A stretch of DNA of 64,000 nt from Parachryseolinea silvisoli (lineage in GTDB: Bacteria > Bacteroidota > Bacteroidia > Cytophagales > Cyclobacteriaceae). Shown here piece after piece: positions 1 to 64,000 of this stretch (position 1 is its first letter; each line of letters starts with the position of its first letter). Made by a program: the position numbers and the translations under genes. The stretch is taken from NCBI RefSeq assembly GCF_021190955.1, contig NZ_JAIOAO010000003.1, positions 496,001 to 560,000 of the forward strand, in the 5' to 3' direction. The notes under the pieces were generated by a model. That model was not told the DNA's origin. It saw nothing but the letters and a program-made list of their open reading frames with translations, and did not search any database.

Positions 1-437
1 CGTATCGCCCGGTGAACACCGGCTCCACAGTAATATCAATAAGCCTAAATGCGCGACAGCTAAACCCCGAAAGATCAGCTTCTCTCGGGTTCTTGGGGAC
101 AGTCGTAGTACCTTCATATCATCAAGTAAAATATTCCATGTGTTGACCGCGACCTATGCACGCACAAATTCTCGTTGGTCCGGTTGTACCTTCGGTTAAT
201 AAAAAAAGTAATATAATGTTTTCCAAACATGTGGGGGAAGTACAGGCGGTAGCAGGAGGCCATCAGTGGGGATTTCGTCCGCATGCAATCGGCTCAACGT
301 GGTCTGGGCTCTAACCGGAGCATCAGATCTGTTAACATCCGTGCGGAAGGATTTTATTATTATCTTGTCTTACCGGCCCTGCCCTATGGTGGAGCATGTA
401 TTAGAAGAATATTTCTCTCTCGTACCGGAGCATTCGG
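1..437. other. Intergenic or gene-end region, no gene recognised
   Basis: No open frame here resembles a protein I know. A short perfect inverted repeat (CCGGTG, two bases, CACCGG) lies near positions 9-22 and could be the end of a terminator for a gene outside the window. A 60-codon open frame at 266-448 overlaps the following gene by 11 bases and has no recognisable protein character. The stretch ACCGGAG at 424-430 is a plausible ribosome binding site for the next gene. Confidence 0.4.
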
Positions 438-3400
438 ATGACAAATAACATGCTTATGCGATATATTTCTGACGATATCCATCTGGTTGCAACAGATTTG
501 TCCAATCACCTAAGTTGCGAGCATTTGACCCAGCTGAACAGACGAGTGGCTGCCAGGGAAATACCGAGGCCTTCCTGGCATGACCCTTCACTAGAAGTAC
601 TCATAAAACGCGGTGAGGAACATGAAGCGGCCTATGTCGAATATTTGAAAACGAAAGGTCTTTCGTGGATATACTTAAAGGGACAACCGTTGGAGGCTAC
701 GCTCCAGGCAATGAAGGAGGGAAAGGATGTGATTGTCCAGGCTTTTCTGGAGGCGGGAAAGTGGTCGGGGTATTCGGACGTACTTCTGAAAGTGCCGGGG
801 AGAAGTAAATTCGGAGACTGGTCGTACGAAGTGCAGGATACTAAATTGTCACAAAATACAAGGGCCTCCGCAATTTTGCAGTTGTGTTTGTACTCCGAGT
901 TGTTATCGCTGCTTCAGGATAACGCCCCGGAGAAGATGCACATTGTAAAACCAGGTGTGCAATTTCCCGCCGAATCCTATCGCTTTGCTGAATTCCGGGC
1001 CTACTATAATTTGATTCGGAAGAATCTGGAGTACACGATAACCCGACCGGCGTTGCCAACATACCCCGACATTTCGGAGCACTGTTCGATCTGCAGCTGG
1101 TGGCGCCTATGCGACCAGAAGCGCCATGATGACGATCATCTTTCACTCGTAGCCGGCATACGATCGCTTCAGATCGTCGAGCTCGAAAGACAGAAGATCA
1201 CTACATTGGAACAGTTCGCAACGACAGACAAGCTTGCACGTCCGGAACGTGGCAATAAAGAAACACTCGATAAAAAGCAACGTCAGGCCAGTATACAGTT
1301 AGATGGTAGAAACCAGGCAAAGTTGCTCTATAATATTCAGCCGATAGAGCCTGGACGCGGGTTAAATCGGTTGCCGGATCCTGATGAAGGAGATGTTTAC
1401 TTCGATATCGAAGGCGATTCTTTTTACGAGGACGGAGGACTTGAATACATCCTGGGATATGTTTATAAGGAAAATGGGGAGCTGGTATATCGACGACTAT
1501 GGTCGACGAATCGGAAGGAAGAGGGACTTGCCTTTGAGCAATTTATGAAGTTCATAACGGCCAGATGGAAGCAGTATCCAAAGATGTATATTTATCACTT
1601 TGCGCCGTATGAACCTTCCGCGATCAAGCGATTGGCGCGGGTACATGCGCGGTTTGAACAGGAGGTAGATAGGCTACTTCGCGCCGAACGATTTATTGAC
1701 TTGCACGCCGTCTTTAAAGAGTCGTTACTTGCCAGTGTGGAGGTATATTCGCTGAAAGAGCTCGAGAGGTTTACCCCGTATACCCGGAAGGTGGCGCTGC
1801 ACGATGCCAGTGTGGCAAGAAAGTCGGTCGAGATCGCGTTGGAGCTTCATGATTTTAAATCACTACCGCATGAAACTGCCCAAACCGTCGAGGTATATAA
1901 CGAAGATGACTGCTTTGCTACCGAAGCACTGCATCGATGGTTAGAGAATTTACGTTCTGATAGTGCGCTGACCGGAACAAAGTTTGAACGGCCTGAATTG
2001 AGAACAGGCGAGGCCGGTGAGGAAATACAACAGTTGGATATTCGTTCGCAAGCAATTTATAAAGCATTGGTGGAAAAGTTGCCGGACGACAGGACAACGT
2101 GGACCAGCGAGCATCGTGCTAAATGGCTTTTGGCACACCAGGTTGAATATTTCAGACGGGAACTGAAAAGCGCATACTGGGAGTTCTTTCGTATTCATGA
2201 ATTGGAGCACGAAGATCTTTTGGAGGAGCGGCACGCGATATCAGGTTTGAAACTTGTTGCTGAGCTTCCCCGGGCGAAGGGGGAAAAGAACGTAACACAT
2301 CGCTATTCTTTCCCGCCACAAGAACTGAGTATCGGCGAGGGCGACATGCTGGTAGAAGTGCAGGGCGATGATGTGGGATCTGTCAAAGCTATTTCGCTCG
2401 AGAACTATACCATTGATATAAAGAAAACAGGAAAAACCGGTGAAGTTCATCCGGTCTCTGTACATGTAAGAGACATTATCGCTTCCGGCACACTCGAAGT
2501 ATCGCTGCTAAACCTTGCTAATGATGTTATTGAACATGGATTAGGACATACCTGGCCGGATCACGCGGCGAAGGATTTGCTCATGAAGCGGGATCCTAAG
2601 CTATCCGATGGGACCACGGGGGCCTTTGTACGGACGGGTGAAAATGTCGTGGATGCCGCGATCCGCATAGCGCTCAATCTCGACAAAAGCTACCTGGCGA
2701 TTCAGGGTCCGCCGGGGTCGGGTAAAACCTATACGGGAGCCAGGATGATTGTTGAATTGGTAAGGTCGGGTAAGAAAGTCGGAATCACAGCCGTTAGCCA
2801 CAAGGTTATTCGCAATCTTTCACTTGCAACGCTTAAAGAAGCATCAAAAGCTGGTCGTGGTATCAGCTTTGTCCATAAAGTTAGCGCGAAAGCGGATGTC
2901 TGCCCGGACGGAATTGTTGAAGTGACAAAAGCCGAGAAAGTGATCGCGGCGTTAAACGAAGGCAGTGTCGGATGTGGAACAGCGTGGCTTTGGGCAGAAA
3001 AGACTTCAATAGAGACATTAGACTATTTGTTTGTTGATGAAGCTGGCCAGATGTCTCTTTCCCATGTGCTGGCGGCATCACGCGCTGCCAGGAACCTCAT
3101 TTTGCTTGGAGACCCGCAACAACTGGAGCAGCCGCAGAAAGGGACCCACCCCGAAGGGAGTGATGTTGCAGCGCTTGCATATTTGCTGGAAGGGCACTTC
3201 ACGATACCTGAGGGAAGGGGTTTATTCCTCGGTATCACCCGGCGGCTTCACCCCGACATCTGCCGGTTTACATCTGAAATATTTTATGAGAACAAACTGC
3301 AATCCTTGCCCGGACTGGAGAAGCAGACGATCTCCGGGCGCACGCCCTTTGATGGAGCCGGACTATATTATGTCCCCGTGCAACACAAAGGAAGCCAAAG

Positions 3401-3857
3401 TAAGTCAAAAGAAGAGGTGGATGCCATCACTGCCATTGTAGGAAAGCTTTTAGCCGGCGGACGTTGGACAAATGAAGAAGGGGCGGAGCAGCAGATCACG
3501 CGAAAAGATATTCTCATCGTCGCGCCCTTTAATGCACAGGTAAGTGCACTTCGCGAACGTTTACCAGAAATTGAAATCGGTACGGTGGACAAGTTTCAGG
3601 GACAGGAGGGAGCCGTGGTTATTTACTCCATGACGTCCTCTACGGTTGAAGATGCACCCCGGGGAATGAGTTTTCTTTTTAATCCGAACCGACTGAATGT
3701 TGCCACCAGTCGGGCGAGGTGTATTTGTATCCTCGTAGCCAATCCCGGGTTGCTTCAGCCGGATTGTCGGACAATTGATCAGATGCGATGGGCAAATGCC
3801 TTGTGCAGGTATGTAGAAATGGCTCGGGAGGTTTCCGCTACCGAATTGTTAAAATAG
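438..3857 (+). CDS. TM0106-family RecB-like nuclease fused to SF1 helicase
   Basis: Predicted cytoplasmic nuclease-helicase acting on nucleic acid; its substrate is unknown. Three blocks follow each other. Residues about 60-230 hold a RecB-type PD-(D/E)XK nuclease core (EVQDTK near 131, then a Q-x3-Y segment), closed by a cysteine cluster near 216-225 of the kind that binds an Fe-S cluster. Residues about 310-510 look like an RNase H-like exonuclease fold (DIEGD near 319, NEDDC near 487). Residues about 740-1120 are a superfamily 1, Upf1/DNA2-like helicase: GPPGSGKT near 757, DEAG near 866, GDPQQL near 891, then DKFQGQE and TSRAR. All key motifs look intact. The start at 438 follows ACCGGAG with 7 bases of spacing; ATG codons at 450 and 456 are alternatives. 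It stands alone. Repair or a defence role are both possible; context decides neither. Confidence 0.88.
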   Translation: MTNNMLMRYISDDIHLVATDLSNHLSCEHLTQLNRRVAAREIPRPSWHDPSLEVLIKRGEEHEAAYVEYLKTKGLSWIYLKGQPLEATLQAMKEGKDVIVQAFLEAGKWSGYSDVLLKVPGRSKFGDWSYEVQDTKLSQNTRASAILQLCLYSELLSLLQDNAPEKMHIVKPGVQFPAESYRFAEFRAYYNLIRKNLEYTITRPALPTYPDISEHCSICSWWRLCDQKRHDDDHLSLVAGIRSLQIVELERQKITTLEQFATTDKLARPERGNKETLDKKQRQASIQLDGRNQAKLLYNIQPIEPGRGLNRLPDPDEGDVYFDIEGDSFYEDGGLEYILGYVYKENGELVYRRLWSTNRKEEGLAFEQFMKFITARWKQYPKMYIYHFAPYEPSAIKRLARVHARFEQEVDRLLRAERFIDLHAVFKESLLASVEVYSLKELERFTPYTRKVALHDASVARKSVEIALELHDFKSLPHETAQTVEVYNEDDCFATEALHRWLENLRSDSALTGTKFERPELRTGEAGEEIQQLDIRSQAIYKALVEKLPDDRTTWTSEHRAKWLLAHQVEYFRRELKSAYWEFFRIHELEHEDLLEERHAISGLKLVAELPRAKGEKNVTHRYSFPPQELSIGEGDMLVEVQGDDVGSVKAISLENYTIDIKKTGKTGEVHPVSVHVRDIIASGTLEVSLLNLANDVIEHGLGHTWPDHAAKDLLMKRDPKLSDGTTGAFVRTGENVVDAAIRIALNLDKSYLAIQGPPGSGKTYTGARMIVELVRSGKKVGITAVSHKVIRNLSLATLKEASKAGRGISFVHKVSAKADVCPDGIVEVTKAEKVIAALNEGSVGCGTAWLWAEKTSIETLDYLFVDEAGQMSLSHVLAASRAARNLILLGDPQQLEQPQKGTHPEGSDVAALAYLLEGHFTIPEGRGLFLGITRRLHPDICRFTSEIFYENKLQSLPGLEKQTISGRTPFDGAGLYYVPVQHKGSQSKSKEEVDAITAIVGKLLAGGRWTNEEGAEQQITRKDILIVAPFNAQVSALRERLPEIEIGTVDKFQGQEGAVVIYSMTSSTVEDAPRGMSFLFNPNRLNVATSRARCICILVANPGLLQPDCRTIDQMRWANALCRYVEMAREVSATELLK

Positions 3858-3958
3858 GTATATACTTCCATGGTCACTCGGCCTATGACGCTCAGTGCCT
3901 CGCGTTGCAGCCAGTGATTTCGGGGAATAGGTTTAATGATCACCAGGACGGAATTTAC

Positions 3959-3966
3959 TACCTTTG
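3959..3966 (+). promoter_or_regulatory. Bacteroidota-type -7 promoter element
   Basis: TACCTTTG fits the TAnnTTTG consensus of Bacteroidota housekeeping promoters. It ends 13 bases before the ATG of the receiver-domain gene at 3980, which would give a very short leader. No convincing TTG element is seen at the -33 distance. Confidence 0.5.
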
Positions 3967-3979
3967 ACAAAAAAAAGAA

Positions 3980-4360
3980 ATGCTGATTCTTTATGCCGAG
4001 GATGACATCGAGGACTTCGACTTTTTCTCCGAGATACTCCAGGAATTCAATCCCAAGGCGACGGCGTTGAATGCGGTTAATGGCCTCCAGGCCATCGAAA
4101 TCTTGCAGGAGCTGACAGTCCTCCCGAACGCGGTCTTTTTGGATGTTAATATGCCAACCATGGATGGTAAGGCCTGCCTTAAAGCATTGAAAGGGGACGA
4201 GACATTGAAAGCGATTCCTGTATATGTTTACTCAACCGGTGTAAGCCCCCGCGATATTGAGCAATGTATGCAGCTCGGCGCCGCGGCAGTCATTACGAAG
4301 CCGCTATCCCTGGACGAGGCCAGAACGTCGTTAGGGAAGGTTTTTGCTCAGCTTGATTAA
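3980..4360 (+). CDS. Stand-alone response regulator receiver domain (CheY-like)
   Basis: A single receiver domain of 126 residues without an output domain. It would accept a phosphoryl group from a histidine kinase and act by protein-protein contact. The acidic pair is at the E-D-D near residues 7-9, the phospho-acceptor is Asp55 in FLDVNMP, the switch Ser/Thr lies near 85-86 and the conserved Lys is at 107 in ITKP. All catalytic positions are present. No kinase gene is adjacent, so its partner is unknown. Lone receivers of this kind are common in Cytophagales. A TAnnTTTG element just upstream supports the chosen start. Confidence 0.88.
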   Translation: MLILYAEDDIEDFDFFSEILQEFNPKATALNAVNGLQAIEILQELTVLPNAVFLDVNMPTMDGKACLKALKGDETLKAIPVYVYSTGVSPRDIEQCMQLGAAAVITKPLSLDEARTSLGKVFAQLD

Positions 4361-4390
4361 TTCAGAAATCCTAAAGGTCATGTTAAAAGT

Positions 4391-4657
4391 ATGCTGGACT
4401 TAAATACACACTATGTCAGCGAGCGACTTGAGGCGCCGGATGCCTTTAAGGATTTGTTTACTCATTTTTATGTCGCCAGAAACGGGACGGATCAGGCAAT
4501 CCGCAAGACCCTCGTGCCAACTTTTCAAACGATGATGGTATTTAGCCTTGGTAGTCCGATAGGTTTGAAATCCACGGTGGGCAGCGCCATTGACATTGAC
4601 GGTGCTATTGTTTTAGGCCCTATAAAGCAACCGTTGGAGTATATACTTCGTCGCTGA
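4391..4657 (+). pseudogene. Truncated N-terminus of an AraC-family regulator
   Basis: The 88 residues resemble the first third of Bacteroidota AraC regulators whose N-terminal sensor contains a conserved VLGPIKQ stretch, seen here near residues 74-80. The protein stops right after this, and no helix-turn-helix follows, so it cannot bind DNA as expected. The end of the homology coincides with the beginning of an NmrA-type reductase tail in another reading frame (next entry). I read this as a deletion scar that joined two neighbouring genes. It could still be expressed as a short peptide, but I see no reason to assign a function. Confidence 0.6.
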
Positions 4658-4925
4658 ATGTTTTTCGACGGCACTTGGTCGCAGGATCGAATTTATTGAC
4701 GTTCCTCCCCAGCAGATGAGAGCGGCTTTGCTTCAGTTTGGATTTCCGGAATGGCAGGCTGATGGATTATTGGAGGACTACGCGCATTATAGTCGCCAGG
4801 AGGCAAGTCTTGTTAATGGTTGCGTAGAAGAAATCACTGGAAAAAAGGCGAGGAGCTTTGAGGAGTTTACGAAAGACTATGCGCCGGTATTTTTGGCGCT
4901 GCCGAAGGCAGGAGGAAAGCATTAG
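4650..4925 (+). pseudogene. C-terminal remnant of an NmrA-like NAD(P)-binding reductase
   Basis: Reading upstream of the ATG at 4716 in the same frame gives a stretch typical of the end of NmrA-family, SDR-like reductases: an ALGRRIEFIDVPP segment, then FGFPEWQADGLLEDY. The homology begins near 4650, where the truncated AraC fragment ends in a different frame; a stop in this frame lies at 4623. The Rossmann N-terminus with its glycine motif is absent, so the product cannot bind a nicotinamide cofactor in the usual way. The exact left edge is uncertain by about ten bases. A short protein from ATG 4716 (69 residues) is possible but probably meaningless. Confidence 0.6.
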
Positions 4926-4946
4926 GACTTTAGGCAAGAGCAAGTA

Positions 4947-4975
4947 AAGGGCCGTCTTTTTTTAAGACGGCCCTT
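4947..4975. terminator. Hairpin terminator, 12-bp perfect stem
   Basis: AAGGGCCGTCTT pairs with AAGACGGCCCTT around a five-T loop. It lies between the pseudogene pair and the convergent SDR gene and could stop transcription from both sides, although no long T-run follows the stem. Confidence 0.6.
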
Positions 4976-5030
4976 GCGTACACGTGACTCGAGCGACGTG
5001 GACTGCGCTTCATCGTGCGCCATTAACAGA

Positions 5031-5777
5031 TTACCAGGGTTGCTCGGTGGGGAGAATAAAAATCTCGGAAACATTTACATGATCGGGTGCCTGCACCGCA
5101 TAGAGCACACTATTGGCGATGTCCTCGGGTGTGAGGAATGTCATTTGTCTGGCCAGATCATCCATATTCTTGCGATACTTTGCGTCTGTGATCTGGTCAT
5201 ATAGTTCCGTGGTGACGGCGCCAGGCTGTAACGAAGTTACACGGATTTTATATTTGGCTGACAATTCCATTCGCATAATATCGGAGAATGCCGCCACAGC
5301 ATGCTTCGTAGCGCAGTACACGCTCAGGCCGGTAAACAGCTTTCTGCCGGCAATCGAAGACAAGTTGAAAATATGCCCTGAGTTTTGTTTTATGAGTTGT
5401 GGCAACACGGCCGCCGTTGTATTCAAGAGCCCTTTAATGTTTACGTCCACCATTTTGTGCCATTCTTCCACCTTTAACGTTTCGATATCCGACAAAGGCA
5501 TTATACCTGCATTATTCACAAGAATATCGATCTGACCGTACTTTTTTAATAAACTGCTTACGCCGGCATGGATCGTTTCGGGATTCGTTACATCCATTTC
5601 CAGAACGATACCTTCACCGCCCTCTTTTTCAATATCCGCCAGTAGCGCTTTTAACTTCTGCGTTCTGCGCGCAGCAAGCCCCACCCGAACGCCGTTCGCG
5701 GCAAGTAACCGGGCGACTCCTTCACCGATGCCACTGGATGCGCCGGTGATCAATGCAACTTTCTTTTCGAGTTTCAT
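5031..5777 (-). CDS. SDR-family oxidoreductase
   Basis: A classical short-chain dehydrogenase/reductase of 248 residues, cytoplasmic and NAD(P)(H)-dependent. The cofactor motif TGASSGIG sits near residues 11-18, NNAG near 88-91, the catalytic Ser in NLSS near 140 and the Y-x3-K pair in YCATK near 153-157. The pattern resembles the YdfG/serine-dehydrogenase-like group of general alcohol reductases, but the substrate cannot be read from sequence. It is transcribed away from the SnoaL-like gene at 6170; the roughly 390-base gap between them presumably carries both promoters. The start at 5777 gives the usual 10 residues before the glycine motif. Confidence 0.9.
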   Translation of the reverse strand: MKLEKKVALITGASSGIGEGVARLLAANGVRVGLAARRTQKLKALLADIEKEGGEGIVLEMDVTNPETIHAGVSSLLKKYGQIDILVNNAGIMPLSDIETLKVEEWHKMVDVNIKGLLNTTAAVLPQLIKQNSGHIFNLSSIAGRKLFTGLSVYCATKHAVAAFSDIMRMELSAKYKIRVTSLQPGAVTTELYDQITDAKYRKNMDDLARQMTFLTPEDIANSVLYAVQAPDHVNVSEIFILPTEQPW

Positions 5778-6089
5778 ATCGTATATATTTTTGGTTGATA
5801 ATAGAAGAGGTGTTTAGATACACCTATACCCCTTCGTTTATGGAACAAAAATATTGCGTTCTGTAAACACCGTACTTGCGTTGTTCAGACAAATACTTAC
5901 ATCCATCAAACAGCTTTCGATAACGGGGAAGTTAAATCGGTCTACCCGCGTTCAGCTATGGGGCTTTCGCTTTCGGCCAGAAGGTCCTCTTTATTTATAG
6001 TCTCGCCTGCCGCATGATGGTTTTTGATAATGTTTGTTTTTTGCAAGCATCTGTTTGATTGTCGATAGGTTCGCGATCTATCGATTGGA

Positions 6090-6097
6090 TAGTTTTG
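6090..6097 (+). promoter_or_regulatory. -7 promoter element for the SnoaL-like gene
   Basis: TAGTTTTG matches TAnnTTTG. Just upstream lies the short inverted repeat CGATAG...CTATCG (6063-6068 and 6077-6082), which could be a regulator site. A clear -33 TTG is not seen, so the call is tentative. Confidence 0.4.
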
Positions 6098-6169
6098 TAT
6101 CGATGATTGCAATTCATACTGTCGTACGAACTTCGATTTCATTATATCATTCTTTAACTTAATATCTAT

Positions 6170-6688
6170 ATGAACAAAAATTCCCATTTCACCAGGATGT
6201 CTGTATTTCTTTTTCTGATCGGTTTTATCGCGATAATTCAGACTAACGCACAAGAGAAAAAACTCACGGAAAACGAAAAAATCATCAAAAAACTTTACGA
6301 GGCCGTTAACGCCAAAGACATGGATTATATTCGCAGTTTGGGTGATCCGGCCAGCGAATGGCTGGATGTTCCTTTTAACGTCACTACAAAGGGAGTCAAT
6401 GCGATTCACGATCCCTGGAAGAGCTGGTTCGATATTTTTCCAGATGCTACCTGTGAAGTCCAGAGCCTTGTGGGCATGGGTGACTATGTCATTGCCAGGG
6501 GAAAAGGACGCGGCACTCATAAGGGAGTCTTCCATTCGCCTGCTGGCGTACTGGAGCCCCGTGGTGCTTCACTCGAAACAGATTTCTGCGACGTTTACCG
6601 ATTGAAAAACGGCAAAATTATCCGCGCGGATTCTTATTTCGATTTCTACCTGGTGCTTTCCCAGTTGGCGCCGGAGAAGGTTAAATAA
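6170..6688 (+). CDS. Secreted SnoaL-like (NTF2-fold) protein
   Basis: A 172-residue protein with an N-terminal signal peptide (hydrophobic stretch at about 9-26 ending in TNAQ), so it should be exported to the periplasm. The mature part is a SnoaL/polyketide-cyclase-type NTF2 fold: the helix ENEKIIKKLYEAVNAKDMDY, then an acidic-aromatic strand WKSWFDIFPDATCE and a DVYRLKNGKI strand typical of ester cyclase-like proteins. Members catalyse ring closures or bind small hydrophobic ligands; many are uncharacterised and the reaction here is unknown. It is followed by a strong terminator, so it is a single-gene unit. Confidence 0.78.
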   Translation: MNKNSHFTRMSVFLFLIGFIAIIQTNAQEKKLTENEKIIKKLYEAVNAKDMDYIRSLGDPASEWLDVPFNVTTKGVNAIHDPWKSWFDIFPDATCEVQSLVGMGDYVIARGKGRGTHKGVFHSPAGVLEPRGASLETDFCDVYRLKNGKIIRADSYFDFYLVLSQLAPEKVK

Positions 6689-6704
6689 TCTTTCCTATAA
6701 TTAT

Positions 6705-6735
6705 GAGCAAGCCCGCCTCAATGGCGGGCTTGCTC
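6705..6735 (+). terminator. Intrinsic terminator after the SnoaL-like gene
   Basis: A perfect 13-base stem (GAGCAAGCCCGCC with GGCGGGCTTGCTC) with a five-base loop, followed by GTTTA. It also lies just past the 3' end of the convergent AraC gene at 6767, so it may serve both. Confidence 0.8.
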
Positions 6736-6766
6736 GTTTAAATTCCATCATGAAAAGGAGTGCTAC

Positions 6767-7846
6767 TTACGAATCGCTAGTCGACAACGTTAGTACCCGT
6801 GACGTTTCCGCCACACGCAGTTTTGGATGATGACCTGGTAACGCGGTACAACGCTCTGCCCAAGTTGCAGGTGGAAAAAGTAGATGTTCTTCCTGACCAT
6901 AGGCGGATATCAAACTCCGATCAGCCAGTTGCAGTCGCGATGGTGGCTGGCCCGTGAGCCTTTTAAAAAAGTTCGTAAAATGCGCGGGCTGATCGAAACC
7001 AAGTGAATAGCCGACATCAGCAATGGTTCGGTCCCCTTCGGCGAGTAACCGGCATGCCTCCTTCAGCAGGCGTTCTGAAATCAGCCTCGATGTCGTCTTG
7101 CCCGTAACGGCCTTCACGGATCGGTTGAGATGATTGACGTGCACGCAAAGATGTTCAGCAAAGTCGCTCGCAGAGTATTGCATCGACGGCCGGGATGTGG
7201 CCGTCAGCGAAAATTGCGCTTCCAGCATACTGAGGAAACGTTGCGTTATTCTGAGCTTCGACGACTGCGCACGCGGGTCGCAGGAAGTCGAAGCAATTTT
7301 TGCAACGTAGTGGATCAGTTCCAGGATGTACGTTCGTACCAGGTCTTTTTTGAACCGGTAGTCTGATGACAGATCAGAAGAGATTCGCTCCAATATTTTG
7401 CGAACATTTGCCTTTTCAGCGGCGTCGAGTTGATAAGACCAGTGTGAATTTCCATTTAATAATCGCAGTAGCATCAAACGCGTCACAGGGGAAGATGCGA
7501 GATACTCATCTGTAATTTCGTACGCAAAACCTGTAGCCCCTTCCAACGGTATCTCGTGAGGTGTGTCAATTTTGGAATGAAGGAAAATAATCGAATCGCC
7601 GGATGCGGCGTCTGAGTAAATGGTTGTGTTACCTCGCGGCGCTTGTTCATTCACTATAAGGGCCACGGTATATACCATTTCGCCCTGTTCCCCGCTATCC
7701 ATTCCAAAGATCCGATCCAGCGAAACTATTTTCATGGTAGAACCAGGCTTTTTGACTGTGTTACATTGCACGCCATACTTTGATTTAGAAGTGTTCCCAT
7801 TCTTAAAAAAATGATTAACTCTTTCCGAACTCAAAAAAGATGTCAA
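6767..7846 (-). CDS. AraC-family transcriptional regulator
   Basis: DNA-binding regulator with an N-terminal sensor part (residues about 40-230) and a C-terminal AraC double helix-turn-helix (about 235-335; H-V-N-H-L-N-R-S, then IADVGYSLGFDQPAHFTNFFKR). A serine/proline-poor tail of about 25 residues follows. The annotated start gives 359 residues; the Met at residue 38 (position 7735) is an attractive alternative because the first 37 residues look unlike the family. Its start lies 26 bases after the stop of the NADP-binding gene at 7873, on the same strand, so the two form an operon and the regulator may control it or respond to its product. The inducer is unknown. Confidence 0.85.
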   Translation of the reverse strand: MTSFLSSERVNHFFKNGNTSKSKYGVQCNTVKKPGSTMKIVSLDRIFGMDSGEQGEMVYTVALIVNEQAPRGNTTIYSDAASGDSIIFLHSKIDTPHEIPLEGATGFAYEITDEYLASSPVTRLMLLRLLNGNSHWSYQLDAAEKANVRKILERISSDLSSDYRFKKDLVRTYILELIHYVAKIASTSCDPRAQSSKLRITQRFLSMLEAQFSLTATSRPSMQYSASDFAEHLCVHVNHLNRSVKAVTGKTTSRLISERLLKEACRLLAEGDRTIADVGYSLGFDQPAHFTNFFKRLTGQPPSRLQLADRSLISAYGQEEHLLFPPATWAERCTALPGHHPKLRVAETSRVLTLSTSDS

Positions 7847-7872
7847 ACCGCCAGCGATGGAGGTCTTTGAAC

Positions 7873-8466
7873 CTATAACCGGATCAGATTCAACCCCGAC
7901 AAAGGTCCGCCGAAGGTCTGGATCTTTCCGCCGGTGTCGAGATCACCCAGATCGACGGGGGCGAAGCCGAGAGTTTTTAGCAGTGCTTTTACTTTTTCCT
8001 TTGATGCAGGTTCGTCGCCGGACAAAAACACCACACGATTGCCGCCCGCTTCCTTCGGATTCTGTGCGAGGGTTGATGCCTCGAGTGTATTAAATACCTT
8101 TACCACTTTTGCGTGGTTTGCATATGACTGGACTATTTTAGTAGAGACCTGTCCCCCGAGGTCCATCGGTTTAAATTCCGGGAACTGGATGGCGTTATTC
8201 GTATCGAGAATAATCTGATTGTCTGTAAATCGTAACGGGCCCAATACGCGGGGAATCTCCTCCCAGGGGATCGACAATAACACAACATCCGCCTTCGCTG
8301 CTTCTTCTACCGTCCCGGTAGAAACGTTCGTGCCGAAACCTGCGGCAATTTCACGCAGGGAATCTGCACCCGACTTGTTACTCATGATTACCTGATAGCC
8401 CGCCTTCGCGACGTGCCCGACAAATGCTTTTGCAATTCTTCCAGCTCCAATTGTTCCTATTACCAT
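7873..8466 (-). CDS. NADPH-dependent F420-reductase-like NADP-binding protein
   Basis: A 197-residue Rossmann protein of the 'NADP oxidoreductase, coenzyme F420-dependent' family. The N-terminus carries GTIGAGRIAKAF (G-x-G-x2-A type), then VVLLSIPWEEIP and LDTNNAI as in the family. The length matches the stand-alone N-terminal domain. Bacteroidota generally lack F420, so the protein more likely reduces an unknown carbonyl or imine with NADPH (inference). It is the first gene of a two-gene operon with the AraC regulator downstream. Confidence 0.82.
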   Translation of the reverse strand: MVIGTIGAGRIAKAFVGHVAKAGYQVIMSNKSGADSLREIAAGFGTNVSTGTVEEAAKADVVLLSIPWEEIPRVLGPLRFTDNQIILDTNNAIQFPEFKPMDLGGQVSTKIVQSYANHAKVVKVFNTLEASTLAQNPKEAGGNRVVFLSGDEPASKEKVKALLKTLGFAPVDLGDLDTGGKIQTFGGPLSGLNLIRL

Positions 8467-8794
8467 ATCATTTTTAAATTTAGTGTCTGATACTTCTGTT
8501 GTTCGATGTGACTTTCATGTAGGGTGTCGTGAAACACAAATGTATACTGCCACAGGCCGGTTATCACTGGATATTATCATGATGGTTTTGTATAACACCA
8601 TTCGAGCGAGCTGCTTACTTGCTATACTTGCGGGCATGGAGCAAGACCATTGCCCGCTTACCGGGACGAATTTGATTATTTAAAATGGAGGCAATGCGTT
8701 CGTTGTGCAATCGTCGCCGGAACAATTTTAAGAAGTGCGCTATACTTTTGTTAAGAGAATCATTTAGATTCGCTCTTTGATGCGTTAAGACATC
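8467..8794. other. Divergent intergenic region
   Basis: Between two divergent genes. It contains a 7-base inverted repeat GCGGGCA...TGCCCGC at 8630-8636 and 8651-8657 that could be an operator or a small hairpin, a -7-like element at 8743, and the 12-base string GCGTTAAGACAT at 8782-8793 that recurs at 15478-15489 before the paralogous response regulator. Open frames in the region have no protein character. Confidence 0.5.
8743..8750 (+). promoter_or_regulatory. -7 promoter element for the first sigma-54 response regulator
   Basis: TACTTTTG fits TAnnTTTG. It lies 44 bases before the ATG at 8795. The -33 region shows no clear TTG. Confidence 0.4.
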
Positions 8795-10180
8795 ATGAAG
8801 GGGCGAATACTTATCGTGGAAGATCAATTTGTCGAGGCGAACAGCCTTCGACTGATCTTGGAGAAGGCTGCATACCAGGTTTGCTCTCTGGCGCGTTCGG
8901 TGGATGAGGCGTTGAAAATTCTTGATCATGAAAAGCCGGACCTGGTTCTTGTCGATATCCTTCTTTCCGGTGCGTTAACAGGGCTGGATCTTGCGGCTGT
9001 GCTGCAACAAAAAGGTGTTGCCTTTATTTTTCTTTCCGCCAACTCCAATGCCGACGTGCTGGAAAAGGCAAAGTCTACGCATCCGTACGGCTTTCTGGTC
9101 AAACCTTTCCGGGAGAAGGATGTTCTGGTAGCGCTCGAAATAGCGCAGTATATGCACAAACATGGCGTGCGCCAGGTCGTCAGGAAGGAGGCGGGCAAAC
9201 GTGCTGCCACCGCTCCCTTCACATCAAAAATAGTCGGGAACAGTCCCAGGCTAAAAGAAACCCTCGAATACCTGGGCATCGTGGCCCCGACAGAAACTTC
9301 TGTGCTGATTTACGGCGAAAGCGGTACCGGAAAAGAACTGATCGTAGATGCTATCCACGCCATGTCTCCCCGGCATGGCAAGCCTTTGGTAAAGGTCAAT
9401 TGTGGCGCGCTGCCGTCTACGTTGATCGAATCAACACTCTTCGGTCACGAAAAGGGATCGTTTACAGGCGCTTCAGAACGGCATATCGGAAAGTTCGAGC
9501 AGGCGTCTGGTGGAACGATCTTTCTGGATGAGGTTGGTGAAATGCCTTTCGAGTTACAGGTCAAGCTTCTGCGGGTTCTCCAGGAACGTGAAATCGAACG
9601 GATCGGCAGTCGCTCGACTATCAAGGTCGATATACGCGTAATCGCGGCGTCGAACAAAGATCTCGGAAAGGAAGTGGCCGCCGGTCGTTTTCGTATGGAC
9701 TTATTCTATCGCCTGAACGTATTCCCGCTGCATATGCCGCCGTTACGTGAACGACGTGAAGACATTCCGTTGCTGGCAGAATACTTTGTAAAACAATACT
9801 CGCCAAACCGCGAAAACATCCGTTTCAGTCCGCAACTCATGAACCAGTTGATGGACTACGAATGGCCGGGTAATGTCAGGCAACTCGAGCATTACGTTCA
9901 GCGGGCGTCGCTGTTATCGCGTGGCGATGTTATCGAAAACGTTCCGTTGCCCTGGACTTTCGACCTGCCTGCTGCCGCCACGACTACCCGATCGGGTAAA
10001 ACGATCGAAGAAAATGAACGTGATCACATCCTGGCTACACTCATTAAATGTAAACACCGCGTCAGCGGCCCGGGTGGCGCTGCCGAGATCCTTGACATAC
10101 CTGCTACTACGCTGCATTCCCGAATAAAAAAACTGGGTATCAAGCGTATCACACGGGGCGGTAAACGGGAGTTTAGCTAA
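8795..10180 (+). CDS. Sigma-54-dependent response regulator (receiver-AAA+-Fis)
   Basis: An NtrC-type activator of 461 residues. Residues 1-125 are a receiver with phospho-acceptor Asp54 and Lys in VKPF near 106. Residues about 145-385 are the sigma-54 interaction AAA+ ATPase with Walker A GESGTGKE, the sigma-54 contact loop in the variant GSFTGA instead of GAFTGA, and Walker B FLDEVGEM. The last 50 residues form a Fis-type helix-turn-helix. It should open promoters bound by RpoN when phosphorylated. It is paralogous to the regulator at 15500 but lacks that protein's GAF-like insert. No kinase gene is adjacent; the kinase at 18511-20772 is a candidate partner. The start gives a typical receiver N-terminus. 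Confidence 0.92.
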   Translation: MKGRILIVEDQFVEANSLRLILEKAAYQVCSLARSVDEALKILDHEKPDLVLVDILLSGALTGLDLAAVLQQKGVAFIFLSANSNADVLEKAKSTHPYGFLVKPFREKDVLVALEIAQYMHKHGVRQVVRKEAGKRAATAPFTSKIVGNSPRLKETLEYLGIVAPTETSVLIYGESGTGKELIVDAIHAMSPRHGKPLVKVNCGALPSTLIESTLFGHEKGSFTGASERHIGKFEQASGGTIFLDEVGEMPFELQVKLLRVLQEREIERIGSRSTIKVDIRVIAASNKDLGKEVAAGRFRMDLFYRLNVFPLHMPPLRERREDIPLLAEYFVKQYSPNRENIRFSPQLMNQLMDYEWPGNVRQLEHYVQRASLLSRGDVIENVPLPWTFDLPAAATTTRSGKTIEENERDHILATLIKCKHRVSGPGGAAEILDIPATTLHSRIKKLGIKRITRGGKREFS

Positions 10181-10342
10181 CCAGACTATTCATACACCTT
10201 TGAAAATACCACGAACCGAAAAGCAACGACATTTCGTGGTTTTTTACGATGACCTTTCCGGCAATAATCTGAACATCAGGCAAATGTAACGTGGCATCAA
10301 TGTTGGCACCTGGCCGATAGCGAATGTCAATTTACCCTGCTT

Positions 10343-11251
10343 ATGAATCATCGACTCAACTCCGTCAACGCTGACAAACCCACGTATTACAGCAACATCG
10401 ACTGCAAATTCCGCGTCGGAATTTTGCAGGAGCATTTAGAATTATTGGCCGCTTCCACAACAGACGGGAACGGACAATTTGAAGTCCTTTGGCTCAAGGA
10501 AGGGCGCGGGCAAATCCGCACGACGACCCAAACGATTTCACTCGCCGGCGAAGTCCTCTACTTTATCACACCCGGGCAACCGCGACAAATAACGCTCGAC
10601 AACACATCGCGGGGGTATTATCTGTCCTTCAACCATGATTTTTTGTGCGACCTCGAAAGTTCGGTGAAATTTCCGTTCCTGCTCGATCAGTTTGGCCAGG
10701 GCGGCAATATATGTTCCATTCGTCCAGAGGCGGATCTGGAAGAAAATTTACGGAAGATCATCGAAGAGGCCCGGCATGCCTATATGTTGCGCGGAGAAAT
10801 TCTCAACGGACTATTCAAGGTATTTTTAGTGTACCTGTCCCGTTATGTCAACAAGGACGAGATCGTCATATCCTTCGACCGCGAGCAAGAACTCGTTCGC
10901 AGATTTATGACGCTGATCAAACAACAGCATACAACCCAAAAGATGGTGTCGCAGTATGCTGACGAACTGTGTGTCAGTCCCAACCATCTGAACGCTGTGG
11001 TAAAGCGCGTAACGAGGTTTCCCGCCGGCTACCACATCCGGCAGTATTTGATTAAAGAAGCCAAACGCCATGCCCTATACTCGGGCCTTTCGATGAAACA
11101 GGTCGCCTCGCTGCTGGGCTTTTATGACACGGCTCATTTCAGCAGATTTTTTAAAAACTATTGTGGCATCAATTACAGCAGCTGGCAAAGGAGCTCGCTG
11201 ATAGGGAAGGGGCATTTGATCTACTCCGGTCATACGTCCGCGGCTGCATAG
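10343..11251 (+). CDS. AraC-family transcriptional regulator
   Basis: A 302-residue regulator. Residues about 20-130 look like a cupin-type sensor (alternating strands with LWLKEGRGQI and FITPGQP). Residues about 190-290 are the AraC helix-turn-helix pair, with VSQYADELCVSPNHLNAVVK in the first and VASLLGFYDTAHFSRFFK in the second. It is clearly paralogous to the regulator at 17600: VSQYAD, the SPN-x-LN core and HFS(R/K)FFK are shared, and the lengths are almost equal. It follows the response regulator by 160 bases and precedes an SDR gene by 48 bases, suggesting that it regulates or is co-transcribed with the SDR. Ligand unknown. Confidence 0.88.
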   Translation: MNHRLNSVNADKPTYYSNIDCKFRVGILQEHLELLAASTTDGNGQFEVLWLKEGRGQIRTTTQTISLAGEVLYFITPGQPRQITLDNTSRGYYLSFNHDFLCDLESSVKFPFLLDQFGQGGNICSIRPEADLEENLRKIIEEARHAYMLRGEILNGLFKVFLVYLSRYVNKDEIVISFDREQELVRRFMTLIKQQHTTQKMVSQYADELCVSPNHLNAVVKRVTRFPAGYHIRQYLIKEAKRHALYSGLSMKQVASLLGFYDTAHFSRFFKNYCGINYSSWQRSSLIGKGHLIYSGHTSAAA

Positions 11252-11299
11252 TGCCGATTATGGGAATTATTAAGTAGACTATTAACATCAAGAATAATC

Positions 11300-12070
11300 A
11301 TGAGAAAAAAAAGCACGAACGGGAGATTGGCCGGAAAAGTCGCCATCATTACCGGGGGCGGAACGGGCATTGGAAAAGCGACAGCCTTACTGTTTGCACA
11401 CGAAGGTGCGTCGGTTGTCGTGGCGGGCCCTCACCCGGATAAATTGCTGGACGTCGTAGCCGAGATTGAGTCCTCTAACGGTTTGGCTATGCACTTCGTG
11501 CTCGATGTGTCGTCCGCCAGTCAGTGGCGGGACCTGGTACAGTCGACCGTGTCAGCCTTCGGGAAGATCGATATCCTGGTGAACAACGCGGGGATCTCCG
11601 GAAACCTCGCCCTGGGTCTGGCTGATCGCACAGAAGCGGAATTTCAGCAGGTAATAAACGTAAACTTGGTAAGCCAATTCCTGGGACTGAAAGAAGTAGC
11701 GCCATTTCTGAAATCAGGCGCTTCCGTTGTAAATGTATCATCTATTGCAGGCATCACAGGCAACGCAGGCGCCAACGCCTATACGGCCTCAAAAGGCGGT
11801 ACCCGCCTATTCTCCAAAGGTGCCGCCATCGAGATGGCAGCGAAAGGCATTCGCGTAAATTCGGTACACCCCGGCTTTGTCTCCACCCCGATGACAAATG
11901 ATATGCCCGGCGCAGCAGAATTCCGGAAAATGGCCCTTTCGCATACACCCATGGGCCGGGCGGCAGATCCGATGGAAATAGCAACAAGTATCTTGTTCAT
12001 TGCCAGCGACGATGCCTCCTTTATCACCGGTGCCGAGCTTATTGTCGACGGCGGCTTTACAGCATTTTAA
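11300..12070 (+). CDS. SDR-family oxidoreductase (glucose dehydrogenase/FabG-like)
   Basis: A classical SDR of 256 residues, cytoplasmic, NAD(P)-dependent. Features are TGGGTGIG near residues 18-25, NNAG near 94-97, the Ser in NVSS near 147, Y-x3-K in YTASK near 160-164, and a C-terminal ITGAELIVDGG typical of the FabG/glucose-1-dehydrogenase group. The substrate is not predictable. It lies 48 bases after the AraC gene and before the pirin gene; AraC, SDR and pirin next to each other suggest a small oxidative or electrophile response set, which is inference. Confidence 0.88.
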   Translation: MRKKSTNGRLAGKVAIITGGGTGIGKATALLFAHEGASVVVAGPHPDKLLDVVAEIESSNGLAMHFVLDVSSASQWRDLVQSTVSAFGKIDILVNNAGISGNLALGLADRTEAEFQQVINVNLVSQFLGLKEVAPFLKSGASVVNVSSIAGITGNAGANAYTASKGGTRLFSKGAAIEMAAKGIRVNSVHPGFVSTPMTNDMPGAAEFRKMALSHTPMGRAADPMEIATSILFIASDDASFITGAELIVDGGFTAF

Positions 12071-12150
12071 TGGCCCTGTCAGAGATTTTAGCGCAATGAT
12101 ATATACATCATTCCGGTAAATATCGTCAATACGGAGCCGGTTGTGAATAT

Positions 12151-12158
12151 TAGCTTTG
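12151..12158 (+). promoter_or_regulatory. -7 promoter element of the pirin gene
   Basis: TAGCTTTG fits TAnnTTTG and lies 20 bases before ATG 12179. It falls inside the 12 extra codons that a start at 12143 would add, which argues that the pirin protein begins at 12179. Confidence 0.5.
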
Positions 12159-12178
12159 CACGCTACCAGATAATCACT

Positions 12179-13045
12179 ATGCGAAGATCCGTTGATCAAA
12201 TTTTATCAAAACCAGCATTTCCCGGAATGATCGGCGATGGGTTCCGGGTATACAACGTGATACCTGGATACGGCGTGACGCAGGAGCGGGTGAGTCCGTT
12301 CCTGATGATGGATTATAATCCTGCTCATGACTTCGGTCCCTCCGACGTGGCGCGCGGCGTTGCACCCCATCCGCACAAGGGTTTCGAGGCCGTTACGATC
12401 GCCTATAAAGGTAGCCTGGCGCATAGCGACAGCGCGGGCAACGAAGGTATCATCCGCGCCGGCGATGTTCAATGGATGACCGCCGGAAGCGGTGTGCTCC
12501 ATAAGGAATACCATGAAGCTCATTTCTCCCAGCGGGGCGGTGCATTGGAGATCGTACAACTGTGGGTGAACCTGCCCCGCCGGTTCAAGTATGTGCCGCC
12601 GGCGTACAAGATTTTTGCAAACAAGGACTTTGGAAGTGTAAAGCTCGACAATGGGGGCGTCATAAACGTCATTGCCGGTGATTTCGCCGGAACGGTTGGT
12701 CCTGCCCGTACATTTACGCCCTTAAACATATTTGATATCAAATTGGATGCGGGCGGATTTGCGTCGGTTCCTATACCCGCAAATCACAACTGCGTCCTTT
12801 TTGTCATTTCTGGTACCGCTGTTGTCAACGACGTACCTGTGGCCGAGCACAGCCTTCTGCTCTTTAAGAACGATGGGACCCATGTTGACATTGCCGTTAG
12901 CGTCCCGGCCGTCCTGCTGCTGCTGTCGGGGGCGCCGATTCCCGAGCCTATTGTTAGTTACGGGCCGTTCGTAATGAATTCTGACGAGGAAATCCGGCAG
13001 GCTATCGTTGACTTCCAAGCCGGCAAATTCGGCAAGCTCCAATAG
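12179..13045 (+). CDS. Pirin family protein (bicupin)
   Basis: A pirin of 288 residues, a cytoplasmic bicupin metal-binding protein; some family members have quercetinase activity, others act as redox-sensitive cofactors. The N-terminal cupin shows the metal ligands in HPHKGFE (near residues 62-68) and in the H of AHSDSAG region, followed by the conserved QWMTAGSGVLHKE block. The C-terminal cupin ends with PIPEPIVSYGPFVMN, a signature of the family. A longer frame exists from 12143, but a promoter element lies inside that extension, so ATG 12179 is chosen. It follows the SDR gene on the same strand with 108 bases between. Confidence 0.9.
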   Translation: MRRSVDQILSKPAFPGMIGDGFRVYNVIPGYGVTQERVSPFLMMDYNPAHDFGPSDVARGVAPHPHKGFEAVTIAYKGSLAHSDSAGNEGIIRAGDVQWMTAGSGVLHKEYHEAHFSQRGGALEIVQLWVNLPRRFKYVPPAYKIFANKDFGSVKLDNGGVINVIAGDFAGTVGPARTFTPLNIFDIKLDAGGFASVPIPANHNCVLFVISGTAVVNDVPVAEHSLLLFKNDGTHVDIAVSVPAVLLLLSGAPIPEPIVSYGPFVMNSDEEIRQAIVDFQAGKFGKLQ

Positions 13046-13201
13046 CTTCCCCGTGTAAAAAAGGAAACCGATCGAATAAATGTGTCAACAGGGGGGCAGG
13101 CTCCATGCTGTTACTTTGCGAACCGGATAGTCTGCTGCCGCTGCTGCGTTGCCTGCACTGTCTGGTCATCCCATGATCCGGTGCTGTGCGCTTTACACTA
13201 T

Positions 13202-15484
13202 ATGACGGGAAAATTCTATGGCCAGCTGGCCGCCAATCTATTCACGCTGTTTTTGGTGTTATGCGGTATCGTTCCGTGCCATGCTGGCGATGAACTACCG
13301 CCTGCTGTCCTGTTGAACAAATTGGGAAAAACAACCGGTGTCGCCGCCCGCATCGAGATACTGGTAGACCTGGCAGACTATTATATCGACACCGAGTGGG
13401 ACTACTCTAACAACGCCAAAGTCGACAGCGCGCTCATATACCTTCGGGAGGCACGGGTGTTGACGCAAAAACGACCCTACGATTCCCTGACAAACACAGT
13501 ATTCATAACACTGGGCAAGTATTATTATCGCGCCGACAATTTCGCAGCTGCCTATCAGACGTTCATGCTGGCCGTCTCCCTGGCGCGGGAAGCTGCCGAC
13601 AAAAATCTCGAAGCGCGGGCCTGGCTCACGTTCGCGGGAAGAACGCCGCTTATCGACAGCCTGCGGTCCAAAAAGCTTCAGCGCTATAAACGCAGCATCG
13701 AACTGTTTAAGAGCGTCGGCAACAAAAAAATGCAACTGTACGTCACGCAGCGTCTTGTCGGTGATTACCTCGAGCAGGGTATGTTTCAGGAGGCTGAAGC
13801 GCCTTTAAAAGAACTGGTCATTCTTCACGAGCAGTACCATTTTAAGAACGCCTACCGAACCTATTTTCAATACGGAAAGCTCGAGGCAAGCAGGGGCAAT
13901 TATAGTAAAGCGATAGAATATGCGCACCGTGCGCTTCAGGATTCGACCGGCGAAGACGGTCTGTTCTATAAAAGTGAAGTCAATTATACACTCAGTGTGT
14001 GGTACAGTGAACTCAACCTGCATCCCCAGGCCGTGAAGCATAGTAAACTGGCACTGGCGCTGTTCAGAAAGATAGAATACCCCGACAACCATCAACGGTT
14101 CTTTTCCTATGCGGTACTGCGGCAGGTGGCGCGGGGACTTATCTCGCAACATATGCCGCAGCAGGCGCTTGATTTTGTCTTGGCAACCGACCGGCAGCTC
14201 AGCCCCGCATCCAAGCTTGGAAAACACCTTTTCTTCGGCGCCCTCGCGGATTGTTATACCGCCCTCGGAGACTATGGGCTGGCCGAAACCTTTTATTTGA
14301 AAGCCATCCACCAGGCATCCAGCAACGGCCGGTTGGTGGACCTTCGCAATGAGTATTTTACTATTGCCAAACTATACATTCAAAAAAAGCAGTTCAAAAA
14401 AGCGGAAATGAATGTCCAGCAATACCTGACCATCGGACCCGAAAAAGATGCTTTGAAGCTCCGCGATATCTACCGGATGCGTTTCAGAATAGATTCTGCC
14501 TCCGGTCACTATCCATCTGCCATCCGCTATTTGTCGATGAGTCATCAGGTCTCGGACTCGATCTTTTCGGAAAGGAATACAAAGTACATCCGCGAGCTAG
14601 AAATGCGCCATGAAACCGCACGGGACCGGCAGCAAATAGCATTGCTTCAAAAAGAAAAGAAACTTCAGGAAGCAACCGTCCGGGCGGCTGAGGTCTCAAA
14701 ACGAATTACGCTGGCCGGTGCCGCGTTGCTTGCTGCCATTACCGTGCTGCTGTTACGGGCCTATCATTCGAAGCAGCGGTCCATTCGCGAAATGCAGTCG
14801 AAGCAGGAGGAGATTAACGACGCAAATGTCTATCTGAAAAAGCTCATCCAGGAAAAAGAATGGCTTATAAAAGAAATGCATCACCGGGTAAAAAACAATC
14901 TACATACCGTCATGAGCCTGCTCGAGTCCCAGGCGGCTTACCTGGGTAACTCGCGTGAGAAGAATGTGATCCGCGAATCGCGTCACCGCGTCCAGGCGAT
15001 GACGCTCCTCCATCAGAAGCTTTATATCAATGGAGACCTGGATACGATCGACATGTTCGATTTTGTGACGGAACTGATCGCGTACCTCGTCGACAGCTTC
15101 GATCTGGAAGAACGGGTTGTATTTCACGTGGATGTCGATCGCGTGTCGTTCGAGGTCGGCCATGCGGTTACGCTGGCGCTCATCCTGAATGAGTTAATTA
15201 CCAACGCCTTGAAGTATGCGTTCCCGGACGAATGCCCGGGTGGCGTTCGCGTCTCGCTGTCCTCGCAACCGAATAATACGTACACCCTCGCCATTAAAGA
15301 CAATGGTGTGGGCCTGCCGGAGCATTTTGACCTGGCCACCCACGCGTCGCTGGGCCTTACCCTCGTGCGCGGTTTTACCGACGACATCAGCGGCAAGCTG
15401 AAGATCACGACCGGCCCGGGTGGGGTAGAGGTCAGGATCGATTTTGTGTATGTATTCAATCCTCCTATAAAGTCCACGCGTTAA
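13202..15484 (+). CDS. TPR sensor histidine kinase (HisKA_2 type)
   Basis: A membrane-anchored sensor kinase of about 760 residues. A signal peptide (about 1-27, ending CHAG) exports a long periplasmic part with tetratricopeptide-like helices (about 40-480). One transmembrane helix follows near 502-521, then a short coiled coil and a HisKA_2 kinase with the phospho-acceptor His in the MHHRVKNNL block near 560 and an HATPase with N-box ELITNALKYAF, DNGVGLP and a final G-rich lid. The open frame extends upstream to 13082 with a cysteine-rich stretch, but ATG 13202 starts a normal signal peptide and is preferred. The response regulator gene begins 15 bases downstream, so the two are a pair. It is paralogous to the kinase at 18511. 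Confidence 0.88.
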   Translation: MTGKFYGQLAANLFTLFLVLCGIVPCHAGDELPPAVLLNKLGKTTGVAARIEILVDLADYYIDTEWDYSNNAKVDSALIYLREARVLTQKRPYDSLTNTVFITLGKYYYRADNFAAAYQTFMLAVSLAREAADKNLEARAWLTFAGRTPLIDSLRSKKLQRYKRSIELFKSVGNKKMQLYVTQRLVGDYLEQGMFQEAEAPLKELVILHEQYHFKNAYRTYFQYGKLEASRGNYSKAIEYAHRALQDSTGEDGLFYKSEVNYTLSVWYSELNLHPQAVKHSKLALALFRKIEYPDNHQRFFSYAVLRQVARGLISQHMPQQALDFVLATDRQLSPASKLGKHLFFGALADCYTALGDYGLAETFYLKAIHQASSNGRLVDLRNEYFTIAKLYIQKKQFKKAEMNVQQYLTIGPEKDALKLRDIYRMRFRIDSASGHYPSAIRYLSMSHQVSDSIFSERNTKYIRELEMRHETARDRQQIALLQKEKKLQEATVRAAEVSKRITLAGAALLAAITVLLLRAYHSKQRSIREMQSKQEEINDANVYLKKLIQEKEWLIKEMHHRVKNNLHTVMSLLESQAAYLGNSREKNVIRESRHRVQAMTLLHQKLYINGDLDTIDMFDFVTELIAYLVDSFDLEERVVFHVDVDRVSFEVGHAVTLALILNELITNALKYAFPDECPGGVRVSLSSQPNNTYTLAIKDNGVGLPEHFDLATHASLGLTLVRGFTDDISGKLKITTGPGGVEVRIDFVYVFNPPIKSTR

Positions 15485-15499
15485 GACATTTTATTGCTT

Positions 15500-17446
15500 A
15501 TGAAGACAAAGGTTTTTATCGTAGAAGATCAATTTGCCGAGGCGCATAACCTGCAGATCATGCTGGAGAAAGCCGGATATGAAGTATGTGGTGTCGAGCG
15601 CACGGCCGAGGGAGCGCTGGCGGCCATCGAGCGTCTCGCCCCACAGCTGGTGCTGGTCGACATCTTTCTGAAAGGCCCCGCTACGGGCATCGACCTGGCA
15701 AAAAAACTGCACGAGAAGAATATCGCCTTTGTCTACATCTCCGCCAATTTTGATAACGAAATCTTAAGTACGGCCAAAGAGACACAACCGTACGGGTTTC
15801 TGATCAAGCCGTTTCGGGAGCGCGATATGCTTGTTACGCTCGAGATCGCCAATTACCGACATACATTTAACGTCGAGTCTCGGCAGAAGAAAGTTTCGCT
15901 GATTGAAAATCAGTTCGTGGAGCTTTTAGGCGGCGACGGCGGCGACAGCGACGAGTATCTCCTGGAGGTTTGCCAGATATTACAGCAACACATTCCGTTC
16001 GACCTGATGCTGGTCAACACCTTTTCAAACGCCTACGCAGGTATACAGACAGGATACCAACGCATCGGTTACCAGGAATACCGCAAGGTAGATCCGGAGC
16101 GCTACGCCGGTATCGTCGGAAGCAGTGCGTCGGGATTTACGGCATTATCAAACTCGGTTCCGTTTTTTAAGCAAGCTACGATTTACAACGAAGAGCAGTT
16201 TGAAGTCCACGCCGCGCAGTCGGGATTGGTTCAACAAATCACGGAGACGCTGCAAGTCTGTTCATGCTTGTATATCCCCATCAATTATTACAAGGGGCAT
16301 CTGGTCCAACTATGCTTATACCATCAAAAGCCGAACGCCTATGGTGTCGACCATCTGGCGCTGGTATATCACCTCAACAACGTCCTCCGTGAGATCGCGC
16401 AAAAAGTGGTGACCGACGACCAGTCTCCTGTCCGGTCCGACAAGACCTATACTCCTGTAAAAAAACGGAACAACCATGCCGCCGTGTTTCCAGACATGAT
16501 TGGATCCAGTCAGGCGCTTTTGAATGTATTTGATGCCATCCTGCAGGTCGCACCATTCGATACGTCCGTACTCATCCTCGGCGAAAGCGGGACGGGAAAA
16601 GAGCGGGTGGCCGACTACATCCACGCGCTGTCCAGCCGTAAGGGCAAGCCCTTTATCAAGGTCAATTGTGCTGTCATGCCGCCGTCGCTCATCGAGTCCG
16701 AATTGTTCGGGCACGAGAAAGGCGCCTTTACGGGGGCGGCGGAAAGCCATCAGGGGTACTTCGAGCAGGCGCAAAACGGAACCGTCTTTTTAGATGAAAT
16801 AGGAGAGATGCCGGTCGACCTGCAGGCCAAACTGCTCCGTGCTTTGCAGGAAAAGGAAATCCGTCGCGTCGGCGGACGAACTCCGTTAAAGGTGAATGTG
16901 CGGATCGTTGCGGCGACCAACCAGAACCTGGAAGACCTGGTAACACAAAAAAAATTCCGACTGGATCTCTACTATAGACTCAATGTTTTTCCCATCGAGC
17001 TTCCCGCCCTCAGAAACAGGCGCGAAGACATCGTACCGCTCGCCGAGCATTTTGTCAATAAGTTCTCGGCAGCGATGGCCGTAGGTGTTAAAAAGATTAC
17101 CGCCCCGGTGCTGCAAAAATTGCAGGAGTATGACTGGCCGGGCAATGTCCGGCAGCTTGAAAATCTCATCGAACGGAGTGTCTTGCAGGCAAAGGGATCA
17201 GAGATAAAAGAGATTCCGTTACCACGCGATAAGGATTTAAACGACGCGGGACCGAGGTCTGCGCGTCCGGCTGAAACACATCAGACCTGGGCCGGGAACG
17301 AACGAGAGTATATACTGTCGGTTCTCAGGCAATGCAAAGGCAGGATCTGGGGACCATCCGGTGCCGCTGCCGTGATGAATGTCCCGCCGACGACCCTGAA
17401 CTCGCGGATCAAAAAGCTCGGCATCCGGCGCGAGTTCACTACCTGA
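15500..17446 (+). CDS. Sigma-54-dependent response regulator with GAF-like insert
   Basis: An activator of 648 residues and the likely partner of the kinase that ends 15 bases upstream. Order: receiver (1-125; phospho-acceptor Asp54, Lys in IKPF), a GAF-like region (about 135-305), the sigma-54 AAA+ domain (about 325-565; GESGTGKE, intact GAFTGA loop, FLDEIGEM) and a Fis-type helix-turn-helix at the end (SGAAAVMNVPPTTLNSRIKK). A TTG codon six bases upstream is in frame, but ATG 15500 gives the same N-terminus as its paralogue at 8795. The GAF-like insert suggests a second signal besides phosphorylation (inference). Confidence 0.92.
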   Translation: MKTKVFIVEDQFAEAHNLQIMLEKAGYEVCGVERTAEGALAAIERLAPQLVLVDIFLKGPATGIDLAKKLHEKNIAFVYISANFDNEILSTAKETQPYGFLIKPFRERDMLVTLEIANYRHTFNVESRQKKVSLIENQFVELLGGDGGDSDEYLLEVCQILQQHIPFDLMLVNTFSNAYAGIQTGYQRIGYQEYRKVDPERYAGIVGSSASGFTALSNSVPFFKQATIYNEEQFEVHAAQSGLVQQITETLQVCSCLYIPINYYKGHLVQLCLYHQKPNAYGVDHLALVYHLNNVLREIAQKVVTDDQSPVRSDKTYTPVKKRNNHAAVFPDMIGSSQALLNVFDAILQVAPFDTSVLILGESGTGKERVADYIHALSSRKGKPFIKVNCAVMPPSLIESELFGHEKGAFTGAAESHQGYFEQAQNGTVFLDEIGEMPVDLQAKLLRALQEKEIRRVGGRTPLKVNVRIVAATNQNLEDLVTQKKFRLDLYYRLNVFPIELPALRNRREDIVPLAEHFVNKFSAAMAVGVKKITAPVLQKLQEYDWPGNVRQLENLIERSVLQAKGSEIKEIPLPRDKDLNDAGPRSARPAETHQTWAGNEREYILSVLRQCKGRIWGPSGAAAVMNVPPTTLNSRIKKLGIRREFTT

Positions 17447-17599
17447 TTCAGCCGGGGCACACGCTGCCGCAGCAGATGCTGTCGTGACGATATTTCGTCA
17501 TCCTGCGTCAAACACTCACGGCATATCGTCATAAGGCTCGCCACCATTTCTGGTAACGCGCTGAGCGATAGTAGTCTGCCAACGCGGCACTTTTTTTGG

Positions 17600-18514
17600 A
17601 TGCCCTGTAGAAAATATCGACCCATGGCCAGCCAAACATCCTATGAAATCTGCACGTCGGGAGTGATCTCCGACGACGTTATGTCTGTATGCGCCTTCGA
17701 GCACATGACCGAAAAAGTATACCGGGTAGATAACCGGTGCATGTCGACCATCATATGGTTCGCCGCCGGCAATGGAACAATATCCGTCTATGATGAACCG
17801 CGTCCGGCTTTTGCGGCGGAGGTTTACTGCCTGCCCGCCGACGCGCCTTTTGAATTAAAAATATCCGAAGGCGCAAAGGGCTACGTGCTTTCATTTGATG
17901 CACGTTTCGTTTCCAGTAGCGACGATGCGTATGATCTTCTTTTTAACGCGCGCGTGTTTTTATATCATGGAAAGTCGTTGTCTACCCGTGTGTCAACGTC
18001 GACCGCCGCAGTGATTGATGCTACGTTTAAAATTATAGAACACGAGCTGGCGTTTGGAGATGAGTTCCACACACACGCGCTCAAAGGGCTGTTGAATATT
18101 CTGGCTGTTTCACTGCTGCGCGAAACCGGAACCCAACACACCCTTTACGCCGCTACGCCCAATACCCGGCTGGTGGAACATTTCCTGTCTCTGATCGACG
18201 AGCACTATCTGTCAAAACGGTTTGTATCACAGTATGCCGATGTGTTGCGCATCAGCCCGAACAGATTAAATATCCTGGTCAAGAAAGTGACCGGCTTCTC
18301 CGCCAGTCACCATATTCACCAGCGGATTATTCAGGAGGCTAAGCGCCAGGGGCGGTCGCCGCTGGTCTCCATGAAGGAGATCGCCGTAAACCTGGGATTC
18401 GAGGACATGTCTCATTTCAGCAAGTTCTTTAAAAAGATAGTAGGCGAAAACTTTAGCCACTACAGAAGGGGCCTTCGACATGCGGGCTACCGGCAGGAAC
18501 TGCGCTGCGCTTAA
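17600..18514 (+). CDS. AraC-family transcriptional regulator
   Basis: A 304-residue regulator with an N-terminal cupin-like sensor (about 25-130) and a C-terminal AraC DNA-binding domain (about 195-295; VSQYADVLRISPNRLN and IAVNLGFEDMSHFSKFFK). It is a paralogue of the regulator at 10343. A second ATG at 17624 (residue 9) is an equally plausible start. It follows the sigma-54 regulator by 153 bases, mirroring the order at 8.8-11.2 kb. Its stop overlaps the stop of the convergent kinase gene by four bases. Ligand and targets are unknown. Confidence 0.86.
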   Translation: MPCRKYRPMASQTSYEICTSGVISDDVMSVCAFEHMTEKVYRVDNRCMSTIIWFAAGNGTISVYDEPRPAFAAEVYCLPADAPFELKISEGAKGYVLSFDARFVSSSDDAYDLLFNARVFLYHGKSLSTRVSTSTAAVIDATFKIIEHELAFGDEFHTHALKGLLNILAVSLLRETGTQHTLYAATPNTRLVEHFLSLIDEHYLSKRFVSQYADVLRISPNRLNILVKKVTGFSASHHIHQRIIQEAKRQGRSPLVSMKEIAVNLGFEDMSHFSKFFKKIVGENFSHYRRGLRHAGYRQELRCA

Positions 18515-20772
18515 ATTCTTACCGTTGGTACGTTGTTCTTGTTGAAGCAAACGGTTATGGTCACACCATTTTGGCCGTTCATCTGGAAGTCCGCCGAGAT
18601 GTCCTGGCTTAACCCATGCATCAGCGTTATTCCGAGTGACGATGGCCTTTCCGGGCTGACCGTGGCCGGCAACCCCACGCCGTTATCGGAAATCGTGAGC
18701 ATACACGCCTCGTTGGAAACATTTTTTAAAGCAACCAAAATGACTCCTTCTGCTTCCCCGGCAAATGCATATTTGATCGCGTTCGTAACCGCTTCATTGA
18801 TGATCAACCCCAGCGGGATGGCATGAAAAATATTCAGATGCACCGGCTCCAATTCCAGTTTGAATAATACATGTTTCGTGTCGAAGCTGTCTTCCAGGTA
18901 ACGTACAAGTTCATGGATGTATACGGGCATGTCAATGCTCGCTACGTCGTCGGCGATGTATAGTTTTTGGTGGATGAGTGACATCGCCTGTACCCGGTTC
19001 TGGCTGTCGCGCACGGCGTGCAACGCATTGGCGTCTTTCAGGTATACCGATTGGGAGTTGAGCAGGCTCGCGATCAGATGCAGATTGTTTTTAACACGAT
19101 GATGCAATTCTTTTAACAACCACTCCTTTTCGCGCACCAACCGTTGCAGGGATAGGTTCTGTGCACCGATCTCATCCTGCTTGGCCTCCAGTATGACATT
19201 ACTTCGCTTCTTTTGGCTGTATTGATGAAACAGAAGACCAAATAACACAAGCAGTATGCCAGTGCCGCCAACGATCACTTTCCTGGTAAAGCTCATCCGA
19301 TCCAGCTCGGCGAGGTGGAGCTTTTCGGTGCTTTTGAGGTCAAGGATACTTTTCTCTTTTTCGCTTGTTTCATACCGTAGGGCGAGCTCTTCCATTTCGA
19401 TCGCTTTCCGGCCATTGAACAACGAGTCCCGCAGGTGGACATGTTTTTGAAAGTTCGCGATAGCCTTGTGATAGTGACCGGCCGCCGAATCTACTTTAAA
19501 AAGCGACAGGTACGTATCCCGTATAATGGCGGCTGTAGAGAAGTGGTTACTCTCGGGCAGTGCCTTTTCCAGGTAGGGCCGTGCCGCTTCATACCGGCCG
19601 GCAATGGTATAAAAGTGCCCGACGTCGTAGTACGCTTTCGCAATTACCTCCGGTGTCTCCGTACGGATGTTTTGCTCCAGCAGGCCGATCATCTGCCGGT
19701 AGTGCTGCTCCGCACGTGTATAATCCCCGAGTCCCTGGTAGCAGTAGGCGAGGCCATGGGCCATTTTACTTTGCAGTATCGGCGAGTCCGGTGGAAAGTC
19801 TTTTTTCAGGCTGTGGATCATGTCGAGTGCCTCCTGCGATTTCCCCTGTTTCATCAGCAACTCTGCGAGGGCATTAACCGTGCTGTATAAAACTGCCTGG
19901 AGGTTTGTATAGAACTGTCCGTATGTATCGACGCCCGACTTCAGCTCGCCGATCGCCGTTCTGTACCACGATATGCTCTTGCGAATATCCCCCATCTCCT
20001 TGTACATGTACGCCAGGTTGGCGTAAAACAAGCCGGTCAGGCTAAGGTCTCCCGATTTCCGCATCAGGTCGATGCACGTATACATGTGGGCAGATGCTTG
20101 TGTGTATTGCCCTCTCGCCATGTAAATACGATGCAACTGCTCATAGCCCATAAAAACCGATGAATCACCAATGGCCGTTTGAATGGCAATGGCTTCTTTG
20201 ATTTGTTTTTCCGACTCTGCGAACGCCCCTTCGGTATACAAATAATCGGCAATCTCCGTAATTGTCTGTACCTCCGCTGTACGGGCTCCCAGTTTGCGTT
20301 GATACACGCGTGCCGAATCGAAACATGCCAACACTTCACTTCGAACAATCATTTTTTTTGGCAGCCATCTCCTCATGTTATATCCCAGGTGAAAGAACAT
20401 ACTGGCTGCATCGGTCTCTTTTCCATGGGCTCTTACTTCCGCGATATACGAAAATGTGACTCTTTTCGCACTGTCCTTATTGCCGCGTTCAAAGTACATT
20501 CGCTGCTGCTCAACGGTCAACCAGGTAAGAACTGCCGGGATTTCGTTCAACATGGCCTCGGTTTTGTCAAGAAATAATTGCGCGCTATCGGGTTTATAAA
20601 CATTCAGAAAATGGCCGGCAATACGCAACAGAGTCGTAGCCCTGTTTTTCGGTGACATGTCCCGGTCGTCAAGCTCCGTCAGGAGTTCTTTTAGTTTTGT
20701 CTTCGACAACTGTCCGAATGCGGATGTGCCGGCAAAAAAAGTGAACAGCGATACGAGTATGAGTAGACGCAT
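18511..20772 (-). CDS. TPR sensor histidine kinase (HisKA_2 type)
   Basis: A 753-residue sensor kinase with the same plan as the one at 13202: signal peptide (about 1-20), a periplasmic TPR-rich sensor (about 30-470), a transmembrane helix (about 490-515) and a HisKA_2/HATPase kinase. The phospho-acceptor His sits in ELHHRVKNNLHL near residue 556; N-box NEAVTNAIKYAF and DNGVGLP follow. It is transcribed towards the AraC gene and its own response regulator is not adjacent on the same strand; the orphan regulator at 8795 is the obvious candidate. TPR-containing kinases of this type are typical of Cytophagales. Confidence 0.88.
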   Translation of the reverse strand: MRLLILVSLFTFFAGTSAFGQLSKTKLKELLTELDDRDMSPKNRATTLLRIAGHFLNVYKPDSAQLFLDKTEAMLNEIPAVLTWLTVEQQRMYFERGNKDSAKRVTFSYIAEVRAHGKETDAASMFFHLGYNMRRWLPKKMIVRSEVLACFDSARVYQRKLGARTAEVQTITEIADYLYTEGAFAESEKQIKEAIAIQTAIGDSSVFMGYEQLHRIYMARGQYTQASAHMYTCIDLMRKSGDLSLTGLFYANLAYMYKEMGDIRKSISWYRTAIGELKSGVDTYGQFYTNLQAVLYSTVNALAELLMKQGKSQEALDMIHSLKKDFPPDSPILQSKMAHGLAYCYQGLGDYTRAEQHYRQMIGLLEQNIRTETPEVIAKAYYDVGHFYTIAGRYEAARPYLEKALPESNHFSTAAIIRDTYLSLFKVDSAAGHYHKAIANFQKHVHLRDSLFNGRKAIEMEELALRYETSEKEKSILDLKSTEKLHLAELDRMSFTRKVIVGGTGILLVLFGLLFHQYSQKKRSNVILEAKQDEIGAQNLSLQRLVREKEWLLKELHHRVKNNLHLIASLLNSQSVYLKDANALHAVRDSQNRVQAMSLIHQKLYIADDVASIDMPVYIHELVRYLEDSFDTKHVLFKLELEPVHLNIFHAIPLGLIINEAVTNAIKYAFAGEAEGVILVALKNVSNEACMLTISDNGVGLPATVSPERPSSLGITLMHGLSQDISADFQMNGQNGVTITVCFNKNNVPTVRI

Positions 20773-20981
20773 CTAACGACGAATTAGGATCATAAAAATC
20801 GCAAATTAAACGGATAGATAACGACCTTCCCGATCGGGCTTTTTTATTTCATGTGCATTAAAAATGGATACGCGGCGACGATTCGTTCAATCGATTGAAT
20901 CAGCCGGTGATAAAAGATAGGGTACAACAATTAAACCTACTGGCCGGCATCATCGGCACGCTTCGACCGGCTGTATATTTA

Positions 20982-21018
20982 CCCCTGCGAAGCCGCTTGC
21001 CGGGCTGCTTCGTAGGGG
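20982..21018 (-). terminator. Hairpin after the isochorismatase-type gene
   Basis: CCCCTGCGAAGC pairs with GCTTCGTAGGGG over 12 positions (one wobble) around a 13-base loop, just beyond the 3' end of the gene at 21033 on the minus strand. No strong T-run follows. Confidence 0.5.
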
Positions 21019-21032
21019 TAAGAACAGTAGCG

Positions 21033-21701
21033 TTACTTTTTCAACTCTTCGGGTACGGGTGTCGCCAGTAATTGCAGCTCCCACAAGAAGCTGGTGCCGA
21101 CGTTTCCACCGTGGTCGACCAGAATTTGTGCTACCGCCGGAGCTGTTTCAGTACGCGCCCAATCCCGCTGCAGGTCGCCAGCAAATACGTTCCAGGTAAT
21201 CGGGATCACGCCGGCCATGACCATGCGTTGGATCGCCATCTCGTGTGCTTCCAGGCTGACACCACCCGATGCATCCGTCACGGCGTATACGTCGTAGCCC
21301 TCGCCCGCGGCCTGGATCGCCGGCATCGCCAGGCAGATCTCCGACCATAGCGCCGCGATGACAATCTTCTTTCTTCCGGTTTTCTTCACCCATTCCACCA
21401 CGCGCGCATCTTCCCATGTATTGATAAAGGTTCTGTCGATCGGTTTTTGCTCGGGGAATACTTCCTGGAGTTGTTTGAGGAGTTTTCCGCCCCGTGCTTC
21501 CAGTACAGTCGTAAACAATGTTGGGATATTGAACGCCTTCGCGGTTTTGGCAAGGCCAACCACATTATTGATGACCGTCTGTGAGTCGTGGCTGCGCAGA
21601 CCGGCAAACTGGAAGGCCTGGTGGTCGATTAAGATCAGTACACAGTTGTCGGGTGTCAGCAGGGCGTCGAGACCTGCTTTCGGATTTGTTTTCGTTTCCA
21701 T
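21033..21701 (-). CDS. Isochorismatase-fold hydrolase (YcaC-like)
   Basis: A 222-residue cysteine hydrolase of the isochorismatase fold. The catalytic Asp lies in LIDHQAFQF near residue 27, the TGRKK strand precedes the nucleophile, and Cys is in SEICLAMPA near 125. The pattern RTFINTWED followed by TGRKKIVIAALWSEIC matches the YcaC subgroup, whose substrate is unknown. An upstream in-frame ATG at 21749 would add 16 polar residues; the Met at 21701 fits the family better. The gene stands alone. Confidence 0.85.
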   Translation of the reverse strand: METKTNPKAGLDALLTPDNCVLILIDHQAFQFAGLRSHDSQTVINNVVGLAKTAKAFNIPTLFTTVLEARGGKLLKQLQEVFPEQKPIDRTFINTWEDARVVEWVKKTGRKKIVIAALWSEICLAMPAIQAAGEGYDVYAVTDASGGVSLEAHEMAIQRMVMAGVIPITWNVFAGDLQRDWARTETAPAVAQILVDHGGNVGTSFLWELQLLATPVPEELKK

Positions 21702-22339
21702 TGCTTTTTGTTTTTGATGATGAATCGATTCATTGCTGAATGGACACAAAAATGCGAGACATCGTCGCGCGGCTCAATGGATCGTTCAACGCTTCCGTTG
21801 GATGGAAAATTGAGCGGCGCCGCGCGCCGCAGAAGTACGACCCTCCGCTGACTTCAATGAGACCGGATTGCCGCATAGAAGCTTTTGAAACGTTTTGCAT
21901 AACGTATGGATGCCTATAGGTCAGTGAGGGCTGGTGAAGGAAAAAGGGAAATACGATTTGATGACAGGGGGTAGCGACAGCAGACAACAATGGGTGGACA
22001 ATAATCAAGAAACACTATAAGGTCACCCAATCTTTTCTAGTGATAATTTGCGTACCTCGATGTTATTTAGCGTCGAATCAATTGTAATACTCAATGCCGG
22101 CGATTTTCTTAAGCCCGGAATTCGGAGTTTCTCACAAATTGCTGAACAACCTGGCAGTACCATTTTCGAACCCTATTTTGTCATAACATTGAATCTCGAA
22201 GCTCAGAACCCAAAACGCCCGCGAAAAAGCCTCTTTCCAAACATCGCATAGATTTGTCTGGAAAACTCTTATACCAGATGGTCTTCCTGAACTCTTGCGT
22301 ATAGGAATCTCAAAGCCGACAAACCTACCACCCCAACAA
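21702..22339. other. Long intergenic region, no gene recognised
   Basis: About 640 bases without a supported gene. A strongly self-complementary GC stretch, GCGGCGCCGCGCGCCGC, lies near 21811-21827. A 67-codon open frame at 22048-22251 has low-complexity, non-conserved-looking sequence and no partner, so I do not call it. The promoter of the lipoprotein pair should be in the last 200 bases, but no TAnnTTTG match stands out. Confidence 0.4.
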
Positions 22340-23641
22340 GTGTCATCTTATCCAAAACATGCCCTCAGCGTTATCTGTTTTCTCTTGTGCCTGATACTGG
22401 TAACTACTGCCTGCGACGACGAAGAGACAATTACAAACGACCCACCTCGTGAACCGACTATTTTATTACGCGTCGTCATGCCCACTGACTATCCGGATGA
22501 CAGCGCCAAATACTGGACAATGGTGAATGGACCCGATGGCAAAGCGATCGACGCAAAGCCAATTTCGAGTGGTGACACCGTTGAGTTCATAACGGAAGAG
22601 AAGAAAGTACCAACCGGCATCCAGTTTACATTCCTGTCGGTCGACACCAGTGACGTTTATCAGGATTTTTATCACCTTGAAACCTACCAGCAAATCACGC
22701 CCGGCTCGGAGTTCATACTGACGCCATTTGAAATAAATGAGCGCAAATACTCCCGTCAGGGTACCTTCCGCATTGTCGTAAATGACATTAATCCACCTCG
22801 TTCCCATCACCTCACCTCAAAATATGGTGGGATGAGCGGGGGAAGCACGTGGGAAAAGTACCAGCTACGTGTAAACAGCGATCTGGGATATCCTGATATC
22901 CCACATTTACTAACGATAGAAGATGACGGCGGACATTTCTTTTATAAATTCTTCGACGGGATTAAAGATGGGAGCGACATCACGATAGCGTCAACCGACT
23001 TGACTGAGGTGGACCGCTATGTGGATGTTTCATTGCCCCAAAGCGCCTACTCCAGCATGCAGGTCTATGCATACGAGGATTTTCCCACCGAGGAATATAA
23101 CAGTTACATGATCGCAGGAACTTTTAGTGGTTATTACGCCCAACGATCTCGTCAGATTCCCTTCTTAACGCGCTTTCCTTTCTACTCAACGATGGTTGAA
23201 GCCCATTTTAACGAAGAAAACTACGAAAACCACATACGTTATCTCTACCAAAAATTTGGGAGCATTCCCACCGAGACGATTGTGCTTTCCGATGACATGA
23301 AGGTCACTCTGACGAACAGATCGGTAGTGAACTATTCGACATCTCCGGAATCAACTTACTTAATGCGACAAACTGGATTCTATTACTTCGACGAAGATGC
23401 TCCACGTATGCCCAGCGTAGCGTGGCAAATTAATTCACCTCAAGGGAAAAATAGAATATCAGAATTTCCGAAAGCAGTGACAGACAGATACCCTGCACTG
23501 GACATCGGAAAATTTCAGCATGGACGCTCTTTATTTTTCAAAAAAGGCAGGAACTACGATGACCTGATCAATGAAACCCTAAAAGGAGAACCAAGGCAAA
23601 CGCGACCATATGAATTCTATTTCACGGAAATTATAAACTAA
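22340..23641 (+). CDS. Surface-type lipoprotein, first of a tandem paralogue pair
   Basis: A putative lipoprotein of 433 residues with no family I can name. A type II signal peptide ends in VTTAC near residue 25 and is followed at once by D-D-E-E; acidic residues right after the lipid-bearing Cys are the surface-export signal known from Bacteroidota lipoproteins. The mature part looks all-beta. It is paralogous to the next gene: both contain a PxDY motif, a W-x-M pair, FTxLxVDTS, and near the end a RQ-x2-FYY block and a DxYPxLxI block. A GTG start at 22340 is chosen because the paralogue also begins GTG-TCA and the lengths then agree (433 and 432); a TTG at 22295 would add 15 residues. Confidence 0.72.
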   Translation: MSSYPKHALSVICFLLCLILVTTACDDEETITNDPPREPTILLRVVMPTDYPDDSAKYWTMVNGPDGKAIDAKPISSGDTVEFITEEKKVPTGIQFTFLSVDTSDVYQDFYHLETYQQITPGSEFILTPFEINERKYSRQGTFRIVVNDINPPRSHHLTSKYGGMSGGSTWEKYQLRVNSDLGYPDIPHLLTIEDDGGHFFYKFFDGIKDGSDITIASTDLTEVDRYVDVSLPQSAYSSMQVYAYEDFPTEEYNSYMIAGTFSGYYAQRSRQIPFLTRFPFYSTMVEAHFNEENYENHIRYLYQKFGSIPTETIVLSDDMKVTLTNRSVVNYSTSPESTYLMRQTGFYYFDEDAPRMPSVAWQINSPQGKNRISEFPKAVTDRYPALDIGKFQHGRSLFFKKGRNYDDLINETLKGEPRQTRPYEFYFTEIIN

Positions 23642-23701
23642 TATAGGCTAGTTTCTCCTATATATACGAAGGACAATCATCTCACTGAACCACCAAAATA
23701 C

Positions 23702-25000
23702 GTGTCATTTCATAGCATCCGATCGTGCAGCATCATCGTCTATTGCATAGGCCTACTCAGCATCACGCTATCTTGCGAAGACGATGATGTCGGAAATAAA
23801 ACGAATCAGCATCTTTTGCAGGTGATTATGCCTCCAGATTACTCCGTTAACAGCGATCAACATTGGGCCATGATCCATGATGCACGTGGCAATCTCTTAC
23901 AGGTCGCTTCCATCAGGCCTGGCGAAACGCTCGACTTCCAATCGAAATCCGATACGATCCCGGAAAATCTCCAGTTCACAATTCTGACGGTGGACACGAG
24001 TGAAAAACGAGCCGACACATATTGGATCGAATCGTTCGTGGAGCTAAAGACGGGCGCTATGGTGATCCTGACGCCTGGGCTAAGGAAACGCGTATTGCCA
24101 CCATCCTATGGGACATTCCAAATTACGATACCAAACATCCTACAACCAATGTGGGGTATAGTCTCAACCAAGAATGGATACAATAATTATACCAGCGCAT
24201 CAATTTACGAGCAAGGTAAAGACGGATTTACGCTGATTTTTAATTGCCCGATCGAGCACCCCGGCAGCGAATATCTCCTTTCCATGGAAGACATGGACGG
24301 AAATGTTCGTTACCAATTCCTACGCGACATCAAGGACGGCGGTCAGGACACAATACAGGTAGGCGATCTTACAATGGCAGAAAAATATATCGACGTTTCC
24401 CTTCCAATGGACGCCATTGCCTCATCACTGAACGTGGTGGCATTTGAGGATAACCAGGTGATGGACGATGTGGCCGGATACCCACTGACTCGCTTAGCAT
24501 TCCCTGCCTTTTCAAAATCGCGAAGGTTGCCCTACCTCGAACATTTCAACCGGTATACAACAAAACTTTCTGTTGTCTATCAAAACTATTCAGAACTGAT
24601 ATATTTCAAACGCGGCACGGCACCGATCGCTCCCATCACGTTTCCAGAAAATTTAGAAGTTCGACTAGACGACAGAACGTTTAAAACCTTCGAAGTCTCG
24701 CGGGCGTCGAGCTATGCACTGAGACAAAACTCATTCTATTATGAGGATAATACCGGCTCGAAAAGAGCAGAAATCATGTGGACATTCTATTCCCCGAGGG
24801 GAGACAAAAGGATCGTTGAACTACCAAAAGATATCACCGACCAATACCCGGTTTTGAATATTGACCAATTCAACCACTTTCAGTCAATCTTTTTCTTTCA
24901 AGATAATGCTTATGAGATCTATTTAAAGCAAAGACTCTTCGGTGAACCGAAACCAGAAACCGAAGAGTACTTTTATTTTCGTATCCCTGAGAGAAAATAG
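23702..25000 (+). CDS. Surface-type lipoprotein, second of a tandem paralogue pair
   Basis: A 432-residue lipoprotein paralogous to the gene 60 bases upstream and probably co-transcribed with it. The signal peptide ends at LSC near residue 25, followed by E-D-D-D, again an acidic surface-export signal. The start is GTG. No enzyme motif is visible and no family is recognised; a role in binding or adhesion at the cell surface is only inference. Sequence similarity to the first copy runs over the whole length, but many residues differ, so the duplication is old. Confidence 0.72.
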   Translation: MSFHSIRSCSIIVYCIGLLSITLSCEDDDVGNKTNQHLLQVIMPPDYSVNSDQHWAMIHDARGNLLQVASIRPGETLDFQSKSDTIPENLQFTILTVDTSEKRADTYWIESFVELKTGAMVILTPGLRKRVLPPSYGTFQITIPNILQPMWGIVSTKNGYNNYTSASIYEQGKDGFTLIFNCPIEHPGSEYLLSMEDMDGNVRYQFLRDIKDGGQDTIQVGDLTMAEKYIDVSLPMDAIASSLNVVAFEDNQVMDDVAGYPLTRLAFPAFSKSRRLPYLEHFNRYTTKLSVVYQNYSELIYFKRGTAPIAPITFPENLEVRLDDRTFKTFEVSRASSYALRQNSFYYEDNTGSKRAEIMWTFYSPRGDKRIVELPKDITDQYPVLNIDQFNHFQSIFFFQDNAYEIYLKQRLFGEPKPETEEYFYFRIPERK

Positions 25001-25336
25001 CATTCGGACGTTTCTGATCAACGTCTTATGCAATATTTTTACTCCTGTCGATTCCTGGAGCTTGCGTCCATGGCGAGAGTAATACACGCAGACCTCGACG
25101 TAGTCGTCGCGCTTTTTAAATAGCAGCTTGGTGTATATATAGACAGAATCATTTAGCGACTAATGATAGTTACGGAAATGTTCAGCAGAATGATATACAG
25201 AAAAGACCAGGACGGTGCTGGCGCACCATTGATCCGTGATTTTCGTGCCTTACTGTCTGAGGATCGTTGGTCCAGAATTGGACAACCTAACACAGTGATT
25301 ATAGGGAAATTAATCGCTGTGTTAGAAAGTGACTTG
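25001..25336. other. Intergenic region before the tRNA pair
   Basis: No strong signal apart from one short open frame (see next entry). The string at 25090-25120 is arginine-codon-like and GC-rich but has no open frame of note. No terminator hairpin is evident for the lipoprotein operon. Confidence 0.35.
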
Positions 25337-25339
25337 TGA
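25163..25339 (+). CDS. Small open frame abutting tRNA-Arg, doubtful
   Basis: A 58-codon frame from ATG 25163 whose TGA stop overlaps the 3' end of the convergent tRNA-Arg gene by three bases. The predicted peptide is well mixed (a GAGAPLIRDFRALL stretch and an IIGKLIAVLE helix), which looks more protein-like than most chance frames. It matches nothing I know. It could be the last piece of a gene from an element that once integrated at the tRNA, or chance. Confidence 0.25.
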   Translation: MIVTEMFSRMIYRKDQDGAGAPLIRDFRALLSEDRWSRIGQPNTVIIGKLIAVLESDL

Positions 25340-25410
25340 TCCGACAGGGACTCGAACCCCGAACCGTCAGCTTAGAAGGCTGATGCTCTATCCAGTTGAG
25401 CTATCGGACC
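25337..25410 (-). tRNA. tRNA-Arg (anticodon TCT)
   Basis: A full cloverleaf on the minus strand: acceptor GGTCCGA pairing with TCGGATC, anticodon stem TCAGC/GCTGA with loop CTTCTAA, and T-arm GGTTCGAGTCC. The anticodon is TCT. The CCA end is not encoded. It lies 18 bases downstream of the stop of the four-helix-bundle gene. Confidence 0.93.
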
Positions 25411-25428
25411 TGGATATACCTTGTTGTC

Positions 25429-25779
25429 TTACTCGGTGTGGCTTCTGTACATGCCGAGCAGCATTTTGGAGACTTTCTCGTAGCGCTCGTACAGGTCTTG
25501 CGCTTGTGCCAGGGGAATCATGCCCAATTCGCCCAGTACTTGCAGAATGGCCACGCATTCAAAAACCGCACTGCGGGAAATGGTAATATAATGCTTTTTG
25601 TCGGCCGCCGTCATCCGGCCGGTACCTTCGGCCAGGTTGAGGAGAATGTCCATGCAGGCTTTTCTCCACTGATCCTTGATGTAGGGGTCCATCTTCTCAC
25701 TTGAGAAAACGATCTTTAGTGAATCCGTCACCAGTGTTTTGGCGATTTGGTAGACCTCTAATTTCTCAAAATCAAACAT
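25429..25779 (-). CDS. Four-helix bundle protein (23S rRNA intervening-sequence type)
   Basis: A 116-residue protein of the S23/IVP four-helix-bundle family (FEKLEVYQIAKTL at the start, NLAEGTGRM in the middle, RSAVFECVAILQ in the third helix). The family was first seen in intervening sequences inside 23S rRNA genes and is now known as many stand-alone genes; its biochemical role is still unclear, with RNA binding often suggested. Here it is placed between tRNA-Ser (35 bases upstream) and tRNA-Arg (18 bases downstream) on the same strand, so it probably rides on a tRNA transcript. The position is unusual and points to an RNA-linked role or to mobility. Confidence 0.88.
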   Translation of the reverse strand: MFDFEKLEVYQIAKTLVTDSLKIVFSSEKMDPYIKDQWRKACMDILLNLAEGTGRMTAADKKHYITISRSAVFECVAILQVLGELGMIPLAQAQDLYERYEKVSKMLLGMYRSHTE

Positions 25780-25813
25780 GGCGGCGCTGGCTTAATCATT
25801 ATCCCAACCACGA

Positions 25814-25903
<90 letters not shown>

Positions 25904-25993
25904 GTGTTATGTGTCCTCTTTGCGCTTGCTGGGCCGACAAGCTTTCAAGCTTGCCTTTTGGCCTCAAAAACGGGCTTTTTCAAAAAGGAAGTG

Positions 25994-26025
25994 CAAATAT
26001 AGAAGTTGCCCGTAAACTATCGCAA
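25994..26025 (-). promoter_or_regulatory. Promoter of the tRNA-Ser / IVP / tRNA-Arg unit
   Basis: On the minus strand TATATTTG (25994-26001) fits TAnnTTTG, and a TTG (26023-26025) lies 21 bases upstream of it. The predicted transcript starts about 90 bases before tRNA-Ser; the leader holds small self-complementary stretches (AAGCTT...AAGCTT). Confidence 0.6.
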
Positions 26026-26041
26026 GCGGATGCGAAATAGT

Positions 26042-26398
26042 TTACCTTTTCTCATACCATTTCTTCTTCGCCGGTCGTAACAATGCTCCCGACAAGGCGG
26101 CAAATCCACCCACCAGTCCACCGACCAATGCCGTGATGACAAACAGCAATGTGTTGTCTTGCAAGGTAAAGATGCGGGCCACGCGTGCGCTCAGGTCCGT
26201 CGACGCTTCACCGTCGATCATCCAGGCCTTCCACGCCCACAGCCCGGCAATGGCCACGAACCCCGCGAGAAAATTTGCCCGCGAACGCACGACATACCCG
26301 GCAAAGAAAGCGGCCACGACAATGACGTACCAGGGAAAGAATAACTCGAGTACGTAGGCCAATACAAAAATGACAATCAGTTGCAGCAGGAATTTCAT
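26042..26398 (-). CDS. Small integral membrane protein
   Basis: A 118-residue protein with four predicted membrane helices (about 3-20, 22-38, 43-60 and 83-108) and a basic C-terminal tail. No catalytic motif is visible and I do not recognise a family with a function. Its ATG overlaps the stop of the penicillin-acylase gene by four bases, a classic sign of translational coupling, so it is made with that enzyme and may help in its membrane placement (inference). Confidence 0.75.
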   Translation of the reverse strand: MKFLLQLIVIFVLAYVLELFFPWYVIVVAAFFAGYVVRSRANFLAGFVAIAGLWAWKAWMIDGEASTDLSARVARIFTLQDNTLLFVITALVGGLVGGFAALSGALLRPAKKKWYEKR

Positions 26399-28839
26399 CG
26401 TTCAGAAGGTGTTAGCACAATAGAGGAAAACTTGTCGGCCGACTGGCCGGCGTTTTGTAAAAAATGCAGTGCGGGGTATTTCCCGTTCGTCCACGTGTCG
26501 ATCATGTCGGCGTAGTGCGGACTGCCCGGGTTGCCCGACTGGCCACCCGGGTATACACCCCAGGCCTTGACGCCGGTTTTCTCCAGGCTTACGATCATTC
26601 TCCACGAAGGACCATGCGTCTTTGAAAAGGCATTCACAATGTCGTGATTACCGCCGGCGTTGACCGCAACACTCAGCGGCTCCAGGCGCAGCAAGTGGTT
26701 GATGCGGCTGTCCTTGTACGCGCCCCACGGCACCTTGGTGCTGCCGGCATGTTCTTTCTTCCATTGCTCGATACTTTGCACGCTTTTGGTAAACGCCAGG
26801 CGGACAATGTCGACGACAGTTTCTTTCTGTGGTGTCTTTTGGATATCAAAGAACGCCAGGTCCGGCTTGTCCCGCATCAGCTTGAGGGTGGTATAAGTAG
26901 TCGGATAGTCCAGCAACGTATCGCCTTGGCTGAGCTCGTCCCAGATCAGGTTAGGATACATGCTGTCCCACCAGGCTTCGTAATACGCGGCTCCTTCGGC
27001 GTCAGCGGTGTTGGTATAGTTCCAGGCTTTTAGAATGTCGAAGGCCGTCATCTCGGCGGGGGAGAGGCGCGTGGAGTCCAGCTGCTTGAGCCAGGTCGGC
27101 AGGCTTTCGGCGGCTTTGAGGTTGTAGTTGTCGGTTTGCAAGGCCATCATGTCGGCCACGGTAATGCTGGTGTCCTGGGTCAATACGCTGTTGATGCGTC
27201 GGTTGCGATAGGCTTCAAAAGAAGTTGCCGTGATGTAATACGGATAGGTGTTGTCTACCGGGTATTGATTGGCCGAGCTTACGAAGCCACGCGGTGGATT
27301 GCGATAGGCTATGTTTTGCTCCACGGGTATAAAAGCTTGCCAGCCGTTGGTGCGGAGGCTACCGTCGAGTACGAAGCGGCCTTCGTTCTGACGACGGGCC
27401 GGGAATTTACCTTGTACGCGCATGGCCACATCGCCCTGCACAGAGGCGAAGACAAAATTCTGGGCCGGCGCCTGGTAGGTGTTGAGTGCTTTTTTATAAT
27501 CGTCGAAGCTGCGCGCGCGGTTCAGCTTGTAAAAAGTCAACAGCTCCAGCGACGGATCGTGGGCAATCCAACGGAAGGCATAGTCGGCGTGGTCGTTGTT
27601 GGCCTTGAAGGTGTTGTCGTAGGTGATGGGCCCCCAGTGGGTATAATAGACGGTGTCGGATACCGCGTCTTCGCCGCGGACGTGGATGGTCTCCACAACG
27701 GCACGCGTATTGGCCCAACGCTCGTCGAGGCGGTACTTCTGGCGGGTGCTGTCTTTATAGGTAATGCGGAACCAATCGATGAGGTCGCGTTGTGCGTTGG
27801 TCACGCCCCATGCCACGGAGTCGGTAAAGCCGATGATGATGCCCGGTGTGCCGGGCAGCGATGCGCCCATGCAGTTGGTGCCCGGGCCATGAAGCTGTAC
27901 AACATACCACAGCGACGGCAATGACAGGTTCAGGTGCGGGTCGTTGCAAAGCATGGGCGAGCCGGTGGCGGTCTTGCTGCCGTGCACGGCCCAGTTGTTG
28001 CTGCCCGTCGTCGGGTCGGCACCGGGTTTCTTTTTAACCTGGATCAGTTCCTTCGGCAGGGCCAGCGGAATCGAGTCCGACAGGACGTTGGCAAATTTCC
28101 AACTGCCGGGCTGGTCGACAATGGGTTCGCCCACACCTTCCTGGTCGGGATATAGCAGGTCCACCACCTCGGGGCCGAAGAGCTGCAGGGCGTTGGTCAT
28201 CTCGATATCCTTGTCACGCATGCAGAGGCTATAGGCCATGTTCTTGAGCAGCAGCGCCGACTTGAGGGGCGTCCACGGTTCCGGCCGGTAGTCCAGGAGT
28301 TTGTATTCGAAGGCCAGGTCGCTGTAGTGCAGCGATTGGATATAGGCGTTGACACCCTCGGCATATTTTTCGATCATCCTCCGGGTCGTGTCATTCTTCA
28401 TCATCGTTTCAAAGGCATGCTGCGCGCCAAAGGTCATGCCGAGGCGGCGCATGTAGCGATCATTTTCAAGGGCTGCGGGGCCGGCGATCTCAGACACGCG
28501 GCCCGCTGCGGCATGGGTCTGAATTTCCATTTGCCAGAGGCGGTGCATGGCGGTGACGTAGCCCTGCGCCAGGTATAGGTCGGCCTCGTTCGATGCGAAG
28601 ATGTGGGGGATGGCCAGGCTGTCGAAGACGAGGGTGACTTTGTCCTGTAAGCCGGGTATATGCAACTCGGTGGGCGGCTGGGCGCCCCGGGGTTCGATGT
28701 TTTGCCAGAAGCCGTGGAACGGGTCGAGCAGTTTCCCCAACGGTGGGAGAGGAGCTTTGCCAATTACCCAGCGGTTGTCCAGGAAATACACGAGTGCCAG
28801 GGTAATAGCAAAGGAGACGGAGAACTTAATTAGGCGCAT
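26395..28839 (-). CDS. Penicillin acylase family protein (Ntn hydrolase)
   Basis: An 814-residue N-terminal-nucleophile hydrolase precursor. An N-terminal hydrophobic segment (about 5-24) sends it to the periplasm or anchors it in the membrane. The alpha part covers about 50-270; self-cleavage is expected just before the Ser of GSNNWAVHG near residue 281, which becomes the catalytic nucleophile of the beta part. CNDPHL and the later GGNHDIVNAF block are typical. Substrates of the family are amides such as beta-lactams or acyl-homoserine lactones; which one is cleaved here is unknown. It is the first gene of a two-gene operon with the small membrane protein. Confidence 0.92.
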   Translation of the reverse strand: MRLIKFSVSFAITLALVYFLDNRWVIGKAPLPPLGKLLDPFHGFWQNIEPRGAQPPTELHIPGLQDKVTLVFDSLAIPHIFASNEADLYLAQGYVTAMHRLWQMEIQTHAAAGRVSEIAGPAALENDRYMRRLGMTFGAQHAFETMMKNDTTRRMIEKYAEGVNAYIQSLHYSDLAFEYKLLDYRPEPWTPLKSALLLKNMAYSLCMRDKDIEMTNALQLFGPEVVDLLYPDQEGVGEPIVDQPGSWKFANVLSDSIPLALPKELIQVKKKPGADPTTGSNNWAVHGSKTATGSPMLCNDPHLNLSLPSLWYVVQLHGPGTNCMGASLPGTPGIIIGFTDSVAWGVTNAQRDLIDWFRITYKDSTRQKYRLDERWANTRAVVETIHVRGEDAVSDTVYYTHWGPITYDNTFKANNDHADYAFRWIAHDPSLELLTFYKLNRARSFDDYKKALNTYQAPAQNFVFASVQGDVAMRVQGKFPARRQNEGRFVLDGSLRTNGWQAFIPVEQNIAYRNPPRGFVSSANQYPVDNTYPYYITATSFEAYRNRRINSVLTQDTSITVADMMALQTDNYNLKAAESLPTWLKQLDSTRLSPAEMTAFDILKAWNYTNTADAEGAAYYEAWWDSMYPNLIWDELSQGDTLLDYPTTYTTLKLMRDKPDLAFFDIQKTPQKETVVDIVRLAFTKSVQSIEQWKKEHAGSTKVPWGAYKDSRINHLLRLEPLSVAVNAGGNHDIVNAFSKTHGPSWRMIVSLEKTGVKAWGVYPGGQSGNPGSPHYADMIDTWTNGKYPALHFLQNAGQSADKFSSIVLTPSER

Positions 28840-28973
28840 GTGGGGGCGGTTCCGGAAATAATAATGTCGTGTTTAAAGCCGTGAGCGGGGCCGGCTCAAA
28901 CTTTTCCGTTCAAAATAGAAAGCTTTTCCTAATTTTCGGATGAATTTTCCACGAAAAAATTTAGCTAAATCGT

Positions 28974-29513
28974 TTGAAACAGATTTTATCCAAATACACC
29001 AAGGAACAGGTCCACCGGGCGGGCCTGATCAAGGCGATCTTCTTTGATGTGGACGGCGTATTGACCGACAGTAAGATCATTTACGACGAGAACGGCCGGG
29101 AGATCAAAAACTTCAATGTCAAGGACGGACAGATCATTTCGCACCTGAAGCGCGCGGGTATCCTGACCGGGGCAATCTCGGGCCGCGATTCGGGCGCTAC
29201 GGCCAAGCGTTGCGCCGAGCTCAAGATAGATTTCTGTCACCAGGGCATTATGGATAAGGCCTCGACGTTTGAGAAGCTCGCCAAGCACTATAAGTTGAAG
29301 TTAAAGGAAATAGCGTTTATCGGTGACGACATCAACGACCTGACCACGCTCAGCCGCGCGGGCCTGAGTGTATGTCCGGCAGATACGTTCGACTATATCA
29401 AAGAACGTGTACACCTGGTGACGTTCGCCAAAGGCGGTCGTGGCGTGCTACGCGAAGTAGGCGACCTGGTGCTGTCGGCACGCGGGGAGTTTGATAAGAT
29501 ATTGGAAGTTTAG
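28974..29513 (+). CDS. kdsC: 3-deoxy-D-manno-octulosonate 8-phosphate phosphatase
   Basis: A HAD-superfamily phosphatase of 179 residues that releases phosphate from Kdo 8-phosphate during lipopolysaccharide core synthesis in the cytoplasm. The nucleophile motif is FFDVDGVLTD near residues 25-34, the Thr/Ser motif is AISGRDSG near 68-75, and GDDINDL near 117-123 is the final Asp pair; these match KdsC and its short, cap-less length. Only a TTG start (28974) is available upstream of the first motif. It is followed 20 bases later by kdsA, the preceding step of the same pathway, which supports the assignment. Confidence 0.92.
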   Translation: MKQILSKYTKEQVHRAGLIKAIFFDVDGVLTDSKIIYDENGREIKNFNVKDGQIISHLKRAGILTGAISGRDSGATAKRCAELKIDFCHQGIMDKASTFEKLAKHYKLKLKEIAFIGDDINDLTTLSRAGLSVCPADTFDYIKERVHLVTFAKGGRGVLREVGDLVLSARGEFDKILEV

Positions 29514-29533
29514 ACCAACGAAGAAAATAATCT

Positions 29534-30367
29534 ATGGATAAGTTTAAAGATACCGTACAGATTGCCGACCGGATCACCCTGGGAGGCGAACGCATGGTGC
29601 TGTTCGGCGGCCCGTGCGCGGCCGAGAGTTACGACATTTGTATGGAGACCGGCACACAGGTAAAAGCCTTGTGCGAGAAACTCGATATTTCGTATGTATT
29701 CAAGTCGTCGTTTGACAAAGCCAACCGCACCTCGTCGGGTTCCTATCGCGGACCGAGTGTAGAGGGTGGGTTGGATATTCTGCGTCGCGTGAAGAAAGAC
29801 CTGCAAGTGCCGATCGTCACAGACGTACACGAGTCGTACCAGTGCGCGGAAGCGGCCGAGGTAGCCGACGTGCTGCAGATCCCGGCGTTTTTGTGCCGCC
29901 AGACCGACCTGCTGAAAGCTGCCGCCCGTACCGGCAAGGCAGTGAAAATTAAGAAGGGCCAGTTCATGGCGCCCGAAGACATGAAATACGCCGTGGACAA
30001 AGTGCGCGGCGAAGGTAACAACAACGTATTCCTGACCGAGCGTGGTGCCAGCTTTGGCTACCACACACTGGTGGTGGATATGCGCTCGCTGCCGATCATG
30101 CGCCAGTATACCCCCGTGATCTTTGACGTGACGCACTCGGTACAACAGCCGGGAGGCAAAGGAGGCTCGTCGGGCGGTCAGCGCGAGTTTGCGCCGTTCC
30201 TGGCCCGCGCCGCAGCCGCTACCGGCGTGGACGGTTTCTTCATCGAGACACATCCGAATCCTGAAAAGGCTTTGAGCGATGGTCCCAACATGATTCCGCT
30301 GCACCAGATGGAGGACTTCCTGGTCATGCTGAAACGTTATTGGGAGCTGCACACACTGCACCACTAG
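29534..30367 (+). CDS. kdsA: 3-deoxy-8-phosphooctulonate synthase
   Basis: Kdo 8-phosphate synthase, 277 residues, which joins arabinose 5-phosphate and phosphoenolpyruvate in the cytoplasm for lipopolysaccharide. Conserved blocks are GPCAAES near residues 26-32, [12 protein letters not shown] near 56-67, the KKGQFMAP block near 138-145, and [11 protein letters not shown] near 197-207. Length and blocks match the family well. It is the second gene of a kdsC-kdsA pair and is followed by a hairpin. Confidence 0.96.
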
Positions 30368-30388
30368 CGCTCGCTGCAATCGATAAAA

Positions 30389-30435
30389 AGGGGAAATTCA
30401 GTACTACCGAGTGTTTGTACGATTGAATTTCCCCT
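30389..30435 (+). terminator. Hairpin terminator after kdsA
   Basis: AGGGGAAATTCA pairs perfectly with TGAATTTCCCCT; an inner GTAC/GTAC pair may extend the stem. The downstream bases AACCTTTCC are only weakly T-rich. It separates the kds genes from the promoter of the sulfate genes. Confidence 0.65.
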
Positions 30436-30454
30436 AACCTTTCCAACTTTTTCC

Positions 30455-30484
30455 TTGTAGCCTTCCTCATTCGTTTTACCTTTG
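30455..30484 (+). promoter_or_regulatory. Promoter of the cys operon
   Basis: TTG (30455-30457), 19 bases, then TACCTTTG (30477-30484): one of the two best matches to the Bacteroidota -33/-7 promoter in the window. Transcription should begin near 30490, leaving about 120 bases before cysC, room for the leader described next. Confidence 0.7.
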
Positions 30485-30509
30485 TAATATCTACCAGTTC
30501 AGTGGTTTT

Positions 30510-30554
30510 ATGAAAAAGGTGCACCTCCATTATTGTTGTTGTTATTTGTGTTGA
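30510..30554 (+). CDS. Cysteine-rich leader peptide of the cys operon
   Basis: A 14-codon frame that begins about 20 bases after the predicted transcription start and reads MKKVHLHYCCCYLC and stop. Four of its last six codons are TGT (Cys), three of them in a row. The TGA stop is the beginning of a terminator-like hairpin, and the sulfate activation genes, which feed cysteine synthesis, follow. This is the arrangement expected of a ribosome-stalling attenuator that senses charged tRNA-Cys. A ribosome held at the Cys codons would cover the 5' arm of the hairpin and let transcription continue; fast release at the stop would let it form. The frame, codons and hairpin are seen; the regulation is inferred. 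No ribosome binding site is evident, as is usual in this phylum. Confidence 0.6.
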   Translation: MKKVHLHYCCCYLC

Positions 30555-30572
30555 GCGTCCTGCTCACTTTTT
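30552..30572 (+). terminator. Attenuator-like hairpin in the cys leader
   Basis: TGAGC pairs with GCTCA around the loop GTCCT and is followed by CTTTTTC. The stem is only five pairs, but its position at the stop codon of the Cys leader suggests attenuation. An alternative pairing of the Cys codons TGTTGTTGT region with ACCACCAAC (30591-30599) is possible at seven of nine positions. Confidence 0.45.
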
Positions 30573-30611
30573 CACTGCATTATTTGTCCACCACCAACTT
30601 TCTGCATCATC

Positions 30612-31214
30612 GTGAATCATATTTACCCCATACAAACGAAGGTCAGCCCTGTTCAGCGCGAAGCATTGCTGCAGCAGCGTCCGGTCGTCCTTTGGTTTAC
30701 CGGCCTCTCCGGGTCGGGCAAGTCCACGCTGGCCGTGCAGCTCGAAGCGCACCTGCACCAGCAGGGCTTCAAGACGTATTTGCTGGACGGTGACAACATC
30801 CGGAACGGGCTGAACAAAGACCTGTCGTTTACAGACGAAGGCCGTGTGGAAAACATCCGCCGCATTGGCGAAGTGTCGCGGTTGTTTGTGGACGCAGGCA
30901 TTATCGTACTGTCGGCTTTTATATCGCCGTTTGCCGCAGACCGCGAGCAGGTACGGTCGATCGTGGGAGCAGAGAATTTTATAGAAGTGTTTGTCGACGC
31001 GCCGCTGGAAGTATGCGAGCAGCGCGACGTGAAGGGGCTGTATAAAAAGGCACGTGCCGGCGAAGTCAAAAACTTTACCGGTATCGACTCACCGTATGAG
31101 CCGCCCGTGCAGCCTGATGTACATATTCCCACGCATTTGCAGAATGTGGAAGAATCAATGGAAATGTTGCTTTCGTTTATCCGCAGCCGGATCAGCCTGA
31201 AGGCGATTGTGTAG
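30612..31214 (+). CDS. cysC: Adenylylsulfate kinase
   Basis: APS kinase, 200 residues, which phosphorylates adenylylsulfate to PAPS in the cytoplasm. Walker [10 protein letters not shown] is near residues 32-40, followed by [13 protein letters not shown] near 60-72, RIGEVSRLF and FISPFAADR, all typical. The start is GTG at 30612; no ATG is available before the Walker motif. First enzyme gene of a cysC-cysD-cysN-cysQ unit on one strand with short gaps. A stand-alone kinase here, with cysN ending before any kinase domain, means the fused CysNC form is not used. Confidence 0.96.
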
Positions 31215-31248
31215 ATGTTATAAATGTGAATGACCTGAATTTTAGAAC

Positions 31249-32157
31249 ATGAGTAATCCATATTACCTGAGTCACTTAAAAGAGCTGGAAGCCGAAGCGA
31301 TCTTTGTGATCCGTGAAGTTGTCGCCCAGTTTGAAAAACCTGCGCTGCTGTTTTCCGGCGGAAAGGATTCTATTGTCTTAGCCTATTTATCACGCAAAGC
31401 GTTTGCGCCGGCGCGTATTCCGTTTCCACTGGTGCACATCGATACCGGGCATAACTTTCCGGAGACCATGGAGTACCGCGACTGGCTGGTGAATGAGCTC
31501 GGTGTAAAGCTTATCGTAGGCTCCGTACAAGAAAGCATTGACAAAGGCCGCGCACGCGAAGAGACCGGTATCAATGCCAGTCGCAATGCACTGCAAACCG
31601 TCACACTGCTCGATACCATCGAGCAACATAAATTCGATGCGGCGATGGGCGGCGCGCGCCGGGACGAGGAGAAGGCCCGCGCCAAGGAGCGTTTCTTTTC
31701 ACACCGCGACGAATTCGGTCAGTGGGACCCGAAAAACCAGCGCCCCGAGCTATGGAACCTGTTTAATGGCCGCAAACATATCGGCGAGCACTTCCGCGTG
31801 TTCCCGATCTCGAACTGGACGGAGATGGATGTATGGCAATACATCTATAGCGAGAACATTCCGATCCCGACGCTTTACCTGTCGCATGAGCGCGAGGTGA
31901 TTGAGCGCGACGGCGCCTTGCTGTCTACGTCGCCGTGGCTGAAGCTGAAGCCGGGGGAGATTCCAATGAAGCGCATCGTACGTTTCCGTACCTGCGGCGA
32001 CATGCCGATCACCGGCGCGGTAGAATCATTTGCCGACACCGTCGAAAAAATTATTGAAGAGGTAGCCGCTTCGCGGAAGACGGAGCGGGGCACACGCGCG
32101 GACGACAAACGCTCGGAGACCGCCATGGAAGACCGGAAAAAATCAGGCTACTTCTAA
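31249..32157 (+). CDS. cysD: Sulfate adenylyltransferase subunit 2
   Basis: The catalytic subunit of ATP sulfurylase, 302 residues, which adenylates sulfate. The PP-loop FSGGKDS is near residues 35-41; MGGARRDEEKARAKER and the C-terminal KKSGYF are signatures of CysD. It works as a heterodimer with CysN, whose gene begins 18 bases downstream. Located 34 bases after cysC in the same transcription unit. Confidence 0.97.
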   Translation: MSNPYYLSHLKELEAEAIFVIREVVAQFEKPALLFSGGKDSIVLAYLSRKAFAPARIPFPLVHIDTGHNFPETMEYRDWLVNELGVKLIVGSVQESIDKGRAREETGINASRNALQTVTLLDTIEQHKFDAAMGGARRDEEKARAKERFFSHRDEFGQWDPKNQRPELWNLFNGRKHIGEHFRVFPISNWTEMDVWQYIYSENIPIPTLYLSHEREVIERDGALLSTSPWLKLKPGEIPMKRIVRFRTCGDMPITGAVESFADTVEKIIEEVAASRKTERGTRADDKRSETAMEDRKKSGYF

Positions 32158-32175
32158 ACCACACGAACCACCACC

Positions 32176-33432
32176 ATGAGCAATATCAATAATCAGCTTC
32201 TGCGGTTTACAACCGCCGGCAGTGTAGACGATGGCAAGAGTACCCTCATCGGTCGCTTGTTATACGACAGCAAGTCTATTTTTGAAGACCAGCTTGCCGC
32301 CGTGGAAGCCTCCAGCGCCAAGAAAGGATTCGACTATGTAGACTTGTCGCTGTTGACCGATGGTTTGAAGTCCGAGCGTGAGCAAGGCATCACCATCGAC
32401 GTGGCCTATCGCTACTTTGCCACCCCCAGACGTAAATTCATCATTGCCGACACACCGGGTCATATTCAATATACCCGCAACATGGTCACGGGGGCCTCTA
32501 CGGCAAACCTCGCATTGATCCTGATCGATGCGCGTAAAGGGCTGGTTGAGCAGACCTATCGTCACTCGTTTATCGCTTCGCTGCTGAAGATCCCACACAT
32601 CATTGTATGCGTGAATAAAATGGACCTGGTGGAATACGACCAGTCTGTATATGACCGTATCGTAGCCGAATACAAAGCCTTTTCGGCCAAGCTCGAGGTG
32701 TCCGACATACAATTTGTGCCCATCAGCGCGCTGGCAGGCGACAACGTCGTAAACCGCTCGGAGGCCATGCACTGGTACCAGGGTGCGACGCTGCTGCACA
32801 TGTTGGAATCTGTACATATCGAGAGCGATCATAACCATATCGACAGCCGCTTCCCCGTGCAATACGTGGTGCGTCCGCAGTCGAAAGAGCATCATGATTT
32901 TCGTGGCTATGCCGGCCGCGTAGCGGGTGGTATCTTCCGTCCCGGCGATGACGTAACGGTATTGCCGTCGGGCTTTCAATCCAAGGTAAAGGCGATCCAT
33001 TTGGGCAACGCGTTGCTTGAGGAGGCTTTTGCGCCGATGTCGGTTACGCTGACGCTGGAAGACGAGATCGACATCAGCCGTGGCGATATCATTGCCAAGC
33101 CCAACAACCAGCCACAAGCGGAACAAGACATCGACCTGATGTTATGCTGGATGAACCAGCGCCCTGTCAACCTGAATACCAAGCTTTATATACGCCACAC
33201 CTCGCGGGAAGTACGCGGTGTGCTGAAAGAGATTCAATACAAGCTGGACATCAATTCCCTGCACCGCGTGGAGAACGTGGAGCAATTGGGAATGAACGAT
33301 ATTGCCCGCGTGAAGATCCGCACGGCGCAGCCGCTGCTGATCGACAGCTATCGCAAAAACCGCATTACGGGCAGTGTGATCCTGGTAGACGAAAGTACCA
33401 ATGAGACCGTTGCGGCGGGTATGATCGTTTAA
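32176..33432 (+). CDS. cysN: Sulfate adenylyltransferase subunit 1 (GTPase)
   Basis: The GTPase subunit of ATP sulfurylase, 418 residues; GTP hydrolysis drives sulfate adenylation by CysD. G1 is GSVDDGKST near residues 15-23, G3 is DTPGHIQYTRN near 97-107, G4 is NKMD near 152-155, then two beta-barrel domains. The length corresponds to CysN alone, without the kinase domain found in CysNC. Its TAA stop shares one base with the ATG of cysQ, so the two are translationally coupled. Confidence 0.97.
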   Translation: MSNINNQLLRFTTAGSVDDGKSTLIGRLLYDSKSIFEDQLAAVEASSAKKGFDYVDLSLLTDGLKSEREQGITIDVAYRYFATPRRKFIIADTPGHIQYTRNMVTGASTANLALILIDARKGLVEQTYRHSFIASLLKIPHIIVCVNKMDLVEYDQSVYDRIVAEYKAFSAKLEVSDIQFVPISALAGDNVVNRSEAMHWYQGATLLHMLESVHIESDHNHIDSRFPVQYVVRPQSKEHHDFRGYAGRVAGGIFRPGDDVTVLPSGFQSKVKAIHLGNALLEEAFAPMSVTLTLEDEIDISRGDIIAKPNNQPQAEQDIDLMLCWMNQRPVNLNTKLYIRHTSREVRGVLKEIQYKLDINSLHRVENVEQLGMNDIARVKIRTAQPLLIDSYRKNRITGSVILVDESTNETVAAGMIV

Positions 33433-34193
33433 TGGATTTACAGGCATTATTACCCCATGCCCTTCGCGCCGCCCGCGAGGCCTGCCAGGTAATTCTGGAC
33501 GTATATACTTCCGGAGATTTTCAGGCAGAAGCCAAAGGCGACCAGTCGCCCGTGACCCGTGCCGACAAGTTAGCGCACGCAGTCATTGCGGAGCACCTGG
33601 CGCCCACCGGGCTTTTTGTGTTGAGCGAAGAAGGGAAGGAGATGCCCTATGATACGCGCAAAGACCTGCCATACTTCTGGATGGTCGACCCCCTGGATGG
33701 CACAAAAGAATTTTTAAAACGCAATGGCGAGTTTACGGTAAACATTGCCATTATCCACCAGCAACGCCCGGTGCTGGGCGTGGTGGCGGTGCCCGTTTCC
33801 GGTGATATATATTACGCCGTGGAGGGGCACGGCGCATTTCGCGAGCGTGCCGGGAAGGTGGAGCCCCTGACGCGTCGTACATCGGTTACATTGGATCAAC
33901 CGCGCTTGCGCGTAGTGGCCTCGCGTTCGTATATGAATGCCGAAACGAAAGACTTTGTGGACGCACTGGAGGCGCCTTCGTTATTGTCCAAAGGCAGTAG
34001 TTTGAAATTTTTGTTGTTGGCGGAGGGTGCCGCGGATGTGTACCCTCGTTATGCGCCCACGATGGAGTGGGACACCGCTGCTCCGCATGTGATTTTGCAC
34101 GAGACCGGGCTGCGCATCCTGCAGGCAGGGCAGGAGCAGGAGCTGATGTATAACAAGCCCTCTTTATTAAATCCTTCGTTTTTAGTGATATAG
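33432..34193 (+). CDS. cysQ: 3'(2'),5'-bisphosphate nucleotidase
   Basis: A 253-residue phosphatase of the inositol-monophosphatase fold that removes PAP, the by-product of PAPS use, and can also act on PAPS. The metal sites are EEG near residues 66-68, DPLDGTKEF near 88-96, and EWDTAAPH near 213-220. It is the last gene of the cys unit; a strong terminator follows. No PAPS reductase gene is present in the window, so the reduction step must be elsewhere. Confidence 0.95.
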   Translation: MDLQALLPHALRAAREACQVILDVYTSGDFQAEAKGDQSPVTRADKLAHAVIAEHLAPTGLFVLSEEGKEMPYDTRKDLPYFWMVDPLDGTKEFLKRNGEFTVNIAIIHQQRPVLGVVAVPVSGDIYYAVEGHGAFRERAGKVEPLTRRTSVTLDQPRLRVVASRSYMNAETKDFVDALEAPSLLSKGSSLKFLLLAEGAADVYPRYAPTMEWDTAAPHVILHETGLRILQAGQEQELMYNKPSLLNPSFLVI

Positions 34194-34230
34194 CTCAATA
34201 CGCATCAGGATATTCGCTTTTAATGCGGAA

Positions 34231-34262
34231 AAACGCACAGGCAGTCCCTGTGCGTTTTTTCT
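34231..34262 (+). terminator. Strong intrinsic terminator after cysQ
   Basis: AAACGCACAGG pairs with CCTGTGCGTTT around a five-base loop and runs into a T-tract ending near 34260. Confidence 0.88.
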
Positions 34263-34596
34263 TGTTAGAGAATAGGGTGGTGGTGTGGAAATTCGGCTAC
34301 AACGTTTTGTATGTTATTAAAATATTTAGTTGAGTTCAAGATGCCTGAATCTATGTTGTACAAACGATATAAACGGATATATACTGGCGTTCGATAGAAT
34401 CTTTTGTTTAAGTGTATCCTAAACTATTTATCTTCGTTAATGCCCGCCAATCAATGATTTATACAGTAATCGTTTGTATGCGAATGTTATCGCAATGTCA
34501 ATAAATCATGGAAAGATTTAAACGTCGAGTAAAGTTATTCTCTGACGGGTCGGGTATTTTTACGCCTGCAACTTAAACTCAACCTAAATTAAAGTT
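34263..34596. other. AT-rich upstream region of the TonB receptor
   Basis: About 330 AT-rich bases with no gene. A near-match to the -7 element (TATTTTT) lies around 34556-34563, about 35 bases before the ATG, without a clear -33 partner. ATCGTTTGTATGCGAATGTT around 34470 and AACGATATAAACGGATATAT around 34365 are AT-rich strings of no recognised type. Confidence 0.35.
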
Positions 34597-37158
34597 ATGG
34601 GGAAAATTCTACGTTTCGCCTGTATGAGCATCGGCCTGATGCTGCTTACAGCGACTGTATCGCGCGCGCAAAGCGGTTCCGTTCGCGGAACTGTTGTCGA
34701 CAATGAAACGGATGAAACCGTTGTCGGCGCCAGCGTTTTATTGAAAGGCACATCCACGGGTGTCACCACTGGCGCCGATGGCAAATTCACACTGGAAGGC
34801 GTTCCTGTCGGATCGGCAACTATTACAATTTCATTTATTGGCTATAGCTCGAAAGAAGTAACCGTAACGGTTACAGCGGACAAGGCAGCCAATGCCGGAA
34901 CGATCCGACTGGCGAGCGAAGCGATCGGCCTGGACGAGATCAGCATCGTAGCGTCGATCGGTATCGACCGAAAAACTCCGGTGGCGCTGTCGACCGTACG
35001 TGCGGAGGTGATCGAAACCAAACTGGGCAACCAGGAGTTTCCGGAGATTCTGCAAACCACACCCGGTGTATATGTAAACAAAGCCGGTGGCGGTTACGGC
35101 GACTCGCAAATCACCATTCGCGGCTTTGAAAGCACAAACGTCGGTGTACTGATCAACGGTATACCGGTGAACGATATGGAAAACGGTACAGTATACTGGT
35201 CGAACTGGGTCGGCCTGGCCAATGCGGCGGGTACGGTACAGGTACAACGCGGTCTGGGTGCTTCGAAAGTAGCGATCCCGTCTGTAGGGGGTACCATCAA
35301 CGTAATCTCGAAGGCCTCTGCCGCCCAGCGCGGCGGCAGTGTTTTCTATGGCGTAGGAAACAACAACTATCAGAAACAAACGCTGGCACTCAACACCGGC
35401 TTGTCGGAAAAAGGCTTTGCGTTGTCGCTGTCCCTGGGCCAGACAAAAGGTGATGGCTATGCGGACGGTACACAGTTCAACGGTTACGAATACTATGTGA
35501 ACATCGCGAAGAAATTCAATACCCGGCACGAGATCACGTTCACGGCACTGGGTGCGCAGCAGCGTCACGGTCAGCGTCAGAACCGCTCGTTGATCTCGAC
35601 AATTCAAGATAACAAGCGTGGTATCCGCTACAACCCGGACTGGGGCTATAAGAATGGCAAAGTGGTATGGGCAGAAGATAACTTCTATACCAAGCCGTTG
35701 TTCTCGCTGAACCATTACTGGACAATCAACGAAACGACAGAGTTGTCCACGGTAGCGTATGCATCGTTCGGCACAGGCGGCGGTGGCGGTACGACAGGTG
35801 AGACCGCCCTGTTCAACGCGAACCGCACGGACGGCGCGATAGACTTCGACGCGATCATGGAACTGAACAAAGCCGCCGGTGCGGCCGGCTCACGCGCCAT
35901 TCTGCGTGCTTCGCGTAACGACCACAAATGGTATGGTGCACTCTCGACGCTGAACAAGCAGGTAAGCGCTAATCTCAACATCCTCGGTGGGCTTGATTTT
36001 CGCTACTACTACGGCGAGCACTTTACGGAGTTGACCGACCTGCTGGACGGCGAGCATTACCTGGATAAAACGAACAAGAATAATCCGATGCACTACGCCA
36101 AAGAAGGCGACAAGATTCTGTACAACAACGATAACGTTGTACTGTGGGAAGGTGCCTTCGTACAAGGTGAATATACCATGGACAAGCTGACTACCTTCAT
36201 TACCTTGCAAGGTTCGAACACCAGCTACAAGCGCATCGATTACTTCAACTACCTCGAATCCGATGCGAACCAGGAAACTCCGTACTACAACTTCTTCGGC
36301 TGGGGTGCAAAAGGTGGTGCGAACTATAACCTGACCGACAACCACAACGTATTTGCCAACATCGGCTACTTTGAGCGTGCTCCTTTTGTGGATGCTGTAT
36401 TCCGTAACTTCAGAAACGACGTGAATAAAAATGCAGAACCTGAAAAGATCACCAGCTTCGAGCTCGGCTACGGCTATCGCAGCGGCATCCTGACGGCAAA
36501 TGCCAACGTATACTACACCCGCTGGGCGGACAAGTTCTTTGCGCAGAACGTTGCACCGGCCGTGCCGGGAACTCCTGCCCTGACGGCAAACATCCTGGGG
36601 GTAAACGCCATTCACAAAGGGTTGGAAATCGACCTGAAGGCAACACCTACCAGCAATCTGACCCTGAACGGTATGCTGTCGGTAGGTGATTGGAGATGGC
36701 AGAACAACCTGACGGACGTGCCGGTATTCAACGACCAGCAGGTACAGGTTGCCACCGTAAACCTCTACATTAAAGATACCCACGTGGGCGGATCGGCGCA
36801 GACCACCGCTGCGCTGGGCGCGCGGTATGAGCTTTTCAACGACTTCAACCTGGCCGTTGACTATACCTATTTTGCAAATAACTACGCGTACTACGACGCC
36901 CTGACGCGCAGCAACGAAAGCTACAGCGGCAAAGACCCCTGGAAGATGCCGGACTTCGGCCTGGTAGATCTGAACGCTACGTACAAGTTTGCGATCTCGG
37001 AGGGCGTTAACGGCACGCTGTCCGGCAACGTGTATAACCTGTTCGATACCGACAACATCAAGAACGCCAACGACGGTTCTAACAGCGACTGGGATACGGC
37101 ACTGGTGTACTACGGCTTTGGCCGTACCTGGAGCCTGGGGCTGAAAATTAACTTCTAA
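34597..37158 (+). CDS. TonB-dependent outer-membrane receptor
   Basis: An 853-residue receptor importing an unknown ligand through the outer membrane. A signal peptide (1-25, ending SRAQ) is followed by a carboxypeptidase-regulatory-like domain (about 28-112, GTVVDNETDETVVGASV and FIGYSSKEV), a plug domain (about 115-240; PEILQTTPGVYV, TIRGFES, GGTINVIS) and a 22-strand barrel ending in the aromatic LGLKINF. The next gene, 18 bases downstream, encodes a lipoprotein, which suggests a SusC/SusD-like pair in layout, although the lipoprotein does not look like SusD and the receptor lacks the long SusC length. No sugar or metal motif allows a ligand guess. Confidence 0.93.
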   Translation: MGKILRFACMSIGLMLLTATVSRAQSGSVRGTVVDNETDETVVGASVLLKGTSTGVTTGADGKFTLEGVPVGSATITISFIGYSSKEVTVTVTADKAANAGTIRLASEAIGLDEISIVASIGIDRKTPVALSTVRAEVIETKLGNQEFPEILQTTPGVYVNKAGGGYGDSQITIRGFESTNVGVLINGIPVNDMENGTVYWSNWVGLANAAGTVQVQRGLGASKVAIPSVGGTINVISKASAAQRGGSVFYGVGNNNYQKQTLALNTGLSEKGFALSLSLGQTKGDGYADGTQFNGYEYYVNIAKKFNTRHEITFTALGAQQRHGQRQNRSLISTIQDNKRGIRYNPDWGYKNGKVVWAEDNFYTKPLFSLNHYWTINETTELSTVAYASFGTGGGGGTTGETALFNANRTDGAIDFDAIMELNKAAGAAGSRAILRASRNDHKWYGALSTLNKQVSANLNILGGLDFRYYYGEHFTELTDLLDGEHYLDKTNKNNPMHYAKEGDKILYNNDNVVLWEGAFVQGEYTMDKLTTFITLQGSNTSYKRIDYFNYLESDANQETPYYNFFGWGAKGGANYNLTDNHNVFANIGYFERAPFVDAVFRNFRNDVNKNAEPEKITSFELGYGYRSGILTANANVYYTRWADKFFAQNVAPAVPGTPALTANILGVNAIHKGLEIDLKATPTSNLTLNGMLSVGDWRWQNNLTDVPVFNDQQVQVATVNLYIKDTHVGGSAQTTAALGARYELFNDFNLAVDYTYFANNYAYYDALTRSNESYSGKDPWKMPDFGLVDLNATYKFAISEGVNGTLSGNVYNLFDTDNIKNANDGSNSDWDTALVYYGFGRTWSLGLKINF

Positions 37159-37176
37159 TCTGAAAACACTGTTGAC

Positions 37177-38337
37177 ATGAAGAATTATTTCAAATATATG
37201 GCGGGCATTGCTTCGCTGCTGGTTGTCTTCGCGTGCGATCCTTACGAAGACTATTATGATGAGCTGGATGCTGAAAAAGCAGGGGAGGTTCCGTTCGATG
37301 TAAAAGAGTTTGACTACACGCTCACGGATGCTGATTACGACTTGTTGGCAAAAGTGGACGGCGGCGCCGACATCGCGAAGAATAAAGACTTTAGCTCGAC
37401 TGATGAAGCCGGTAAATTCATTCCGCAGATCCTGACGACACGGTTTCCGCTGTTGGGTGATGGCTCGCAGGCGCTGGTGACGTACAAGCTGTATGCGCCA
37501 ATTCGCATCCAGACGAAAGACAAGGATACCCTCGACACGCAAGATTATATCGACATCAATGAGACAAACTCAAGGTTGAACAGCCAGGCAGACATTACAA
37601 AAGCCGCGGCGCACGTTTGGCCTGACGCGGTGGATTTTGATATGCTGACGCTGTGGTACAACTACTTCGCCAGCGGCGCAACAACCGTGGATTCCAGCAA
37701 GGTGATCCGCTACAACAAAGCCTGGGCCCTCCCATACGTTGTTACAGCAGCCGACTATACATTCATGGGCCAGTCATTCGCGAACTTCGACAACCGCACC
37801 ACGGCAATCACACGCATCGCCGTGATGTTTAACCAGAAGTTCCCTTTTGCAGCCGCCGGAGATGCCCGTTTTGCCTTGTACAAGTATACCTATGTGCCGG
37901 AAGGCGGCACACGGGTAACGGAGGATGCTATCGCGCTTACCATTTACGATGGTACGAAGTGGGTAGGCCAAACAGACGTGATCCCGGTGACACTGCAGTT
38001 CGGTCACGACGGTACCGTCTGGGCGCCGGACAACACCAAGACCTATACGCTGGCCGTTGCGGACTACAAGGTAATTGCCGCCAACAAAGGCCTCGAAAAC
38101 TCCGATGCTGCTAACGCCAACCAATATGGTAACTTCGACCGCCGTAAGGGTGCTGCCAACGAGTGGACTGACGCCGAAATAGAGGCCGGGTTGGATTTCT
38201 TGCTAAACAGCCTCTTCCCGGATGCCGCCGAAGGACAGAAGTATGCTGTGACCTTCGCAGTGTATACCGGCACCGCGGGGACGGAGACGTTTGTGATGAT
38301 CAAGAAGGAAGGTAAGTACGTGCGCTTTGTGAAGTAA
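37177..38337 (+). CDS. Lipoprotein partner of the TonB receptor
   Basis: A 386-residue protein with a type II signal peptide ending VVFAC near residue 20, followed by D-P-Y-E-D and many acidic residues, consistent with a surface-exposed lipoprotein. The rest contains tandem beta-rich stretches with aromatic and Asp residues (for instance the TYKLYAPIRIQTKDKDT region) and a C-terminal KKEGKYVRFVK. No SusD tetratricopeptide pattern is seen. It follows the receptor by 18 bases and is certainly co-transcribed; it may hold the ligand for the receptor (inference). A terminator follows. Confidence 0.75.
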   Translation: MKNYFKYMAGIASLLVVFACDPYEDYYDELDAEKAGEVPFDVKEFDYTLTDADYDLLAKVDGGADIAKNKDFSSTDEAGKFIPQILTTRFPLLGDGSQALVTYKLYAPIRIQTKDKDTLDTQDYIDINETNSRLNSQADITKAAAHVWPDAVDFDMLTLWYNYFASGATTVDSSKVIRYNKAWALPYVVTAADYTFMGQSFANFDNRTTAITRIAVMFNQKFPFAAAGDARFALYKYTYVPEGGTRVTEDAIALTIYDGTKWVGQTDVIPVTLQFGHDGTVWAPDNTKTYTLAVADYKVIAANKGLENSDAANANQYGNFDRRKGAANEWTDAEIEAGLDFLLNSLFPDAAEGQKYAVTFAVYTGTAGTETFVMIKKEGKYVRFVK

Positions 38338-38348
38338 GTACCGACGTT

Positions 38349-39608
38349 CTACGGATAATAAAGAGGGTGCCTGTCGGGTGCCCTCTTTTGCTTTATACAC
38401 GAGTAGTCCCAGGTTCCTCCCGACAAGTCGGTATTAGACGTGCGCCTGCTACCGGGAATTGCTGGGGCAAGTGCAGCACGTGTGACAGTCGCCCGGCTGC
38501 CTTTGACCAATGGTGACATCCTCAACACCGGTTGATCTGCCACAGAGGTCTCTATACTCGCGGCCGTCGTACTGGCTACATCTTCCTGTGGTATAACATA
38601 GCTATACACTCTGACCTCCGGCTTTTCCGACACAGGTTCTTTCATGGTATACACATACCGAATTTCCGGTTCCCGATATCCTTCTGATTCCTCCTCAACC
38701 TCTTTTACAGGCACATCCTTTGTCACCACCTCATTCACCCGCTGCATCTCTTCCTTCCCAATCCCGTCATCTCCGACATCACCTCCAGGCGCGTCCTCTT
38801 TCCCGCGCAATGCCAGAATCTTCGCCGCACCGACTCTTGCGACTGCTTTTATCTCCCCATACTCCCGAAATGCACCATATTCGATACCAATTGACAACAT
38901 CAACGTCCACCGATCATCCGGCGGGAGCGCATCCGTCGCCAGTTCCAGTATTGTACTTTCCATTCCCTCCAACGACGGGCTCCACATCGTGGAAATGCTC
39001 TTAGAATAATAGGCTCTGTCGTACCAGGTAGGCGGCAGATACTCTTTAGCAGGTATATCAAACGCCACATCCGGCACAATACCGAGCGTAACCGTCAGGC
39101 GAAACATCGCATGGTTGTTCTGTGGAAAATAGTTGATGTCACGCATCAGCTCGGGAATTTCAATGCGGGCGGAACGATTGGCGCGATCTATTGTATAATA
39201 TACCGGTGTACGTACAATGGAATCGAAGCTGGGTGCCTTCCGCATCGTTGAAAATCCTTCGAGCAGGCGTGTGTGTTCGGAGAGCGTGATACTACGGCGG
39301 CCCCATTCGCCGGTGCTGTCGCGCAATTGTACCCGGCGCAGGATGCTGTTGATATCACTTCCAAAATTATAGTCCGACAGGTGCCGGATCTGCAGCATCG
39401 CCATCCGCACATAGCTGCCGTGGCGCGAGCACCCGCCAAACTCCGACATGGTATGACGTGTATTTTTGAAGCTGGGGCTCGTTTTTACTTTTTCAGCACT
39501 GGGCCCGCCCTTGCGACGAACAACAATCTTGTCGACGCCGCGCATGCGGTAGGCGCTGAACATGTCTAACTTACCGGTAAAGGCGAATGGTCCTTCGAGA
39601 AAGGGCAT
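38349..39608 (-). CDS. Conserved Bacteroidota protein of unknown function
   Basis: A 419-residue protein. Its first 120 residues (PFLEGPF, an FTGKLDMFSAYRMRG stretch, IVVRRKGG, then F-x-N-T-R and EFGG) belong to a type of hypothetical protein I have met in Bacteroidota genomes but for which no function is known. There is no signal peptide or membrane helix. The middle resembles a beta-rich fold; from about residue 270 the sequence turns acidic and low in complexity (KEVEEESEGYREP), then Ala/Ser/Thr-rich. The C-terminal end runs into the terminator hairpin of the convergent operon, so the true stop could be elsewhere if there is a frameshift. It is monocistronic. Confidence 0.7.
   Translation of the reverse strand: MPFLEGPFAFTGKLDMFSAYRMRGVDKIVVRRKGGPSAEKVKTSPSFKNTRHTMSEFGGCSRHGSYVRMAMLQIRHLSDYNFGSDINSILRRVQLRDSTGEWGRRSITLSEHTRLLEGFSTMRKAPSFDSIVRTPVYYTIDRANRSARIEIPELMRDINYFPQNNHAMFRLTVTLGIVPDVAFDIPAKEYLPPTWYDRAYYSKSISTMWSPSLEGMESTILELATDALPPDDRWTLMLSIGIEYGAFREYGEIKAVARVGAAKILALRGKEDAPGGDVGDDGIGKEEMQRVNEVVTKDVPVKEVEEESEGYREPEIRYVYTMKEPVSEKPEVRVYSYVIPQEDVASTTAASIETSVADQPVLRMSPLVKGSRATVTRAALAPAIPGSRRTSNTDLSGGTWDYSCIKQKRAPDRHPLYYP
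38360..38388. terminator. Bidirectional hairpin terminator
   Basis: AAAGAGGG pairs with CCCTCTTT, with partly paired inner GTGCC/GGTGC bases, followed by TTGCTTTATA. It ends the receptor-lipoprotein operon. The last residues of the convergent gene at 38349 are encoded within it. Confidence 0.7.
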
Positions 39609-40035
39609 AATCGATTGGTTTTAAGGTAACGAGAGGGGTTTTCGACAACATTCAAAGTTTCAACGGTGTCTGAATCGAATGTACGGAATGGTACGCAACT
39701 GTCAATATATTGTATAAATTAAATTTTAAGGAAAAGTATTTTAAAGGGAGATATTAAATACCTATATAATACTTAAATATCTATTGAATAATACTTAATA
39801 ATATATTGGATATCTATTCTATATCTGGACTATTGACGCGCACTATACCGGATTTTTCAGGGTTTCTTACGCAATAAATAAAGGAGATCTTAAAAAATGC
39901 CCTGGCAAGAGATGCTCGGGGCTATAAAAATTATTCACGTATAGTAAAAAATATCACAAAATAATCCCGACTCCAAGGTCATCTTTCGGCATCACGGGAC
40001 AGAATCGAAGGATGAGTCCCATGCTCACATGGAAT
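39609..40035. other. AT-rich intergenic region
   Basis: About 430 bases without a gene. The stretch 39710-39835 is extremely AT-rich with repeats of TTAAATA, AATACTT and TATCTATT; it may be bent DNA or the promoter region of the minus-strand gene that starts at 39608, but I see no TAnnTTTG match. No RNA gene is recognised. Confidence 0.4.
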
Positions 40036-40065
40036 AAAAAGAGGACGCCCGTGTGGAGCGTCCTC
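40036..40065 (-). terminator. Intrinsic terminator of the M23 peptidase gene
   Basis: GAGGACGC pairs with GCGTCCTC and on the minus strand is followed by TTTTTATTCC, just past the end of the gene at 40100. Confidence 0.75.
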
Positions 40066-40099
40066 AGATGATTGATCGTGATATCGGGTACCCAGCAGC

Positions 40100-41080
40100 T
40101 TACAGCCCCAGAGACTGGTTCTCGATCGAGGCGAGTTCCAGGACCTTCTCGTACTCAGCCGCTGTGAGGTCGTTGTAAAAATAGTGTACCGGGTCTACAT
40201 GGTCGCCATTGATCAGCACTTCGTAGTGCAGGTGGGGGGCGGTGGAAAGGCCGGTGTTGCCGACGTAACCAATGAGGTCGCCGCGTTTTATGGTCTGGCC
40301 GGCGCGCACGGCAAACTCGTGCATGTGCGCATAGCGCGTGCGGTAGCCAAAGCCGTGGTTAACTTCCACCATCTTGCCATAGCCGCTGAACTTTACGCTA
40401 ACCTCGGCCACGGTGCCGTCGGCGGTGGCGTAGATCGGCGTGCCAATGGACGCGGCGAAGTCAATACCCGTGTGGAGCTTTTTCACTTTGTAAATGGGGT
40501 GTGTACGCCAGCCAAAGCCAGAGGCCAGGGCCACCAGCTGTTTGTTGGAGATGGGCTGTATGGCGGGGATGGCCGCGTAGAGCTTCTCTTTCTTTTCGGC
40601 CATCTTCACCACTTCGTCCTGCGACTTGGATTCGATGTAGATCTTACGGCGGAGCAGGTCGACCTTCTCGTTGAGGTTCAGGACAATTTCTTCGTGGTCA
40701 ATGTTTTTTTCGCGAATGTCTTTATATCGGTCTACGCCACCCACGCCGGCATCGCGGATGGTTTTGTCGATGGGCTCGGCGCCCAATACCACGCGGTAAA
40801 TGTTGTCGTCGCGGTGCTCGATGCCGCCCAGGATTTCGTTCATATTCTGAACGTCCTGGCTGAGATTGTCGTAATAATATTCCAGCTCTTTGATCTCGTT
40901 TTTGAGAATGAGCTCTTTGGGCGATTCGAAGTAATTGGTGAACAGGATCATGAGGCCGACGGCCATGATCATGGTGAGGGACAGGATGCCCAGCGCGTTC
41001 ATCACAACATCACTGGTCTTTGTTTTTACACGTTCGTACTTACAGGTTTCTGTATCGTAGTAATACTTGATTCTGGCCAT
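40100..41080 (-). CDS. M23-family metallopeptidase (LytM domain)
   Basis: A 326-residue predicted murein hydrolase. A short cytoplasmic start is followed by one membrane helix (about 30-50), a coiled coil (about 55-180) and a periplasmic LytM domain (about 205-305). The zinc ligands are in HTGIDFAA and in APHLHYEV; all are present, so an active DD- or DL-endopeptidase is expected. The build resembles Bacteroidota cell-division or elongation murein hydrolases. It follows mog closely on the same strand (24 bases), but a -7-like element lies between, so it may have its own promoter. Confidence 0.92.
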   Translation of the reverse strand: MARIKYYYDTETCKYERVKTKTSDVVMNALGILSLTMIMAVGLMILFTNYFESPKELILKNEIKELEYYYDNLSQDVQNMNEILGGIEHRDDNIYRVVLGAEPIDKTIRDAGVGGVDRYKDIREKNIDHEEIVLNLNEKVDLLRRKIYIESKSQDEVVKMAEKKEKLYAAIPAIQPISNKQLVALASGFGWRTHPIYKVKKLHTGIDFAASIGTPIYATADGTVAEVSVKFSGYGKMVEVNHGFGYRTRYAHMHEFAVRAGQTIKRGDLIGYVGNTGLSTAPHLHYEVLINGDHVDPVHYFYNDLTAAEYEKVLELASIENQSLGL

Positions 41081-41104
41081 GGTAACTACAAGTAGGTCTG
41101 CAAA

Positions 41105-41635
41105 TTAACTAGATTGAGGCCGGAAAACCGGCATAATAGCGCTGTTACACTCGATAAACGGTCCTTCCAGCAGGTCAATGCAATATGGTATCGCCGGGAA
41201 GACGGCATCCAGGCATTGCCGGATGGCCTTTGGTTTCCCAGGTAAATTTACGATTAATGTCTGGTTTCTGATACCGGCGGTCTGGCGCGAAAGGATGGCC
41301 GTGGGTACGTATGTAAGACTTTTTGCCCGCATCAACTCTCCGAAGCCCGGCAGCATCTTTTGGCAAACCGCTTCGGTGGCTTCCGGCGTAACATCGCGCC
41401 GGGCAGGACCGGTACCACCCGACGTAATGATCAGGCAGCAGCCGCGGTTGTCGGCCATATCGATCATGGTCTGTTCGATCAGGTGCTGTTCATCCGGGAT
41501 TACGGCATACTCCTGTTCCCAGGGGCTGGTCAGATATTCTTGTAAAGTCTGGACGATCGCCTTGCCGGGTATATCTTCGTAGATCCCCTGGCTGGCGCGA
41601 TCTGAAACATTAATAATGCCGATGCGGATGGTCAT
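41105..41635 (-). CDS. mog: Molybdopterin adenylyltransferase
   Basis: A 176-residue MogA-type enzyme that adenylates molybdopterin before molybdenum insertion. The start IGIINVSDRASQG, the nucleotide-binding TSGGTGPARRDVTPEA near residues 79-94 and PTAILSRQTAG match MogA of enterobacteria closely over the whole length. No other molybdenum cofactor gene lies nearby, which is unusual but not rare. A palindrome-rich spacer lies upstream. Confidence 0.92.
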   Translation of the reverse strand: MTIRIGIINVSDRASQGIYEDIPGKAIVQTLQEYLTSPWEQEYAVIPDEQHLIEQTMIDMADNRGCCLIITSGGTGPARRDVTPEATEAVCQKMLPGFGELMRAKSLTYVPTAILSRQTAGIRNQTLIVNLPGKPKAIRQCLDAVFPAIPYCIDLLEGPFIECNSAIMPVFRPQSS

Positions 41636-41707
41636 GTCGGGCGGTTTGACGCAGCAACATAATGATTGCAGCGTTCTGGTTCAAGTCTTCCGACCGAAGG
41701 GAGGGCG

Positions 41708-41759
41708 TTCCGATAGCTATCGGAATGGACCTATTCCAACGGCAGTCTTCAGACTGCCG
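41708..41759. repeat. Cluster of palindromes upstream of mog
   Basis: A perfect 18-base palindrome TTCCGATAGCTATCGGAA (41708-41725) is followed by a near-palindrome GGAATGGACCTATTCC and by CGGCAGTCT-TC-AGACTGCCG (41740-41759). Palindromes with a CGATAGCTATCG core are frequent in many Bacteroidota genomes. Their role, if any, is unknown; they could act as a terminator for trhO or a dispersed repeat. Confidence 0.6.
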
Positions 41760-41844
41760 AGGAAGCTCGACCAATGTCAATCTAATGAGCACTGGTTACG
41801 ACGCATCAGCAAAATCTGACTTTTCTTCACTCCCACACTCGCTC

Positions 41845-42861
41845 TCACACTGTTTTCTTGCGTCCCTTTTTGAACACTTGTCGCTCTTTGGTGATCCCGC
41901 GTCGCAGCTCCTTTTGAACTTCTTCCGGCAAGGCTACAATATCCTTACATGCCGGTGAGCAGCAGTTATTGAATTCCTTCTTACAGTCGCTGCATTGAAT
42001 GAAGAGCAAATGGCAACCGTCATTTATACAGTTTGTATGGTCGTCGCAAGGTTTGCCGCATTGGTGACATACGGCGATGATGTCTTCGGTGATGCGCTCG
42101 CCCAAGCGCTCGTCGAAGACGAAGTTCTTTCCGATGAACTTGCTCTCGATTCCTTTGTCCTTGATCTCTTGTGCGTACTTGATGATGCCGCCGTTGAGCT
42201 GAAATACATTTTTAAATCCGATGTGCTTCATCCAGGCGCTGGCCTTTTCGCAGCGGATGCCTCCGGTGCAGTACATCAGGAGGTTTTTGTCTTTTTGGTC
42301 GCGCATCAGGTCTTCGGCTATCTGCAGCTCTTCGCGGAACGTGTCTACGTTGGGAAGGATGGCACCTTTGAAGTGACCAACCTCGCTTTCGTAGTGATTG
42401 CGCATGTCGATGATGATGGTGTTCGGGTCATCCGCGAGCGTATGGAATGCTTCGGCGTCTACGTGCGTGCCGGTATTTGTTACATCGAAGGTGTTATCGT
42501 CGAGGCCGTCGGCCACGATCTTTTTGCGGACCAGGATCTTGAGCTTGAAGAAAGACTTGCCGTTGTCTTCGACTGCAATATTCAGGCGCAGGCCGTTCAT
42601 CCAGTCGATGGCGTACAGGTAGTTGCGGAAGGTTTCGAATTGGTGCTCGGGAACGCTGACCTGCGCATTGATGCCTTCGGAGGCTACATAGATCCGGCCA
42701 AATACGCCCAGGGCTTCGAAGTCGCTGTACAGTTGGTCGCGGAAGGCGACCGGGTCGGACAGGTGGTGATATTTGTAGAAAGAAATCGTGACCCGTTTTT
42801 CCGGGGTGGCCAGCATCTTCTCCTTGAGAACGCGGCCGTCAATGCGGTTGTACAATGCCAT
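41845..42861 (-). CDS. trhO: tRNA uridine(34) hydroxylase, rhodanese type
   Basis: A 338-residue TrhO/YceA enzyme that makes 5-hydroxyuridine at the wobble position of some tRNAs. The N-terminal acylphosphatase-like part (about 20-100) precedes a rhodanese domain (about 130-245) with the catalytic Cys in [12 protein letters not shown] near residue 193. A C-terminal extension (about 255-320) is rich in paired cysteines ([15 protein letters not shown]) and likely binds zinc. The length is typical of the Bacteroidota form. A well-placed TATCTTTG lies 27 bases upstream of the ATG. Confidence 0.94.
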
Positions 42862-42887
42862 GCGATTAATTGCAGGTTAATCGGCGG

Positions 42888-42895
42888 CAAAGATA
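42888..42895 (-). promoter_or_regulatory. -7 promoter element of trhO
   Basis: On the minus strand TATCTTTG fits TAnnTTTG exactly. A perfect 16-base palindrome GCTGACAATTGTCAGC (42919-42934) sits just upstream, near the -35 position, where an operator could be. Confidence 0.5.
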
Positions 42896-42937
42896 CGTGA
42901 AAAGTCCGAGTCGCGGCGCTGACAATTGTCAGCCCGG

Positions 42938-43591
42938 TTAGTTCTTAGGTTTTAGTTGCCCACGGATCAGCAGGTTGTACTCCTCGCAGGTCAGAATGCC
43001 CTGCTCGTTGCAATACACGCAGGTTTTGTACTCATCGCCAAAGGCTCCTTTTTTGATGGTGACGTGGTCGCCTTTGCACACGGGACAGATTACCTTGCCG
43101 GTAGGGCCGCAGTCGATGTCGTAGTCGGCAGAGAGTACTTCGGCCACGTTTTGGGAAGCCTTTGATTTCTCTTTGAGGTACTCTGCTTCGGCTTGCTTTT
43201 TCCACTGGATGGCATCCGAGGAATATTGTCCATTGGTGCCTTTCAACTGGATGTATTTATTTAACCAGTCAATGCTTTGTTTGTATTGGGCCTGGTAGAA
43301 GGAGTTCTTACCAAAATAGTAGGTCAGGTCGGAAGGGACGCTCTTGATATTCTCCAGCACATACCGGAATTTTTTATCCGCGGCAGCGTACTGGCCGTTG
43401 TCCATAAAATATACCCCTGAGTCCAGCTCGCGCATGAGCATGGCTTTTTTTGCTTGTTCCTGTTGCTGGATGTATTCCTGCTGCCGCATTTTGTCGGTGC
43501 TTTGGGCGCGCGTGGTGCTGGTGGTTGCCAGGAGCAGTAGCAGGAGGGTGGCCAGCGTTGTGACCGGGTGCTTGTCGAAGTATGCCGTCAT
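42938..43591 (-). CDS. Exported TPR protein with DnaJ-like zinc finger
   Basis: A 217-residue protein with a signal peptide (about 10-29, ending TRAQ). Residues about 45-130 are Gln/Lys-rich helices with a TPR-like repeat (DNGQYAAADKKFRYVL). Residues about 165-200 carry two Cys-x2-Cys-x-Gly-type pairs (CPVCKG and CVYCNEQG), as in the DnaJ zinc finger, followed by a further Cys. Such fingers are normally cytoplasmic, so its presence in an exported protein is odd. Its ATG directly abuts the stop codon of the ACMSD-like gene upstream, so the two are coupled. Function unknown. Confidence 0.78.
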   Translation of the reverse strand: MTAYFDKHPVTTLATLLLLLLATTSTTRAQSTDKMRQQEYIQQQEQAKKAMLMRELDSGVYFMDNGQYAAADKKFRYVLENIKSVPSDLTYYFGKNSFYQAQYKQSIDWLNKYIQLKGTNGQYSSDAIQWKKQAEAEYLKEKSKASQNVAEVLSADYDIDCGPTGKVICPVCKGDHVTIKKGAFGDEYKTCVYCNEQGILTCEEYNLLIRGQLKPKN

Positions 43592-44599
43592 TTAATCAAA
43601 CCGTTCTTTTCGTATGTCCAGCCACCCGAGCGTGGCCCGGTGAAAGATGTCTTCTTTCACGTTTGTATCCAAATCCATTTTTTCAATAAAAGCGCCAATC
43701 TCCAGGTCGCCCAGCGGAAAAGGATAGTCCGATCCGAGGGTGATGCGCTGTGAGCCCTGCACTTTGAGCACGTATTCCAGCAGCAGCGGGTCGTGCGTAA
43801 CGCTGTCTACCCAGAAGCGGCCCAGGTAGTCGCGCGGAGGCACCGCGTTGTCAATCGCCACCAGGTCGGGTCGGCAATCAAACCCATGCTGAATGCGGCC
43901 GATCGAGGTCAGGAACGATCCGCCGGCGTGGGCGAAATTAACGCGCAGCTGCGGAAGTCTTTCAAATACCCCGCCAAAGATCAGCGAGCATGCGGCCCGT
44001 GACGTCTCCGCCGGCATGCCTACCAGCCACGGCAGCCAATAGCGCTGCATGCTCTTTTCCCCCATCATCTCCCACGGATGAATCAGCACGGCCAGGTTGA
44101 GTCGCTGGCAGGCCTCGAAGATCGGGAAGAAGCGCTCCTCGTTGAGGTTCAGGTCGTTGACGTTCGAGCCGATCTGGATGCCGCACAGCCCCAGCTGTCG
44201 GCAGCGTTCCAGCTCGCCGATGGCCAGCTCGGTATCCTGCATAGGGATGGTGCCCAGGCCCAGATAGTTTTTGGGATAGGCCTGTATTAATCCGGCAATA
44301 TGGTCGTTCAGGAACCGCGCGATGTCGAGGCCATCCTGTGGCCTGGCCCAATAGGCAAACATGACGGGTATGGTGCAGACCACTTGTACCTGGGTGCCGA
44401 ACCGGGCGTATTCTTCGATGCGCAGTTGTGGGTTCCAGCAGTTTTCGCCGATCTCGCGGAAGAACCGGTTGCCGCGCATCATGCGCGCAAAACCGGGGCG
44501 GTGATGCTCCAGGTGAATAAAATCACCGTAGCCGAACTTGTTTGTCCAGCGGGGCAGTGTCTCGGGCAGGATGTGCGTGTGCGAGTCAATTTTTAGCAT
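43592..44599 (-). CDS. 2-amino-3-carboxymuconate-6-semialdehyde decarboxylase-like amidohydrolase
   Basis: A 335-residue amidohydrolase-superfamily protein that matches ACMSD, an enzyme of the kynurenine/nitrobenzoate routes, along its whole length. Zinc ligands are H-x-H in DSHTHILPE near residues 6-10, HPWEMMG near 174, and HAGGS near 225; the catalytic Asp lies in GSDYPFPLG near 293. NCWNPQLRI and YWLPWLVGMPAET are family blocks. No other kynurenine gene is nearby, so whether the cell uses it for tryptophan breakdown is unclear. The exported TPR/zinc-finger gene follows with no gap. Confidence 0.92.
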   Translation of the reverse strand: MLKIDSHTHILPETLPRWTNKFGYGDFIHLEHHRPGFARMMRGNRFFREIGENCWNPQLRIEEYARFGTQVQVVCTIPVMFAYWARPQDGLDIARFLNDHIAGLIQAYPKNYLGLGTIPMQDTELAIGELERCRQLGLCGIQIGSNVNDLNLNEERFFPIFEACQRLNLAVLIHPWEMMGEKSMQRYWLPWLVGMPAETSRAACSLIFGGVFERLPQLRVNFAHAGGSFLTSIGRIQHGFDCRPDLVAIDNAVPPRDYLGRFWVDSVTHDPLLLEYVLKVQGSQRITLGSDYPFPLGDLEIGAFIEKMDLDTNVKEDIFHRATLGWLDIRKERFD

Positions 44600-44637
44600 A
44601 GCAGGGGCGGCCTTCCGGTAAAGATAAAGAACCGGCG

Positions 44638-45525
44638 CTAACTGCGCGGCTTCTTCCTGCGAGGCCCTGGCCAGGGATTTTTGCCGTTTTTTCGCTTGGG
44701 TGTGCCCTTGGTTTGTTTGCGGCCGTTGTCGGCGTGTTGCGAAAGGGAAAAATAACGGGAGACGCCAATACCGACCAGCGCATAGGTGTCGTGGCGTCGC
44801 CCGGGCAGGTCATAGAGGGCCTCGTAACGATCCAGCTTGTCCAGATACGCCGGCGAGCGCGGATCCAGGATGCCGTAGTGGACGCGAACGTCTGCCGAAA
44901 TGCGCCAGGCGTCGGATACATCCCAGTCTGCGCGAAAGCCGAGTAAGGCAAAGACCTGGTAGGAGCGGAAGTCGCGTTTTTGCAGCAGCGTGTAGTCGTC
45001 TACCGGGGGCGTGGCAACACCGTCATATTCAATCGAATAGTCGGAGGGGAGGAGGGGATATACTTGCGCGGGGAAGCGTAACCGCGTCGCATCGTGCTCG
45101 ATCTTTTCGCTGCCGTCCAGCAGGAAGGCCCAGCTGCCGCCGCCTACGAGACTTAACCGGAAAAAGTCGAGATCTATCAAATGCAGGCGTACGGCAAGCG
45201 GAATGTTGAGATACTGCTGGTGCACTTTGCGCTTGCCTACGTAGCCGCCGGAGGTATTCACCACCTGAAAGTTCTGCCCGATGTTGACCAGGCCGGGGTT
45301 GATGAAAAATCCAAAGCCTTCGTAGTCAAGGGAGTAGTTAATGGAAATGGGGGCGAAGCGCAAATTGTGCATCGCGCTGTAGCGGGCGTCGCGGTCCATG
45401 CCGGTGTCCCAGGAATGGGTGGCGGTAATGCCGGTGAACAGGCCCAGGGAAACGGTCTGATCCTGTGCGAAAAGTGCACTGACGGGGGAAGACAGGCAAA
45501 AAATAAAGAGGTAAAGTCGGGTCAT
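44638..45525 (-). CDS. Outer-membrane beta-barrel protein (PorT-like)
   Basis: A 295-residue protein with a signal peptide (1-21, ending LFAQ) and regularly alternating strands typical of small outer-membrane barrels of the PorT/OprF-like kind (GLFTGITATHS, INYSLDYEGFGFFINPGL, YALVGIGVSRYFSL). After the last strand it has an unusual tail of about 35 residues very rich in Lys, Arg, Asn and Pro (KGTPKRKNGKNPWPGP). The tail may face the periplasm or cell wall. It is adjacent to, but probably not co-transcribed with, the ACMSD gene. No ligand is predicted. Confidence 0.75.
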   Translation of the reverse strand: MTRLYLFIFCLSSPVSALFAQDQTVSLGLFTGITATHSWDTGMDRDARYSAMHNLRFAPISINYSLDYEGFGFFINPGLVNIGQNFQVVNTSGGYVGKRKVHQQYLNIPLAVRLHLIDLDFFRLSLVGGGSWAFLLDGSEKIEHDATRLRFPAQVYPLLPSDYSIEYDGVATPPVDDYTLLQKRDFRSYQVFALLGFRADWDVSDAWRISADVRVHYGILDPRSPAYLDKLDRYEALYDLPGRRHDTYALVGIGVSRYFSLSQHADNGRKQTKGTPKRKNGKNPWPGPRRKKPRS

Positions 45526-45759
45526 TGGCGCTGTCTTCGAGACGGTGCAATAGAGGTCGTAAAGTTATAAATTTATGGCTGAAGTGCCATACCCCCGGGC
45601 GACGTAGTAGGCAGGATGCTGTATCGGGCTCCATCCCGAGACCAGTGATAGATGTAATACTTTTAGTGATGGGTGTACGTATGTTCTGCGGGAGTATTGG
45701 CATCTTTAAATCGAGGTTCCAGGAGAGTTGCCACTTCACACCTGGAAATTCGTCATATC

Positions 45760-45978
45760 ATGAATACCGAAAAAATCGACGAAACCTGGCGTTTACAGAA
45801 AGCTAAAATGATGATACAGTTTAATTACCTGCACGATGACGATTTTCATTATGACTATGGTAAGAAGGACTGCATGATAACCACGCTGCGACAAAAGATC
45901 GGTAAATCGAGAGAGGATTTTGATGCTTACCTTTTAACGCTGATAACTCCCTCCCGGAATCTAAATCGTACAGAATAA
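45760..45978 (+). CDS. CsbD-like small stress protein
   Basis: A 72-residue protein without signal peptide. The pattern W-x-L-Q-K-A-K-M-M-I-Q-F, then D-D-D-F-x-Y-x-x-G-K-K-D and L-R-Q-K-I-G-K-S-R-E-D-F resembles Bacteroidota CsbD-like general stress proteins (W-x2-L-K-x-K-L-K-x-K-F, then G-K-x-(D/E) and L-Q-x-K-L-G-K). The match is moderate and the sequence is diverged. The open frame continues upstream to 45673, but ATG 45760 gives the family's usual start. Role unknown. Confidence 0.55.
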   Translation: MNTEKIDETWRLQKAKMMIQFNYLHDDDFHYDYGKKDCMITTLRQKIGKSREDFDAYLLTLITPSRNLNRTE

Positions 45979-46294
45979 GACCTTTGTGCGTAAGCATCTA
46001 AATTAACGACCGTCTTTAAGCAAACGAACTTGAAATTCATTCGCTTCGTTTTCTGTCGATATATTTCGGCATCTATACAAAGAGCATTACGCTAGTCATC
46101 AGTTGTTATTCAGAGGTATTCATGAGTATTCTCCCACTTATCCCTGCATCTTTCTGAAAGTCTACGGATTTCAAGGCAACTGTTAAATTTCTACCCACGT
46201 TTTTAAGCCTCTTTCTCCGGGCCTCCTTCCAAATTGAATCGATTGTTGCAGCAACCTGGCAGTCGCCGCCATCGTGGGATTTTAATGCGTATAA
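45979..46294. other. Intergenic region with a gene fragment
   Basis: Contains the 56-base duplicate described in the next entry. The remainder has no recognisable gene, RNA or strong hairpin. Confidence 0.5.
46011..46066 (-). pseudogene. Fragment of a second copy of the gene at 50943
   Basis: These 56 bases match 51785-51840 at 54 positions. On the minus strand they encode NISTENEANEFQVRLLKDG, almost the same as residues 8-26 of the protein at 50943-51860. The match stops abruptly on both sides. It shows that this gene, or its start, was once also present 5.7 kb away, at the left side of the accessory region. Confidence 0.75.
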
Positions 46295-46621
46295 TCAGCC
46301 AACATATTCAAGCCCCCACTTATACAATTCATTAATACTTGGCTCTAACTTTTCCCCTTTTGTAGTAAGCGTATATTCTACCGTAGGCGGCACGGTTGCA
46401 AAAATTTTTCTACTGACAATTCCATTGGCTTCCATGTTTTTTAATTCTTTGACCAACATTCGGGTATTGATGTTAGGGATAAGTCGCTCTAATTCGCTGA
46501 AACGCTTTTTGCCGTTAAATAGAGCATAGATAATTGACATGGACCATTTGCCACCGATCACACCCAGAATTTCCTGGAGCGCGCATTTTTCTTCACATTT
46601 TTTTATGCCGTTATCCTTCAT
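46295..46621 (-). CDS. HxlR-family transcriptional regulator
   Basis: A 108-residue winged-helix regulator. The blocks CALQEILGVIGGKWSMSI, KRFSELERLIPNINTRML and EYTLTTKGEKL are characteristic of the HxlR/YodB family, whose members sense electrophiles or oxidants through an N-terminal Cys; Cys residues at about 9 and 13 could do so here. It is divergent from an SDR gene with 109 bases between the ATG codons and a long inverted repeat in the gap, so it most probably represses both itself and the SDR. Confidence 0.93.
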   Translation of the reverse strand: MKDNGIKKCEEKCALQEILGVIGGKWSMSIIYALFNGKKRFSELERLIPNINTRMLVKELKNMEANGIVSRKIFATVPPTVEYTLTTKGEKLEPSINELYKWGLEYVG

Positions 46622-46636
46622 ATATGGTTCATTTTG

Positions 46637-46700
46637 CCAATACTTTACTTTGTGTTACTACTTTACATTGGTGTAACCACTTTCAAAAGTAAAGTATTGG
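46637..46700. promoter_or_regulatory. Inverted-repeat operator between HxlR and SDR genes
   Basis: CCAATACTTTACTTT at 46637-46651 is repeated exactly as its reverse complement at 46686-46700. Between them GTTAC...GTAAC forms a second, inner dyad. The symmetrical layout in the gap between a regulator and its divergent target strongly suggests operator sites for the HxlR protein. Confidence 0.7.
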
Positions 46701-46730
46701 GTTTTGCTTTGCAACTCAAATAGAAACACC

Positions 46731-47498
46731 ATGAAAAATTCATTGAAGGGACAAGTTGCCTTGGTAACAGGAGGAACGAAAGGAATTGGCAAAGCGATTG
46801 CCGATAAATTGGGTAGTGCAGGTGCTCAGGTTGTAGTAACGGCTCGGACTGCGCCAAAAGAAGGCAAATATCATTTCATTGCAGCGGACCTTTTCCAACC
46901 GGAAAGTGCAGATGCGATTGCTAAAGAGATTTTAGAGAAGTACGGTAGTGTAGATATTATCGTCAATAATGCAGGTGCTAATTTAAGTCCTGGCGGTGGT
47001 TTCAATACACTTGCCGACGAGCATTGGTTTAATGATTGGCAATTGAATTTCATGTCGGTCGTGCGCATCAATAAAGCCTTATTGCCTGCCATGATCAAGC
47101 AAAAAAGCGGTGTGATCATTAACATTTCAACAGGGGCCGCCAAACAACCTATCTGGCAAATGACCATGTCTTATTCTTCTGCCAAAGCAGCATTGAATGC
47201 ATACAGCAAGGCGTTGGCGAATGAGCTGGGGCCGGTAGGAATACGCGTAAATGTGGTTTCACCAGGTGTCGTTAAAACACCGTTAATGCTTGAGTTTATT
47301 GAGAACTTGGCGAAGTCGTCAGCCAGTACTGCAGAGGAAGCTTTCAACGCTGTGATGGATAAGGTGGGTGTGCCCATGGGCAGAATGGCTGAGCCCGAAG
47401 AAATTGCCAACCTGGTAGCATTTCTTGTTTCTACGGAAGCAAAATATATTACAGGCATTAATTACTCGGTCGACGGTGGTGCGAGCCCTACGGTCTGA
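46731..47498 (+). CDS. SDR-family oxidoreductase, HxlR target
   Basis: A 255-residue classical SDR, NAD(P)-dependent and cytoplasmic. TGGTKGIG is near residues 13-20, NNAG near 80-83, the Ser in INIST near 135, and Y-x3-K in YSSAK near 148-152; ITGINYSVDGG ends it. An upstream TTG at 46704 is in frame, but ATG 46731 fits the family. Divergence from an HxlR regulator suggests induction by a reactive carbonyl or quinone (inference). It is less GC-rich than the SDR genes at 5 and 11 kb. Confidence 0.9.
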   Translation: MKNSLKGQVALVTGGTKGIGKAIADKLGSAGAQVVVTARTAPKEGKYHFIAADLFQPESADAIAKEILEKYGSVDIIVNNAGANLSPGGGFNTLADEHWFNDWQLNFMSVVRINKALLPAMIKQKSGVIINISTGAAKQPIWQMTMSYSSAKAALNAYSKALANELGPVGIRVNVVSPGVVKTPLMLEFIENLAKSSASTAEEAFNAVMDKVGVPMGRMAEPEEIANLVAFLVSTEAKYITGINYSVDGGASPTV

Positions 47499-47529
47499 AA
47501 AACAATGAACACGTTTGCCTATAGTGTAT

Positions 47530-47624
47530 ATCCGACCCTCCTCCGGCCGGTCACAAAAAAGCCTTCTGATTTTCGTAATTGGAAGGCTTTTTTTAAGTAG
47601 ATCGGAGGGTGCTGCAGGCGTGCT
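47530..47624. repeat. tRNA-end/terminator module A
   Basis: First of four related modules. It has a degenerate tRNA 3' end (CCTCCTCCGGCCGGTCAC), then AAAAAAGCCTTC...GAAGGCTTTTTT, a strong terminator hairpin, then AGTAGATCGGAGGGTGCTGC, which matches the right flank of modules B and C. It ends the SDR gene's transcript. Confidence 0.7.
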
Positions 47625-47655
47625 CCAATCTGCAAATGCATACATTCGTAGACCT

Positions 47656-48357
47656 TTACTTTTTTTGTTGACTGAAAATATCAACGTAATCAGCAAGCTC
47701 AATCAGCGGTTTCAGTTCCGCTAGCTCACGTTGATCTGTAGGCATTGACTGAAAGTCATAGGCCCTGACTTTCATTACGCAATCATATTCCCCGAGTAAG
47801 TTATCAAGTAGCAGTAAGCAACCATAAGCAACATTACTTTTATTCTCTTCAGTTACATGATCAGCATAAACAATGACGTCAAGCGTGTTGCCTGAGACAA
47901 TTGGATAGAATTTCATTTTACTTGGATCAAGAGTGTGGTCTTGCGATTTTAAGATCATACCCCTTACTTTTTCAATTGGCATGCGTTGACGGAACGCTAA
48001 AATTTTCCAACCATCTAATTTAGGCGCGTTATCGACTATTTTTTGTACTGTCGAAAAAAGATTGGCGTCTCCGTCAGCAGAAATTGTCATATTGATAATG
48101 CCATTCTGTGGCGGCTCCAACTCAACAGCAAGCCCCCCAGCAATTTTCCTGATTTTTGTCAATAGCTCGGTTAGGCATTTATCAGGGTCGTCTTGGAAAT
48201 TGCGATATTTATTTTCGTTGTCAGCAAACCACTTCCAAAATATTTCAATTGAGTCTCCCTTTTTAAATAGTCCAAGCATATCCTTTTGTTTTTCAGCTTT
48301 TAATGTACAGTCAATTTGTACAAGAGATACAAGCAAAATCAGGATTGGCACTTTCAT
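47656..48357 (-). CDS. Hypothetical exported protein in the cassette region
   Basis: A 233-residue protein with an N-terminal hydrophobic segment (about 3-16) and a Cys at 17 that could be a lipid site, though the lipobox is poor. The rest (FWKWFADNENKYRNF, ISADGDANLF, WKILAFRQRMP, LGEYD) looks like a family of uncharacterised proteins often found as single cassettes in Bacteroidota; I cannot give a function. A short hairpin, TACCAG-ATGG-CTGGTA at 48389-48404, lies just upstream of its start. The gene is clearly AT-richer than the flanking chromosome, which suggests transfer. Confidence 0.65.
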   Translation of the reverse strand: MKVPILILLVSLVQIDCTLKAEKQKDMLGLFKKGDSIEIFWKWFADNENKYRNFQDDPDKCLTELLTKIRKIAGGLAVELEPPQNGIINMTISADGDANLFSTVQKIVDNAPKLDGWKILAFRQRMPIEKVRGMILKSQDHTLDPSKMKFYPIVSGNTLDVIVYADHVTEENKSNVAYGCLLLLDNLLGEYDCVMKVRAYDFQSMPTDQRELAELKPLIELADYVDIFSQQKK

Positions 48358-48388
48358 TTTTATTGTCGATTTATGTTTATAGCCCCCG

Positions 48389-48404
48389 TACCAGATGGCT
48401 GGTA
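48389..48404. repeat. Cassette-boundary inverted repeat
   Basis: TACCAG and CTGGTA around four bases, followed by ACGTTTGG. It is one of several short inverted repeats ending in a TAACG or GTTA core that sit next to cassette genes; see the finding on cassette boundaries. Confidence 0.35.
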
Positions 48405-48554
48405 ACGTTTGGTGTACAGGACTTAGCTTTTCATTTTTAGCACCTTCCTTTTTTTGTACTCTGAGAAATACGCATTATTGTGGTTCACTGGCTTCGTAAT
48501 TACCACTACCAAGTACGGTGTATAAAAGAGCATTCGGTTTGTCGTTTACATGTT

Positions 48555-49259
48555 TTACAGGCTGTTAAAGACTCCCTGGTACATTACCGGATAGGTAACT
48601 TCATACAGCCAATCATCTTCCGAAGTCATGATTCGTTTCGCAATGAGCACGTGATCCTGCAACTGCTCTTCCCTTAAAATTGTCAGTGCTTTTGCCTGTG
48701 CGGCGTCCCAGTTATTTACAGAAAAAAGCATATTGGCACCAGCACCCATATCTCCAGCCATCCACTCACCGAGGTATTCAGCCTGTAGCGATGCGTCAAT
48801 TTTATCCTCCAAGCTCTGCCGTAGATTCAGGAAACCCAATGATTGCAGGTCATTCATAGCCGAATCAGGTACGACTTGAATAAACAGAATCGCTGGCGCC
48901 TCTACAAGGCGCGGTGCAAATCCCCTGATTTGATAAGCATCCGACAACGAGTCAAGTATCATTTTGTCGTACTTCAATTCGGTAGTGTTGTCCAGATGCT
49001 GGTATTCCAGGGCGTATTGGCCTCTGAATAACTGGCCATGTTGAATAAGAAGTTTCGACGAGTCTCTCAATACCCTTGTGAATTCGACGGTATCTCCGTT
49101 CATCTTATAAGACGAAGAAAGAATTGTTGTACCGTTATTGTCATGGAAGTTGGCTAATCGTTTCTCTTTCGGCGAGTAAGAACAGCTGAATAAGAAGAAA
49201 ACCAAGCAACTACCGATCCAGGGACGGGACAAATCCACGAAGGCGTATGCAGCCGACAT
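48555..49259 (-). CDS. Hypothetical lipoprotein in the cassette region
   Basis: A 234-residue putative lipoprotein. From ATG 49259 the signal peptide runs to a lipobox FLFSC near residue 26. The frame is open further upstream to 49373, but that extension would bury the signal peptide. The mature protein has a mixed alpha/beta pattern with no motif I recognise (GEWMAGDMGAGANML and EDDWLYEVTYP are the most distinctive parts). It shares a strand with the neighbouring hypothetical at 47656, with 197 bases between, so each probably has its own signals. Confidence 0.6.
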   Translation of the reverse strand: MSAAYAFVDLSRPWIGSCLVFFLFSCSYSPKEKRLANFHDNNGTTILSSSYKMNGDTVEFTRVLRDSSKLLIQHGQLFRGQYALEYQHLDNTTELKYDKMILDSLSDAYQIRGFAPRLVEAPAILFIQVVPDSAMNDLQSLGFLNLRQSLEDKIDASLQAEYLGEWMAGDMGAGANMLFSVNNWDAAQAKALTILREEQLQDHVLIAKRIMTSEDDWLYEVTYPVMYQGVFNSL

Positions 49260-49663
49260 AAGTTTCTGTTTTTGTGCCCTAAATATAATCTGCCGCGACA
49301 GTATAACGTGCACCCAATATTCAGTATCACTAACTAAACAGAAATTATCGAACACAAAAAAGCCTGAGATCAATTAAGATTCCAGGCCTTTTGTTCTAAG
49401 TAGACCGGTGGATGCTGCATTCGTGCTTGCTGAGGCAAGATTTCTTAAAGATTGCTGAATTGAAAAAGTGACGATCTGTCATTCCGTCACAATCGAGGTT
49501 ATCTCTTTAAAACACGGCTTGAAGAAGGGAAAAATCTTCTATTTTTACCTAGTGTAACGTAATCGTTGTGCGCAATTTCTTTTGGGTTAATTTCGATAAA
49601 AATCGCGAATTGCGAAGGAAGAAATGTATGGAAATGAAATATTCGTGAATATATCTTTCAAAT
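49260..49663. other. Spacer between cassettes
   Basis: Holds module B (next entry). The rest is AT-rich with no gene; a string of direct AAT/GAAA repeats near 49600-49650 has no clear meaning. Confidence 0.4.
49348..49436. repeat. tRNA-end/terminator module B
   Basis: Begins TCGAACACAAAAAAGCCTG, matching the tail of module C; its hairpin loop differs (GCCTG...CAGGC). The right flank GTAGACCGGTGGATGCTGCA and on to TGAG is almost the same as in module C. Confidence 0.65.
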
Positions 49664-50053
49664 ATGAAATGTAGGAATGCAAAAGTTATCTTCGATCCCT
49701 TTGAATTTCTTCCTGGATATGGCGAAAATCGAATTTCGGTATCTTTTGACAAGGGCGACCTAATTGTCACTGTTTTTTATGATTCAGATGATAGCGAATC
49801 CCAAATTTCTCTTGTTTTCAAACACAGTTGCTTTCAAAGAATCACTAGTATGCCGGGAGCATCGGATACTGTAATTGAATATGAGGGATATGAGGCTATT
49901 TCGTCTCTTGTCGAGTTTCAATATTCAGATTTCAAAGATAGATGGGAGAAGCATTTCAATAACCTGTTTAAGCTTCGGCATTTTAAGATAATTTTCCTTA
50001 GTGATAATTCGGCTATCGAAGTTATTTGTGAGGATTTTATCTTGGATTCCTGA
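49664..50053 (+). CDS. Hypothetical small protein in the cassette region
   Basis: A 129-residue acidic protein without signal peptide, AT-rich. It has alternating beta strands and a helix (YSDFKDRWEKHFNNLFKL). The size, charge and setting resemble immunity proteins of polymorphic toxin systems, but I do not recognise a family and no toxin gene is directly attached. The next gene begins 53 bases downstream on the same strand. Confidence 0.6.
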   Translation: MKCRNAKVIFDPFEFLPGYGENRISVSFDKGDLIVTVFYDSDDSESQISLVFKHSCFQRITSMPGASDTVIEYEGYEAISSLVEFQYSDFKDRWEKHFNNLFKLRHFKIIFLSDNSAIEVICEDFILDS

Positions 50054-50106
50054 AGCGTTAGCGGTAATTTTTCGGACGAGTAAGGTGATACTGAAACCTA
50101 TGGCTA

Positions 50107-50715
50107 ATGGACAATAAAAAGATTGAGGAGATTTTCAACCAGACATTTCCAGGACTCGCATTGTTATACAGGGACGTTGAGTTATCGAACGATTTAATTT
50201 CTAAATATAAAGTTGGGCAAATTATCCACGAAAGGGGCTTCACAGATGCATCAAGATTTGGAGGTGGACCGACCGCGAGACTTAGATATTTAATTGCTTC
50301 GGCTTATGGACGAGACTTGTCTATGTTTGATCCAAATGCAGCAAAGTTCGGAATGATAATCATTTCTTCGGGAGCGTATTTTAAAGTGCTTGACGTTTAT
50401 GAGAAGGATGGAAAAACGCAGATACTATTACTCAATATTCCAGAGACAGGGATAGAATTATTTTCGTCCACAACGACAAACGTAGAGCAACAAGTGATAG
50501 AAAAAGGACGACGGAGTTTTGACGAGGAAATTAATGCAGAACCTATAATGACGCTATCGACTGACGAATGGAAAGAAAGAACTCAATTTCCGATTGGAAT
50601 GGATGACAAAGGAATTTTTTTTGATCTTCCAACGACCAACATGGAACAGAGTAAGCATCACCAGCCGACAAATGAAAAACCTAAATCCTTTTGGACGAAA
50701 TTGTTTGGAGAATAA
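50107..50715 (+). CDS. Hypothetical protein in the cassette region
   Basis: A 202-residue protein without signal peptide, AT-rich, unknown family. The first half has FGGGPTARLRYLIAS, a possible nucleotide- or phosphate-binding turn, and FGMIIISSGAYFKVLDVYEK; the C-terminal 30 residues are polar and Lys/Pro-rich. It ends six bases before a 7-base inverted repeat (ACCGCCA...TGGCGGT, 50721-50750) that leads directly into module C. Probably the second gene of a two-gene cassette with the one at 49664. Confidence 0.6.
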   Translation: MDNKKIEEIFNQTFPGLALLYRDVELSNDLISKYKVGQIIHERGFTDASRFGGGPTARLRYLIASAYGRDLSMFDPNAAKFGMIIISSGAYFKVLDVYEKDGKTQILLLNIPETGIELFSSTTTNVEQQVIEKGRRSFDEEINAEPIMTLSTDEWKERTQFPIGMDDKGIFFDLPTTNMEQSKHHQPTNEKPKSFWTKLFGE

Positions 50716-50720
50716 AACCT

Positions 50721-50750
50721 ACCGCCAACAAATACATGATCAATGGCGGT
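50721..50750. repeat. Inverted repeat at a cassette end
   Basis: ACCGCCA (50721-50727) and TGGCGGT (50744-50750). The right arm runs into the GGTTCGATTC of the tRNA-like end in module C, so the boundary of the cassette and the tRNA piece coincide. Confidence 0.45.
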
Positions 50751-50851
50751 TCGATTCGCCTCCGGTCGAACATAAAAAAGCCTTCTAATTTTCACACTTA
50801 GAAGGCTTTTTTAGTAGTAGACCGGTGGGTGCTGCATTCGTGCTTGCTGAG
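50748..50851. repeat. tRNA-end/terminator module C
   Basis: Contains GGTTCGATTCGCCTCCGGTC (T-loop to 3' end of a tRNA, degenerate), then AAAAAAGCCTTCTAA...TTAGAAGGCTTTTTT, a strong terminator, then AGTAGACCGGTGGGTGCTGC and on to TGAG. The tRNA part begins exactly at the T-loop, where tRNA-targeting integrases recombine. Confidence 0.75.
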
Positions 50852-50942
50852 CCCTGATCTTCAAATTATTCAGAGACTGACTGGGTTGATAAAAGTAGGA
50901 AATCCAGCCATATTGCCAAAACCGATGTTAGCCGCTGGCATT

Positions 50943-51860
50943 CTATCTTTCTGCATTTCTTTTGGCTATGTATTTGTCATATGCTTCTTGTCCGTCAAAG
51001 CAATTCATCCCACGTTTAGTTACAAATTTTTCTTCAAGCCATTTTTTAAGTTTAGTTGTTATTATTTCGAATTGCTCAGACTTGTCCTTCACGTTTCCTT
51101 TATCAAGATATTGATTACAAAATTTAATGTAATAAAGAAGACCATAACCCAAAATTACAAAAGGAGCTGTCAGTTCTATTATTTCGTCCCTTCTCCAAAT
51201 TCCCTCTTTTAAATATACTCCATTGCTATCCGTAAATTCTATATAATTTGACGTTTCAAGTTCATTGGCAGAAAAAAAGAAATTTAAGTATCTATGATTA
51301 ACTGTTATAATTTGCATTGCTTTATCAAAAGAAACCCTTTCAAATCTCCTCTTATGTTCAGGGTGTTGTGAAAACCAACAGTAAACATTTAGCTTTAAAT
51401 CATGGAAAATGAATTTCAAAAAGTCTTTCAAGTTGTCACCTGACCAATAACTTGTCAATTCTTGGAACTTATATTTAATGTTCGGCTTCTCGCAAAAAGT
51501 GATTGGATTTTCAATTAGTTCTTTTGTTGGCGAATAATCTATGTCAATTGAAATTGGTTTTGAAACCTTATTACAAACTGTGCAAGTTGTTAATATTTTC
51601 ACTTCCCTGATGTCGTCCGTTCCTTGTCTTGGTATGTAATTAAATGTCACATAAAACCATTCATTTTTGCAACTACATTTTTTCTTTTTCGGATACTCGT
51701 TTTGTATCAGGTCATACCAATAATCTATACTATCAAGAACAAGATAGTTTTCATCGTTTTTAGTTGTCAAAAGTCCAACTCCATCGTCTTTAAGCAAACG
51801 AACTTGAAATTCATTTGCTCCGTTTTCTGTCGATATATTTTTAGTTACTTCTTGCTTCAT
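50943..51860 (-). CDS. Hypothetical protein with zinc-ribbon-like cysteines
   Basis: A 305-residue AT-rich protein of unknown family. C-S-C near residues 62-64 and C-T-V-C near 92-95 form a possible zinc site; the rest is helical and rich in aromatic residues (WYDLIQNEY, YCWFSQHPEHKRRF). There is no signal peptide. Part of its start is duplicated at 46011-46066. The 3' flank carries overlapping short inverted repeats (CCAGC...GCTGG, TGCCA...TGGCA at 50904-50940) and the 5' flank has TGCCT...AGGCA at 51875-51903. Confidence 0.6.
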   Translation of the reverse strand: MKQEVTKNISTENGANEFQVRLLKDDGVGLLTTKNDENYLVLDSIDYWYDLIQNEYPKKKKCSCKNEWFYVTFNYIPRQGTDDIREVKILTTCTVCNKVSKPISIDIDYSPTKELIENPITFCEKPNIKYKFQELTSYWSGDNLKDFLKFIFHDLKLNVYCWFSQHPEHKRRFERVSFDKAMQIITVNHRYLNFFFSANELETSNYIEFTDSNGVYLKEGIWRRDEIIELTAPFVILGYGLLYYIKFCNQYLDKGNVKDKSEQFEIITTKLKKWLEEKFVTKRGMNCFDGQEAYDKYIAKRNAER

Positions 51861-52019
51861 GGTATCTTGTGTTGTGCCTGCTGTTAACGTTCGAATATAG
51901 GCAATCGGGAATATTCATCAAACCCGGTACCACCAAAGCAACGACGAAACGGAACTACAGAAGATGGTGCAGTGACACCAAAAAGCACTGACTATCAGAA
52001 GTAATCGCCATCATCAATT

Positions 52020-52252
52020 TCAAAAACAATGAGGGAAAAGGTCATATAGATTGACTTGCGTCGGGCTTTCGTTGCTCAGGTAAATGTAGGCGTAGCCTTC
52101 TTCGGGTACAGTAACTTTCAGGGGCCAAAAAACAAACGCGTCAATCTTGCGATATAGAGGATCTATTCGTAATCCACGGCGATCTGATCCCAGGCGGCGT
52201 CGAGGAAGTTGAAATTCTTATCGAACAGAAAGATAGTGACACTATGAGCGAA
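52020..52252 (-). pseudogene. Remnant of an Rhs/YD-repeat-type gene
   Basis: Two minus-strand pieces in different frames recall a segment conserved in Bacteroidota Rhs/YD-repeat proteins, many of which are polymorphic toxins. The first (52163-52252) encodes a TIFLFDKNFNFLDAAWDQI block and then stops. The second (52020 to about 52170) encodes VTVPEEGYAYIYLSNESP followed by T-Q-V and then a stop. The upstream part ends at the T-loop of the tRNA-like end in module D. Only about 75 codons of what was probably a very large gene are left. Confidence 0.6.
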
Positions 52253-52320
52253 GTTCGATTCCCCTCCAGTCGGACACAAAAAAGCCTTCTAATTTTCACA
52301 ATTAGAAGGCTTTTTAGTAG
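52253..52320. repeat. tRNA-end/terminator module D
   Basis: GTTCGATTCCCCTCCAGTCG (tRNA T-loop to acceptor end) followed by AAAAGCCTTCTAATT...AATTAGAAGGCTTTTT. Here the right flank is the 3' end of the decayed tRNA-Glu on the opposite strand, so the hairpin may have been the shared terminator of two converging tRNA genes. Confidence 0.75.
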
Positions 52321-52391
52321 TAGACCGTACGGGAATCGAACCCGCGTTACCAGATGAAAATCTGGTGTCCTAACCTCCAGACGAACAGAGA
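52321..52391 (-). pseudogene. Decayed tRNA-Glu (TTC)
   Basis: D-arm (TCGTCTGGAGGTTAGGAC), anticodon TTC and T-arm GCGGGTTCGATTCCCGT identify tRNA-Glu. But the anticodon arm lacks one base (CCAGA-TTTTCA-TCTGG gives a six-base loop), and the acceptor 5' strand TCTCTGT pairs with ACGGTCT at only four of seven positions. I therefore call it a pseudo-tRNA. A further minus-strand tRNA-like T-arm (GCGATTCGAGTCCCGGAGA) lies at about 52404-52426. Confidence 0.65.
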
Positions 52392-52486
52392 CACGATCCA
52401 AAAAATCTCCGGGACTCGAATCGCCTCCTTTTATCCAGATCTCCCGAAAAATGCCTAAATCGCAGGGTCATTTGCCCCGGTAACGC

Positions 52487-54430
52487 ATGAACTTGAAGGT
52501 GAGAGAACTCCTGGTACGCACCAATATCTGGTGGGTGCTTTTTTTACGGCTTTTGTTGGCCATGTTTCTGTTTTCACTTTGCCGGGTGGGTTTTTACCTG
52601 TACAACCGCGACTACTTTGCGGACCTGACGGCCGGCACGTTCTTCGAGATCATGGTCGGAGGTGTTCGGTTTGACCTGACGGCGGTACTGTATACCAACC
52701 TGCTGGTGCTGGTGCTGATGATCGTGCCGTTGGAGATCCGTTTCCGGGCGGGGTATCAGGCCGTAGTGAGATGGTTATTCTTCGTTTTCAATGGCATTGC
52801 ATTGGCTGCCAACGTATCGGACTTCATTTATTTCAAGTTTACGGGGCGGCGTACGACAGCCGACATTTTCCAGCAGTTTGAGCATGAGCAAAATATGGGC
52901 GGACTCCTGGGCCGCTTCCTGATTGACTACTGGCACGCTACCCTTTGGTGGATCGGACTGATTGTATTGATGGTGTGGCTGTATAACAAGACGCGCGTAC
53001 AAGGGCCGTTGATGCGAAATAAGTGGCTGTTTTATATCTCCGGCCTGGCGGCGATGCTGGGCGTGGCGTATTTAACGATCGGCGGCATTCGTGGCGGCTT
53101 TCAGCACAGCACGCGGCCCATTACCCTGAACGACGCCGGCAAGTATGTGCGCGACCCCAAGGACGTGCCGCTGGTGCTGAATACCCCCTTTGCGTTGTAC
53201 CGCACGTTGGGTAAGACAAAGATCAAGAAGGTGCACTACTTTGCCGACGAGGCTGCGCTGGATTCAGTCTTCTCGCCGGTGCGCCATGGGGCGGACTCCG
53301 GTGCCATGCGTAAGCTGAATGTGGTGGTGCTGGTATTGGAAAGCTTCTCAAAGGAATTTGTTGGTTTCTTTAACCACGACCGTGAGAACGGCACCTATAA
53401 AGGCTATACGCCTTTTCTGGATTCTTTGCTGCAACATAGCCGGTCGTATACATATTCGCTTGCCAGCGGGCGCAAATCCATCGATGCGTTGCCTTCGGTC
53501 ATCGCCAGTGTCCCTTCGATGGGTGTGCCGTATGTGTTGTCGCCTTTTTCGGGTAATAAGATCAATAGCCTTGGTACGATTCTGCGCGGGGAGGGGTATC
53601 ACAACTCCTTTTTCCATGGGGCGCCGAACGGCTCCATGGGCTTTCAGGCTTTTATGAACATTGCGGGCATCGAGCATTACTACGGCATGACCGAGTATGG
53701 CAACGATGCCGACTTTGACGGTTGGTGGGGAATCTGGGACGACAAGTTTTTACAATTTATGGCGCATACCCAGCGTGACTTTCACGAGCCCTTTTTCTCG
53801 GCGTTCTTCTCTGTATCGTCGCACCACCCCTTTAATGTGCCGGACGATTATAAAGGACGGTTTGCGGGCGGACCCGAGCCGATCCTGAAGTGTATTCAAT
53901 ATACCGATGAGTCGCTGCGCCAATACTTCCATACGGTATCGAAGTATCCCTGGTTTAAGAATACTTTGTTTGTGATTACGGCCGATCATACCTCATCCAA
54001 CATTATGTTCGATGATAGCCGTACAGCCCGCGGGTTGTTTTCGATTCCGATCTTCTTTTACCGGCCTGACAATAGTCTGGTGGGGCTGGAACCGGGGCTG
54101 GTGCAACAGTCGGACATTATGCCGACGGTGTTGGGCTATCTGGGCTATCCGCACGATTATATTGCCTTTGGCCGGGATGTATTTCATTCGACGGATGAGG
54201 TTGCCTGGAATTATAAAGACGATGTGTACCAGCTTTACCAGGGTGATTATCTCATGCAGTTCGATGGCCGCCGGGCGCTTTCGTTATATAACTACAAGAC
54301 CGATCGGATGCTGCAGGAGAATATCGTCAAACAATATCCGGACGTGGTGCAGGCGATGGAGAAGAAGATGCGCGCGATTATTCAGCAGTACAACAATCGC
54401 ATGGTGGATAACAAGCTGATAATTAACTAA
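52487..54430 (+). CDS. LTA synthase/sulfatase-family transferase, copy 1
   Basis: A 647-residue inner-membrane protein with five membrane helices (first 200 residues) and a periplasmic alkaline-phosphatase-fold domain (about 265-620). The fold binds a metal and forms a covalent phospho- or phosphoglycerol intermediate. The metal-binding Glu is in VLESFS; the nucleophile position in ASGRKSIDALPS is Ser where classic LtaS has Thr; TADHTS gives the Asp-His pair. Gram-negative members add phosphoglycerol or phosphoethanolamine to glycans or lipids; the acceptor here is unknown. It is closely paralogous to the next gene; about 45 bases before the ATG are also duplicated. Confidence 0.9.
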   Translation: MNLKVRELLVRTNIWWVLFLRLLLAMFLFSLCRVGFYLYNRDYFADLTAGTFFEIMVGGVRFDLTAVLYTNLLVLVLMIVPLEIRFRAGYQAVVRWLFFVFNGIALAANVSDFIYFKFTGRRTTADIFQQFEHEQNMGGLLGRFLIDYWHATLWWIGLIVLMVWLYNKTRVQGPLMRNKWLFYISGLAAMLGVAYLTIGGIRGGFQHSTRPITLNDAGKYVRDPKDVPLVLNTPFALYRTLGKTKIKKVHYFADEAALDSVFSPVRHGADSGAMRKLNVVVLVLESFSKEFVGFFNHDRENGTYKGYTPFLDSLLQHSRSYTYSLASGRKSIDALPSVIASVPSMGVPYVLSPFSGNKINSLGTILRGEGYHNSFFHGAPNGSMGFQAFMNIAGIEHYYGMTEYGNDADFDGWWGIWDDKFLQFMAHTQRDFHEPFFSAFFSVSSHHPFNVPDDYKGRFAGGPEPILKCIQYTDESLRQYFHTVSKYPWFKNTLFVITADHTSSNIMFDDSRTARGLFSIPIFFYRPDNSLVGLEPGLVQQSDIMPTVLGYLGYPHDYIAFGRDVFHSTDEVAWNYKDDVYQLYQGDYLMQFDGRRALSLYNYKTDRMLQENIVKQYPDVVQAMEKKMRAIIQQYNNRMVDNKLIIN

Positions 54431-54532
54431 AAGCGTACTATCCTGGGAGTCTTGTGTTACGTAAAGATTTCCTATGTTACCTGTATTTTTCCGGAAAATG
54501 ACTAAATCGCAGCGTCATTTGCCTGTTAACGT

Positions 54533-56500
54533 ATGAATTTTAAGGTTAGACACCTTTTGGTGCGCACCAATATCCTGTGGGTGCTGATTTTACGGCTCTT
54601 GTTGGCCATGTTACTGTTTTCGCTCTGTCGCATCGGGTTTTACCTGTACAACCAGGATTATTTTGATGACATCACGCCGGGAGTCTTTATCGATATTATG
54701 GGCGGCGGCCTTCCGTTCGACGTGACCGCCGTTCTGTACACCAACATGTTGGTGCTGTTGCTCATGGTCGTGCCCCTGGAAATTCGTTTCCGGGCGGGCT
54801 ACCAGGCTGTGGTGAAATGGATTTTTTTTATCTGCAACGGTGTCGCATTGGCGGCTAATGCATCAGACTTTATTTACTTCCGCTTTACCGGTCGGCGTAC
54901 GACAGCCGATGTCTTTCAGCAGTTCGAGCATGAGCAAACCATGGGAAGGCTGGTGATCCGGTTTATGGGTGACTACTGGCATGCCACGTTGTGGTGGATC
55001 GGGCTGGTGGTGCTGATGGTCTGGCTCTACAACAAAACACGTGTGCAGGGACCGTTGATTCGGAACAAGTTGGTGTTTTATACCTCCGGCCTCGCGGCGC
55101 TATTACCGATAGCCTATCTAACGGTGTGCGGCATCCGTGGCGGCTTCGAGTACAGCGACCGGCCCATTACGCTGAGCGATGCGGGAAAATATGTGCACGA
55201 TCCGAAGAATGTATCGTTGGTGCTTAATACGCCGTTTGCGTTATACCGTAGCGTGGGCAAGACCAAAATCAAAAAGGTACATTACTTCGCCGACGAGGCG
55301 GAGCTCAACGCTGTGTTCACGCCCGTGCGCCACGGGGTTGACTCGGGCGCTATGCGTAAGCTGAATGTGGTGGTGCTGGTGTTGGAAAGTTTCTCGCGGG
55401 AATTTGTCGGGTTCTACAACCGCGATCGGAATAACGGCACCTATAAAGGGTATACACCGTTTCTGGATTCGTTGCTGGAACACAGTCGTTCGTATCGGTA
55501 TTCGCTGGCCAGCGGACGCAAGTCCATCGATGCGTTGCCATCGCTTATTGCGAGCGTGCCTTCGATGGGGATTCCCTACGTTTTATCCCCTTTCTCGGGT
55601 AACAAGATCAACAGCCTCGGCTCCACGCTCGGCGCGGAGGGTTATCACTGCTCGTTTTTTCACGGCGCACCCAATGGCTCCATGGGCTTTGAAGCGTTTA
55701 TGAACATTGCGGGCATTCCGAATTACTACGGCATGACTGAATATGGTAATGATGCCGATTTCGACGGCTGGTGGGGGATCTGGGATGAGAAATTCATGCA
55801 GTTCATGGCGCATACGCAGCGCGATTTTCACGAGCCGTTCTTCAGTGCGTTCTTTTCGGTATCCTCGCACCACCCTTGCAATATACCGGAAGAATACAAG
55901 GAGCGCTTCAAGGGCGGGCCGGAGCCAATCCTGAAATGTATTCAGTATACCGATGAATCGCTGCGTCGCTATTTCCGCACGGTGTCTAAATATCCCTGGT
56001 TCAAGAACACGCTGTTTGTGATTTCAGCGGATCATACGTCGTCCGATGTCCTGTTTGATGACGGCCGTACGCCGCGTGGGGCGTTTACGATTCCCATCTT
56101 CTTTTACCGCCCCGACGACAGCCTGGTGGGGATGGAACCGGGGCTGGTGCAACAATCAGACGTCATGCCTACGGTGCTGAACTATCTCGGGTATCCGCAT
56201 GATTATATAGCTTTTGGCCGGGACGTATTCCATTCAACGGATGAAGTTGCCTGGAACTATAAAGACAATGTATATCAGCTTTACCAGGGCGATTACCTGA
56301 TGCAATTTGACGGACACCGGCCCATATCGTTGTATAATTTCAAGATCGATCGCCTACTGCGCGATAATATCCTCAAACAGCATCCGGATATCGTGCAGGC
56401 GATGGAAAAGAAGATATGCGCGATTATTCAGCAGTATAACAATCGCATGGTGGACAATAAATTGACGCTGTCAGCCGCTACAGCTACCGCCAAGCAATAA
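54533..56500 (+). CDS. LTA synthase/sulfatase-family transferase, copy 2
   Basis: A 655-residue paralogue of the gene 103 bases upstream with the same helices and catalytic blocks (VLESFS, ASGRKSIDALPS, SADHTS). Identity is high along the whole length; it diverges mostly at the start of the periplasmic loop, in the first helices, and in a short Ala/Thr-rich C-terminal tail. The spacer upstream repeats the spacer of copy 1 (CTAAATCGCAG, CATTTGCC), so the duplication included the control region. Two kept copies suggest different acceptors or conditions (inference). Confidence 0.9.
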   Translation: MNFKVRHLLVRTNILWVLILRLLLAMLLFSLCRIGFYLYNQDYFDDITPGVFIDIMGGGLPFDVTAVLYTNMLVLLLMVVPLEIRFRAGYQAVVKWIFFICNGVALAANASDFIYFRFTGRRTTADVFQQFEHEQTMGRLVIRFMGDYWHATLWWIGLVVLMVWLYNKTRVQGPLIRNKLVFYTSGLAALLPIAYLTVCGIRGGFEYSDRPITLSDAGKYVHDPKNVSLVLNTPFALYRSVGKTKIKKVHYFADEAELNAVFTPVRHGVDSGAMRKLNVVVLVLESFSREFVGFYNRDRNNGTYKGYTPFLDSLLEHSRSYRYSLASGRKSIDALPSLIASVPSMGIPYVLSPFSGNKINSLGSTLGAEGYHCSFFHGAPNGSMGFEAFMNIAGIPNYYGMTEYGNDADFDGWWGIWDEKFMQFMAHTQRDFHEPFFSAFFSVSSHHPCNIPEEYKERFKGGPEPILKCIQYTDESLRRYFRTVSKYPWFKNTLFVISADHTSSDVLFDDGRTPRGAFTIPIFFYRPDDSLVGMEPGLVQQSDVMPTVLNYLGYPHDYIAFGRDVFHSTDEVAWNYKDNVYQLYQGDYLMQFDGHRPISLYNFKIDRLLRDNILKQHPDIVQAMEKKICAIIQQYNNRMVDNKLTLSAATATAKQ

Positions 56501-56528
56501 AAAAGCGTCGCCGGTGGGCAACGCTTTT
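56501..56528. terminator. Bidirectional terminator
   Basis: AAAAGCGT and ACGCTTTT with inner GCC/GGC pairs, between convergent genes. Read on either strand it has a T-rich 3' side. Confidence 0.75.
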
Positions 56529-56554
56529 AATATTGTTTGGGGATAAAAAGTCAG

Positions 56555-57262
56555 CTACGCCAGGTTATGATATACGTTTTGTACATCGTCGTCGGCTTCG
56601 AGCATTTCTACCAGTTTGAGTACTTCGTCCGTTTCTTCTTCACTGAGCTCTTTGGTTGTTGTCGGAATGTAGTGTAGCTCGGAGCTTTTTGCTTCAAGGT
56701 GTTTTGCTTCGAGGAACTTGGCCATGTGGCCGAACTCGGTGAACTTGGTGTAGATGGTGACTTCGTCTTCCTGCTGGTCGATGTCGTCGGCGCCGGCGTC
56801 GATCAGGTCGAGCTCAAGCTCATCTACGTTGATCTTGGCGGGATCGAATTTGAAGACGCCTTTGCGCTCGAACATAAAGCCTACCGAGCCGGAGTTACCC
56901 ATGCTGCCATGGCCTTTGGAAAAGTGCAGGCGCACGTTGGCGACGGTGCGGGTGGGGTTGTCGGTGGCGCATTCCACCATGATCGGCACACCGTGTGGTG
57001 CGTATCCTTCGTAGGTTACTTCCTGGAAATCTTTTTCTTCTTTCGAAGAGGCACGTTTGATGGCTGCATCGACTTTTTCTTTGGGCATGTTCACACCCTT
57101 GGCGTTTTGCATCGCCATGCGGAGCTTCGGATTGTTCTCCGGAAGCGGACCACCATGCTTTACGGCAATGGCAATGTCTTTGCCGATACGGGTAAACGCT
57201 TTGGCCATCTTGTCAAAGCGGGCGAACATTTTATGTTTTCGTTTTTCGAATATACGTCCCAT
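56555..57262 (-). CDS. yebC: YebC/PmpR-family regulator
   Basis: A 235-residue YebC-family protein (TACO1 relatives). Members bind DNA or help ribosomes through difficult sequences, depending on the subgroup. The N-terminal block (MGRIFEKRKHKMFARFDKMAKAF), ENNPKLRMAMQNAK, and the NSGSVGFMFERKG block are typical. The start at 57262 lies 23 bases after an excellent promoter. The start MGRIFEKRKH instead of the usual MAGHSK-type sequence marks the Bacteroidota variant. Confidence 0.95.
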   Translation of the reverse strand: MGRIFEKRKHKMFARFDKMAKAFTRIGKDIAIAVKHGGPLPENNPKLRMAMQNAKGVNMPKEKVDAAIKRASSKEEKDFQEVTYEGYAPHGVPIMVECATDNPTRTVANVRLHFSKGHGSMGNSGSVGFMFERKGVFKFDPAKINVDELELDLIDAGADDIDQQEDEVTIYTKFTEFGHMAKFLEAKHLEAKSSELHYIPTTTKELSEEETDEVLKLVEMLEADDDVQNVYHNLA

Positions 57263-57285
57263 AGGTTCTAACGATTTAAGGGGTA

Positions 57286-57315
57286 CAAAAATAATGAGTT
57301 TGCGGATGGATCAAA
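57286..57315 (-). promoter_or_regulatory. Promoter of yebC
   Basis: On the minus strand TTTG (57312-57315), 18 bases, TATTTTTG (57286-57293): one of the best matches in the window to the Bacteroidota consensus. Confidence 0.7.
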
Positions 57316-57330
57316 ATGGAAAGATGCTGC

Positions 57331-58509
57331 TTATGCTTCCGCACGTTTCGCTTTTTCCCATACCACGGATTGCCGTCCGCGCAACAGGCGTACCAGGCCC
57401 GCATAAACCGAGAGGTTCATCACGACAAAATAATAGGGTACAAAAAAGCCCTTGATGCCAATCTTCCGGTCGCGCAGGGCATAACCCAAGGCGGCCAGCA
57501 GGTAGAATGCCACCTGGGCGACAAACATCATCTGGTAGAAGCCAATCCCTAGTATGGCCAGGTACAAGCTGCTGACCAGGATCAGTGGCAGGAAGAGCGG
57601 CGCCAAAGTCCAGCGCAAGACACGGTGTGATACGTATTGAAAGGTGAGGATGCCGTACCGGAAGGGGTTCAGGAGATAGGAGAGCTTATACATGGCCTGG
57701 AAGCCGCCGGCGGAGATTCGCACTTTGCGTTTCCATTCTTCGCCTACGGAGGCGGACGCTGTCTCGCTGGCGAAGGCGTCGGGCTCGTACGCGAAGCGGT
57801 AGCCGTTTGCGGCAATGCGCAGCGACAGGTAAAAGTCTTCGATCAGCATGTTCTCCGCGGGCTCTTCAAACAACTCGGTGCGAATGGAGAACAGCTCGCC
57901 CGCGGCTCCCACGATGGAGTAGACTTCGGCATCTTTCTTTTTCAGGAAAGATTCATATTTCCAGTAAAGGCCTTCGCCTGATCCGGAGGCATTGTCTTTG
58001 TCTTTGGAGAGAATACGTTTCTCACCGGCCACGCCGCCAACGGTCGGATCCTGGTAGTGGCGTACAATCAGCTTGAGCGCTTCGGGGTTCAGGGCGGTGT
58101 TAGCATCGCAAAACACGACGATAGGTGTTGAAACATGCTTCATGACACGGTTTACAGCGTGAATCTTTCCGCGGCGCTCTGGTGAGTGGAACACTTCAAT
58201 CTCCGGAAAATTCCGGATTATTTCGGGGGTTCTGTCGTTCGAGCCATCGGTGACAAAAAAGAGCTTCAGTTTATTTTTGGGATAGTCCAGGGCGAGGGTA
58301 TTGTGGATTTTATCGAGGATATAACCCTCTTCGTTATAGGCAGCCACCAGCAGCGTGACTACGGGTAACTCGCTATCAGTCTGTATAGTTACGGGAGAGG
58401 AGCGGCGCTTGAGCTTGCTCAAAATGTAAATAATCATGCCGTATCCTACATATGTATAGCCAACGGTCAACATGCCAAGCCAAAAAATCACGAGAAGCGT
58501 ACGAATCAT
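57331..58509 (-). CDS. Membrane-bound family 2 glycosyltransferase
   Basis: A 392-residue processive-type glycosyltransferase with one N-terminal membrane helix (about 4-30), a GT-A catalytic domain (about 45-275) and three C-terminal helices (about 295-380). VTLLVAAYNEEGYI near 52-65 starts the fold, the nucleotide-sugar Asp is in VFCDANTAL near 135, and EDFYLSLR near 222 gives the catalytic acid. It resembles transferases that build and export polysaccharides; the sugar is unknown. It is divergent from the adhesin gene with 103 bases between the ATGs. Confidence 0.9.
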   Translation of the reverse strand: MIRTLLVIFWLGMLTVGYTYVGYGMIIYILSKLKRRSSPVTIQTDSELPVVTLLVAAYNEEGYILDKIHNTLALDYPKNKLKLFFVTDGSNDRTPEIIRNFPEIEVFHSPERRGKIHAVNRVMKHVSTPIVVFCDANTALNPEALKLIVRHYQDPTVGGVAGEKRILSKDKDNASGSGEGLYWKYESFLKKKDAEVYSIVGAAGELFSIRTELFEEPAENMLIEDFYLSLRIAANGYRFAYEPDAFASETASASVGEEWKRKVRISAGGFQAMYKLSYLLNPFRYGILTFQYVSHRVLRWTLAPLFLPLILVSSLYLAILGIGFYQMMFVAQVAFYLLAALGYALRDRKIGIKGFFVPYYFVVMNLSVYAGLVRLLRGRQSVVWEKAKRAEA

Positions 58510-58586
58510 TGTTTTTAAAGCGATTAAACCACGAAACTAAGAGTTACAAATAGAATTTTGCCGGAATACAGTACCGATATATTTGT

Positions 58587-58594
58587 TATTTTTG
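58587..58594 (+). promoter_or_regulatory. -7 promoter element of the adhesin gene
   Basis: TATTTTTG fits TAnnTTTG. It lies within the extra codons that a TTG start at 58583 would add, so the ATG at 58613 is the real start. Confidence 0.5.
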
Positions 58595-58612
58595 TCGGTC
58601 TTTAGTTGGAAT

Positions 58613-61600
58613 ATGCGTTTTTTGCCAAAAACATTACCTTTACTGCTCACCCTCGTCACCTCTGCCGTATTCGGCCAGCTGGTCGCGCCGGGAGACAATG
58701 CTTCTACGCCCGTGGGCGTGGCAGTGACATTCAATATCGCCACGAACGATATCGAAGCCAATAATAGTGCAGATCCTGCCACGATCGATCTTGATCCAAG
58801 TATATTTTCTCCGGGTGCCCAAAAAACGGTCTCTAATAGTGATGGTGACTATTCCGTAACAGACACCGGTGACCTGACCTTTACACCGGCGGCTGGTTTC
58901 TCAGGCACAGCATCCCTTTCGTATAGCATCAGCGGCTTTCTGCTACCGGGTCAAATCACTATTACGGTGATCAACAGCGCACCCGTGGCAAACGATGACA
59001 CGGGGGTGGTTGCCGAAGGCGGGCAAGTAACGATCCTCATTCTTGAAAACGATACCGACGATGCAATCGGCATTGACCCCGGCACGGTTGACCTCGATCC
59101 GGGTCGCTCAGGCCGCCAGAATGATAACAGCACGGAGGCTGGCGAGTGGAGTGTCAACAGTCAGGGCGAATTGACGTTCGAAGGCGACAATGATTATTCA
59201 GGTACGGCGACGCTGACCTATACCGTACGCGACACCGAAAACGAGCTCTCGAATATCGCAACGGTTACGATTACGGTAAACGCGGTCAACAGCCCACCGG
59301 TTGCGAATGACGATGCCGGCCAAACGGCAGAGGAGAGCAACGTGACGATCAACGTTGTACAAAATGATACCGATAACGAAGGACCGGTAGATGCGGGCAC
59401 GGTCGACCTGATTGTATCCACAGATGCCATCGATCAGAGTACGACGACGGATGCCGGTGCATGGAGCGTCGATAATAATGGGGTAGTATCCTTTACGCCG
59501 GTCACAAACTTTGTCGGCCCGACCACGCTGGCGTATACGGTGCGCGATGCGAGCGGCGCTACTTCTAATCAGGCTACTATTACGATTACGGTAAACAACG
59601 TCAACGATGCGCCGGAGGCAAGGGACGATGCGGCGAGCACCAATGAGGAGACCACGGGTACGGTGGACGTTACAGCCAATGATACGGATCTTGATGGTAA
59701 TGGTACCATTAATAAAGGCTCGGTCGACCTAAATACGGGCACCGTCGCGATCGAGAACTCCCATACGACTGACCAGGGGAGCTGGTCGGTGAACGGCAAC
59801 GGCGTTGTTTCTTTTACGCCCGTAGCGGGTTTTACAGGACAGGCATCTCTTACTTACCGCGTGAGCGATAACAGCGGCGCGGCGTCAAACATTGCCACGA
59901 TTACTTTTACGGTGATCGGCGTGAACGATGCACCGCAGGCTCGTGGCGACAATGGCACTACGCAGGAAGAGACGGCCGTCACGATCAACGTTCTCGAGAA
60001 TGATACAGACGATGGCACCCTCAACGCCAATTCCGTCGATCTGAATACCGGCTCGCCGGGCATTCAAAAATCCAACAACACAGACCAGGGTAATTGGAGT
60101 GTCGACAATGTCGGAATAGTGACGTTCACCCCGGCGAAAGATTTTACCGGTACTGCTTCCATCACGTATACGGTAAACGATAACGACGGGGAGACCTCTA
60201 ATGTGGCGACCATCTCCGTTACGGTATCCAATGTGAACGATCTGCCGTTGGCGACCAACGATGCTTTCTCTACGGACGAGGATCAGGAGGCAACGTTTAA
60301 CATTCTGACGAACGACCGCGATGTCGACGGTTCCCTGCAACCTTCTACGGTGGACCTCGACCCATCATCGGCGGGTATCCAAAATACGGTGGATGTCGCC
60401 GGGGGTACGATCAACACCGTGAACTCGACAGGCACGATCCGGTATGTACCCGCTAAAAACTTTTTCGGTACGGTCACCGCACAGTATACGGTAGCGGACA
60501 ATGAAGGTGGTGTCTCCAATGCGGCCACGATCACCATTACCGTCAGCGCAGTGAACGACCCGCCCGTGGCAAACAACGATCTGGCGGCTGCCGAAGAGAA
60601 CGAAACTGTAACGGTTAATGTGCTGGAGAACGATATCGATATTGACGGTTCGCTGAACATTGGCTCGGTCGACCTGAACACATCACAGACCGGTATCCAA
60701 ACGTCGATCACGACAAGCGCGGGGATCTTTACGGTTAACAGCAGCGGTGTGGTTACGTTCGACCCGAATGAAAACTACAATGGCATTGCCACGACCACCT
60801 ATACGGTGCGCGACAACGCGGGGGCTACTTCGAACGCCGCGACGATCAGCATCAACGTTAATTCCGTGAACAGTGTGCCCATCGCCGCCGACGATGCGGT
60901 TACTACACCGGAGGATACACCGGTGCAGCTCAATGTCGTGCAGAACGATCGTGATCCCGACGGTACGATCAACGCGGCTACTGTCGATCTGGACACCGGT
61001 ACTCCCGGCATTCAGAACTCCCTTACGACTGACAACGGTACGTTTACCATTCCTGCATCGGGCACGGTCCGGTTCACCCCCGCGCAGGATGTCTTTGGGG
61101 TAACGACGATTACCTATGCCGTCGACGACAATGTCGGCGCGACTTCCAATGCTGCCAAGATCACGGTTACGGTAACGTCTGTAAACGACAAGCCTGTGGC
61201 GGTGGCCGATGCGGCCTCTACGCCTGAGAATACAGCGGTTACAATCACGATCCTGGCGAATGACAAAGACGTTGAAGGTACGCTCGATCCTACGAAGATA
61301 GACTTGAATACGGCCGCGACGGGCATTCAAAATACAGTGACCGTTACCGGCGGTACCTTTGCGGCGAATAGCGCGGGTGTGGTAACCTTTACGCCGACGA
61401 ATGGTTATAGCGGCAAGGCCACTACCAATTATCGCGTGAGTGACAATGAAGGGGCGGAATCTAACGCGGTGGCGATTACCGTTACCGTTAATTCCGTGAA
61501 CGATGCCCCGTTGGCCAACAACGATGCGGCGACCACCAAAGAGGATGTTACGGTTACGATCCGGGTGCTTGACAATGATGAAGACGATGATGGTTTGAAT

Positions 61601-63748
61601 ACCGGTTCGGTCGATCTGAATCCGTCGACTGCCGGCATTCAAAATACATTTACTACTGCCGGACCCGGCGGTACGTTTTCGGTCAACGGCAGTGGGGTGG
61701 TGAGCTTTAAGCCTTCCGAGAATTATACCGGTACGGCTGTTGCAAGCTACACGGTGAGCGATAATCAGAGTGTGGTGTCGAATGTCGCCACGATCACAGT
61801 AACGATCGAGCCTCAGAACGATGCCCCCGTGGCCAAAGACGATGCCGCTACTACCAGCGAAAACACTGCTGTTACGGTGAGCATCATCGCCAACGATACG
61901 GACGTGGACGGTACAATCGATCCGGCCACGGTCGACCTGAACACCTCACAGGCGGGTATACAGGGGAGCTTTACGAACACAGGGGGTACCTTTACGGCCA
62001 ATGCCAATGGATCTGTGGTCTTTACGCCAGCGCCCAACTTCAGTGGGTCGACCACGGCCAACTACCGTGTGAACGACAATTCGGGCGCGATCTCGAACAC
62101 GGCTACCATCACGATTTCCGTTGACGGCATCAACGACCCGCCGGGCTTTGACCAAATTCCCGATCAGTTTGTGTTGGAAAATTCGGCAGCACAAACTATC
62201 ACCATTACCGGGGTAACCAAAGGTACCGGTGAAGATGCGCAGCAGCTGACGTGGTTTGTCTCTTCGGGTAATACCAACATCGTCTCATCGCCCACCATTA
62301 CCTATAATGGTACGGGCAAACAAGCGACGCTTAAATACAACGTCGAGCCAGATGCTACGGGCACAGTGGTTGTCACGGTAAACGTGGTTGACAATGGCTC
62401 GAATGTGTCGCCGAACCAGAATTCGTATACCCAGACCTTTACGGTCAATGTTGTCGAAGTAAACTTTACGTCGACGCCTGTCACGGTGGCGGTTCGCCAG
62501 ACGCCGTATGTATACGACATTACCATCACCGACGTAGACCCGACGTTGACGATCGCGGCGGCGCAAAAACCGGCCTGGGCGACGCTGACCTCTACCGGTA
62601 AAAACAAGGCTCGTTTGAGTGGTACGCCAGGGGCCGACGTTCCCGCCAGCAGTGTCGTGACGCTGCAGATTAAACAAGGCAGCAAGGTGCTGGCTACGCA
62701 GGAGTTTACGCTGAAGGTAAACCGCCGGCCGGTTGTACAGCCCGTGGTTGTGACGTTAGAGGAGGACCAGTCTAAAGCTTTTGAAGCAGCTGCCTTTACG
62801 GGTGCATTCACTGATCCGGATCAAGGCGATGTGCTGGCCGAAGTGCAGTTCCCGGTTATGCCGCGGCATGGGAATTTGTTGTTGAACGGAACGGCGATTA
62901 CGCCGGCTACGCGTATCGAGGCTTCATTACTTCCGAATGTGGTATACCGCCCGGCGCAAGACTTTGTCGGCCAGGATACGCTGTATTGGAAGGCCAGCGA
63001 CGGCATGAGCTATAGCCTTGACAGCGCTCGGGTGGAGCTGACGGTTACGCCGGTGAACGATGCTCCCGTCATCTCTGACCTGGAAACAGAACCGTTGGAG
63101 CACGAGATAGCGGAAGAAACGCCGCAACAGATCACCAAGACTTTTACTATTACCGACCCGGATAACACCACGTTGGCCAGCGCGGAGATTGGCTTCCGTT
63201 TGCAAAGCTTCGATTTGGAAAAGGACCGGCTGGTGTTTACGAATACGGGCAAGATCACGGGGAACTACAACCAGCAGGCCGGCACGTTGTTACTGGCGGG
63301 GGAAGCCACGATACAAGAGTATATTGACGCGATTCGCAGCATTCAGTACGTTTACGTCAACTTTGAAGAAATTGAAGACGCGACGAAGAGTGTATACATC
63401 AACGTCTTTGACGGCAGCCTTTCCAGTGAGACGAAGGAGCGCCCGATCAAATTGGTCTACACCTTCCAGGACATCGACATTCCGAACGCCTTTACACCCA
63501 ATGGCGACGGCAGCAACGACGTATGGAAGATCGTTGACGCAGACAACAGCAACCCGGCGCAATACGAACAGTCCAAGACCCGCGTGTACGACAAACGCGG
63601 CCGGCTGGTGTTCGAGTCTAACGGTTTTTCGGCGTCGTGGGACGGCACCATCAAAGGTGAAGCATTGCCACCCGATACGTATTACTATACGATCGATCTT
63701 CAGTATGGCAATAAACGGTACAAAGGCATTGTCACCATCCTGAAATAA
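58613..63748 (+). CDS. Giant repeat adhesin with type IX secretion C-terminal domain
   Basis: A 1711-residue secreted surface protein. After a signal peptide (1-22, ending FGQ) come eleven repeats of about 95 residues, the first one diverged. Each has the pattern A-N-D-D near its start, E-N-D-T-D(-x-D-G), TVDL, G-I-Q-N, F-T-P, Y-x-V-x-D-N-x-G and S-N-x-A-T-I-T-x-T-V, typical of Ig-like/cadherin-like tandem domains with Asp-rich calcium sites. Then follow an Ig-like domain, a He_PIG-like domain and two diverged domains. The last 90 residues are the CHU_C/gliding-motility type B sorting domain (NAFTPNGDGSNDVWKI), used for export by the type IX system and surface attachment. Likely an adhesin; binding partner unknown. 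The PorP/SprF gene 8 bases downstream supports this. Confidence 0.93.
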   Translation: MRFLPKTLPLLLTLVTSAVFGQLVAPGDNASTPVGVAVTFNIATNDIEANNSADPATIDLDPSIFSPGAQKTVSNSDGDYSVTDTGDLTFTPAAGFSGTASLSYSISGFLLPGQITITVINSAPVANDDTGVVAEGGQVTILILENDTDDAIGIDPGTVDLDPGRSGRQNDNSTEAGEWSVNSQGELTFEGDNDYSGTATLTYTVRDTENELSNIATVTITVNAVNSPPVANDDAGQTAEESNVTINVVQNDTDNEGPVDAGTVDLIVSTDAIDQSTTTDAGAWSVDNNGVVSFTPVTNFVGPTTLAYTVRDASGATSNQATITITVNNVNDAPEARDDAASTNEETTGTVDVTANDTDLDGNGTINKGSVDLNTGTVAIENSHTTDQGSWSVNGNGVVSFTPVAGFTGQASLTYRVSDNSGAASNIATITFTVIGVNDAPQARGDNGTTQEETAVTINVLENDTDDGTLNANSVDLNTGSPGIQKSNNTDQGNWSVDNVGIVTFTPAKDFTGTASITYTVNDNDGETSNVATISVTVSNVNDLPLATNDAFSTDEDQEATFNILTNDRDVDGSLQPSTVDLDPSSAGIQNTVDVAGGTINTVNSTGTIRYVPAKNFFGTVTAQYTVADNEGGVSNAATITITVSAVNDPPVANNDLAAAEENETVTVNVLENDIDIDGSLNIGSVDLNTSQTGIQTSITTSAGIFTVNSSGVVTFDPNENYNGIATTTYTVRDNAGATSNAATISINVNSVNSVPIAADDAVTTPEDTPVQLNVVQNDRDPDGTINAATVDLDTGTPGIQNSLTTDNGTFTIPASGTVRFTPAQDVFGVTTITYAVDDNVGATSNAAKITVTVTSVNDKPVAVADAASTPENTAVTITILANDKDVEGTLDPTKIDLNTAATGIQNTVTVTGGTFAANSAGVVTFTPTNGYSGKATTNYRVSDNEGAESNAVAITVTVNSVNDAPLANNDAATTKEDVTVTIRVLDNDEDDDGLNTGSVDLNPSTAGIQNTFTTAGPGGTFSVNGSGVVSFKPSENYTGTAVASYTVSDNQSVVSNVATITVTIEPQNDAPVAKDDAATTSENTAVTVSIIANDTDVDGTIDPATVDLNTSQAGIQGSFTNTGGTFTANANGSVVFTPAPNFSGSTTANYRVNDNSGAISNTATITISVDGINDPPGFDQIPDQFVLENSAAQTITITGVTKGTGEDAQQLTWFVSSGNTNIVSSPTITYNGTGKQATLKYNVEPDATGTVVVTVNVVDNGSNVSPNQNSYTQTFTVNVVEVNFTSTPVTVAVRQTPYVYDITITDVDPTLTIAAAQKPAWATLTSTGKNKARLSGTPGADVPASSVVTLQIKQGSKVLATQEFTLKVNRRPVVQPVVVTLEEDQSKAFEAAAFTGAFTDPDQGDVLAEVQFPVMPRHGNLLLNGTAITPATRIEASLLPNVVYRPAQDFVGQDTLYWKASDGMSYSLDSARVELTVTPVNDAPVISDLETEPLEHEIAEETPQQITKTFTITDPDNTTLASAEIGFRLQSFDLEKDRLVFTNTGKITGNYNQQAGTLLLAGEATIQEYIDAIRSIQYVYVNFEEIEDATKSVYINVFDGSLSSETKERPIKLVYTFQDIDIPNAFTPNGDGSNDVWKIVDADNSNPAQYEQSKTRVYDKRGRLVFESNGFSASWDGTIKGEALPPDTYYYTIDLQYGNKRYKGIVTILK

Positions 63749-63756
63749 TAATTCGC

Positions 63757-64000
63757 ATGAGATTAACGTTTACAGGTATATTTATTTTTGTATTGGTATG
63801 GGCTGTCCGGGGACAATATATTCCCAACAGCGGGCAGATGTTCCAGTTCGCGCCGGTGTACAATCCTGCGTTCAGCGGGGTGGAAGATTTTACAGATGTG
63901 AAGCTGGGGTATCGTCAGCAAATGACGAGCTATGGCAAGAACTCCCCGAAGTTTGTAAACCTGCTGGCCAATTTCCGGCTCAAGCAGCCGTTGGATATAG
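63757..64000 (+). CDS. PorP/SprF-family type IX secretion membrane protein, 5' part
   Basis: The gene runs off the window. A signal peptide (about 1-20, ending VRGQ) is followed by SGQMFQFAPVYNPAFSG, a signature of the PorP/SprF family, and by an LGYRQQM strand. SprF-type proteins pair with neighbouring large type B cargo adhesins and help fix them to the cell surface. The start is 8 bases after the adhesin stop, so the two are co-transcribed. About 81 of an expected 300 or so residues are visible. Confidence 0.92.
   Translation, partial: MRLTFTGIFIFVLVWAVRGQYIPNSGQMFQFAPVYNPAFSGVEDFTDVKLGYRQQMTSYGKNSPKFVNLLANFRLKQPLDI

Follow-up and report, generated by a model that had tools for sequence, protein, structure and literature searches.

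The DNA analysed here is a stretch of 64,000 nucleotides (the window) from a genome of 7.9 Mb, and its relevant part reads in the order kdsC, kdsA, a promoter, a 5' UTR of about 20 nt, a short leader frame, a hairpin over the stop codon of that frame, the run CTTTTTC and the genes cysC-cysD-cysN-cysQ. The four cys genes, whose function is sulfate activation, were named by NCBIfam profiles and lie on the plus strand: cysC, which encodes APS kinase and begins with GTG (30612..31214; NF003013, 4.2e-86), cysD (31249..32157; TIGR02039, 8.1e-127), cysN (32176..33432; TIGR02034, 3.4e-170) and cysQ (33432..34193; TIGR01331, 8e-75). Judged by CysC, the closest named relative is Dawidia soli (Chryseotaleaceae, Cytophagales, Bacteroidota) with 94% identity; over CysC+CysD the identity of D. 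soli to the window is 97%. A perfect 10-base inverted repeat, GGGGAAATTC / GAATTTCCCC, is found between kdsA and the cysC promoter (30390-30434); it is nearly identical in D. soli and is perhaps the terminator of kdsA. Elsewhere in the window a low-scoring tRNA match on the minus strand (52325-52388; 33.4 bits, gathering score 29) is perhaps a degenerate or unusual tRNA.

The promoter (30455..30484, plus strand) was recognised from its sequence and its conservation, and comprises TTG (30455-30457), a gap of 19 nt and TACCTTTG (30477-30484). An earlier interpretation made from this DNA alone (the sequence-only reading) had placed a promoter here, and its sequence is indeed present; it is assigned to the Bacteroidota type on its conservation and on the -33/-7 pattern that we take to be the consensus of this phylum, though a sigma-70 promoter scan of the region did not report it. 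Among six pairs of genomes that have the leader, identity over the 41 nt up to and including TTTG is 80-100%, compared to 53-92% for the 150 nt upstream of this promoter block. Only between the window and D. soli is identity higher upstream (91%) than in the promoter block (83%).

Comparison of the leader genomes also brought out a block in the 5' UTR, TCTACCAGTTCAGTGGTTTT (30490..30509, plus strand). Its core AGTGGTT is common to all six leader genomes and to two relatives in which promoter motif and block are present and the Cys frame is not, namely G006, a further genome of the genus, and Chryseolinea sp. H1M3-3, from another genus (loci L009 and L062, upstream of cysC). Because it is kept even in these two, the block may have a role of its own, in transcript start, translation start or protein binding. 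A single exact match to TCTANNNNTTNAGTGGTT exists in its own genome, the window site. AGTGGTT as a regulon-wide operator was rejected: the genome holds 8 matches to the pattern vs 15 for a reversed control, the leader site being the only exact one, and of the seven inexact matches five are inside an open frame, two are between genes and none is ahead of a recognised sulfur gene.

The cysteine-rich leader and its conservation

The leader frame (30510..30554, plus strand) reads MKKVHLHYCCCYLC* in 14 codons, ATG AAA AAG GTG CAC CTC CAT TAT TGT TGT TGT TAT TTG TGT followed by TGA, with Cys at codons 9, 10, 11 and 14. The Cys codons at four of the last six positions, three of them consecutive, to which the sequence-only reading had drawn attention, are thus read directly in the DNA. 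CysC is present in all seven genomes of the genus that were examined, and six of them, including the window's, carry a Cys-rich ATG frame at the same place and behind the same promoter, the exception being G006. Each of these six frames has at least four Cys codons in its last 13, starts 33-36 nt downstream of the start of TAnnTTTG and is separated from cysC by a spacer of 50-57 nt. Their length ranges from 13 codons in D. soli (MKKAHIHCCCYLC) through the 14 of the window to 38 and 39 in UBA5867 and G004 (ending HHCCACKQTCCW and HNCSACKHSCCGQ), with 38 codons each in Ohtaekwangia koreensis, the second named species with a leader, and in CABHOV010000046 (CABHOV; both ending RLHSCKLLCCW). The marks of a leader-peptide attenuator, namely a short frame that precedes biosynthesis genes, is enriched in the codons of the regulating amino acid and is conserved in relatives, are therefore found together, the last of them in six of the seven genus genomes. 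No Rfam family reached its gathering score at the leader site (best match at 30440-30660, E 2.9).

Could such a frame have arisen by chance within an untranslated leader? The frames are short, and three consecutive Cys within the last eight codons occur in 18 of 17,738 frames of the DNA examined, two of the 18 being these leaders. As a background, distinct ATG frames of 8-45 codons were counted on both strands of the window and of the loci retrieved by that point: 16 of 14,177 have at least four Cys among the final 13 codons, and the leaders described here account for six of the 16. This rate serves as a guide and not as a probability, because the loci are no random sample of genomes. When TAnnTTTG is required within 60 nt upstream, seven of 266 frames reach at least four Cys in the last 13, and six of the seven are these leaders. 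Against chance also speaks that the frame recurs in six genomes from three sub-lineages, with the same start and with the reading frame kept through a change of length, so that we regard a chance frame as the most improbable of all explanations considered. The Cys-rich leader ahead of cysCDNQ is real and is conserved within a small clade.

In a tree built from CysC+CysD of 14 genomes the six leader genomes form a weakly supported group (60/82), in which the window and D. soli stand next to the remaining four; G006 falls outside it. As the leader genomes group, though weakly, a single birth of the leader in this clade would fit best.

How the frames differ indicates what is kept in them. Between the window and D. 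soli six codons are changed, four of them synonymously, and one codon is lost in frame; all four Cys are retained, one by a change from TGT to TGC. Outside this pair changes are mostly non-synonymous: 15 vs 4 synonymous codon changes between UBA5867 and G004, with four of five tail Cys kept; 24 vs 3 between UBA5867 and O. koreensis, which share 38 codons and stop with 14 of 38 residues identical; 21 vs 7 in one further comparison; and two codons, both non-synonymous and neither in the tail, between O. koreensis and CABHOV. UBA5867 and O. koreensis both have at least four Cys in the last 13 codons, with three of five tail Cys in place and an extra Cys at codon 27 of O. koreensis. These retention counts are small and come from an informal comparison of the leaders. 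Most of the leader peptide is thus unconstrained, since the changes outside the window-D. soli pair are mostly non-synonymous and the Cys positions move.

The sequence-only reading had proposed to align relatives and to see whether Cys frame and hairpin are conserved while the flanks vary. The Cys frame is conserved, in six of seven genomes; the hairpin, discussed below, is suggestive at most; and in close pairs the whole frame is no better kept than its flanks, with identities of frame, spacer and upstream region of 90, 87 and 91% for window and D. soli, 81, 84 and 70% for UBA5867 and G004, and 97, 96 and 92% for O. koreensis and CABHOV. Between sub-lineages the frame is the better kept, with 74% for UBA5867 and O. 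koreensis, compared to 55% for the spacer and 63% upstream.

Retention of start, frame and Cys-rich end, with most residues free, is what would be expected of a codon sensor and not of a peptide whose structure is fixed. In all six leaders a His stands one or two codons ahead of a Cys in the tail, and four share CK..CC; these features would suit a peptide that is itself the product, be it a metal or redox peptide, small and rich in Cys, or a sensor acting through the nascent chain. With 13 to 39 codons, a Cys spacing particular to each lineage and most residues not conserved, such a product is very unlikely. We consider it quite probable that the leader senses charged tRNA-Cys, and with it cysteine supply, whatever the output. 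The sequence-only reading had found the layout to match what such a sensor needs, and this agrees with the retention of frame, position and Cys-rich end in six of seven genomes, where other residues and flanks mostly differ between sub-lineages.

Proposed control of cysCDNQ by the leader

The leader mRNA would start a few bases after TACCTTTG and would be translated at once. With ample Cys-tRNA the ribosome would reach the stop codon and leave, and expression of cysCDNQ would be reduced. When Cys-tRNA is scarce, the ribosome would stall on Cys codons within the last 13; stalled above all on the last Cys, it would cover the region of the stop codon together with the 5' end of the spacer, and expression of the operon would follow. 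That the leader is translated, to which the synonymous changes and the in-frame codon loss between the window and D. soli point only indirectly, that ribosomes stall on it and which sign the response to cysteine has is what we infer. Three outputs were weighed for the step that follows.

In the classical form of attenuation the hairpin over the stop codon and CTTTTTC would terminate transcription, unless a ribosome held up at the Cys codons covered the 5' arm and let the polymerase pass. Both elements named by the sequence-only reading exist in the window: the hairpin TGAGC-GTCCT-GCTCA (30552..30566, plus strand), whose 5' arm sits where the stalled ribosome would cover it, and the run CTTTTTC directly behind (30567..30573, plus strand). 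D. soli forms a longer stem, of six pairs, at the same place and in the same form. The window's hairpin has only five pairs and -6.0 kcal/mol (shuffle p 0.05 in a narrow and 0.35 in a wide sequence window), and the run is not conserved, CCTCTGC taking its place in D. soli. Three of the remaining four leaders form another short stem, which spans the stop codon or lies beside it (e.g. GTTGGT-AGCAA-ACCAAC in UBA5867), and CABHOV folds more weakly there. Across the six leaders (window, D. soli, UBA5867, G004, O. koreensis, CABHOV) the shuffle p of the hairpin is 0.050, 0.060, 0.090, 0.116, 0.096 and 0.438 in the narrow and 0.348, 0.048, 0.100, 0.272, 0.316 and 0.888 in the wide sequence window; as a conserved feature it stands marginally above chance at best and is suggestive at most.

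T-runs in the five other spacers reach no more than 2 to 4 nt, and five T in a row occur in the window only. The window's leader (153 nt) is no more stable when folded than shuffled versions of it (z +1.24; 179 of 200 shuffles equal or exceed its stability), four terminator-like sites in 2 kb are no significant excess over the 2.0 (sd 1.7) of shuffled sequence, and in a non-exhaustive look at the folds no competing antiterminator pairing stood out. The mark of a trp-type attenuator, a conserved intrinsic terminator after the leader, is thus confined here to a hairpin with five T in the window. CCTCTGC in D. soli and the short T-runs elsewhere rule out an intrinsic terminator as the conserved output of the clade; it could work in the window's own genome. 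The classical attenuator as a whole is unlikely. Of the attenuator put forward by the sequence-only reading the sensor half thus stands with the conserved leader, and the output assigned to it, termination at the short hairpin and T-run, fails for the clade. Attenuation through another output, by Rho or at the translation of cysC, is the likely form.

The spacer between leader and cysC (30555..30611, plus strand) is rich in C and poor in G, with 20 C and 6 G in 57 nt, and is a possible Rho loading region. C exceeds G in the spacers of all six leader genomes, by 14, 16, 12, 11, 9 and 7. In the 55 nt upstream of the genes of the window an excess of at least 14 is reached at one of 44 and of at least 7 at seven of 44; these genes were called by length, and cysC was displaced from the set by an antisense frame. 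Rho is encoded in the genome. A C-rich, G-poor region and a gene for Rho, which are necessary and not sufficient for a Rho-dependent attenuator, are thus both present. Rho-dependent termination in the spacer or in early cysC, relieved by the stalled ribosome, would be our first choice of output, held tentatively and at well under even confidence. It would need the stalled ribosome to mask the loading site itself, because a ribosome stalled upstream leaves the RNA downstream naked.

In translational attenuation, as it reportedly operates in mycobacteria, structure hides the start of the next gene and a stalled ribosome opens it. This is the mode of the best-known polycysteine leaders. Applied here, the start of cysC would be hidden by leader structure until stalling at the Cys codons frees it. 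In each of the six leader genomes cysC opens with GTG or TTG, and so weak a start would fit control at cysC. The leaders were folded, in models that are crude, without a ribosome and with a block of ribosome size placed at the first tail Cys, at the last Cys and at the stop codon. Moving the block from the stop codon to the last Cys changes the energy needed to open the cysC start by 0.0 (window), -2.0 (D. soli), 0.0 (UBA5867), -1.4 (G004), -0.9 (O. koreensis) and -1.1 kcal/mol (CABHOV). Values as low were obtained in the same order with 27, 1, 26, 4, 5 and 5 of 60 shuffled leaders, so the lowering stands out from shuffles in D. soli, G004, O. koreensis and CABHOV and is absent from the window and UBA5867. 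The four of six include a near-duplicate, the leaders of O. koreensis and CABHOV being near-copies. Relative to no ribosome the differences are of mixed sign (-0.4, -1.2, -0.1, -0.6, +1.3 and +0.1 in the same order), and a block at the first tail Cys has little effect on the cysC start. For translational control of cysC these models give a weak hint, in four of six leaders and not in the window's own; we consider it possible, at rather low probability. As a choice of output Rho-dependent termination ranks first, followed closely by translational control, with the intrinsic terminator in third place.

Distribution of the leader

No comparable Cys leader was found in the genus at cysH, two NIR/SIR-domain genes, cysE and cysS, and the leader would hence control one operon only. 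Two weaker cases were not counted. Ahead of cysH in G003 and G005 a GTG/TTG frame ending NCQECKQYC overlaps, in antisense, the beginning of a divergently transcribed gene and has no promoter motif. In G004 a TAnnTTTG motif is followed by a frame that starts with TTG and has three Cys, about 400 nt before cysS.

Outside the genus the leader was not found in the wider family, weaker leads apart, in sets of 30 loci, the 80 nearest named loci, 21 further loci and 60 upstream regions, whose genomes overlap. Four of the 80 named loci, searched over 260 nt before cysC, are leaders already counted, and of the rest only L115 and L128 have a frame with three Cys near its end. The frame at L115 lies inside coding sequence and was discarded. 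At L128 (Hydrogenothermaceae) MYCYFVCGFCES is encoded at -258 to -220 from the cysC match and may be chance. The 21 further loci, new among at least 30 from a search of 390 family genomes, gave two TTG frames, apparently inside the upstream gene. The 60 upstream regions, of which 59 span 4.8 kb and one spans 3.1 kb, contain 17 frames with at least three Cys near the end, 13 of them inside genes; the other four are the positive control L308, which was recovered, one at L292 and two at L296, one of which overlaps cysC. At L292 (G100) an intergenic frame ahead of cysC, on the reverse strand (4268-4324 of the reversed locus), would encode MDRIFCRICPCRNYFIRR and may likewise be chance.

The best further candidate for an independent Cys leader, as a lead only, is a frame at L296 (G151, C1:1494226-1499026, reverse strand; 4285-4347 of the reversed locus) that would encode MNEKCLYKYHESTTCCCLYA, 135 nt before cysC-cysD. 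It can form an 11-pair stem with the 3' arm after the stop codon and the Cys codons in the loop, and this fold is unremarkable beside those of shuffled sequence (z -1.17; its stability is matched by 29 of 200). The repeat AAGTATCATGAAT occurs at its start codon and within the frame. Seven other genomes of its genus, examined beside G151, do not have the MNEKCLYKYHESTTCCCLYA frame, and one of this type is to be expected now and then, given the frequency of three consecutive Cys noted above. On a reading with repeated origins, this unrelated CCC frame may be a second case. The full combination, tRNA-Cys control that arose in this clade, acts through Rho or cysC coupling with no intrinsic terminator and has repeated origins in the phylum, is possible and, taken as a whole, doubtful.

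Comparison with known systems

By its mode of sensing the leader belongs to a known kind. To our knowledge, control of cysteine supply is little described in Bacteroidota, and a literature search covering mainly non-subscription papers returned no Bacteroidota Cys leader among the matches listed. A comparative study of 2004 is said to have predicted attenuators in Bacteroidetes/Chlorobi. This simple leader, in which the start and the Cys-rich end are the main conserved parts, would offer a clean case for the switching of an operon by a stalled ribosome without a terminator, and for how sensors arise and vanish inside one genus.

Canestrari in 2020 reportedly found cysteine-responsive attenuation by polycysteine leaderless sORFs in mycobacteria, where translation of the next gene is controlled at several loci. 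The present leader is like these sORFs in having Cys codons in a short first frame with cysteine genes behind, and differs from them in that one operon is concerned and that the folds hint only weakly, in four of six leaders, at translational control. Bacteroidota mRNAs are mostly without Shine-Dalgarno sites, and for this reason the mycobacterial output may not carry over to this phylum.

Within Bacteroidota, the available part of a study on Flavobacterium psychrophilum indicates leader-peptide attenuation for amino-acid operons (PMC9723704), which shares with our case the phylum and the position of short peptides before amino-acid biosynthesis operons; pheA and hisG are among the conserved structured 5' elements that this portion of the paper names, and a cysteine operon is not. 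Short leader frames appear in an excerpt on B. thetaiotaomicron (PMC7366714). According to an extract of a 2010 paper, its authors knew of no leader-peptide system shown outside Proteobacteria and Actinobacteria before their own Firmicutes case, the atypical ermC leader being the exception they name (PMC2965389).

Among Cys-codon leaders, the uORFC-8-2 motif ahead of the tRNA synthetase gene cysS is, in the accessible section of its source, an attenuator of the terminator type (PMC8632094). Common to both are a conserved AUG frame, tandem Cys codons and the reading as a sensor of charged tRNA-Cys; unlike uORFC-8-2, with its intrinsic terminator and U-run before cysS, our leader has no conserved terminator and precedes a different gene. 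Mycobacterial experiments are cited, in a passage of PMC13236596, as translational attenuation of cysteine genes. Closest in form are the Cys leader peptides which, by the extract available, were predicted in 2005 for cys operons of Mycobacterium and Propionibacterium acnes and for cbs of Bifidobacterium longum (PMC1262725). The Mycobacterium-type leaders are described there as having no clear terminator, and Rho is weakly suggested by the authors as one possibility. The present leader differs from them in phylum and in the 5' UTR of about 20 nt that precedes the window's frame. As far as their description in that extract allows the likeness to be drawn, it resembles them in the runs of Cys codons near the stop of a short frame, in the cysteine genes behind and in having no conserved terminator hairpin.
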